NCBI GenBank assembly: GCA_015163855.1
Contig: JAAOIK010000041.1
Location: 1-33,483 of the forward strand
Direction: 5' to 3'
Length of the DNA stretch: 33,483 bases
DNA from: Pseudobdellovibrionaceae bacterium
GTDB taxonomy: Bacteria; Bdellovibrionota; Bdellovibrionia; Bdellovibrionales; UBA1609
Positions 1-33,483 of the stretch are shown piece by piece. Under the pieces are notes generated by a model. That model was not told the DNA's origin. It saw only the letters and a program-made list of their open reading frames with translations, and made no database searches. Numbering within the stretch: position 1 is the stretch's first letter; each line of letters starts with the position of its first letter. Position numbers and translations under genes: made by a program.

Positions 1-224
1 TGCCTTTAAACCAAAGGCATCATGGCTGGTTCATAGGTTTTGCCCCCGCAGAAAACCCTGTAATTACTGTGGCTGTATTAACAGAACACTCCTGCCATGG
101 GTCAACAGGAAGCGCTCCCCTAGCTCGAGATGTAATGCAAGCGTATTTAGATAAATACCCCCCGCAACCTAAAGACTTAAAAAATAGCCTTTCTTTAAAG
201 GCAATACAGAAAAAAGGTTTATAA
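1..224 (+). CDS. mrdA: Penicillin-binding protein 2-type transpeptidase, C-terminal end (partial)
   Basis: This is the last ~73 codons of a gene that begins before the window; the reading frame starts at base 3. The translation reads HHGWFIGFAPAENP, then VITVAVLTEH, then a GSTGSAPLARDVMQAYL segment. That matches the region after the KTGT box in class B PBPs (the 'WF.GfaP' and 'ApiaR.im..yl' elements). The stop TAA at 222-224 overlaps the rodA start ATG at 224-226 (TAATG), which suggests translational coupling. Because rodA follows directly, the protein is most likely the elongation transpeptidase PBP2 (MrdA), which works with RodA to build lateral wall peptidoglycan. The catalytic serine lies outside the window. 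The family is clear; the PBP2 assignment rests on the neighbour. Confidence 0.85.
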   Translation, partial: PLNQRHHGWFIGFAPAENPVITVAVLTEHSCHGSTGSAPLARDVMQAYLDKYPPQPKDLKNSLSLKAIQKKGL

Positions 225-1339
225 TGATTTTACAGCAACCAACAACTAATATTTTTTATAAATTAAATTTAAAATTAATTTTTATTATTGTTGCCTTACA
301 AGTGTTTGGATTAATCGTTCTTTATAGTGCCAGCTACAACAATGTAAAGCTTGGTTTAGAAATGATTTTTTGGAAACAACTAACTTGGTTAACCATAGGC
401 TGGGTGGTTTTTTTTATTTTTACCTTTATACAGCCAAAACTATTTTTTAAATTAGCCTACCCACTGTACTTTCTTAACATTGCACTATTGGTTTTTACTC
501 TAACAGAGGGAGTGTCATTTTATGGTGCAAAGCGATGGATCAAAATTGGCATCTTTTACTTACAAAGCTCAGAAATAATGAAATTAAGCATTATATTAGC
601 TTTAGCAAAGTTACTTTCCACTTATAATATCCACAATAGCTTAAATTTTAAACAGCTAATAAAGCCATCTATCTTGCTGTGTTTACCTTTTTTACTAATA
701 ATGAAACAGCCCGACCTAGGTACTGCTTTAATTATTTTAAGCATTGGTGCCTCGATGCTAATTTTTTTTACACTAGAACATAAAGTTATTATTATAACCG
801 GTATTTCTGTATTAATTTGTATACCCCTAGCTTGGAACTTTGTGCTTAAGCCCTACCAAAAAAAACGCATCATTACTTTTGTACAACCTTATAAAGACCC
901 CAAAGGTATTGGCTACAACAGCATACAGTCACAAATTGCTATTGGCAGCGGGCAACTTATTGGAAAAGGTTTTACCAAAGGGACGCAATCACAATTACAC
1001 TTTATTCCAGAGCGACATTCTGATTTTATCTTTAGTGTTTTAAGCGAAGAGTTTGGCTTTTGGGGAGCTTGCCTTTGCCTGCTATTATTTTTTTTATTAT
1101 TTTCGATCTGCCTGCAAATAGCTGTCACTAGTTTGAGTGGTTTTTCCAGCCTCTGTATAGTCGGAATTGTTTCTTTTATTTTTTGGCAGGTATTTATTAA
1201 CATCGGCATGGTTACGGGCATCCTCCCCATTGTAGGCACTCCCTTGCCATTTTTTTCCTATGGAGGATCTAGTATTATTAGTATTAGTGCAGCACTAGGC
1301 ATACTTTCTTCTATTTCGTACCATATGCGAATTTTTTAA
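224..1339 (+). CDS. rodA: Peptidoglycan glycosyltransferase RodA (SEDS family)
   Basis: A 371-residue polytopic membrane protein of normal length for RodA/FtsW/SpoVE. SEDS family motifs are visible: LYSAS near the N-terminus, GAKRWI after the first helices, QPDLGTALII, PERHSDFIFSVLSEEFG with the conserved Asp of the catalytic loop, and a C-terminal GTPLPFFSYGGSS. RodA polymerises lipid II into glycan strands for cell elongation and pairs with a class B PBP. The upstream gene is exactly such a PBP and overlaps it by one base, so RodA is preferred over FtsW. The start at 224 is set by the TAATG junction. Confidence 0.95.
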   Translation: MILQQPTTNIFYKLNLKLIFIIVALQVFGLIVLYSASYNNVKLGLEMIFWKQLTWLTIGWVVFFIFTFIQPKLFFKLAYPLYFLNIALLVFTLTEGVSFYGAKRWIKIGIFYLQSSEIMKLSIILALAKLLSTYNIHNSLNFKQLIKPSILLCLPFLLIMKQPDLGTALIILSIGASMLIFFTLEHKVIIITGISVLICIPLAWNFVLKPYQKKRIITFVQPYKDPKGIGYNSIQSQIAIGSGQLIGKGFTKGTQSQLHFIPERHSDFIFSVLSEEFGFWGACLCLLLFFLLFSICLQIAVTSLSGFSSLCIVGIVSFIFWQVFINIGMVTGILPIVGTPLPFFSYGGSSIISISAALGILSSISYHMRIF

Positions 1340-1396
1340 CACCAAGTCCTTTTACCAAGCCTATAAAAATGGTTTTTTCTTTGCTGTATTAAAGCA

Positions 1397-2281
1397 ATGA
1401 ACAGAACTAAAGACCCTCTTTTGCTTTTAGCTTCTTTAAGTTGGCATAACATTCACTTAAAACCAGCTAACTTTTTAACACTCTTAAAAAAGTATAAAAA
1501 ATATCAATTTTCTATTGCCGATACATGGAAATATTTGCCTTCTCACTTGCAAGAACGATTAAAAGTAAAACCCCATTGGTGGAAAGATTCCATAGAACAA
1601 CTAACATGGTCTATAAAACAAAACATACAATTTACTTACCCTGGGCATCACCATTATCCTTGTTCATTAATTAGAGATCTAAATTATAGCCCTTTATTAT
1701 CTTATATAGGAAAACCTTTAAACCAAGAAACTTCGCCCCTGCTAGCCGTTGTTGGTAGTCGTAAACCCAGCATAGATAGTTTAAATTGGATGGATGCTAC
1801 CCTAGGGCCTGTCATAAAACAAAACCATATAAACTGTATTAGTGGAGGGGCTCAGGGAATAGATCAACATAGTCATCAAATTAGTATTCGCAATAACACC
1901 CCTACTATTGCTGTGATACCCACAGGATTTAAAAATATTTATCCCCACTCGTTTCAAAGTTACATCAAGGCTATTGAAAAAAGCGGAGGCAGTATAGTTA
2001 GTTTATTTTCTCCCAATATGCCATTGTTTAAATATAATTTTCATAAAAGAAATTGGTTAATAGCCAGCTTATCTACTCATGTTTTAATGATTGTGGGGCA
2101 AAAAAAAAGTGGTAGCTTATTAACCGCAAGCCTGGGTTTACAGTTAAATAAAGAAGTGGGAACTATTCCACAAGCCCCTTGGAGTGTATTTTCTGGAAAT
2201 ATTGAACTCATAAAACAAGGCTCTCAAATTTTATCCACCAAAGACGATCTGTCCACTTGGTTAAAGTTTAGTAGTCACTAA
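1397..2281 (+). CDS. dprA: DNA processing protein DprA (Smf), short form
   Basis: A 294-residue protein with the DprA Rossmann-like core: VVGSRKPS at ~118-125, SGGAQGIDQHSH at ~149-160, AVIPTGFKNIYP at ~172-183, KRNWLIASLS at ~218-226 and SGSLLTASLGLQ at ~238-249. DprA binds incoming single-stranded DNA and loads RecA during natural transformation. The N-terminal part is shortened and there is no winged-helix extension after the core. Some residues differ from consensus: KRNW replaces the usual RNR, and the third position of the GG.A.GID.xAH block is Gln, with Ser-His replacing Ala-His. It lies 57 nt after rodA and ends in a 4-nt overlap with the convergent permease gene. A split comEC elsewhere in the window supports a competence role. 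Confidence 0.9.
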   Translation: MNRTKDPLLLLASLSWHNIHLKPANFLTLLKKYKKYQFSIADTWKYLPSHLQERLKVKPHWWKDSIEQLTWSIKQNIQFTYPGHHHYPCSLIRDLNYSPLLSYIGKPLNQETSPLLAVVGSRKPSIDSLNWMDATLGPVIKQNHINCISGGAQGIDQHSHQISIRNNTPTIAVIPTGFKNIYPHSFQSYIKAIEKSGGSIVSLFSPNMPLFKYNFHKRNWLIASLSTHVLMIVGQKKSGSLLTASLGLQLNKEVGTIPQAPWSVFSGNIELIKQGSQILSTKDDLSTWLKFSSH

Positions 2282-3390
2282 AAAGACAACATTCTTTCTG
2301 ATAAAGGTATATTGCGCTTTCTTTTATAATACATCCAAAAACAAAAAATAATAATCCATAGATTAGGCATTAAATAAATTAAATATTCGGTGCCAAAACT
2401 TTTTTTCGATAAACTTAAAAAAATAGAATACAGTAACCAAAATATAGAAACAACAAAAACTGCTGTAGCAGATTGCCATTTTTTTTTAGAAAAATTCATA
2501 GGTAAAAGTATCCATGCCAATAAGCAAAATGATAAACACGATAAAATTAAATTAATAGACTTATATTTATATATTACTTGTTTTTGCGCTATTTGATTAT
2601 CAAAACTGTTAGAAGAGTTTAAATCTAATAAATTATAGTATTTTAAATGGGGCTTGATAGAATTTGTTGCAAAAGATTGTAGCAAAAATTGTGCTTTATC
2701 AAAGTTATATAAAAAAGGCTCTTTTTCTGAAAAATTATATGCTTTTCCTTTGTGTAATTCTAAAATTAAATCTTTTTTATCTTCTTCTGTTTTTATAAAT
2801 GTTCGCGATTTTTTAGCATACATAGATATATTATTTTTTTTGTTGGGAATAAAAGCAAAAATATTTTTAAAAAAATTATTAGAAAGCTTGTCTTTGGCAT
2901 AAAATAAACTATCTTTAATTCCAAGCTGAAAAACTTCTGATTTCATACTTTGGTATACGCTAACACTAAATTGATTGCGCATTATCTTTAATTTATACGA
3001 GGCCATAGGCTTTAAAAAAAAATTTACTTGTAAGCTAAGTAAAAAAACAAAAAAACCTGCCGCAGCAATTGGATAAAAAAAAAATTTTAACCCTAACATA
3101 GAACTTAAAAGAAATTCATTATTAAAAAAAAGAGAATTATAAACAAAAAGAATGGCAATTAATAAACTAATTGGTAAAAGTAAAGGCAAGAAGGTAAATA
3201 AATCGATTGCCAAATAAGTAATAAAATCTAAAAAAGTTATTCTACTAGAAAAATAACTAAAAAGTTTTAAAACCTCTAAGATATAAAAAATACAACAAAA
3301 GAGGAAGGTAATAAATAAAAATTTTTTTATTAATTTATTAAAAATATAACAAAAAAACTCTAATTTAGAACTTTGTAAAAAACTTAACAT
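2278..3390 (-). CDS. LptF/LptG (YjgP/YjgQ) family permease
   Basis: About 370 residues with the family layout: three N-terminal membrane helices, a large hydrophilic periplasmic domain (~residues 95-265), and three C-terminal helices ending in a basic tail. LptF and LptG are the membrane half of the LptB2FG transporter that extracts LPS from the inner membrane. The sequence does not say which of the two this is. A start at ATG 3390, 4 nt after the stop of the upstream gene, fits a coupled operon. An in-frame TTG at 3420, inside the upstream gene, would add 10 residues. Neither has a good Shine-Dalgarno sequence. The gene ends in a convergent 4-nt overlap with dprA. Its operon partner is a response-regulator fusion, an unusual neighbour for an Lpt permease. 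Confidence 0.8.
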   Translation of the reverse strand: MLSFLQSSKLEFFCYIFNKLIKKFLFITFLFCCIFYILEVLKLFSYFSSRITFLDFITYLAIDLFTFLPLLLPISLLIAILFVYNSLFFNNEFLLSSMLGLKFFFYPIAAAGFFVFLLSLQVNFFLKPMASYKLKIMRNQFSVSVYQSMKSEVFQLGIKDSLFYAKDKLSNNFFKNIFAFIPNKKNNISMYAKKSRTFIKTEEDKKDLILELHKGKAYNFSEKEPFLYNFDKAQFLLQSFATNSIKPHLKYYNLLDLNSSNSFDNQIAQKQVIYKYKSINLILSCLSFCLLAWILLPMNFSKKKWQSATAVFVVSIFWLLYSIFLSLSKKSFGTEYLIYLMPNLWIIIFCFWMYYKRKRNIPLSERMLSF

Positions 3391-3394
3391 ATTT

Positions 3395-5872
3395 TTATAA
3401 TCTAGAAAGGCTTTTTTCAATGTTATCTTTTAGTTGCAAAATGTTCTCTGACTCTCCAATAAAGTATAAAAAAGTATTATGTTGTTTAACATATTGCACC
3501 AATAAACTTTTCTTTTGAGGGCCACCTGTATATCCTGACCACACAGTAGGAGATATTTTTTCTATAGAAATTTGTGATTCTAAAAAATTATTTATACCTT
3601 TTATTTGTTTTTTGTTTTGCTTTTTTAAAAAATTTTTCTCTGTAACCGGCCCTTTTCGTAATGCAATTTGCTTATAAATTAATATATTAAGCTTATTAAC
3701 CTTCTCTTCTTTAGAAATAAGTTGATAATTTTTTAAACTAACTAATTTATACCCTTTAGCTTCTTCTAAAGAGTCTAAATAAAAGCCTTCTAAGTTAGAA
3801 AAGTAACTAGCTATTTGTATTTTTTTATCAACCGAAGATAAACCTCTCTTCTTTTTCTTAGTTACCTTAGGGGAAGAAGCAGGGCTTTCTATGTCTACCA
3901 CAAGAAGATTTATATCGTCTTTACTTATTTTATAACTAAAAACTCCAACCAATAAAGCAAATACCAACAAGCCTAACTGCCAATCTCTTTTTCTAACATT
4001 TTTCTTTTTTCTGTCTAATAATAACATTTTTATATTTTTTAAATTATCTTGAATGTTTATAGAGGCTACGCTTTCTACTTTACTAAAATAATATTTAGCT
4101 TCTTCTAAGTTGTGAAGCACTTCGTAGCACAAGGCTTTAGATAAATAAATAATATGGTTAAAGTTTGTAATGGTATCGGGAACATTTTTTAAATACACTT
4201 TCATTTTTTTCTTAATTACCTTGCGTTTTTCAACAGAGCCTTCTTGTGTATAAGCAATAACTAAAGCCCATAGTAAAAAAACTTGTTTTTTTGCATAAAT
4301 AATATAAGAATTGTTGATTTTTTCTAACAAATTAGTTAAGTCGCAACTTTTTAATTGTTCTATAATTTCATCTTCTATTAGCTGTTGCTTAAATTGGTTT
4401 TCAAACTGCTCTTGCTCTAGCACAGATTGATAAGAAACCCTCATCTCTTCTTTAGATAAAGTGCTGTACGCTTCTGAAATAGAGTTAAATATTTCTTCGT
4501 AAAGCCCTCGCTCTTCTTCCGAAGAAAAAAAGGCAGCATTATCGGGATGAAATTTTTTAGAAAGATGCCTATATGCTTGTTTAATGTTCTGCTCTGTTGC
4601 CTTTGCATCTAAATTTAACAATTCAAAATAATCTTTATTTTTATTAGCATTAGTAATAGTTAATAACTCTTTTTTACTTAGTTGTTTAACATCAGACAAA
4701 GCCAACACATTTAAAAGTAAAAATAAATAAACCGATTTTAAGCCTTCTTCTGTATTCATTAGTTCTAACTTTTCTAATTGAACACAAGTAGAAGATAATT
4801 CTGCTTTTAATTGAGAAAAATGATTTAAAAGTTCTTTATTAGCAATAGAGACAGGAAGCTGTTCTTCTCTTAAAATAACATAGTAAGACTTAAATCGTTT
4901 GAAAAAAGTATTTAAACACTTTTCTGTTAAATTATTAGAAACTCGTATTAAAACACGCTGCCATTCCTCGATAGAAAAATGACCCACTAAAGCAAAATCA
5001 GGCTTCTCTTCATCAACCCATTCGCAGCTTACTGGTTGATCATCAAATAAAGTTAAAAGTCTTAGTGCAATTTGTAAATTAACTGCTTTAAAAATTTCTA
5101 TCTCTGTAATTAAAGAATTTTTTAATAAAAAAGACCCAATGTTTTGCTTAGTATTTTGTGCTTCCAAACAATGCATTTCTATATCTTCATATTTTAATTG
5201 TGTTATTTTTGCCAGTAAAGCACCCAAGGTATTATTATCCTGCATCTTTACAAAAACAATATTACCTTCCTTATAATGAATAACTATTTCTTCGTCTTCT
5301 TTTCTTATTTTTAAAAAACCATTGGCTTTAATATGAAAAAAACTTGTTAAATGTTCTGGTAAATTATTAGCCACACATTTCATAGGTCGCTTTAAATTTT
5401 GGATAAATTGAGAATCTGTATAATTACTTCCAATTAAAGCTTGCTCTAAACAACTTAACTCCGACACTTTAGCTTTTTGTTTTGTTTCAGATATTTTATT
5501 TTTTTGGTGTTGCTCAATAACTAAAAACAAGTCGGCAATGGCAAAAGGTTTAGAAAATACTTTTAAAATTAATGGATGGTAAAGCAAACTGGCTTGAAAC
5601 TCTAGGTCTGTAAAAACCCCCGACATATAAATTACTGGTATTGCTAAACTACCTTTTTGCAATAAAGCAGAAACCCAATCTGCACCATTTCCACTGGGCA
5701 TAAATAAATCTACAATTAATAAATCTGGGCAAAAAGTTTGTAACTTATCTTCTGCGTCAAAAGTACTAGTGCACGCCATAGAATCATAACCGTAATCTTG
5801 CAAACTTTTTGACACAGAATCTGCAAATACTGCATCGTCATCTAAGACTAAAATTTTATACTTTTTAGGCAT
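3395..5872 (-). CDS. Membrane-anchored response regulator with receiver, PATAN (DUF4388) and J domains
   Basis: An 825-residue multidomain protein. Residues ~5-120 form a CheY-like receiver with an intact site: Asp11-13, phospho-acceptor Asp55 in LLIVDLFMP, Ser84 in YMSG, Lys108 in SKPF. Residues ~170-290 resemble a PATAN/DUF4388 domain (GFLKIRKEDEEI...YKEGNIVFV...GALL...SFLLKNSLI). Residues ~414-482 form a J domain with the HPD tripeptide at 442-444. A helical, TPR-like stretch follows (~490-620). After a basic cluster comes one membrane helix (~632-648), then ~175 residues predicted to be periplasmic. The start at 5872 (MPKKYKILVLDDD) begins directly at the receiver domain; an in-frame start at 5980 would run into the divergent trxA gene. 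J domains stimulate Hsp70 (DnaK), so phosphorylation may control chaperone recruitment at the membrane. That role is inference. Confidence 0.8.
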   Translation of the reverse strand: MPKKYKILVLDDDAVFADSVSKSLQDYGYDSMACTSTFDAEDKLQTFCPDLLIVDLFMPSGNGADWVSALLQKGSLAIPVIYMSGVFTDLEFQASLLYHPLILKVFSKPFAIADLFLVIEQHQKNKISETKQKAKVSELSCLEQALIGSNYTDSQFIQNLKRPMKCVANNLPEHLTSFFHIKANGFLKIRKEDEEIVIHYKEGNIVFVKMQDNNTLGALLAKITQLKYEDIEMHCLEAQNTKQNIGSFLLKNSLITEIEIFKAVNLQIALRLLTLFDDQPVSCEWVDEEKPDFALVGHFSIEEWQRVLIRVSNNLTEKCLNTFFKRFKSYYVILREEQLPVSIANKELLNHFSQLKAELSSTCVQLEKLELMNTEEGLKSVYLFLLLNVLALSDVKQLSKKELLTITNANKNKDYFELLNLDAKATEQNIKQAYRHLSKKFHPDNAAFFSSEEERGLYEEIFNSISEAYSTLSKEEMRVSYQSVLEQEQFENQFKQQLIEDEIIEQLKSCDLTNLLEKINNSYIIYAKKQVFLLWALVIAYTQEGSVEKRKVIKKKMKVYLKNVPDTITNFNHIIYLSKALCYEVLHNLEEAKYYFSKVESVASINIQDNLKNIKMLLLDRKKKNVRKRDWQLGLLVFALLVGVFSYKISKDDINLLVVDIESPASSPKVTKKKKRGLSSVDKKIQIASYFSNLEGFYLDSLEEAKGYKLVSLKNYQLISKEEKVNKLNILIYKQIALRKGPVTEKNFLKKQNKKQIKGINNFLESQISIEKISPTVWSGYTGGPQKKSLLVQYVKQHNTFLYFIGESENILQLKDNIEKSLSRL

Positions 5873-5910
5873 AAAATAATATCGGAAAAAGCCTTGAAAA
5901 ACTAAATTTT

Positions 5911-5931
5911 TTAGACTAACCTTAAGTCTAA
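5911..5931. promoter_or_regulatory. Inverted repeat between the divergent trxA and response-regulator genes
   Basis: TTAGACT and AGTCTAA form perfect 7-nt arms around a 7-nt centre in the 72-nt gap between two divergent start codons (5872 and 5945). It sits just upstream of the trxA ribosome-binding site (AGGGAG at about 5934-5939). It could be an operator shared by both genes or a stem-loop in the trxA leader. The sequence alone does not decide. Confidence 0.4.
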
Positions 5932-5944
5932 AAAGGGAGAAAAT

Positions 5945-6268
5945 ATGCCTACAAAAAAGACCACAGATCAAAACTTTCAAACCGATATTTTAGAAAGCAA
6001 GGGGCTTGTTTTAGTAGACTTTTGGGCAGAGTGGTGTGGACCTTGTAGAGCATTAGGACCTAAGTTAGAAGAAATTTCAGATGAGCAATCCGATGCAATC
6101 AATATTTATAAAATCAACATTGATGAAAATGCAAAAACCCCCTCTACTTATAATGTTAAAGGTATTCCAACTATGATCTTATTTAAAAATGGCCAAGTTA
6201 TGGATCAATTAGTAGGAAATCAGGATAAAGAAAGTATTTTAAATAAAATAAAAGAACACCAAAGCTAA
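5945..6268 (+). CDS. trxA: Thioredoxin
   Basis: A 107-residue single-domain thioredoxin with the classical active site WAEWCGPCRA (Cys31, Cys34) and the cis-proline loop KGIPTM (Pro75), followed by the usual ILFKNGQ and a final amphipathic helix. No signal peptide is visible, so it is a cytosolic disulfide reductase. The ribosome-binding site AGGGAG lies about 6 nt before the ATG, one of the better ones in this window. It is divergent from the response-regulator fusion and convergent with the LysM gene, with 7 nt between the two stops. Confidence 0.95.
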   Translation: MPTKKTTDQNFQTDILESKGLVLVDFWAEWCGPCRALGPKLEEISDEQSDAINIYKINIDENAKTPSTYNVKGIPTMILFKNGQVMDQLVGNQDKESILNKIKEHQS

Positions 6269-6271
6269 AAA

Positions 6272-6290
6272 GAACTTATAAATCAAGCTC
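6272..6290. terminator. Putative bidirectional terminator between trxA and the LysM gene
   Basis: GAACTT and AAGCTC form a 6-bp stem (one G-U wobble when read on the minus strand) around a 7-nt loop. On the minus strand it is followed by TTTTT; on the plus strand by a pyrimidine run (CTTCTTCTTCTTC). It overlaps the last codons of the LysM gene. The stem is short, so the call is tentative. Confidence 0.35.
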
Positions 6291-7769
6291 TTCTTCTTCT
6301 TCTGATTCGTTATTTTCTAAATCGTTTTCTAAATCGTCTTCTAATTCGTTACCGTTTAAGTCGCCTTCTAATTGTTTGTCTTGCGCAGCTTCGCCTATTG
6401 TTTTTTTCTTTTCAAAAAAACTACTCTCCTCCAAGATGTCTTCATCATCGCCAAACTCCTCAAAATCTAACTTATCACTTTCTTCACGCTTTAAATCGCT
6501 GACTCCATCAAAGCTACCAACTCGGTCACCCACTTTAATGTCTGACATAATTTGGCTAATCACCGCAGTGGCTGTATTTTTTTGAACATTTAAAATATTA
6601 ATATACGCAGCCACTGTATCTCCCCAACGATCACGGCCTCCTCTAGATTTTAAGCTTTGATATACTGGAAAAACATCTCCCACCTTTAATGAATCCTGCA
6701 AGCCTACATTTAAATACACTAAATTATGTAAGCCCAATAATTCTGGAGAAGACAAACCCTTCCCTCCCATAATTAAACCTAAGCGAGGCAATGTTTTGTT
6801 GCTAGTGTTTTTTTCTACAAAAAATTTACGCAATGGCCCGTAAATAATAGAATCTCCTTCTTTTATGGAAAGAAAAGAGTGTGTAATTTTAGCCTTATAT
6901 TCTGCATAAAAAGCCTCGTCTGTTTTAGCTACAACCTCAATCACTTTTAATTCCGCTCTTACTTGTAACAGCCTTTCATCAATGGATTGGTTTTTAAAAT
7001 AAATAGGTTTAGTATCTACCACTCTAAGTCGTTGCCCTACATCCACCACGGCATCGCCAAAAACTTTAATAAATATATCCTGACCCTTAGAATATAAAAG
7101 CCTTCGCCCACTGGGCAATACCTCACCAATACTATTTGGTATGCGCTCTATAATCATATTATCCAAATACACAGAGAGTTTTTGACCAGACACAGCAGGC
7201 TCTACAAACTCTATGGCTAACTCATTGGTTAGTTTTTCTTGTTGCTGATGATAAATGGATTTCCATAAGGGAAAGCTTTTTGGAAACTTCTTAAGTACGG
7301 GCCGTATCCTAGATGTCAGGGCAGGCAAAAGTACTTTTTTATTTTCTTTAATTTTTTTTCCCTCTTTATTCTCTCTTATAAATTTTGCAGTAATTTGCTT
7401 TCTTGCTGGTTTTCCTGCTGCAGAAAAACGCAAACCTCCACCTGCCTTAAGGCTCAGATGAGTATTTTCGGCAATTAAGTGCGGATTAGATAATTGAGAA
7501 TTTACCGCCCATAACTTAGGCCAATAAGTAGCCGAACCTAAAACATTGGCACTAATTTGTGATAAATTATCTCCAGGCTTTACTTTATAATTATCCTTAT
7601 TTTTACTGGTTACAATTCCATCCCAGCGCTGAGCAGGAACCGCTTGTTCATAAAACTCTAAATAAATATTATGCAACCAGTCTTCGTAGTCGGAGTTAAA
7701 ACTAGCACTAACCACCCCATGTGAAACCAGTATTATGCCAAACATAACCCATCTAAAATAACGCATCAT
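6276..7769 (-). CDS. Exported LysM-domain protein with acidic C-terminal tail
   Basis: A 497-residue protein. Residues 1-22 form a signal peptide (hydrophobic core then VVSA/SF). A LysM domain at ~60-107 starts YKVKPGDNLSQIS and contains WPKLWAVN, so it should bind peptidoglycan in the periplasm. A basic linker follows, then a ~230-residue region I do not recognise, with a GLIMGG...HNLVYLNVG segment and a conserved-looking V..VGDRVG ending near 425. The last ~65 residues are overwhelmingly Glu/Asp with Asn and Leu. The cell role is not evident from the sequence. The gene is convergent with trxA and divergent from the comEC genes across 279 nt. Confidence 0.8.
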   Translation of the reverse strand: MMRYFRWVMFGIILVSHGVVSASFNSDYEDWLHNIYLEFYEQAVPAQRWDGIVTSKNKDNYKVKPGDNLSQISANVLGSATYWPKLWAVNSQLSNPHLIAENTHLSLKAGGGLRFSAAGKPARKQITAKFIRENKEGKKIKENKKVLLPALTSRIRPVLKKFPKSFPLWKSIYHQQQEKLTNELAIEFVEPAVSGQKLSVYLDNMIIERIPNSIGEVLPSGRRLLYSKGQDIFIKVFGDAVVDVGQRLRVVDTKPIYFKNQSIDERLLQVRAELKVIEVVAKTDEAFYAEYKAKITHSFLSIKEGDSIIYGPLRKFFVEKNTSNKTLPRLGLIMGGKGLSSPELLGLHNLVYLNVGLQDSLKVGDVFPVYQSLKSRGGRDRWGDTVAAYINILNVQKNTATAVISQIMSDIKVGDRVGSFDGVSDLKREESDKLDFEEFGDDEDILEESSFFEKKKTIGEAAQDKQLEGDLNGNELEDDLENDLENNESEEEEELDL

Positions 7770-8048
7770 AGTTTAAAAATTACTAGATTTTTAGCCTTTG
7801 AACAGTGTTAAAAAAAAACCTCTTCTAAAGTAATGGAAGTTATCCACAATTTTTGTGTCTAAAGTCCATAAATAGAAAAGAAAAAGCGGAAATACCCCCG
7901 TTATGTGAATATGCCTTAATTATGACAAACTATAACTACCTAAAAATACTATATTTTTCGTAAAAAAATGCAGTTTATGAATTCAAAATAACAGTTTTGT
8001 AAATATTTTTACTCCTAAGCTGGAGGTAAACTTGCTATTTAAAAGCTA
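7770..8048. other. Intergenic region between the divergent LysM and comEC genes
   Basis: 279 AT-rich bases that should hold promoters for both directions. I see one exact DnaA-box consensus (TTATCCACA at 7840-7848), but it stands alone with no cluster or AT-rich unwinding repeats, so it is not evidence for an origin. The plus-strand end carries a strong Shine-Dalgarno sequence and a five-codon open frame, described separately. I could not assign -35/-10 boxes with confidence. Confidence 0.5.
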
Positions 8049-8049
8049 A
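8022..8049 (+). promoter_or_regulatory. Strong Shine-Dalgarno site with a five-codon leader ORF before comEC
   Basis: GGAGGT at 8022-8027 is the best ribosome-binding site in the window, yet it lies 21 nt before the comEC ATG at 8049. Four bases after it comes TTG, which opens a frame of five sense codons (TTG CTA TTT AAA AGC) ending in TAA at 8047-8049. That stop overlaps the comEC ATG as TAATG. The arrangement looks like a minimal leader ORF that delivers ribosomes to comEC by termination-reinitiation. An in-frame upstream start for comEC is ruled out by TAA at 8040. The function is inferred. Confidence 0.45.
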
Positions 8050-9041
8050 TGTTTCTGTTATTGCCCTTAATAGTACTAGCCTACTATTTTTCTGATAGCA
8101 CTTCCGCTTTTTTGTCCGAACCCATTTTAGCCCTCAGCAACTATTTACATAATTTTTGTTTAAGCTTCTCTAAAGCTAGTCCCTACGAGGGGCTATATCA
8201 AAGCTTAAGTTGTGGTAAAAAACTGCCCTCCCATTGGTATTCTCTTTTTGCCAACTCTGGCCTAATACATTTAATTATTATTTCTGGGCTACACATTTCC
8301 TTAATATATAGAAGCCTTACTCATTTACAGAGCAAAATTCTTCTTTTACCCAAAAGCATAACTATTAGCCTCAACTTATTCCTCTTACTATTATATACAT
8401 TTATGCTTAATATTTCGGCACCCGCTTTGCGCGCCTATTTTTTTCAAGTGATAAAGTTAATCAACAACTACGGCAAATTACATTGGCCCTCTAGCTATTT
8501 AGTTTTACTTTCTGTGCTATTAAGTTTGTTATTTAAACCCAGCTTATGGGCCTCCATTTCTTTGCTGTTAAGCTGGAGCGCAATACTTATTATTTATTTT
8601 TTACACCAAGTATTAAGCCACCCCTTAATTCCTTCTGTATATAAAAAGCCTTTTATAAAAATACCTATTCAAAGTGCCCTTTTATATTTATTTTTATTTC
8701 CTATTTTAAGTCAATTTAATAGCATTCATCCATTTAGTATTTTTATACAAATATTATTTACTCCCTTGTTATTACTGTTTTTAATTCCTTTATCTATTTT
8801 ACAATACTTTTTCTTTTCTAACTTGTTTTTTGCTGACTACCTATGGAAAATATTTTTTTCATTACTAACCCCCTTGCAAAACCTTTTAGTTAATGGCCCT
8901 ACTGCAGACAAACTCCCCTTGCTTTATTTTTGGATTTATACCATTAGCTTACAATTTTGTTTAAGCCTTTTTGAAGTTTATATTAAAAAATATAAGCTTT
9001 CTATGAAAAAAAATATACACCTTAAAAATCATGATTTATAA
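8049..9041 (+). CDS. comEC: ComEC/Rec2-type competence channel protein, membrane part only
   Basis: A 330-residue polytopic membrane protein. The signature NSGLIHLIIISGLHISLIYR at ~residues 70-90 is the hallmark of the ComEC 'competence' domain, which forms the channel that carries single-stranded DNA across the inner membrane. About eight hydrophobic segments follow, including SAPALRAYFF. The usual N-terminal OB-like DUF4131 domain is largely missing: only ~45 residues precede the motif region. The C-terminal metallo-beta-lactamase domain is encoded by the next gene in another frame, overlapping by 11 nt (9031-9041). Full-length ComEC is usually 700-800 residues, so this is a split and reduced version. 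The DNA-uptake role is inferred from family and from dprA in the same window. Confidence 0.85.
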   Translation: MFLLLPLIVLAYYFSDSTSAFLSEPILALSNYLHNFCLSFSKASPYEGLYQSLSCGKKLPSHWYSLFANSGLIHLIIISGLHISLIYRSLTHLQSKILLLPKSITISLNLFLLLLYTFMLNISAPALRAYFFQVIKLINNYGKLHWPSSYLVLLSVLLSLLFKPSLWASISLLLSWSAILIIYFLHQVLSHPLIPSVYKKPFIKIPIQSALLYLFLFPILSQFNSIHPFSIFIQILFTPLLLLFLIPLSILQYFFFSNLFFADYLWKIFFSLLTPLQNLLVNGPTADKLPLLYFWIYTISLQFCLSLFEVYIKKYKLSMKKNIHLKNHDL

Positions 9042-9834
9042 ATTTTTTACTTATTGCCTTTTTGTATTTTTATTTCTTTCCCCACACTATTTATCTATTA
9101 ATAAAATTACACAACCCGTATTTATTATATGGAATGTAGGGCAAGGCTCGTGGAGCAGCCTTGTTACCAATAAGGCTTGCTTTCATTTTGATATGGGAGG
9201 AGAAGGTTACAATAAAAACAACGCCATTATACAAAAATGTAAAACAAAACAAAACATTTTGCTTTTAACTCATTCTGATAAAGATCATATTAAATTTACT
9301 TATTTATTTAAAAAGAATCGAATAAAGTTTTGTTTATATAAAAAACCTCGAGAAAAAATTAAAAAGTATAATAAAAAATATTTGCGAAATTTACAATTAT
9401 GCACCAAACAAAAACTCCTTTTACTAAAAGATAATGGTATTGTCGAAATACCTTTTGCTATTTCAAAAAAAATAACTTTTTTTAAAAAAAAATCTACCCC
9501 ACTTTCTACTAATTTTTTAAGTAGAGTTTTTTTAATTAAAAATTTAATTCTTGTAGGGGGAGACAGCACAAAAAAGGCCGAATTATTATGGAAAAATAAC
9601 TTGCCTTACCCCGAAAAAATTAAATACTTTGTGCTAGATCATCATGGCAGTAAAAATAGTAATCATATAAAGCTTTTTCAAAAGCTAAGTCATTTAATAA
9701 TGGCCATTGCTAGTGCAAAAAAATCTAGATACAAACACCCTCATAAAGAAGTTGTAAACTTACTAAAAAAACAAAAAGTGGCGTTATTACAAACCGAAAT
9801 ATGGGGTTCTATTTATATATATTTAAAAAAATAA
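9031..9834 (+). CDS. ComEC-type metallo-beta-lactamase-fold protein, separately exported
   Basis: A 267-residue protein equal to the C-terminal domain of ComEC. It has IIWNVGQGSWSSLV, FDMGG, the metal-binding LLLTHSDKDHI, VLDHHGSKNSN and the late RYKHPHKEVVNLL motif, all in the order seen in ComEC proteins. Residues 1-22 are a hydrophobic signal or anchor, which would place the domain on the periplasmic side, where ComEC's domain also lies. In full-length ComEC this domain is proposed to degrade the non-entering DNA strand. Its own start and signal sequence suggest a real two-gene arrangement rather than a sequencing frameshift. It ends 36 nt before the convergent alanine dehydrogenase gene. 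Confidence 0.85.
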   Translation: MIYKFFTYCLFVFLFLSPHYLSINKITQPVFIIWNVGQGSWSSLVTNKACFHFDMGGEGYNKNNAIIQKCKTKQNILLLTHSDKDHIKFTYLFKKNRIKFCLYKKPREKIKKYNKKYLRNLQLCTKQKLLLLKDNGIVEIPFAISKKITFFKKKSTPLSTNFLSRVFLIKNLILVGGDSTKKAELLWKNNLPYPEKIKYFVLDHHGSKNSNHIKLFQKLSHLIMAIASAKKSRYKHPHKEVVNLLKKQKVALLQTEIWGSIYIYLKK

Positions 9835-9870
9835 AAGTAATGGATTAAAAATATAAAAAAAGCAAAGCCC

Positions 9871-10977
9871 TTAATTTAAATAAGGTCTATATTCCATATT
9901 TAAATCTTGAGCTACAGCTTGATAGGCAATATAACCATCATAAACATTAATGCCCGACTTTAAAATTGGTTTTTTTTCTAAAGCTTTTTTTAAACCATAC
10001 TTTGCCAATGTTAAACCATAAGGCAAAGTGGCATTAGTTAATGCGTAAGTAGAAGTTCTAGGCACCACTCCTGGAATATTAGGAACACAGTAATGTAGTA
10101 CTCCATTAATTTCGTAAGTAGGGTTCACATGACTGGTGGGCTTGCAAGTGGCTATACAACCACCTTGGTCCACAGCTACATCTACAACTACAGAACCTTT
10201 ACTCATTTTATGAATCATGGCTTCTGTAATCAACTGAGGCGCTTTATGGCCAGCTACTAAAACGGCACCAATTAATAAATCGGTATTAATTACTGACTCT
10301 TCTAAGTTCTGTGCATTAGAAAACAAAGTTTGCACTCGCCCTTGAAAAAGGTCATCTAAAAAACTTAAGCGAGCATGATCAATATCTAATAAAATAACAT
10401 CTGCGCCCAAGCCCACGGCCATTTTTGCCGCTTGAACACCTACTACTCCACCTCCAACAATAGTAACTTGTGCTTTTTTAACACCGGTTACTCCTCCTAA
10501 TAAAATGCCTTTTCCACCATGGTCTTTTTGTAAATAAAAAGCACCCACTTGAGTAGCCATACGCCCTGCAACTTCACTCATAGGAGTTAACAAAGGCAAG
10601 CTTCCATCGCTTTCTTGAATGGTTTCATAAGCAATAGATTGAATTTTTTTATCACATAAAATTTTCGCTAACTGAGGCTCGGCAGCTAAATGCAAATAAG
10701 TAAATAATAGCTGACCCTCTTGCATTAAATCATACTCTTGAGGTAAAGGTTCTTTTACCTTAATGATCATTTCTGCGTTTTCATAAACTTCTTTAGCAGA
10801 GTCGACAATTTTGGCTCCCACAGATAAGTAATTTTCGTCAGTAATCAAACAGCCTAAACCCGCTTGTGTTTCTACAAAAACCTCGTGACCTTGGGCAACA
10901 AACTGCCTAACACCCGATTCGGTTAACCCTACTCTCGATTCACTAATTTTAATTTCTTTAGGAACTCCTACTCTCAT
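9871..10977 (-). CDS. ald: Alanine dehydrogenase
   Basis: 368 residues, the normal length for L-alanine dehydrogenase (L-alanine + NAD+ to pyruvate + NH3). The N-terminus MRVGVPKEIKISESRVGLT is diagnostic of the AlaDH/PNT family, with KVKEPLP, LFTYLHLA, MSEVAGRMA and the NAD-binding VTIVGGGVVGVQAAKMA following. The C-terminal PNIPGVVPRTSTYALTNATLPY is typical of AlaDH rather than transhydrogenase. The start is set by an ideal GGAGG (complement of 10983-10987) just before the ATG; a longer frame to 11010 would have no such site. It lies 69 nt after lpxC and may be read with it. It could supply or consume alanine near the wall-synthesis genes, which is inference. Confidence 0.95.
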   Translation of the reverse strand: MRVGVPKEIKISESRVGLTESGVRQFVAQGHEVFVETQAGLGCLITDENYLSVGAKIVDSAKEVYENAEMIIKVKEPLPQEYDLMQEGQLLFTYLHLAAEPQLAKILCDKKIQSIAYETIQESDGSLPLLTPMSEVAGRMATQVGAFYLQKDHGGKGILLGGVTGVKKAQVTIVGGGVVGVQAAKMAVGLGADVILLDIDHARLSFLDDLFQGRVQTLFSNAQNLEESVINTDLLIGAVLVAGHKAPQLITEAMIHKMSKGSVVVDVAVDQGGCIATCKPTSHVNPTYEINGVLHYCVPNIPGVVPRTSTYALTNATLPYGLTLAKYGLKKALEKKPILKSGINVYDGYIAYQAVAQDLNMEYRPYLN

Positions 10978-11046
10978 AATTGCCTCCGCGCAGCTTATTG
11001 GATATACCAAATTTCCACCGAAAACAAGAAGAATAACACGGGTTAC

Positions 11047-11919
11047 TTAAAATTTTAAAGCCCCAGCCCTTTCTTTTATATCATAAAAAGCCGGTAGCGC
11101 TAAAAGCCTTTGTAGCAACTGGTTCATTAAGGCATGCCCTGGTTTATATAAAGTAATTTGAGCCAGCAAAGGTCGGCCTAAAATGGCTAAATCCCCTAAA
11201 GCATCTAAAATTTTGTGTCTAACAAACTCATCAGAAAATCGTAAACCTTCTTGATTTAAAATTCCTGTGGGAGTTAAAACAATGGCATTATCCAAAGACC
11301 CCCCTAGTACCAAACCTTGTTTTTTTAACTGTTCTACCTGCTCTATAAAACCAAAAGTTCTTGCACCTGCAATTTCTGTATCAAAAGAATGACTATCTAT
11401 TTCTAAATCTAAAGATTGCTTTAAAATTTTTGGGTGAGGAAAATCAATATTACAACTAATGCGTAAACCATTATAGGGTTCTACTTTTGCATAAGAAGAC
11501 CCTAATTTTTCTGTAAATTCTTTTTGCACACAAACATATGGCTTAACTTTATTTTGTTCTAGCACTTCTGCTTTTTTAAAAGCTTGTACAAAAACTTTCG
11601 AGCTTCCGTCTAAAATAGGCATCTCTTCACCAAAAACTTCAATATATAAATTATCCACTCCCATAGCATACAAAGCTGCTAAACAATGTTCCACTGTAGA
11701 AATTTTATAATCTCCAAAGTCTAAAGTGGTTGCTAGCTCGGTAGATTTTACTTTATGGGCTTCTAACCTTACGCAAGGGCGCTTTGGTAAATCGGCTCTG
11801 ACAAAACAAATTCCTGTATCTACCGTTGCTGGAAGAAAGTTAACAGAAACTTCTTTGCCTGAGTGTAACCCCACCCCCGATAAAGAGGTTTTAGATTTTA
11901 AAGTGTTTTGTAAAAACAT
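11047..11919 (-). CDS. lpxC: UDP-3-O-acyl-N-acetylglucosamine deacetylase LpxC
   Basis: A 290-residue LpxC, the committed, zinc-dependent step of lipid A synthesis. Zinc ligands and catalytic residues can be placed: His78 in STVEHCLAAL, His235 and Asp239 in VRHKILDALGDL, and His262 in KPGHALMNQ. The opening QNTLKSKTSLSGVGLHSG and the ARTFGF and LGGSLDNAIVL segments are also typical. The gene follows murF after 73 nt of low-complexity sequence. In Escherichia coli lpxC sits at the far end of the dcw cluster after ftsZ; here it directly follows murF. Confidence 0.97.
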   Translation of the reverse strand: MFLQNTLKSKTSLSGVGLHSGKEVSVNFLPATVDTGICFVRADLPKRPCVRLEAHKVKSTELATTLDFGDYKISTVEHCLAALYAMGVDNLYIEVFGEEMPILDGSSKVFVQAFKKAEVLEQNKVKPYVCVQKEFTEKLGSSYAKVEPYNGLRISCNIDFPHPKILKQSLDLEIDSHSFDTEIAGARTFGFIEQVEQLKKQGLVLGGSLDNAIVLTPTGILNQEGLRFSDEFVRHKILDALGDLAILGRPLLAQITLYKPGHALMNQLLQRLLALPAFYDIKERAGALKF

Positions 11920-11927
11920 AAATTTTA

Positions 11928-12030
11928 TTTAGTTTGTTTTTTGTATTTTTGTATTTTTGTATTTTTTAGTTTGTTTTTTGTTTTTTGTTTTTTTATTTTT
12001 TAGTTTGTATTTTAGTTTTCGTTTTTTGCG
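11928..12030. repeat. Low-complexity repeats across the murF 3' end and the murF-lpxC gap
   Basis: On the plus strand this is a T-rich tract. The 16-mer TTTAGTTTGTTTTTTG occurs twice (11928-11943 and 11965-11980), and the 8-mer GTATTTTT occurs three times in tandem between them (11943-11966). Related T-rich units continue into the murF coding end, where they encode a Lys/Thr/Gln tail. Such tracts are prone to slippage. The tract covers the murF stop and the whole lpxC leader. Confidence 0.8.
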
Positions 12031-13495
12031 TTTTTTGTATTTTAAAATTATCTAATACTTTTTCTAATTGATGAACTCTCGAAGCTTTAATAAAAATAAT
12101 GTCCTCTTTTTTAATTTGTAAATTTATTGTATTTAAAAAATCTTGAAACTCTTTGGTATTCACCGAAGGGCTACAAACCCAATTTCCCGTAAACAAACTT
12201 TTTTCTAAACCCGACAAGAAAGAATCTTCATTGCCAACAAAGCCTATAGTATCAAATAAAGCTCCTACACGCAAAGCCAAACGATAATGCTCTTCATCGG
12301 ACCACTTGCCTAATTCGCCCATCGCTCCTATTACAGCGATTTTTTTTCCTGCACAAGAAAATTTTTCTAAACTATTTAAGGCCGATGTAAAACTAGCGGG
12401 ATTTGCATTGTAGGCATCAAAAATAATCGCAGCGCCTGTGCAATGATGTAACAATTGCATTCGTCCCCAGCCTGCTTGTAAAGTATTTAAAGCCTTTATA
12501 ATATTATCCCAAGGCACTCCTAGTGCTAAATTAATAGTTACTGCCGCTGCAATATTATCCATATTATGCACGCCTAATAAAGGGACAGAAATTTGGTTTT
12601 GATACTGCTTTTTGCCGTTATTAAAGTAGCTTAAAGTAAAGCGTAAACCAAACAAAGACTCTTCAATAAATTGCGTAACTACACATTGGTGCAATGACTT
12701 TTTATGACTTAATATTTTTTCAGACCCAAAAGAAAAAGAATGTTTATCACCACCTGCTAAGTATTTTTGTTTCATTTTTACAGTAAAATCATTATTTTCA
12801 TTAAAAATACCTACGGCAGTATCAGAAGAAAATTGATAAAGCTCTTGCTTAGCATCGGCCACCTCTTGTAAAGAATTAAAATGACCAATATGAGACGCAT
12901 TAACTTGAGTAACTAATACAATATCTGGCTTAACCATTTGTGTTAATAATTTAAGCTCTCCTTTATGACTCATTCCCATTTCTAAAAGAATAACTTCATC
13001 ATCTGGTTCTGCCTCTAACAAACTTAAAGACACTCCTAAATTATTGTTAAAGCTTAATGGGCTTTTATAAGTCTTCTTATATTTGTGTAACAATTGATAA
13101 GTAAAATTTTTAGTGCTTGTTTTTCCATTAGACCCGCTAATGGCTACCAACTTTCCTTTTAGTGATTTTCTCCATTGAACAGCCATTAATTGTAAAGCTT
13201 TTAAAGTGTCTGGCACCTGTAGCACACTAACATCATTAAATGACATAATTTCGGTCAAAAATTTTTTACTAATCTTTTGGTCTATAAAAAAAACACGAAC
13301 ACCTTTTTCATAAGCGATTTTTAAAAACGCATTGGCATCCACCTTGCCCTGCAAAGAAACAAAAGCACTATCTTGCTTATACTGTCTAGTGTCTGTTAAA
13401 AAATTAGAAAACCCCTGAGCATCATGCTTTAAAATCTTTGCCTTTGACCACAAAGCCACCTCTTTCACAAAAAATTTTTTATTTGTTTTATCCAT
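11993..13495 (-). CDS. murF: UDP-MurNAc-tripeptide D-alanyl-D-alanine ligase MurF
   Basis: A 500-residue Mur ligase. The ATP-binding loop AISGSNGKTSTKN is at ~118-130, the central domain has LLEMGMSHKGEL (the MurF-type 'E.G' motif) and the C-terminal domain has IIFDAYNANPASF, the DAYNANP motif diagnostic of MurF. It adds D-Ala-D-Ala to the UDP-MurNAc tripeptide in the cytoplasm. Its start overlaps the end of murE by 8 nt. The last ~15 residues (repeated KTQ/KTK units) are encoded by low-complexity repeats and look like a late extension. Confidence 0.97.
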   Translation of the reverse strand: MDKTNKKFFVKEVALWSKAKILKHDAQGFSNFLTDTRQYKQDSAFVSLQGKVDANAFLKIAYEKGVRVFFIDQKISKKFLTEIMSFNDVSVLQVPDTLKALQLMAVQWRKSLKGKLVAISGSNGKTSTKNFTYQLLHKYKKTYKSPLSFNNNLGVSLSLLEAEPDDEVILLEMGMSHKGELKLLTQMVKPDIVLVTQVNASHIGHFNSLQEVADAKQELYQFSSDTAVGIFNENNDFTVKMKQKYLAGGDKHSFSFGSEKILSHKKSLHQCVVTQFIEESLFGLRFTLSYFNNGKKQYQNQISVPLLGVHNMDNIAAAVTINLALGVPWDNIIKALNTLQAGWGRMQLLHHCTGAAIIFDAYNANPASFTSALNSLEKFSCAGKKIAVIGAMGELGKWSDEEHYRLALRVGALFDTIGFVGNEDSFLSGLEKSLFTGNWVCSPSVNTKEFQDFLNTINLQIKKEDIIFIKASRVHQLEKVLDNFKIQKTQKTKTKIQTKK

Positions 13496-14996
13496 TTTTT
13501 AAAAGCCTTTGTACTTCTGTATAATCATTCCAAAAAAAAGTTTTGTTTTTTACTATTTGCTCTTGCTCATGCCCCTTGCCCGCAATAATTAAAACATCGT
13601 CTTTACCTTGTAAAGTCAAAGCAAATTGAATGGCTTCTTTTCTATTACAAATAACAAATAACTTATCTGGATAGTCAGAAACCTTTGTTCCATTTAAAAT
13701 GTCTTTAATAATACTTTCTGGCTTTTCTTCTCTAGGATTATCAGAAGTTAACACAATAAAATGGGCAATTTTTAAAGCCTCTTGTAACATTAAAGGCCTT
13801 TTTAATTTGTCGCGATCCCCTCCGCAGCCAAAAACAATGCCCACTCTTTTAGCTAAAGGCTTTACCGAAAGCAATACAGAAGAAATAGCATTGGGAGTAT
13901 GGGCATAATCTACAAAAATAGAAAGTTTACAGGTATTTTCTACCTTTTGTAACCTTCCCGGAATTCCTTTAAATAGCGACAAAGATTTTGCTAATGATTG
14001 TATATCATAACCAAAATCATAAGCCACAACAACGCTGGCCACAATATTATAAGCATTGTGCAAGCCAATTAAGGCCGTGGTAAAAACATAAATCTTTTTT
14101 TGAAACTTTAAACTAATGGTCATTCCCTCTAAATTTTCTTTAATAACTTTAAAAGAAAAATCTGCAGAAGAGTCTTGCCCATAAGTCCACCGCTTAAGAT
14201 GCAAAGCTACTTGCAATTTTTTACCATAACTATCATCTATGTTAATGATTGCCGAACAAGGAGTTTGCATTAGCTCCCTTGCTTTTAAAAATAATTTTTG
14301 TTTTTCAGCAAAGTAATTAGCCATACTTTCATGATAATCTAAATGGTCTTGCGTTAAATTAGTAAAAACCACGGCTTGAAAAGGAAACACTATTAACCGG
14401 TGCTGACTTAACCCGTGGCTAGACACTTCTAAAATTAAGGTTGTCATTTTTTCTTGATTAAAATCTGCTAACCTTTGGTATAAATTTAAAACACTGGGGC
14501 TAGTTAAAGCAGTAGGCCATACTTTTTTATTAATGTGGTGATTAACGGTTCCCATTACTCCTGGTACTTCTTTTTGTTGTCGCAATAAAAATTCTAATAA
14601 ATAACTAATACTAGTTTTTCCATTTGTGCCGGTAATACCTACCGACTTTATATTTTGCAATTTATTTTTATGAAAAGCATAAGCTAGGTTAGACAATAAT
14701 TTTCGAGTATCAGAAACGGGAATACACAAAACTCCGTCTTGTTTATAAATTTTTGTACTTAACAAGGATTCTAAAAAAATAACAGAAACTTTTTTACCAA
14801 TCACCTCTTTAATTGCCGAATGTCCGTCAAACAAAGCCCCTTTAATGGCAACAAAACAAGAACCCGCAACCACTTTTCTAGAATCATCAAAAATATTAGA
14901 AATAGCTATTTCATTAAATTCTTTAGAAATAAACTGCTTAGCTATTTTTTGAAATTCTATATCAGGACAATTTAAAAGAGTTGTTTTTAACAACAT
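13488..14996 (-). CDS. murE: UDP-MurNAc-dipeptide:2,6-diaminopimelate ligase MurE
   Basis: A 502-residue Mur ligase. The P-loop GITGTNGKTS is at ~120-129. TNLTQDHLDYHE (middle domain) and VDYAHTPNAI are typical of MurE. SDNPREE in the C-terminal domain is the DNPR motif of ligases that add meso-diaminopimelate rather than lysine. This predicts Gram-negative-type mDAP peptidoglycan. It starts 2 nt after ftsI and overlaps murF, in a tightly coupled operon. Confidence 0.97.
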   Translation of the reverse strand: MLLKTTLLNCPDIEFQKIAKQFISKEFNEIAISNIFDDSRKVVAGSCFVAIKGALFDGHSAIKEVIGKKVSVIFLESLLSTKIYKQDGVLCIPVSDTRKLLSNLAYAFHKNKLQNIKSVGITGTNGKTSISYLLEFLLRQQKEVPGVMGTVNHHINKKVWPTALTSPSVLNLYQRLADFNQEKMTTLILEVSSHGLSQHRLIVFPFQAVVFTNLTQDHLDYHESMANYFAEKQKLFLKARELMQTPCSAIINIDDSYGKKLQVALHLKRWTYGQDSSADFSFKVIKENLEGMTISLKFQKKIYVFTTALIGLHNAYNIVASVVVAYDFGYDIQSLAKSLSLFKGIPGRLQKVENTCKLSIFVDYAHTPNAISSVLLSVKPLAKRVGIVFGCGGDRDKLKRPLMLQEALKIAHFIVLTSDNPREEKPESIIKDILNGTKVSDYPDKLFVICNRKEAIQFALTLQGKDDVLIIAGKGHEQEQIVKNKTFFWNDYTEVQRLLKNG

Positions 14997-14998
14997 AA

Positions 14999-16975
14999 CT
15001 AAAAATGTTTAAGAACCAATTTAATGGTTTTAATTTTTTTTAATGAAGTTCCAGGAAGAGGTCGCATAGAATAAACTTGCCCCGAACCTTTTACTTTATA
15101 TTTAAAATTTTTAATACTTTGTAATTTTTTAATCGCCTCTCGCAAACTAAGGTTTTTTAAATTAGGCATTATTTTTTTTACAGTCACCTTTAGCAATGAT
15201 GACAAAACCCTTTGCTGTGCTTTTTTGTAACTAGATAATTTTTTTGTTTGTGCTTTGGTTTTTTTCACTACACTGTTTTGATGTTTATTTATTAAAGGTG
15301 GAATTTTTGCCCAAGACAATGCACTAGCAGCTAATTTAGAAAATAAAGGAGCAGCTACTTGAGAGGCATAAAATTTCTTACCTTTGGGGTTATCGACAAT
15401 AACATACACCACAAATTTTGGGTCATTTACAGGAAAGAACCCAGCAAAACTAGAAACATAAGCTCCTTTTAAATACGCCCCCTTTCCTGGGTCAATTTTT
15501 TGAGCAGTTCCCGTTTTTCCTGCAACCAAATACCCCGAAACTCTAGCTGCCTTTCCCGTAGAATGTAAACTAGTAGAACTTAATAATAATAACTTTAAAA
15601 TATGCGCTTCTCGACTACTAAGAACTCTTCTAATTATTTTTGGTTTTATTTTTTTAACCACACTACCGTCAGCCCTAGTAATGGCTTTTACAAAGTGTGG
15701 CTGTTTTAAAACCCCGCCATTAGCAATAGCCGCGTAAGCATTAGCCATTTGCAAAGCACTAACGGCAATGCCTTGCCCAAAAGACACATTAGCTAATAAA
15801 TGTGGCTTCCACGGTAACTTTTGTAAAATACCACGAACTTCACCAGAAAAATCTACTCCTGTTTTAGCACCAAAGCCAAAATCCTGTAACACTTTTCGCA
15901 GTTTTGCATCTCCTAAAACTAAAGCCATTTTACTCATTCCAATATTAGAAGAAAAGCGTAAAATATCTTTTATAGCTAACCACTTAAAGTTATGATTTTT
16001 ATGTGCCTCTCTAATAATATGTGGCCCTACTTTAAAGGTTTTTTTACCAATCCAAAATTTACTATTGGGTTTAATACTCCCCTGCTTTAATGCAGCAGCT
16101 ACTACAAAAGGTTTAAATGTGCTACCTGGTTCAAAGATATCCACTATTGCTTTGTTTCGCTTTAGCTGATTGGCAGTAGTGCTTGCTTTAAGTAAATCAT
16201 AACCAGGGGTATTAGCCATAGCTAATATTGCCGAACTTTGTGCATCTAAAATTAGTGCGGTTACAGCGTCGGCTTGATACAATTTTTGTGTTTTATCAAT
16301 TTCTTTTTCTAAAATGTTTTGTAAATCAGAAACTATATTTAATTCTAAATTTAAGCCTCGACTACTTTTAAACAAAGTTCCTTTCTCTAGCAACCCTCGG
16401 CCTTTAGCATCTTTTAAAATAGAATAAGCCTCTTCTTTGGCTTTAGACAAAGTTTGGTTATAAAATAACTCCAAACCCTCTAACCCCTTAGAGTCTACAT
16501 CAACAAACCCCAATACCGTAGATAAATGCTTTCTATAAGGGTAAAACCGTTTAGTTTCTTCTACAAAAGCAATGGCTTTAGAGGCAATTTTACTAATGCT
16601 TTCTTTCTTCTGTAAGCTTAACTTTCTAGCTATCCATACAAATTGTTTTTTAGGCTTATGTAATTTTTTATAAATAGAAAAAGCAGAAGTGGATAATTCT
16701 TTAGACAAAGCTCGCGATAGCTTAAGCACATTTTTTATTTTTTTAGGATTAGCATACAAAGAATACGAGGGAGTGTTAATTACCAAAGCCTTTCCTTGAG
16801 CATCAAAAATTTGCCCTCTTTTGGGGGCTAACTTTAATACCTTTTTAAAATTAATGTTTTCTAAATTTTGCAATTTTTTATTAGAAAACAATTGCACTTG
16901 TGCTAAGCGCAAAATTAACACCACGCTGACACAAAAAAAACTAATACTTAATAAAATAAATCGATTTTTTAACAT
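14999..16975 (-). CDS. ftsI: Septal transpeptidase FtsI (PBP3) with a C-terminal PASTA domain
   Basis: A 658-residue class B penicillin-binding protein. It has one N-terminal membrane helix (~7-25), a dimerisation/pedestal domain, and the transpeptidase domain with SxxK (Ser285-Thr-Phe-Lys288 in EPGSTFKPF), SxN (Ser342-Ser-Asn344) and KTGT at 487-490. Residues ~598-658 (VTVKKIMPNLKNLSLREA...) form one PASTA domain after a basic Lys/Gln linker. It cross-links peptide stems during division. The PASTA domain is absent from E. coli FtsI but typical of Gram-positive PBP2x/SpoVD, and is reported in some delta-proteobacterial-type FtsI. Its place between ftsL and murE is standard dcw order. Confidence 0.95.
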   Translation of the reverse strand: MLKNRFILLSISFFCVSVVLILRLAQVQLFSNKKLQNLENINFKKVLKLAPKRGQIFDAQGKALVINTPSYSLYANPKKIKNVLKLSRALSKELSTSAFSIYKKLHKPKKQFVWIARKLSLQKKESISKIASKAIAFVEETKRFYPYRKHLSTVLGFVDVDSKGLEGLELFYNQTLSKAKEEAYSILKDAKGRGLLEKGTLFKSSRGLNLELNIVSDLQNILEKEIDKTQKLYQADAVTALILDAQSSAILAMANTPGYDLLKASTTANQLKRNKAIVDIFEPGSTFKPFVVAAALKQGSIKPNSKFWIGKKTFKVGPHIIREAHKNHNFKWLAIKDILRFSSNIGMSKMALVLGDAKLRKVLQDFGFGAKTGVDFSGEVRGILQKLPWKPHLLANVSFGQGIAVSALQMANAYAAIANGGVLKQPHFVKAITRADGSVVKKIKPKIIRRVLSSREAHILKLLLLSSTSLHSTGKAARVSGYLVAGKTGTAQKIDPGKGAYLKGAYVSSFAGFFPVNDPKFVVYVIVDNPKGKKFYASQVAAPLFSKLAASALSWAKIPPLINKHQNSVVKKTKAQTKKLSSYKKAQQRVLSSLLKVTVKKIMPNLKNLSLREAIKKLQSIKNFKYKVKGSGQVYSMRPLPGTSLKKIKTIKLVLKHF

Positions 16976-16987
16976 AAAAACTCTTTG

Positions 16988-17287
16988 CTAATAATCAATA
17001 ATTGTGTTGTCGCCTATTATATAAATAATTTTATGAGAAGAGTTGTAGGCTTGTTTTTCTTTACCCGAAATTCCACCTTGAATTTTTGAAAACAAAGCAA
17101 CATATTTGGTTTTTTTTAAAACCAAACGCTCTGTTAAGGTTTGTACTTGATTAGCCGTTTTTAAAACCTGATAACCTAATAAACGAATTTGCATTTTTAC
17201 AAAAACAAAAGATAAAATTAAAATAAAAAAAATAAACAAACTAAAGATATGCTGCCTGTGAGTTTCTGATAAATTTAATTTAGACAT
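16988..17287 (-). CDS. ftsL: Cell division protein FtsL
   Basis: A 99-residue bitopic protein: a short cytoplasmic end, one membrane helix (~residues 15-33), then a periplasmic coiled coil rich in Leu/Val (LLGYQVLKTANQVQTLTERL). Size, topology and position between rsmH and ftsI identify it as FtsL, which scaffolds FtsB/FtsQ and activates FtsWI. Sequence identity in this family is low, so the call rests on context. ATG 17287 is chosen; an in-frame TTG at 17329, 5 nt after rsmH, would add 14 residues. Neither has a good Shine-Dalgarno sequence. Confidence 0.8.
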   Translation of the reverse strand: MSKLNLSETHRQHIFSLFIFFILILSFVFVKMQIRLLGYQVLKTANQVQTLTERLVLKKTKYVALFSKIQGGISGKEKQAYNSSHKIIYIIGDNTIIDY

Positions 17288-17334
17288 AGCGCTTAATATA
17301 AGTGTATGTTTTCTTAAGCTAGCACGCAAGAAGC

Positions 17335-18234
17335 TTATAAAGCTTTTTCAAAAACACGAAGCTTTGCACTCCTTGACCTTGGGTTAATTTTTTTTTCAGC
17401 ATCAGAAGCTTTAACAATTTTTTTCGTTAAAATATTTCCCTTATCTTTTAAAGCTTTAAATAAATGCTTTACTATGCGGTCTTCCAAAGAATGAAAACTT
17501 AAAACAATTAATCGCCCCCCTGGACATAAATAATCCACAAAAGCCTCTAGACTTTCTTTTAAACCACTTAATTCGCCATTAACCTCCATGCGTAAGGCCA
17601 TAAAATACTTGGTAGCCGGGTGAAAAGACTTTTTTTGCCAAGAGTCCACCCTTTCTATTAACTGAGCCAGCGACAAAGTATCGTTAAATAATTGGTGTTT
17701 TCTATCCTCTACAATAGCCCTAACTACTCTATAGGGCCGAAAAACCTCTCCATTTTTTTGAAATAACTCAATCAGCTTTTCTTCACTCCAAGTATTAATG
17801 ATATCGGCTGCAGTTAACTCTTGGTTTTGATCCATTCTCATATCCAAAGGGCCTTTTTTATAAAAACTAAAACCACGCTCTGGTTTATCTAGTTGAGGAG
17901 AGCTCACTCCTAAATCCACTAAAATATGAGAGCAGGCCGTTTCTGAAAGCCGACTAAAGTCTTGAGCGCTAATGTCTTTAAAATTTTTATAAATAAAATC
18001 TAAGCGCTTTTCTTGCAAAAAAGACGCTAAATGCGCTTTTCCATATTTAATGGCTTCTTTGTCTCGGTCACAGGCTAAAACCTTTAAATCCTTAAAATAA
18101 TCTAAATAGTATTGCGTGTGCCCCCCTCTTCCAAAAGTAGCATCTAATAAAAAACTAGCAGAAACACTAGACTCTTTAATAAAATCTAATATTTCTTGCT
18201 TCATAATAGGAATGTGACCCTGATTTTGTGGCAT
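17335..18234 (-). CDS. rsmH: 16S rRNA (cytosine(1402)-N4)-methyltransferase RsmH (MraW)
   Basis: 299 residues from the ATG at 18234. The N-terminus GHIPIMKQEILDFI is typical, followed by the SAM-binding LDATFGRGGHTQYYL, CDRD, ILVDLGVSSPQLD, ERGFSF, GPLDMRMD, the substrate motif ALRMEVNGEL, and the C-terminal LIVLSFHSLEDRIVKHLF and NPRSRSAKLRVFEK. RsmH methylates C1402 of 16S rRNA at the P site. It heads the dcw block here. The mraZ regulator that usually precedes it is absent, and the upstream gene is a divergent zinc-ribbon gene. An alternative ATG at 18252 would add six residues. Confidence 0.97.
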   Translation of the reverse strand: MPQNQGHIPIMKQEILDFIKESSVSASFLLDATFGRGGHTQYYLDYFKDLKVLACDRDKEAIKYGKAHLASFLQEKRLDFIYKNFKDISAQDFSRLSETACSHILVDLGVSSPQLDKPERGFSFYKKGPLDMRMDQNQELTAADIINTWSEEKLIELFQKNGEVFRPYRVVRAIVEDRKHQLFNDTLSLAQLIERVDSWQKKSFHPATKYFMALRMEVNGELSGLKESLEAFVDYLCPGGRLIVLSFHSLEDRIVKHLFKALKDKGNILTKKIVKASDAEKKINPRSRSAKLRVFEKAL

Positions 18235-18317
18235 AAAAACACAATAACACATTAAAATAGAGATTTACACTTGATAAATAAGAGCAAAATGCTACTGTAT
18301 TGACACAGAGCGTTTTT

Positions 18318-19088
18318 ATGAATATTTCCTGTCCAAAATGTCGGTTTTCTCAACCCAAAGATCAATACTGTGCGCAGTGTGGAATAGACATGTCTCGGTA
18401 TGCTGTAAAATCCTCCACCAAACTAAAAAAGTTTTTCATTAATGCAGGCATACCTTTAGGTTTAGTTGTTCTTGGAGCTATCCTTACCTACACCAAAAAA
18501 AACCAATGCCCGCCTTTATGTAAAAATAATCCAACCACACTAACTGCCAGCCCTGCCCATACTGTTTTATTAAAAACACCTGTAAAAATAACTCGTAAAA
18601 AAATACTAAAGGCAGCACCTCCCATAAAAAGAAGAGTGTCTTCGGTTAAAGCCAAAAATATAACCCCCGTTGCTACCACAGAAAAAATAACACCCTCGTT
18701 AAAAAAAACTTCTGCTAGTTTAAATAAAAACAGTTTTAAAGTAGAGGCCCACTTAGTACGATTTTCTAAAAGCTTAACCGATCTAGTACAAGAAACCTCC
18801 TCTTTACAGTTTATTTCTATTAATGATGTTCATTTAAAAAGTGTATTTTTAGAAAACACAGAAATTTTAAATGTTTTTAATGAAAAAAATATTAAAGAAG
18901 CTATAAACGCCTTACCTAGCCTTGGCCCACTCTCTAAAGGCTTAAAGCTTATTGTTTTAAACGGACATATAAAACAACCCGAAGCAAATTTAAAATTATT
19001 TTTAGAGGCGATAAATTTAAACTTAGAGAATTTAGAAAATAGCCAAGACTCTCAAAGTTTTATTGCCATTTTACTGAATATACACTAA
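18318..19088 (+). CDS. Zinc-ribbon single-pass membrane protein of unknown function
   Basis: 256 residues. Cys5, Cys8, Cys18 and Cys21 (CPKC...CAQC) form an N-terminal zinc ribbon. A membrane helix follows at ~40-58 (after a KLKKF positive cluster), then two more cysteines, a Lys/Thr/Pro/Ala-rich linker, and a ~120-residue C-terminal domain predicted to be periplasmic. I do not recognise that domain. A zinc ribbon tethered to the membrane with an extracytoplasmic domain suggests a regulator or assembly factor, but no function should be assigned. The start is ATG 18318; an in-frame TTG at 18300 is less likely. It is divergent from rsmH and 33 nt before hpt. Confidence 0.7.
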   Translation: MNISCPKCRFSQPKDQYCAQCGIDMSRYAVKSSTKLKKFFINAGIPLGLVVLGAILTYTKKNQCPPLCKNNPTTLTASPAHTVLLKTPVKITRKKILKAAPPIKRRVSSVKAKNITPVATTEKITPSLKKTSASLNKNSFKVEAHLVRFSKSLTDLVQETSSLQFISINDVHLKSVFLENTEILNVFNEKNIKEAINALPSLGPLSKGLKLIVLNGHIKQPEANLKLFLEAINLNLENLENSQDSQSFIAILLNIH

Positions 19089-19121
19089 TCTTAATCCTAT
19101 CAATATAAAAAAGGATATTTA

Positions 19122-19655
19122 GTGAGTTCTAAAACCCAATTTTCTACACTATATTCTGCCGAACAAATACAAAAAAAAGTAAAAGAGCTAGGCGCTAAAA
19201 TTACCAAAGATTTTAAAGGAAAGGCTCCCGAAATGCTTTGCATTTTAAAAGGGGCTAGCTTTTTTTATGCAGACTTAATTAGAGAAATTAACCTTCCCCT
19301 TTCTTGTAATTTTTTTGGTATTTCTAGTTACTCAGGAACAAAATCTACTGGTAATGTTAAAATTACTTTAGATTTAATTTCTTCTATTAAAGACAAAGAT
19401 GTTATTATTGTCGAAGACATTGTAGACACTGGCTTAAGCTTAGAATTTATTATAAATTATATAAACTCTAAAAAGCCCAAAAGCATAACAGTAGTTTCGC
19501 TATTGTATAAACCCAAACAGCTAAAAGTAAAAAATATTCGTGTCGACTACCACGCTTTTGAAATAGACAATCAATTTGTTGTGGGCTACGGATTAGATTA
19601 TGATGAAGCTTGGCGCGAACTTCCTTTTATCGCGCAAATGAATAACTTTAATTAG
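19122..19655 (+). CDS. hpt: Hypoxanthine phosphoribosyltransferase
   Basis: A 177-residue type I phosphoribosyltransferase. The PRPP-binding loop is VIIVEDIVDTGLSL, with the upstream CILKGASFFYADLIREI and the flexible loop GISSYSGTKSTGNVKI, and LLYKPKQL and VGYGLDYDE near the end. These are the family's standard blocks. It salvages hypoxanthine and guanine to IMP and GMP. The start is a GTG at 19122 supported by AAGGA about 7 nt upstream. The stop overlaps the folD stop by 4 nt (convergent). Confidence 0.95.
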   Translation: MSSKTQFSTLYSAEQIQKKVKELGAKITKDFKGKAPEMLCILKGASFFYADLIREINLPLSCNFFGISSYSGTKSTGNVKITLDLISSIKDKDVIIVEDIVDTGLSLEFIINYINSKKPKSITVVSLLYKPKQLKVKNIRVDYHAFEIDNQFVVGYGLDYDEAWRELPFIAQMNNFN

Positions 19656-20485
19656 TGGTCTGCAAGCTGCTGTAACTTTACTAAATTTTCCATTAAAGTT
19701 TGAATGGTCATAGGGCCTACACCTCCAGGAACTGGACTATAAGCCTTTAACACATTTTCTAAACCCTGTGGGCATACATCTCCATATAACTTATCTCCCT
19801 CGCGACTAATTCCCACATCTATAACCACTGCATTTTTTTTAAAAGCCGTTTTATCTAACAAATGCTTTTTTCCCACAGACACAACCACTATATCGGCCTG
19901 CTGTACAAGGTGTTTTAAGTCAGAGGTTTGCGAGTGACACAAACTAACCGTTGCCCCTTGTTGTTGTAATAAAATCGAAGTGGGCAAGCCTACAATTAAA
20001 CTCCTACCTACAATAACAACATGGGCTCCCTTAATGGAAAAATTATATGCCTTTAAAAGGTTGCAAATACCCTGCGCAGTACAAGGGGCTATGGTATGAG
20101 CCTTTTGCAAAAGTAAACCCATATTTTTTGCACTTACCCCGTCTACATCTTTTTTAGAAGAAATGGCATTAATTAAACCTAAAGCATTTAAATGTTTAGG
20201 AATGGGTAATTGCAACAAAATGCCCGTAACTGTATTATCTTTATTAAGCTTTTCAATTAGCTGTAACACTTGTTTTTGTGTACTATCTTCGCCTAAATAT
20301 AAAATATCACAAGTAAAGCCCAATTTTTCACAAGCTTCTTTTTTTTTGCTGACATAAATTTGACTAGCAAAGTCCTTCCCTATAAGAATGCCTGCTAATT
20401 TTGGTTTTTTTACCAAAGAACTCACTTGTGTTTTTAAATGTAAGAACCGTTGTTGAGCCAGCTCTTTTCCGTTAAGTAAAACCAT
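19652..20485 (-). CDS. folD: Methylene-tetrahydrofolate dehydrogenase/cyclohydrolase FolD
   Basis: 277 residues, normal length. Catalytic Tyr44 and Lys48 lie in SQIYVSKKKEACEKLGF. The family signatures GILLQLPIPKHLN and PGGVGPMTIQTLMEN are present, with DVDGVSAKNMG and the NADP-binding VVIVGRSLIVGLPTSILL between them. It interconverts 5,10-methylene-, methenyl- and 10-formyl-THF for one-carbon supply, so it pairs functionally with the neighbouring purine salvage gene. It is convergent with hpt (4-nt overlap) and divergent from the small gene at 20528. Confidence 0.97.
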   Translation of the reverse strand: MVLLNGKELAQQRFLHLKTQVSSLVKKPKLAGILIGKDFASQIYVSKKKEACEKLGFTCDILYLGEDSTQKQVLQLIEKLNKDNTVTGILLQLPIPKHLNALGLINAISSKKDVDGVSAKNMGLLLQKAHTIAPCTAQGICNLLKAYNFSIKGAHVVIVGRSLIVGLPTSILLQQQGATVSLCHSQTSDLKHLVQQADIVVVSVGKKHLLDKTAFKKNAVVIDVGISREGDKLYGDVCPQGLENVLKAYSPVPGGVGPMTIQTLMENLVKLQQLADH

Positions 20486-20527
20486 ATTTGCCTTGACCTA
20501 TAAAACTAGAATTGTTAAATATTTTGT

Positions 20528-20719
20528 ATGAATAATAGCGTACATCTTTCCGAAGATCAAACCTGCATAGAATTTGAAAAAGACAGTTCTTCTCCTGCAA
20601 CTTTAGCTAAATTTAAAAAAGCAGCCGAAGTGCATAGTTTTTTTGCTTTTATTCAAAAGTACCAGCTAAGCGATATCGCTATCAAAATTTTACAAAAAAT
20701 ACTAAAAACAAAAAAGTAA
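20528..20719 (+). CDS. Small hypothetical protein
   Basis: 63 residues, no signal peptide or membrane helix. The N-terminal half is acidic and the C-terminal half is basic, with two likely amphipathic helices (AKFKKAAEVHSFFAFIQKYQL and SDIAIKILQKILKTKK). I do not recognise it. It starts 42 nt from the divergent folD start with no visible Shine-Dalgarno sequence, and is followed by about 100 nt of structured sequence before the pilin gene. It could be a small regulator of the pilus block or a chance open frame. Confidence 0.45.
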   Translation: MNNSVHLSEDQTCIEFEKDSSSPATLAKFKKAAEVHSFFAFIQKYQLSDIAIKILQKILKTKK

Positions 20720-20768
20720 ATAATCCGCTTCTTTTCGGACAGTTTTTTGTAAAAAAGTGCTTTTTGCC

Positions 20769-20788
20769 TAAATAAAATATTTTATTTA
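20769..20788. promoter_or_regulatory. Perfect 20-bp palindrome upstream of the Flp pilin gene
   Basis: The half-site TAAATAAAAT is followed directly by its exact complement, giving a gapless palindrome about 31-50 nt before the pilin start codon. It consists only of A and T, so chance is more likely than for mixed sequence, but 20 bp is long. It is a candidate operator for the pilus operon. Confidence 0.45.
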
Positions 20789-20795
20789 TTGCACT

Positions 20796-20813
20796 CTCCT
20801 TAAAAAAAAGGAG
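20796..20813 (+). promoter_or_regulatory. Hairpin that would sequester the Flp pilin ribosome-binding site
   Basis: CTCCTT (20796-20801) and AAGGAG (20808-20813) are exact complements separated by AAAAAA. The second arm is the Shine-Dalgarno sequence of the pilin gene, 6 nt before its ATG. If formed, the stem would hide the ribosome-binding site, so it could act as a switch (temperature, protein or RNA controlled). Confidence 0.5.
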
Positions 20814-20819
20814 TAAATA

Positions 20820-21188
20820 ATGTCTGTTTTTAAATATTGGTTTCTTACCTATTCACGCAAACGCAAAGGTTTGCATACAAAGTTAAAGTTTAATTCTCAA
20901 CTTAACTCTCTTCATCTTAAAAAAAAATTACTATCTAATTCTTTGATTATAACCAGCCCTAAGGGGCAAGGGCTTATCGAATACCTTATTATTGTGGGCA
21001 TTATGGCCGTGGCCAGCCTTGGTGCTATTCGCTTACTTAACAAAACAGTAAATAGTAATTTTACTAACATTATTTACTCCCTACAGGGAAAAAGAAAAAA
21101 AGCAAAAATGGAAGCCCCTAAAGAAGGTTTGTACAAAAAAAAAGATTTTAATACTTTTATGAACGGAGCCGCCTCTACAGAAAAATAA
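20820..21188 (+). CDS. Flp-type (type IVb) pilin
   Basis: A 122-residue protein with a type IV prepilin motif at ~48-56: PKGQGLIEY, where cleavage after Gly would leave a mature N-terminus with Glu5 and Tyr6, as in Flp pilins. A hydrophobic helix follows (LIIVGIMAVASLGAIRLL). The mature part is ~73 residues and ends in a basic, then Gly/Ala/Thr-rich region. The leader before the cleavage site is ~49 residues, much longer than the usual 10-25, and strongly basic. This should be the major pilin of the Tad apparatus. It has the best ribosome-binding site of the block (AAGGAG), fitting high expression. Confidence 0.8.
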   Translation: MSVFKYWFLTYSRKRKGLHTKLKFNSQLNSLHLKKKLLSNSLIITSPKGQGLIEYLIIVGIMAVASLGAIRLLNKTVNSNFTNIIYSLQGKRKKAKMEAPKEGLYKKKDFNTFMNGAASTEK

Positions 21189-21192
21189 TATT

Positions 21193-21594
21193 ATGAATAT
21201 GCTTTTTTATTTTTTATTAAAAAAAACTTTACTTCAATCTAAAGGGCAAGCTTTAGTAGAATTTACTATTAGCAATCTTTTGTTTATAAGCCTTGTAAGC
21301 CTAGGTTCTTTACTTATTTACATTAGCTTTTTAAAGTACTTTAATCACACTGCTATTTACAATGCTACACTTTGCGTAGCCAAACAGCAGCCCATTTTAC
21401 TATGTAAGCATAATTTAAAAAAAAATATTCAATCCACCCTGCTATTTGGAAAATTAAACCAACTAAGCCTTAAAAAAAAATACAAAACTATCACCGGGTC
21501 TGCAAGGTGGACGGTAGCCCAATGGCAATTTCAAAAAAAGATTGCACTTAATACTGTTTCTTTAACCAAACACCTTCCAACAATAAAAGAGTAA
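21193..21594 (+). CDS. TadE-like minor pilin
   Basis: 133 residues. The prepilin motif KGQALVEFTISNLLF lies at ~16-30, with Glu at +5 of the predicted mature protein, then a long hydrophobic helix. TadE-like pseudopilins carry this GQALVEF form. The remaining ~85 residues are basic and contain two cysteines (CVAKQQPILLC). It starts 4 nt after the Flp gene stop, so they are cotranscribed. The name rests on motif, size and order; it may instead be TadF-like. Confidence 0.7.
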   Translation: MNMLFYFLLKKTLLQSKGQALVEFTISNLLFISLVSLGSLLIYISFLKYFNHTAIYNATLCVAKQQPILLCKHNLKKNIQSTLLFGKLNQLSLKKKYKTITGSARWTVAQWQFQKKIALNTVSLTKHLPTIKE

Positions 21595-21596
21595 TT

Positions 21597-22268
21597 ATGG
21601 GTATTGTATTATTTTTATCTTTTTTTCCAGTACTATTAAGCTTATGCCTAGGCTTTAATGTAAGCAGTCAAATTATTTACTACAAGCAAAAAGCGCAATA
21701 CATTTGCCAAAGGTATCATTTGGCTCATCAAAAACAGTTGCAAAAAAAAATAGCTCGGCTTTTACAACTTAATTTAAAAGCTAAAAAAATGCGTATTCAA
21801 CTTAAGCATGCAAAGCAGTCTTTAAAAATAGCTAAACTAAGCATGATTCCTCCAATTATTGCCACAGCGCAAAGTTTTTTAGCTTTTGTTTTAGCAAAAC
21901 AATTGGTTTTATTTACTAAACAAAAAAATATTTTATATTCGGCTATAAAACTATCTAATAAGGCAAAAAAACAATTAAAAAAACGCTTAAACCAAGCTTT
22001 TGATAAAAATAACATAAAAGATTATTCTTATAAACAAGTGGGCTTAGCCGTTTACCCTAAGCCCCTTCTGTCTTTTAGTCCTAGCTACTACCTTATGCCT
22101 GCCTTTAGTTATGCTCAAGGCAGTTACACTTTTTTTTATTTAAATATAAAAAATTTATTGCCTCCTTTGTTGCAAAGCCTTTTGCCCAATAGCCAATTAT
22201 TTAAAATAAAATGCTCTGCAACTTTAATGAAAAAAAAGAAAATAGAATTAACCCTATGGCAATACTAA
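21597..22268 (+). CDS. TadG-like pilus assembly protein
   Basis: 223 residues. The N-terminal hydrophobic helix begins at once (MGIVLFLSFFPVLLSLCLGFNVSSQ), resembling the TadE/TadG-family N-terminal segment but without a clear cleavage motif. It is followed by a very basic helical region, a second hydrophobic stretch (~75-100), more basic helices and a C-terminal domain. It starts 2 nt after the TadE-like gene. The context points to a Tad minor component; sequence support alone is weak. Confidence 0.55.
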   Translation: MGIVLFLSFFPVLLSLCLGFNVSSQIIYYKQKAQYICQRYHLAHQKQLQKKIARLLQLNLKAKKMRIQLKHAKQSLKIAKLSMIPPIIATAQSFLAFVLAKQLVLFTKQKNILYSAIKLSNKAKKQLKKRLNQAFDKNNIKDYSYKQVGLAVYPKPLLSFSPSYYLMPAFSYAQGSYTFFYLNIKNLLPPLLQSLLPNSQLFKIKCSATLMKKKKIELTLWQY

Positions 22269-22280
22269 AGTAAAATACCA

Positions 22281-22451
22281 ATGAAAAAGTACAATTTTAC
22301 ACCTTATAAAAAGCAAAGGGGGCAAATATTAATCGAAACATTAATAAGCCTTATTAGCTTAATCACTTTAATACTTTTAAGTGTTAAAGGAATAAAAAAT
22401 GCTTATCAATTAAAGAAAAAATACCAGCATAGTATTTATGAAAAAAAATAA
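22281..22451 (+). CDS. 56-residue prepilin-like protein
   Basis: Reading from ATG 22281 gives 56 codons to TAA at 22449-22451. It starts with a short basic leader (MKKYNFTPYKKQRG), then a predicted cleavage after Gly14 with mature start QILIET (Glu at +5), then a hydrophobic helix (LISLISLITLILLSV) and a short basic tail (KKKYQHSIYEKK). This is a textbook class III prepilin N-terminus with almost no globular domain. It lies 12 nt after the TadG-like gene and 31 nt before the CpaB-like gene, on the same strand. It may be a minor pilin that primes or caps the pilus. Confidence 0.75.
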   Translation: MKKYNFTPYKKQRGQILIETLISLISLITLILLSVKGIKNAYQLKKKYQHSIYEKK

Positions 22452-22482
22452 TAACTTAATTATTTAAAAGAGGTTAAAAATT

Positions 22483-23025
22483 ATGTGTAAAGTAAAAAAA
22501 ATAATAAGCGTATTATTACAATACAAAAATCATGGTGCTAAGTATTTAGAGCAGCTAGCACAAATGAGCTTAAAAAAACAATTATCTTTAGCCTTTCTTT
22601 TTTCTTTATGCTCTTTATTGTTTTTTCAAAAAGGTCAAAACCAAAAATTGTTATCCCAACCAAAAAATACCAAAAAATCGTGGAATATGAGCACTTTTAT
22701 CCCCGAAGGCTTTGTGCTTATTCCCATTACATTGCTTAATACAGAAAGCCTTAATGGCTTAATTGGAAAATGGGGGTGGGTTAGTTTGTACTCTAGCTTA
22801 ATGGGAGAAAACAAAAAGCCCATTGTGTCATCTATACGAATAATCAGAAGCCCTAAAAACCCCAACCAATTTGCTGTATTAGCTCCAGAAAATAAATCTT
22901 CATTAATTTTAGCCCATACAGCTCCCTTAATTGCTGTAATACAAAGCGAAAAAGCAAGAAGCAAGACCACTCGCTTTAATACTAAACCTATTATTAAAAA
23001 AAATAAAATTTTTATTGAAGATTAA
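22483..23025 (+). CDS. CpaB/RcpC-like pilus assembly protein
   Basis: 180 residues. A membrane anchor lies at ~34-48 after a basic N-terminus, followed by a periplasmic domain containing STFIPEGFVLIPITLLN and GKWGWVSLYS. The 'IPEGfvlvpI' phrase and spacing resemble CpaB/RcpC, which sits in the periplasm next to the secretin and helps stabilise it. The protein is shorter than typical CpaB (~250-300). The ribosome-binding site AGAGG precedes the ATG. I call it CpaB-like from motif plus locus. Confidence 0.55.
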   Translation: MCKVKKIISVLLQYKNHGAKYLEQLAQMSLKKQLSLAFLFSLCSLLFFQKGQNQKLLSQPKNTKKSWNMSTFIPEGFVLIPITLLNTESLNGLIGKWGWVSLYSSLMGENKKPIVSSIRIIRSPKNPNQFAVLAPENKSSLILAHTAPLIAVIQSEKARSKTTRFNTKPIIKKNKIFIED

Positions 23026-23064
23026 TACTTAATAATAAATAATAACTAACCAAAGGTGATTTTA

Positions 23065-24201
23065 ATGTATAGTAAAATTTTTAATAAAAAATATAAATCC
23101 AAACCACCATACTTTATGGTCATTTTGCAAGTGCTTTTAGTTATACATATTAACTTTTTAACTATCCCCTACTCTTTGGCTGCAAAAAAAAACATAGGTG
23201 AAAATACTAAACCTTTAATTTTAGCTAATTCTGCCTTAGAAGAAAATTACCAAAGCTTTTTGCATTTTTCTCAATCTTACCACTCGTTTATTAACGAATA
23301 CTTAAAAAATCAACAGCTAAATACCAAGGTGCTAAAAAATCAATTTAAAACGGCACAAGATTTTTATTTTCAAGGAAAAATGGAATTAGCTAAAAAACAA
23401 TTTACTACTATTGTAAAACAAAAGTGGAATAACGACTGGACAGCGCAGCAAAAAAATTGGATTTACTTTTCTTTTTTAAGATTATCTCAAATTACTAATA
23501 ATTTATATAAAAAACAAACTTTACTAAAAGAAGCTATTGCTTTTGCTCCCGAAAAAAAGCCTAACCCTAAAGTTTTTGATCCTCCTTTTTTAAAAAAATA
23601 TAAAAAATTATATGCAAATACAAATTGGTTTTATATTACCGATTATTTAAAACTACAGAAATATGAAAAAATTATAATTAATGGCAAAGTATTTACTATT
23701 AATCCCAATATCAAAATACCCATAACCGCCTCGCAACCCTTTCGAGTAAGTCTTTTATCAAACAAAAGTGCAATATACTCCACAGTAATGAATTATGTTT
23801 CTTTTTCTTCTAAAGACTTTATACCAATCCCTTTGGTTACTGGAACTTGTGAAAATTTTAAAAATTATAGTAAGCCTTTGTATTCCATTTTTTTTACAAA
23901 CACTTGTATTAAAAACAGTCAAAAATTAGCGGCTAACTTTGCAACTAACTCGGTAACCAAAACCAAAGCCGAAGCCAAAACTAAAACCGAAGCCAAAGCC
24001 GAAACCGAAGCCAAAACTAAAACACCTCTTTCTTTATTTTTAAAACAAAGTTTAGCTCCTTTAAAAAAGAAAAAAGAAGAATTTAAGACTACAAAAAAAC
24101 AAATGTGGTTTTTAATGGCTGTAGCCGCTATTGCCTCTGTATTTATAGCTTCTCAATTTATTCAAAAACCCAGAACCCATAAAGAAGGTTTTGATGATTA
24201 A
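23065..24201 (+). CDS. Tad-locus periplasmic protein with repeat linker and C-terminal membrane helix
   Basis: 378 residues from ATG 23065, preceded by AAAGG. There is an N-terminal signal or anchor (VILQVLLVIHINFLTIPYSLAA), then a helical region with one TPR-like stretch (FYFQGKMELAKKQF). A beta-rich part follows (KIIINGKVFTINPNIKIPI, RVSLLSNKSAIYS), resembling a PEGA-like fold. Next come a Lys/Thr/Glu/Ala repeat linker and a C-terminal membrane helix (MWFLMAVAAIASVFIASQF). The two cysteines in the domain may pair. No established Tad name applies; it could support secretin or platform assembly. It overlaps the convergent amidohydrolase gene by 4 nt. Confidence 0.6.
   Translation: MYSKIFNKKYKSKPPYFMVILQVLLVIHINFLTIPYSLAAKKNIGENTKPLILANSALEENYQSFLHFSQSYHSFINEYLKNQQLNTKVLKNQFKTAQDFYFQGKMELAKKQFTTIVKQKWNNDWTAQQKNWIYFSFLRLSQITNNLYKKQTLLKEAIAFAPEKKPNPKVFDPPFLKKYKKLYANTNWFYITDYLKLQKYEKIIINGKVFTINPNIKIPITASQPFRVSLLSNKSAIYSTVMNYVSFSSKDFIPIPLVTGTCENFKNYSKPLYSIFFTNTCIKNSQKLAANFATNSVTKTKAEAKTKTEAKAETEAKTKTPLSLFLKQSLAPLKKKKEEFKTTKKQMWFLMAVAAIASVFIASQFIQKPRTHKEGFDD
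23958..24023 (+). repeat. Short tandem repeats encoding a Lys/Thr/Glu/Ala linker
   Basis: Units based on RCCRAA repeat here. The 17-mer GAAGCCAAAACTAAAAC occurs at 23971-23987 and again at 24007-24023, a 36-nt period. It encodes alternating Thr-Lys-Ala-Glu units just before the last membrane helix. Length changes in multiples of three would only alter the linker. Confidence 0.7.
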
Positions 24202-25547
24202 TTTTTTACAATAATCTTGCCATTAAAACATACTTCTAAAATTTTTTTATTTTCCTCATCTATTTTTGTGTAAGACTCACCCACCCACTTTTTATCAGGA
24301 TGCGTGTGATAGTATAACCACGGTTTACTAACATTTAAAATACCCCAAGTTTGAGCCTCTGTTAAAGCCTTGTTATTTAAAAATATATTAGGAGGTTCTA
24401 CAGGGCTATCACTTCCAAAATAAAATAACTGTTTTTGATCTTCTAAATCTTTCCACAAAAACAACTCCTTTAAAGTTTCTTTAGATAACTGATTTTTTAA
24501 CCAAGCTTTATCACTTAAAAAATGGCAAGGCTGCAGGTGGCAAATAATATTTTTATGCCGAGCCAATATTTTTAAGCTGTTTTTACTTAACAACTGCACA
24601 TGTTCTAAATTTAACTTTTTAATAGGTAGCCCTTTTTGGGTAAATTCTTTAATAACGGCTTCGGCAATGTCTAGTACTTCTTGGGAGGCTTTATTGCCAA
24701 TAACATGTACCGAAAAATCTAAGTTAGACATCCATGATTGTTTTAACATTTCTTTTAAGTCAGTAGGTTCTATTAAGGCTTTTGGTGATGCTAATTCTTT
24801 TTTATGATTTAAATACGCAGATTGTAGTAATGCCGTATTAGCCCCTAAAGAACCATCATAATACACCTTAACTCCGCAAACTTTAATATTTAATAAGCGT
24901 TCTTTGCGAGCTAATATAGCTAGCTGTAAAGCTTTAGAAAAATGCTGAGGGTTTTCGGCTCCCATATTTTGTTCAATTCTTAAACTTAGCAAAGAGTCTT
25001 GGTTTAATAAACTATTCCAATAATGAGGGTCGCAAGACATATCTCTTACATGGGTAAAACCTGCGGTGTTAAAAATATTTTGCGCAGCAATTATAGCTTC
25101 GCTCATTTGTTTTTCACTATAAGGTGGTAACTGATCTTGTACACTAGCCTTTAAGTTATCCTGCAATAGCCCTCCTAAAGAGGGGCAAGAAAATTTTTTT
25201 AAAGCAAGGCTATTTAACCAAGCACTATGCCCGTCTGAGCTAACAAAAAATACGGGGTACTCAGTAAAGTATTGGTCTAAAATACTAGCGTACGAGCAAT
25301 TCTCTTCTCCCCATAAAGTGTTTTTATTATCTTTCCATAAAGTTTTGTTCCATAAATGATCTTGCCAACCAAAACCAAATAAAACTTCACCTCGAAAATG
25401 CGAATCTTTAATATTTAATTGTAATAATTCTTTAGAAGACTTTAGATGAAAAAGGTTTAAAGTTTTACACTGTAAACCAGTTCCTAATAAATGAATATGA
25501 CTGTCGTAAACCCCTTTAATAACCAAGGGGGATTGTTTTTTTTTCAA
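24198..25547 (-). CDS. Amidohydrolase family protein (amidohydrolase_3/YtcJ-like), N-terminally short
   Basis: 449 residues. It has the metal-binding HxH in YDSHIHLLGTG near residue 17, FGFGWQDHLW, SSDGHSAWLNSLAL, KVYYDGSLGANTALL, SVHVIGNKA, LNLEHVQLL, CHLQPCHFL and the late Asp in YFGSDSPVEPPN. These are the ordered blocks of amidohydrolase_3 (YtcJ-like) hydrolases, whose substrates are mostly unknown. The first ~50 residues that usually form a beta-sandwich before the DxHxH motif are missing. The start is TTG 25547, 16 nt after the Gly-rich gene stop, with no in-frame ATG before residue 150, so the true start is uncertain. There is no signal peptide, so it is probably cytosolic. Confidence 0.8.
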   Translation of the reverse strand: MKKKQSPLVIKGVYDSHIHLLGTGLQCKTLNLFHLKSSKELLQLNIKDSHFRGEVLFGFGWQDHLWNKTLWKDNKNTLWGEENCSYASILDQYFTEYPVFFVSSDGHSAWLNSLALKKFSCPSLGGLLQDNLKASVQDQLPPYSEKQMSEAIIAAQNIFNTAGFTHVRDMSCDPHYWNSLLNQDSLLSLRIEQNMGAENPQHFSKALQLAILARKERLLNIKVCGVKVYYDGSLGANTALLQSAYLNHKKELASPKALIEPTDLKEMLKQSWMSNLDFSVHVIGNKASQEVLDIAEAVIKEFTQKGLPIKKLNLEHVQLLSKNSLKILARHKNIICHLQPCHFLSDKAWLKNQLSKETLKELFLWKDLEDQKQLFYFGSDSPVEPPNIFLNNKALTEAQTWGILNVSKPWLYYHTHPDKKWVGESYTKIDEENKKILEVCFNGKIIVKN

Positions 25548-25563
25548 AGCTACAGATTAAAAT

Positions 25564-28500
25564 TTAACGATTTCTTCGATGAGAGTTTCTTCCTTTTCTT
25601 CCTTTGTTGCTATTGTTGTCAAAGTCACCACGGTTGCCTTTGTTTCTTACTTCTTGGTCACAAGCTCGAAAATTACTAGCATAAGTTCCACACTCACTAG
25701 AGTTACGGCCACCGTTACCGCCAATGCCAATGGTTAATCCACCACCATATCCACCGCCATAGCCACCGCCAACGCTAATGCCGCCACCGATACCGCCGCC
25801 AGAAACATAATTACTATTACCTGTATTGTAAGGTGCTGTGGCAATTTGTTGCATCTGTAACTGCAATTGATAAATTTGTTGTTGCACTCCAGAGATCTGT
25901 TGGCCTCTGTCTTGTTTTTGTCTGTTAATGCTTTGTTGTTGTTGAATCCATGAATTAACATTTTGCTGATACTGTTGAGCTAATTGTAATTGATATTGTT
26001 GAGCTAAGTTAGCACCGCCTGTATTAAAACCAGCGCCGCCGCCGAAACCTGGGCGTCCACCGCCGAAACCGCCGCCGCCGAAACCGTTACCAAGTCTGCC
26101 GCCAAATCCTGGGCCACCGCCGAAGCCGTTACCAAGTCCGCCACCAAATCCTGGGCCGCCGCCAAATCCATTACCAAGTCCGCCGCCAAATCCTGGGCCG
26201 CCGCCGAAGCCACCGCCTGGAAAACCGCCAAATCCTGGTCCACCAAATCCATTGCCAAGTCCGCCACCAAATCCTGGTCCACCGCCAAAGCCGTTACCAA
26301 ATCCGCCGCCAAATCCTGGTCCACCGCCAAAGCCGTTACCAAGTCCGCCGCCAAATCCTGGGCCGCCGCCGAAACCGTTACCAAGTCCGCCGCCAAATCC
26401 TGGGCCACCGCCGAAGCCGCCGCCTGGAAAACCGCCAAACCCTGGGCCGCCGCCAAATCCTGGGCCACCAAATCCTGGTCCACCGCCAAATCCATTACCA
26501 AATCCATTACCAAATCCTGGGCCACCGCCGAAGCCGCCGCCTGGAAAACCGCCAAATCCTGGGCCGCCACCAAATCCGCCGCCTGGGCCGCCAAATCTGC
26601 CGCCACCAAATCCTGGGCCGCCGCCAAATCCGCCGCCGCCAAATCCTGGACCGCCGCCGAAACCGCCGCCACCAAATCCTGGTCCACCGCCAAATCCGCC
26701 GCCGCCGAAGCCTGGGCCACCAAGCCCCGCTCCTCCTAACATCATTTGACCATAAGGATTCACACCCATTTGAAATGGAGAACCTCCCGAAGGACCAAAC
26801 ACTTGAGCAGGGTAACCAAAAGGCCCCCCAACTACAGGCTGTCCATAAACATTAGAACCAGGCCCACCATTAGAGAAAAAATTTCCACCAGGTTGAATTT
26901 GAAATCCACCAATAGATTGCGCACAACCATAAGAACCCGAGTAACGAGAACTTCCTGCTAAGGTTCCATAAGCTCCCGGAGTATAATAGTTGCGATAATA
27001 ATATCCAGAGTTTCTAGCACCATAACCGCCAGAAGAAGAACGACTACCAGCATTAGAAAAGGCAGAGTTTACCATGCCATAGCCCATCAAGGCTCCTTGT
27101 ATTCCTAATAAACTAGATTGCCGAGATAAAAGCCCCGCATCAGTTTCGTAGCCTAAAGCTTCATTACTGTCTGTGGCATATTGAGCCGATTTGTCTCCCA
27201 GTGCACTAAATAACTTGGCACCGCCCCATGCTCCTAAAAGTCCAGCTCCTATTTGTAACCAAGGAGAGGTTTGTTTTTTTTGTACTTGAGCCTGCCCCCT
27301 TGGACTATAGTAAATAACCCTGGGTGTTACACCTCCAGAGGCAGCCGCTACGGAACAATCTTCGCAATGTGCCTCTACAGCACCGGTTAATTCTTCAATA
27401 TTGTCTGCATTTTTCACACTTCTGTGAAAGGCTTCTAAGTCAGTAACTTCATCAGATAAGTGATCCAGTTGCGCTAATAATTTAGAACATTCTTTTACTG
27501 CTGCTGCTTTTTTACCTACACTTTTTGCGTTAGCAATTTTGTTGCCCCATAAAGCGGTGTTAGAACATAAATAAGCCACTCCTTTTTTAGGAGCGGTACA
27601 AGCATTACTCGTCGTAGCCGATGAAGTTTTTGCATCAACACGGTTTTGCGAATAACACATATCATCTTGATCATAGCTGTCTTCATCGCACAACCATGAA
27701 CCCGATACCCACCCACTGTCTTCAGAACTATTATCGCCAGATTTTAGTTCGTCATTAAAGCCCTCTTCTGATGCCGATGCATAACAAGATTCTGCAGTTT
27801 GAGCATCACATATAGCTTGGCTAGGTGGTTTTTCTGAAATACTTTTTGTGCGTTGAAAAAGTTGTTGCTTCCGTTTCTTAGCTTGTTTGCGTGACTGCTT
27901 TTGTACCTCTAGTTTTGCTTGGATAGCAGTTTCATCTAAAGTAAAAGTTTTAAGCTGGCCTTTTAATGCACTAACTATTTTTTTAAGAACTTTTACCTTC
28001 GTTGCTTTAATTTTATTTAAAAATTTTGTTTTCGTTGAAGACTGATCTTTTTCTATCGGCTCGTTTCTCGCCTTTTTTAAGTTAGCCCGTGCCGTTTTTA
28101 TTTTTGCTTCTAAATCGGTAATTGATTTTACAGTTTTAGCAGGGTTTTCTGCGCTTTGCTTAGCTTGAGCTAAATCTTTTTTTGTTTGTGCAATATTTTT
28201 TTCTACAGATTTAAGTTTAGCATTAATATTTTCTAGCTCTTTTTTTACACCGACATTACATAAAGCGGGGTTAAAGTGTCCTGGATCTATTTTTTCTTGT
28301 ATAATTTCGCGTAAAGCTTCTGCATCTAAATAACCCTTTAAGCGTTTTTTTACCTTGCTTAAAACTTTTGCTTTCGCTTTATATTGCTTAGACAGATTTT
28401 TTTTAATAACCGATCGACTGTCTTTAATAATTCTTTTTTCTGTACAAGCTTTTCTTGCTGGCTGCATACCCGTTCCATAAGTAGAAGATCCACTATAATA

Positions 28501-28593
28501 AGAAGTGGCATAAGCAGGCACGCCCAAAAGGCTCATGCTAAATATTAATATACTTATATTGATAAATTTCATAAAACAGAATACTTGCTTCAT
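25564..28593 (-). CDS. Large exported Gly-rich repeat protein with coiled-coil N-terminal half
   Basis: 1009 residues from the ATG at 28593, which has a good ribosome-binding site (AAGGGA); a longer frame to 28662 has none. Residues 1-29 form a signal peptide (GVPAYA/TSYY). Residues ~45-270 are Lys-rich coiled coil. Residues ~280-440 contain an acidic stretch and several Cys. A hydrophobic Gly/Ala segment (~450-530) is followed by a Tyr/Ser/Gly stretch. Residues ~615-850 hold about 18 copies of PGFG in GGGPGFGGGLGNGFGG-type repeats. Then come a Gln-rich helix (~855-905), a second short Gly-rich block, and a basic Arg/Asn/Gly tail. It looks like a surface or extracellular structural protein. 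Position between the two halves of the pilus genes suggests an adhesive or pilus-related role, which is inference. Confidence 0.75.
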   Translation of the reverse strand: MKQVFCFMKFINISILIFSMSLLGVPAYATSYYSGSSTYGTGMQPARKACTEKRIIKDSRSVIKKNLSKQYKAKAKVLSKVKKRLKGYLDAEALREIIQEKIDPGHFNPALCNVGVKKELENINAKLKSVEKNIAQTKKDLAQAKQSAENPAKTVKSITDLEAKIKTARANLKKARNEPIEKDQSSTKTKFLNKIKATKVKVLKKIVSALKGQLKTFTLDETAIQAKLEVQKQSRKQAKKRKQQLFQRTKSISEKPPSQAICDAQTAESCYASASEEGFNDELKSGDNSSEDSGWVSGSWLCDEDSYDQDDMCYSQNRVDAKTSSATTSNACTAPKKGVAYLCSNTALWGNKIANAKSVGKKAAAVKECSKLLAQLDHLSDEVTDLEAFHRSVKNADNIEELTGAVEAHCEDCSVAAASGGVTPRVIYYSPRGQAQVQKKQTSPWLQIGAGLLGAWGGAKLFSALGDKSAQYATDSNEALGYETDAGLLSRQSSLLGIQGALMGYGMVNSAFSNAGSRSSSGGYGARNSGYYYRNYYTPGAYGTLAGSSRYSGSYGCAQSIGGFQIQPGGNFFSNGGPGSNVYGQPVVGGPFGYPAQVFGPSGGSPFQMGVNPYGQMMLGGAGLGGPGFGGGGFGGGPGFGGGGFGGGPGFGGGGFGGGPGFGGGRFGGPGGGFGGGPGFGGFPGGGFGGGPGFGNGFGNGFGGGPGFGGPGFGGGPGFGGFPGGGFGGGPGFGGGLGNGFGGGPGFGGGLGNGFGGGPGFGGGFGNGFGGGPGFGGGLGNGFGGPGFGGFPGGGFGGGPGFGGGLGNGFGGGPGFGGGLGNGFGGGPGFGGRLGNGFGGGGFGGGRPGFGGGAGFNTGGANLAQQYQLQLAQQYQQNVNSWIQQQQSINRQKQDRGQQISGVQQQIYQLQLQMQQIATAPYNTGNSNYVSGGGIGGGISVGGGYGGGYGGGLTIGIGGNGGRNSSECGTYASNFRACDQEVRNKGNRGDFDNNSNKGRKGRNSHRRNR
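26030..26745. repeat. GC-rich tandem repeats coding PGFGGG units
   Basis: Imperfect repeats of roughly 33-51 nt, built on CCGCCAAATCCTGG and ACCGCCGAAGCC-like units on the plus strand, fill this stretch. It is clearly more GC-rich than the rest of the window because it encodes Gly and Pro. The units carry synonymous and a few amino-acid changes (GLGN, GFGN, GRLGN, FPGGG), so they are not a recent pure expansion. Recombination between units would change protein length in frame. Confidence 0.85.
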
Positions 28594-28743
28594 AATGTTT
28601 CCCTTGTTTGAACTATAATAAGCTAGCCTACTATAGCCATTAACGACTGTTCCATTAGCCATTTTATTATGGCTTTTAAATAGAATACAAAAAAATATCC
28701 TATAAAAATAGCCTTTCTTATTAAACCTATCGGTAAGGCCTAA

Positions 28744-28781
28744 TAATACATAAACAAAACTAGACTTTTGCTTATGTATTA
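28744..28781. promoter_or_regulatory. Long imperfect hairpin between the Gly-rich and histidine kinase genes
   Basis: TAATACATAA at 28744-28753 pairs with TTATGTATTA at 28772-28781. After one A-C mismatch, CAAAA (28755-28759) pairs with TTTTG (28766-28770), leaving the 6-nt loop CTAGAC. That is 15 of 16 pairs. It lies in the 256-nt gap between two divergent genes, so a terminator is not expected. It could be an operator, an RNA leader element for either gene, or part of a small RNA. Confidence 0.5.
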
Positions 28782-28849
28782 GACAATTTTTTACAATTTT
28801 TCCATTTTTTTGAGCAAAATAATTACAAATAGAGCCGATAAATTAATTA

Positions 28850-29995
28850 GTGAAGAAACAAAACTACTCCCCCTATAGTCCTCTTAATAAGAGTTATAAA
28901 ATTCTTTATATAGACCCTAGCGCTTCGTCTAGAGTAAAAATGAAAAAACTTTTATCAAATGATTTTGAGGTGTGCACCACTTCGTCTGACAAAGAAGCCT
29001 TAAGTCTAATTAAAAACACAAGCTTTTCATTAATTATCAGTCAAATGGATTTAAAAACCACCACAGGTATCGAAGTATTTAAACAAATAAAAACCACACA
29101 CCTTTCTGACAGCATTCGTATTTTAATAACACAACCTAACGCAGAAAAAACCACTTTAATTGAGGCCATTAACCATGGGTATATTTATCATTATTTAAAG
29201 CCAGACTACTCTACCGCAGAATTACAAAATTTAATTTACAAAGCCTTAAAACAATTTGAAGCAAAAATAACTATTGAACAAAAAGATTTAGAACTAAGCC
29301 AAGCCTATACTAACTTACAAGACTTAGACAAAGCAAAAACACAATTTATGATGCTTATTAATCATGAGTTAAAAACACCTCTTACTAATATTATTAATTT
29401 TATATCCTTATTAAAAGTATCTAAGCTAAATACAGAACAAGAAAAATATGTAAACTATATAGAAGCTGGCACAAGTATATTAAAAAAATTAATTACAGAA
29501 AGTTTAAATTTTATAGCTGCAGAAACAGGTCAACTACCATTAAATAAAAATAAAACTAATATTCCTGCTTTGCTAAAAAATCCTTTAGAAAAATTACAAG
29601 AAAAGCTAAAAAAGAAAAATCAAAGTTTAGATTTAAAAATTTGTGACCAAGCAATTCATGTGGATATAAAAATCATACAACAAATTTTAGATCACCTTTT
29701 ACACAATGCCATAAAATTTGGCCCCGAAAATAGTGAAATTTTGCTGCATGTAAGTTCTGTAAAAGATAAAAATTTAGGCTCTGTGCAATTTTCTATTGCT
29801 AATGCAGGGGGGAAGATTCCCGATAATGTTATAGAAAATATATTAAAGCCCTTTGTTTTAAATGAGTATAGTATGAACCACAGCCAAGGCTTTGGCTTGG
29901 GGTTAAGCCTTTGTCAGGCTTTGTTAAAGGTTCATGGGTCTAAACTACAATTTACTAACTCTAATACCTCTACCACGGTTTCTTTTTATTTATAA
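28850..29995 (+). CDS. Histidine kinase with an N-terminal degenerate receiver domain
   Basis: 381 residues. Residues ~16-130 have a receiver fold (KILYIDPSASSR; Thr94 in ILITQP; Lys117 in YLKPD), but the phospho-acceptor position in LIISQMDLKTTTG is Gln65 instead of Asp. A linker helix leads to HisKA with His172 in INHELKTPLTN, then HATPase_c with the N box HLLHNAIKFGPEN, the ANAGG loop, and GFGLGLSLCQALLKVHG. It should be a cytosolic, active autokinase with a pseudo-receiver used for protein binding. The start is GTG 28850, because no in-frame ATG precedes the receiver. It heads the CpaC-CpaF genes, so it may control the pilus. No membrane helix is visible. Confidence 0.85.
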   Translation: MKKQNYSPYSPLNKSYKILYIDPSASSRVKMKKLLSNDFEVCTTSSDKEALSLIKNTSFSLIISQMDLKTTTGIEVFKQIKTTHLSDSIRILITQPNAEKTTLIEAINHGYIYHYLKPDYSTAELQNLIYKALKQFEAKITIEQKDLELSQAYTNLQDLDKAKTQFMMLINHELKTPLTNIINFISLLKVSKLNTEQEKYVNYIEAGTSILKKLITESLNFIAAETGQLPLNKNKTNIPALLKNPLEKLQEKLKKKNQSLDLKICDQAIHVDIKIIQQILDHLLHNAIKFGPENSEILLHVSSVKDKNLGSVQFSIANAGGKIPDNVIENILKPFVLNEYSMNHSQGFGLGLSLCQALLKVHGSKLQFTNSNTSTTVSFYL

Positions 29996-30012
29996 GCAAG
30001 TAAGTTTTTGGT

Positions 30013-30030
30013 AAATTTTTTAAAAAATTT
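30013..30030. promoter_or_regulatory. AT palindrome upstream of the secretin gene
   Basis: AAATTTTTT followed by its complement forms a perfect 18-bp palindrome in the 121-nt gap between the kinase and cpaC. A flanking pair, GTAAATTT (30011-30018) and AAATTTAC (30041-30048), is also complementary. It may be an operator or simply AT-rich sequence. Confidence 0.25.
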
Positions 30031-30116
30031 CTGTATCGGAAAATTTACGGAAATATTTTTTTAACCTAAGCCTAAATCTCTCGTTTTTGTGGCTTATTTT
30101 TTGCCTTTGTTCTTTT

Positions 30117-31385
30117 ATGAAAAATTTTACTTCTTTATTAATAATAAATTTTTTTTTATTTATGCCCAACTCTTTGGCTTATGCAAAACCGCTTTCTTTT
30201 ACCAAAAAAATTATTATTGCCACTAATCACTCTTTTACTATAAAAACTCCTAAAACCACACAAATTAGTGTGCAAGGGGGAAAGTATATTCGCGTGCAAG
30301 ATTTTACTACATTTTTAAAAATTACAGGAAAGAAGAAAGGGACCAGTTACCTTCAAATAAAAAATAAAAAATGGATATTTAATGTAGTAAGCATTAGTGA
30401 TTATAACTATTATCAACGCATTAAAATGACCATTAAAGATTTTTGGGGGCCAAAAGTACAAATAGTAAATGGCCAAATTTATATTACAGGAAGCCTACAT
30501 CGGCTTAGTGATTGGCTAGCCATTGCTAATTTAACCTCTAATAGCAGTTATCAATTTCAAGCACGCATCGATTTTGACCTTCATAAAAAAATAACAGCCC
30601 ACTTAAAACAATTGTGTAAAAATGATTTTATACCTTGCCCTAATATACAATTAAACCCTTACCCTAAACTGCTTGCTCCTAAAAAAACCAAAAAATATTT
30701 AAAACAGTGGAATACTATTTTTAAAAAATGGGGACTAGCTATTGCTTTCACCCCTTTGGCTTTAAATTTAGAACCCAATATACAAATTCAAGTTTTAATC
30801 GCAGAGGTTAATAAAAATTTTCAAAAACAAATTGGGCTTCAGTGGAGCAACTCCATACAAGCACAACTTTTGCCGGCTTTTGCCACTAAAGACTCCCTTC
30901 CCTTAGCCTTAAAAATGTTGCAAAGTTCGGGGCAAGGACAAATTTTAGCTCAACCTAATTTATTAGTAAAAAGCGGAGCAGAAGCAAAATTTTTAGCAGG
31001 AGGAGAGTTTCCCATAAAAACTACCGGATTAAAAAGGCAACACACTAGTTGGAAACATTATGGAATTGCATTAAAAATTAAAGCTTATAGAGGTTATAAT
31101 AATATTATTGAAAACCATTTAAGCATAGAGGTTTCTGATATTGATAACTCCAATACTGTAGACGGTATCCCTTCCATAAAAAAAAGTCATATTAGTAGTG
31201 TTATTAATACCACTAGTAATCACTATATTGCTTTGTCTGGTTTATTAAAACATAACCAAGGTCATGATAGCGACAGCTTGCCGTGGCTTAGTCAATTACC
31301 TATTTTAGGAAACTTGTTTAAAAGTAAGAATTTTAAAAATTCTAAAACCGAGTTAGTTATTTTTTTTAAATCTACCCTAAAGTAA
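30117..31385 (+). CDS. cpaC: Type IVb pilus secretin CpaC/RcpA
   Basis: 422 residues from ATG 30117, with a signal peptide (IINFFLFMPNSLAYA/KP). The N-terminal region has HSFTIKTPKTTQISVQGGKYIRVQDF, the N-terminal domain of Tad secretins. The C-terminal secretin domain contains IQVLIAEVNKNFQKQIGLQW, GQGQILAQPNLLVKSGAEAKFLAGGEFPI, the lip and beta-strands, and ends LPWLSQLPILGNLFKSKNF...TELVIFF. These are the secretin signatures; the order and cpaF next to it make it CpaC/RcpA. It forms the outer-membrane pore for the Flp pilus. A TTG at 30087 is an alternative start. Overall length is slightly short. Confidence 0.9.
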   Translation: MKNFTSLLIINFFLFMPNSLAYAKPLSFTKKIIIATNHSFTIKTPKTTQISVQGGKYIRVQDFTTFLKITGKKKGTSYLQIKNKKWIFNVVSISDYNYYQRIKMTIKDFWGPKVQIVNGQIYITGSLHRLSDWLAIANLTSNSSYQFQARIDFDLHKKITAHLKQLCKNDFIPCPNIQLNPYPKLLAPKKTKKYLKQWNTIFKKWGLAIAFTPLALNLEPNIQIQVLIAEVNKNFQKQIGLQWSNSIQAQLLPAFATKDSLPLALKMLQSSGQGQILAQPNLLVKSGAEAKFLAGGEFPIKTTGLKRQHTSWKHYGIALKIKAYRGYNNIIENHLSIEVSDIDNSNTVDGIPSIKKSHISSVINTTSNHYIALSGLLKHNQGHDSDSLPWLSQLPILGNLFKSKNFKNSKTELVIFFKSTLK

Positions 31386-31392
31386 TACTATT

Positions 31393-32568
31393 ATGCCCAA
31401 TACCAATCTTACTTTTTTACCTATAGAAAAGCCAATGCCCACATTGAAGGTAACTGGTTGCCTGCTTACTGCTGCAAAAAAATTAGAAAATCTTTTAAGG
31501 CAACACCAGTCCATCGATTTAGCCAGCACAGATCATATTAACAACCCTCTTTATAATAAAAAAATGTTGCAACAGTTAATAGAAAAAAACTTAAGCGACT
31601 TAAACATGCAAGAGCAAGAGCGTTTATTACAGGATTTTTTAATTTATGGCCCTCTGCACACTTTAATAAGTAACGAAGGCATTACAGAAATATTATGTAA
31701 CGGTTATAATGAAATTTATTACGAACTTGATGGAAAAATTATAAAACACCAAGATGTTTTTTTTTCCGAACACAATTATCAATCGTTTATTCAAAGAATG
31801 TTGCTAGAAACGGGGCAACAAATTAATTTAGAACAGCCTTTTTCTGATGGTAAATGGAAAAATTTTCGCTTACATATTATTCAACCCCCTTTGGCACACA
31901 ATAATACTTTAATTAGTTTACGAAGAAAGGCCAAAGAAAATTGGACTTTAAAAAAATTAAAAAACCTAGGTAGTATCACTAAAAAAGAAAGCGACTATTT
32001 ACAAAATTTAGTAAAAACCAAAAAAAACCTTTTAATTATTGGCCCTACTAGTAGTGGAAAAACCGCTTTAATAAATGCTCTTTTGCAAGAGGTTGAACAC
32101 ACAGAAAGAGTTTTGTGTATAGAAGATACTGATGAAATTAGTTCTCCCAATGCTTTGTCGGGAAAACTATTAACCCGCAATGATCCTCAAAAACAGCTAA
32201 GCAATTATAGTCAAACCGATTTACTAAAACAAAGCTTGCGCATGAGGCCAGACCGATTAATTTTAGGAGAAATTCGCTCTGACGAAGCAAAAGATTTTTT
32301 AATGATGCTTTCTACAGGGCATCAAGGCTGTATGGCTAGCCTCCATGCCGATCAAGCTCATCAAGCTTTGTGGCGGTTAGAAATGCTTATACAAATGGCA
32401 GCCCCGCAGTGGAATAGTAGCAGCATTCAAAAGCTCATTAGCCTGAGTTTAAATTATGTTATTTTAATAAAAAAAAGCGGTAAACAAAGGCAACTGAAAA
32501 ATATTTACGAAATAAAAACTTATGAAGATGGCATTGGTTTTATATTAGAAAAAATTAATCTAAAATAA
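31393..32568 (+). CDS. cpaF: Type IVb pilus assembly ATPase CpaF/TadA
   Basis: 391 residues, a secretion ATPase of the GspE/VirB11 superfamily. The N-terminal domain has FLIYGPLHTLISNEGITEILCNG, the region typical of CpaF. Walker A is GPTSSGKT at 217-224, followed by IEDTDEI, the Walker B region RLILGEIR (288-295) and the His box GHQGCMASLHAD (309-320). It powers pilus extension from the cytoplasm. It starts 7 nt after cpaC. The tadB and tadC platform genes that usually follow are not present; the next feature is a tRNA. Confidence 0.95.
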   Translation: MPNTNLTFLPIEKPMPTLKVTGCLLTAAKKLENLLRQHQSIDLASTDHINNPLYNKKMLQQLIEKNLSDLNMQEQERLLQDFLIYGPLHTLISNEGITEILCNGYNEIYYELDGKIIKHQDVFFSEHNYQSFIQRMLLETGQQINLEQPFSDGKWKNFRLHIIQPPLAHNNTLISLRRKAKENWTLKKLKNLGSITKKESDYLQNLVKTKKNLLIIGPTSSGKTALINALLQEVEHTERVLCIEDTDEISSPNALSGKLLTRNDPQKQLSNYSQTDLLKQSLRMRPDRLILGEIRSDEAKDFLMMLSTGHQGCMASLHADQAHQALWRLEMLIQMAAPQWNSSSIQKLISLSLNYVILIKKSGKQRQLKNIYEIKTYEDGIGFILEKINLK

Positions 32569-32616
32569 GCTTGATTTTACCACTACCTTATTGTTAACCT
32601 AAATGCAGTCAAATAT

Positions 32617-32691
32617 TGGGATGTCGACAAGTGGTAAGTCAACAGATTTTGATTCTGTCATTCGCAGGTTCGAATCCTGCCATCCCATCCA
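32617..32691 (+). tRNA. tRNA-Gln (anticodon TTG)
   Basis: A complete cloverleaf. Acceptor TGGGATG pairs perfectly with CATCCCA. The D arm is GAC-AAGTGGTAA-GTC. The anticodon arm is ACAGA-TTTTGAT-TCTGT, giving anticodon TTG (Gln). The variable loop is CATTC, and the T arm is GCAGG-TTCGAAT-CCTGC. CCA is encoded at 32689-32691. The only tRNA found, it lies 48 nt after cpaF. Confidence 0.97.
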
Positions 32692-32704
32692 CTAAAACCT
32701 GAAA

Positions 32705-32745
32705 ATAAAAAAAAGAAAGAGCCCCTATAATAGAGACTCTTTCTT
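32705..32745 (-). terminator. Rho-independent terminator of the outer-membrane protein gene
   Basis: On the minus strand AAGAAAGAG pairs with CTCTTTCTT (9 bp, plus strand 32737-32745 and 32713-32721) around a 15-nt loop, followed by a run of T residues (the A run at 32706-32714 on the plus strand). It lies 30 nt after the stop of the minus-strand gene. Read on the plus strand the hairpin lacks a good T-run, so it mainly serves the minus strand. Confidence 0.75.
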
Positions 32746-32775
32746 AGTTTTGACTTTAAACTTTAATAGTAAATA

Positions 32776-33483
32776 TTAAAACTTAACATCAAATCGCATA
32801 CCAATAGTCTTCTCTGTTCTCTCAGGTATTGTACCCAGTATTGTTGGGGGGTTTGCGTTGTTGGTAGCGTAGCCAGGATTCGTAACCTGCCCTTTGTAGC
32901 TGTTACGCTTTTTGCTAGACCAGTAGATTTCTACAGATGTGTTTTCGCTCATTTTCTTAACACCGTAAGCTTTGAACTCTGTTCCTGCTTCTTTATCCGC
33001 ACTTCCTTTTTTATCCTCTTTACTTTGGTAAGAAGAACCAATCATTAAGCTTGGAGACAATTTGTACTCAGAACCAAATTTAAAACCAGAAGTCTCTTTA
33101 AAATCATTGATCTGATACTGACCACTTACTTGCAAGTTAGGAGAAATAGTATATACCCCTCTAGCAGTAATTTGGTTTTTACGCTTATCGCCCACTTTTT
33201 CATTTCTTAATGCTAAGAAAGCGGTAAGATTTTTGTTCAGCTGCTTGCTTAATATGATATTTAGACCAAATTCGTCGCCTAATTTGTTATCATACTGAGC
33301 TGTGTTTATGCCTTTAGCACCACCATGCTTAGCTTCATAAATAGCAACATCAATCCCAATGTCTTTTAACATATTTTTAGCTTCTTTACTGAAATGAATA
33401 GCAAACACTTGTTCCGCTTTTTGGTCTTCTCCTAAAGAAGAAGATTCCATTTTAGGAACTAAAACAATGTGTTGCTTACCTAA
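32776..33483 (-). CDS. Outer-membrane beta-barrel (porin-like) protein, N-terminus outside the window
   Basis: The frame is open to the window edge (LGKQHIVLVPK before the first Met at 33450), so the gene is cut at its 5' end. The visible ~235 residues show regular alternation of short amphipathic strands with polar turns: LNIILSKQLNKNLTAFLAL, ARGVYTISPNLQVSGQYQI, FGSEYKLSPSLMIGSSYQS. The last residues are GMRFDVKF, ending in Phe as expected of proteins folded by the BAM complex. It is probably a porin or channel; the substrate is unknown. It is followed by a clear terminator and is convergent with the tRNA. Confidence 0.75.
   Translation of the reverse strand, partial: LGKQHIVLVPKMESSSLGEDQKAEQVFAIHFSKEAKNMLKDIGIDVAIYEAKHGGAKGINTAQYDNKLGDEFGLNIILSKQLNKNLTAFLALRNEKVGDKRKNQITARGVYTISPNLQVSGQYQINDFKETSGFKFGSEYKLSPSLMIGSSYQSKEDKKGSADKEAGTEFKAYGVKKMSENTSVEIYWSSKKRNSYKGQVTNPGYATNNANPPTILGTIPERTEKTIGMRFDVKF

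Follow-up and report, generated by a model that had tools for sequence, protein, structure and literature searches.

An exported glycine-repeat protein family linked to a flp3-type Tad pilus locus in the class Bdellovibrionia

The window, by which we mean the whole 33,483-nucleotide stretch analyzed here, is a single contig from a 1.24 Mb genome that is 95.5% complete. It carries a Flp-type pilin (GQGLIEYLIIVG; 20820-21188, +), recognized from its conserved position and a weak class III signal peptide match, followed by two TadE/TadG-like genes (21193-22268, +), assigned from sequence and position, and a CpaB/RcpC-like gene with an FIPEGFVLIPI motif (22483-23025, +), assigned from sequence and synteny. 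Farther along are a response regulator-histidine kinase (28850-29995, +; Pfam, conserved neighbor), an RcpA-like secretin (30087-31385, +; PF00263, 5.6e-33), and a TadA/CpaF-type ATPase (31393-32568, +; PF00437, TIGR03819), with a tRNA gene (32617-32688, +) directly downstream of the latter. The locus thus unites a Flp pilin bearing the G/xxxxEY motif, a secretin, and a TadA ATPase, and judging from its sequence it is a Tad pilus locus. No T2SSF match for the TadB/TadC platform genes was detected on the window contig; seven T2SSF matches lie elsewhere in the genome, which also has seven T2SSE-type ATPase matches. One of these (G000:C43:19887-20948, L088) contains an internal TAA stop, reflecting either a pseudogene or an assembly error. 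Elsewhere in the window, ComEC (8049-9834, +) seemingly occupies two overlapping ORFs instead of one, the first with the Competence domain and the other resembling a metallo-beta-lactamase (DHHGSKNS), and an 861-residue protein (3395-5980, -) is an unusual fusion of a response regulator, a DUF4388-like part, and a DnaJ domain.

Between a same-strand amidohydrolase (24198-25547, -; PF07969), its usual downstream neighbor by synteny, and the divergent kinase-secretin-TadA genes lies the gene of interest, which encodes a Gly-repeat protein of 1009 residues (25564-28593, -). Its open frame in the ORF list extends over 28662-25564 on the minus strand, and the likely start is the in-frame Met at 28593, which immediately precedes the signal peptide and is kept as the start in the sister species; purifying selection on relatives further supports the assignment. 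The sequence-only reading had given the correct coordinates without naming the strand; the plus strand over the same interval contains 44 stops. Its proposal of an exported protein of about 1000 residues agrees with the signal peptide found here and across the family (residues 1-29, ..VPAYA|TS; 28507-28593, -; family consensus AxAQ|xWGxGxYGG).

AlphaFold2 modeled helices at residues 57-252, 356-395, and 444-479, disorder at 483-862, a helix at 865-919, and a disordered tail. The N-terminal part (residues 57-252; 27838-28425, -) is helical, as had been proposed, but a helical bundle or hairpin describes it better than a long coiled coil, and the B. bacteriovorus relative has a matching hairpin modeled with high confidence (pLDDT about 90+). 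It is followed by an acidic linker and Cys-rich helical part (residues 255-418; 27340-27831, -), defined by composition and by Cys columns conserved among 48 members; residues 255-345 hold 16 D/E and 6 C, in line with the acidic Cys-containing part anticipated earlier, and the conserved cysteines include a CxxC at 410/413. A glycine-zipper-like helix (residues 444-479; 27157-27264, -) was considered as a transmembrane segment and rejected: its hydropathy is only borderline, and no clear membrane span was found in it. Beyond the repeats are a Gln-rich helix (residues 865-919; 25837-26001, -), which was confidently modeled (pLDDT 85-89) and is conserved in the family, and a Gly-rich basic tail ending in Arg (residues 926-1009; 25567-25818, -); both had been foreseen, the tail being basic by composition. 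The protein lacks a membrane anchor, a lipobox, and any known adhesin domain. Searches of Pfam, NCBIfam, and PDB sequences returned no informative matches, those in the PDB being low-complexity chains only, and tblastn against phage records gave no match. Foldseek with the window and B. bacteriovorus models, both of low confidence outside the helices, found nothing at E<=0.001 among PDB and viral models.

The repeats themselves (residues 620-858; 26020-26736, -) consist of 64% Gly, 17% Phe, and 9% Pro, are predicted to be disordered, and contain exactly 18 PGFG units (residues 627-848), matching the earlier count of about 18. The repeat is no chance feature, since its DNA reaches a Tandem Repeats Finder score of 687, far over the threshold, and the longest stretch free of D, E, K, and C spans 335 residues, compared with a mean of 35 and a maximum of 73 in 500 shuffles. 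The GC content climbs to 59% at 26001-27000 against about 32% across the window, owing to the Gly and Pro codons of the repeat, and two ORFs overlapping this region (26004-26723, -; 26252-26749, +) were judged to be repeat by-products.

Searching with the full window protein yielded a clear relative in the sister species only (E 4e-171) and repeat-dominated matches elsewhere, and its scan of named genomes gave no match; a scan of the same set with the HD100-like protein matched named Bdellovibrio genomes, among them B. bacteriovorus kdesi with a full-length match of 77%. We relied on a core profile (A2) built on the conserved non-repeat region, with a detection threshold of E<=0.001. It matched 108 of 141 genomes of the order and 110 of 144 of the class, and at that sensitivity none of the 225 phylum genomes outside the class (369 phylum genomes searched, 110 positive in total). 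The window genus (G000 and the sister species, G001) lies on a long branch of the tree and fell short of the A2 threshold, so its membership was given a test of its own: a profile-profile comparison that left out the repeats matched the window and sister proteins to the other 46 members with 99.1% probability over 189 columns. On the evidence of this match, the cysteines, and synteny, the window protein is a member of the Bdellovibrionia Tad-locus Gly-repeat family.

The family layout comprises a signal peptide, WGxGMYGGMQxC, a helical part, CxxC, GWPTxPY...GLYGA...GC, GGAFGYP, GPWGM, Gly-rich repeats, a Gln-rich helix, and a Gly-rich tail. Together with this layout, seven cysteines, a charge-poor disordered stretch of Gly and hydrophobic residues, the Gln helix, and the C-terminal Arg are conserved family-wide; the window protein retains the cysteines, with one displaced by a few alignment positions. 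Arg is the last residue in 39 of 48 members, compared with 3% Arg among the preceding 30 residues (alignment A3, counted regardless of relatedness), and to our knowledge no known sorting signal explains it. The remark that no named system has such a layout holds insofar as the family databases contain no description; the layout is nevertheless typical of the class and not unique to this genome. The AlphaFold2 models of the window and B. bacteriovorus members agree in a helical N-domain, a further helix, a long disordered stretch, and a Gln-rich helix, so that disorder of the repeat stretch is predicted alike in both. Paired copies also occur: G015 has two adjacent family copies in tandem (L081 7141-10309), and G131 has two family matches on one contig.

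The gene is under purifying selection, with dN/dS between the HD100-like and Tiberius-like sequences of 0.089 overall, 0.009 in the N-domain, and 0.134 in the repeats, where repeat-unit indels separate the strains. PGFG is genus-specific and is not what the family conserves: the partner of Gly is Met in most relatives, and also Phe, Ala, or Leu. A long charge-free Gly/hydrophobic stretch nevertheless occurs in nearly all members while its hydrophobic residue drifts among M, F, L, and A, as expected if the bulk chemistry of the repeat is what selection maintains. Such a composition supports the suggestion of a low-complexity, cohesion-prone repeat. One member of the 33 in alignment A4 hits the Collagen repeat model (4e-14), its repeat having drifted to a collagen-like pattern.

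Across the family, the gene keeps company with pilus genes, as the sequence-only reading had surmised from one contig. In 44 of the 52 fetched loci, one or more Tad genes are found no farther than about 9 kb away, a near-universal synteny; the eight exceptions include four second copies in the genus Bdellovibrio and two loci from short contigs. The usual order is FolD, Flp pilin, TadE/G-like, CpaB-like, (amidohydrolase), Gly-repeat gene, sensor kinase, secretin, and TadA, with the kinase as divergent neighbor in 34 of the 52. Two loci (L025 11090-13534; L030 7790-10213) have an extra exported-looking protein of 807-814 residues between the repeat gene and the kinase. Absence of the protein from relatives with the same pilus genes had been named as evidence against it; the opposite was seen. 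A TadA-type match is present in all 17 same-family genomes that have no core match. Ten of them have a contig end beside TadA or secretin (two of the ten retaining an N-terminal gene fragment), four have the gene in divergent form, the locus of G020 is rearranged and the gene missing from it, and two have no identified orthologous TadA contig. Absence is thus for the most part caused by assemblies breaking at the repeat.

Two Bdellovibrio genomes, one HD100-like (G061) and one Tiberius-like (G048), contain a Tad-locus copy and a second copy elsewhere, which adjoins an LD-transpeptidase-like gene and, in some strains, a kinase pair as well. In a quick tree with partial support, the second copies group with the Bdellovibrio Tad-locus copies, and they therefore look like duplicates within that lineage; as they lie far from any Tad genes, the role of the protein may be pilus-independent. 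By gene order, the B. bacteriovorus Gly-repeat locus matches the flp3-type locus, unlike the predation-essential hit/Tad locus. Published numbers place flp3 at bd3297, the secretin at bd3306, and cpaF at bd3307 (PMC3818213, PMC5430801), which makes bd3303 or bd3304 the probable identity of the Tad-locus copy; literature under the gene numbers so deduced for HD100 yielded nothing on the Gly-repeat protein. We rejected homology with Bd0109 of the hit locus, which is described as a YD/Rhs-repeat protein (PMC3818213), since synteny points to the flp3-type locus; Pfam detected no Rhs repeats (PF05593) in the Gly-repeat protein. In laboratory HD100, flp3 is silent and its deletion has no effect on predation, and loss of other Flp pilins leaves attachment unaffected (PMC5430801). 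That flp3 is both silent and dispensable speaks against a straightforward contribution to predation in the laboratory.

The divergent intergenic region between the repeat gene and the kinase spans 256 bp, with no Rfam match. It contains a 38-bp palindrome (TAATACATAAACAAAA..TTTTGCTTATGTATTA; 28744-28781) with arms 94% complementary, a candidate operator found at one place only in the window genome and one in the sister genome; it is conserved in the sister species, where the single mismatched base is swapped between the arms. Directly upstream of the kinase gene is a FliA-like promoter, CAAA-N15-GCCGATAA (28815-28841, +), which reads ACCGATAA in the sister species. The window genome encodes FliA, and the HD100 flp3 promoter has been reported to be unresponsive to FliA. 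Both elements are candidate regulatory sites, offered as leads only.

The export signal, the family, and the locus are well supported, whereas surface location, adhesion, oligomerization, and co-regulation with the divergent genes are inferred. We tentatively favor, with a probability of roughly 0.45, a self-associating, disulfide-stabilized scaffold or adhesive of the envelope or surface that accompanies the flp3-type Tad pilus in the class Bdellovibrionia. The protein would serve the FolD-linked (flp3-type) Tad locus as an accessory specific to it, produced when the divergent kinase-secretin-TadA genes are on and exported via Sec. Its cysteine-stabilized N-terminal helical domain may serve as an anchor or stalk, the charge-poor stretch of Gly and hydrophobic residues would be disordered and self-associate as stickers and spacers, and the Gln-rich helix could link several chains. 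At the site of Tad pilus activity on the cell surface or outer envelope, the assembled chains would then act as a cohesive and elastic glue or scaffold.

A different assignment, unlikely though deserving weight, is a protein that stays periplasmic and surrounds the secretin or the base of the pilus, either as a structural sleeve or as an assembly factor, with a pilotin- or TadD/RcpB-like role. The repeat gene always adjoins secretin and TadA in Tad loci, the protein combines a Sec signal with conserved cysteines, and the window locus has no other pilotin-like gene; however, long disordered repeats with hydrophobic stickers are unlike known pilotins, Foldseek gave no fold match, and the second Bdellovibrio copy has no adjoining secretin. 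Those extra copies, together with L056 and L062, which have no nearby Tad gene, would suit a class-wide protein with a general envelope or surface function, whose Tad position is inherited gene order without a functional link. We consider this improbable, because the order is kept across many genera despite heavy sequence divergence, and the second copies group with Bdellovibrio Tad-locus copies as apparently derived duplicates.

The Gln- and Gly-rich low complexity and the export signal also recall a functional amyloid or biofilm fiber subunit, its fiber built from these two parts; with AlphaFold2 giving disorder and helix without strands, and no match to known amyloid families (curli/Fap) in Pfam or NCBIfam, we regard it as quite unlikely. 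More speculative still, the Gly-hydrophobic repeats could condense into an FG-nucleoporin-like gel around the secretin, a selective or lubricating seal for the sliding pilus and, if true, a bacterial counterpart of the FG barrier. That the gene is a spurious ORF from GC-rich repeat DNA might be suspected from the long ORFs in other frames over the repeat, but class-wide conservation of the frame and of its cysteines, with a dN/dS far below 1, refutes it for practical purposes.

Whatever its exact role, the family is class-wide, previously undescribed, and associated with a second Tad-type pilus in predatory bacteria, including the model predator B. bacteriovorus. The persistence of the gene in a reduced genome suggests a real use in nature, even though laboratory HD100 keeps the pilin gene of the locus silent. 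Such genes are missed as short-read assemblies often break at the repeat.

Compared with known Tad (tight adherence, type IVb) loci, the window shares the Flp pilin, TadE/TadG-like, CpaB-like, secretin, and TadA genes in one locus, adds the Gly-repeat protein, amidohydrolase, and kinase, and lacks the platform (TadB/C). It is a different locus from the predation-essential TAD operon bd0109-0119; Bd0109/Bd0108 of the hit locus likewise place an exported protein beside Tad genes in Bdellovibrio, through a different gene and locus. FG-repeat nucleoporins likewise carry FG-type motifs at intervals along a disordered chain poor in charge, a likeness of composition only and not of homology; most Gly-repeat members carry Gly-Met, and the compartment is another. 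Eukaryotic Gly-rich adhesives and silks, such as the tick-cement GRP, which is described as a phase-separating Gly-rich protein (PMC11794139), share the disordered Gly-rich chain, again in composition only; unlike them, the Gly-repeat protein has its repeats fused to a Cys-stabilized helical domain.
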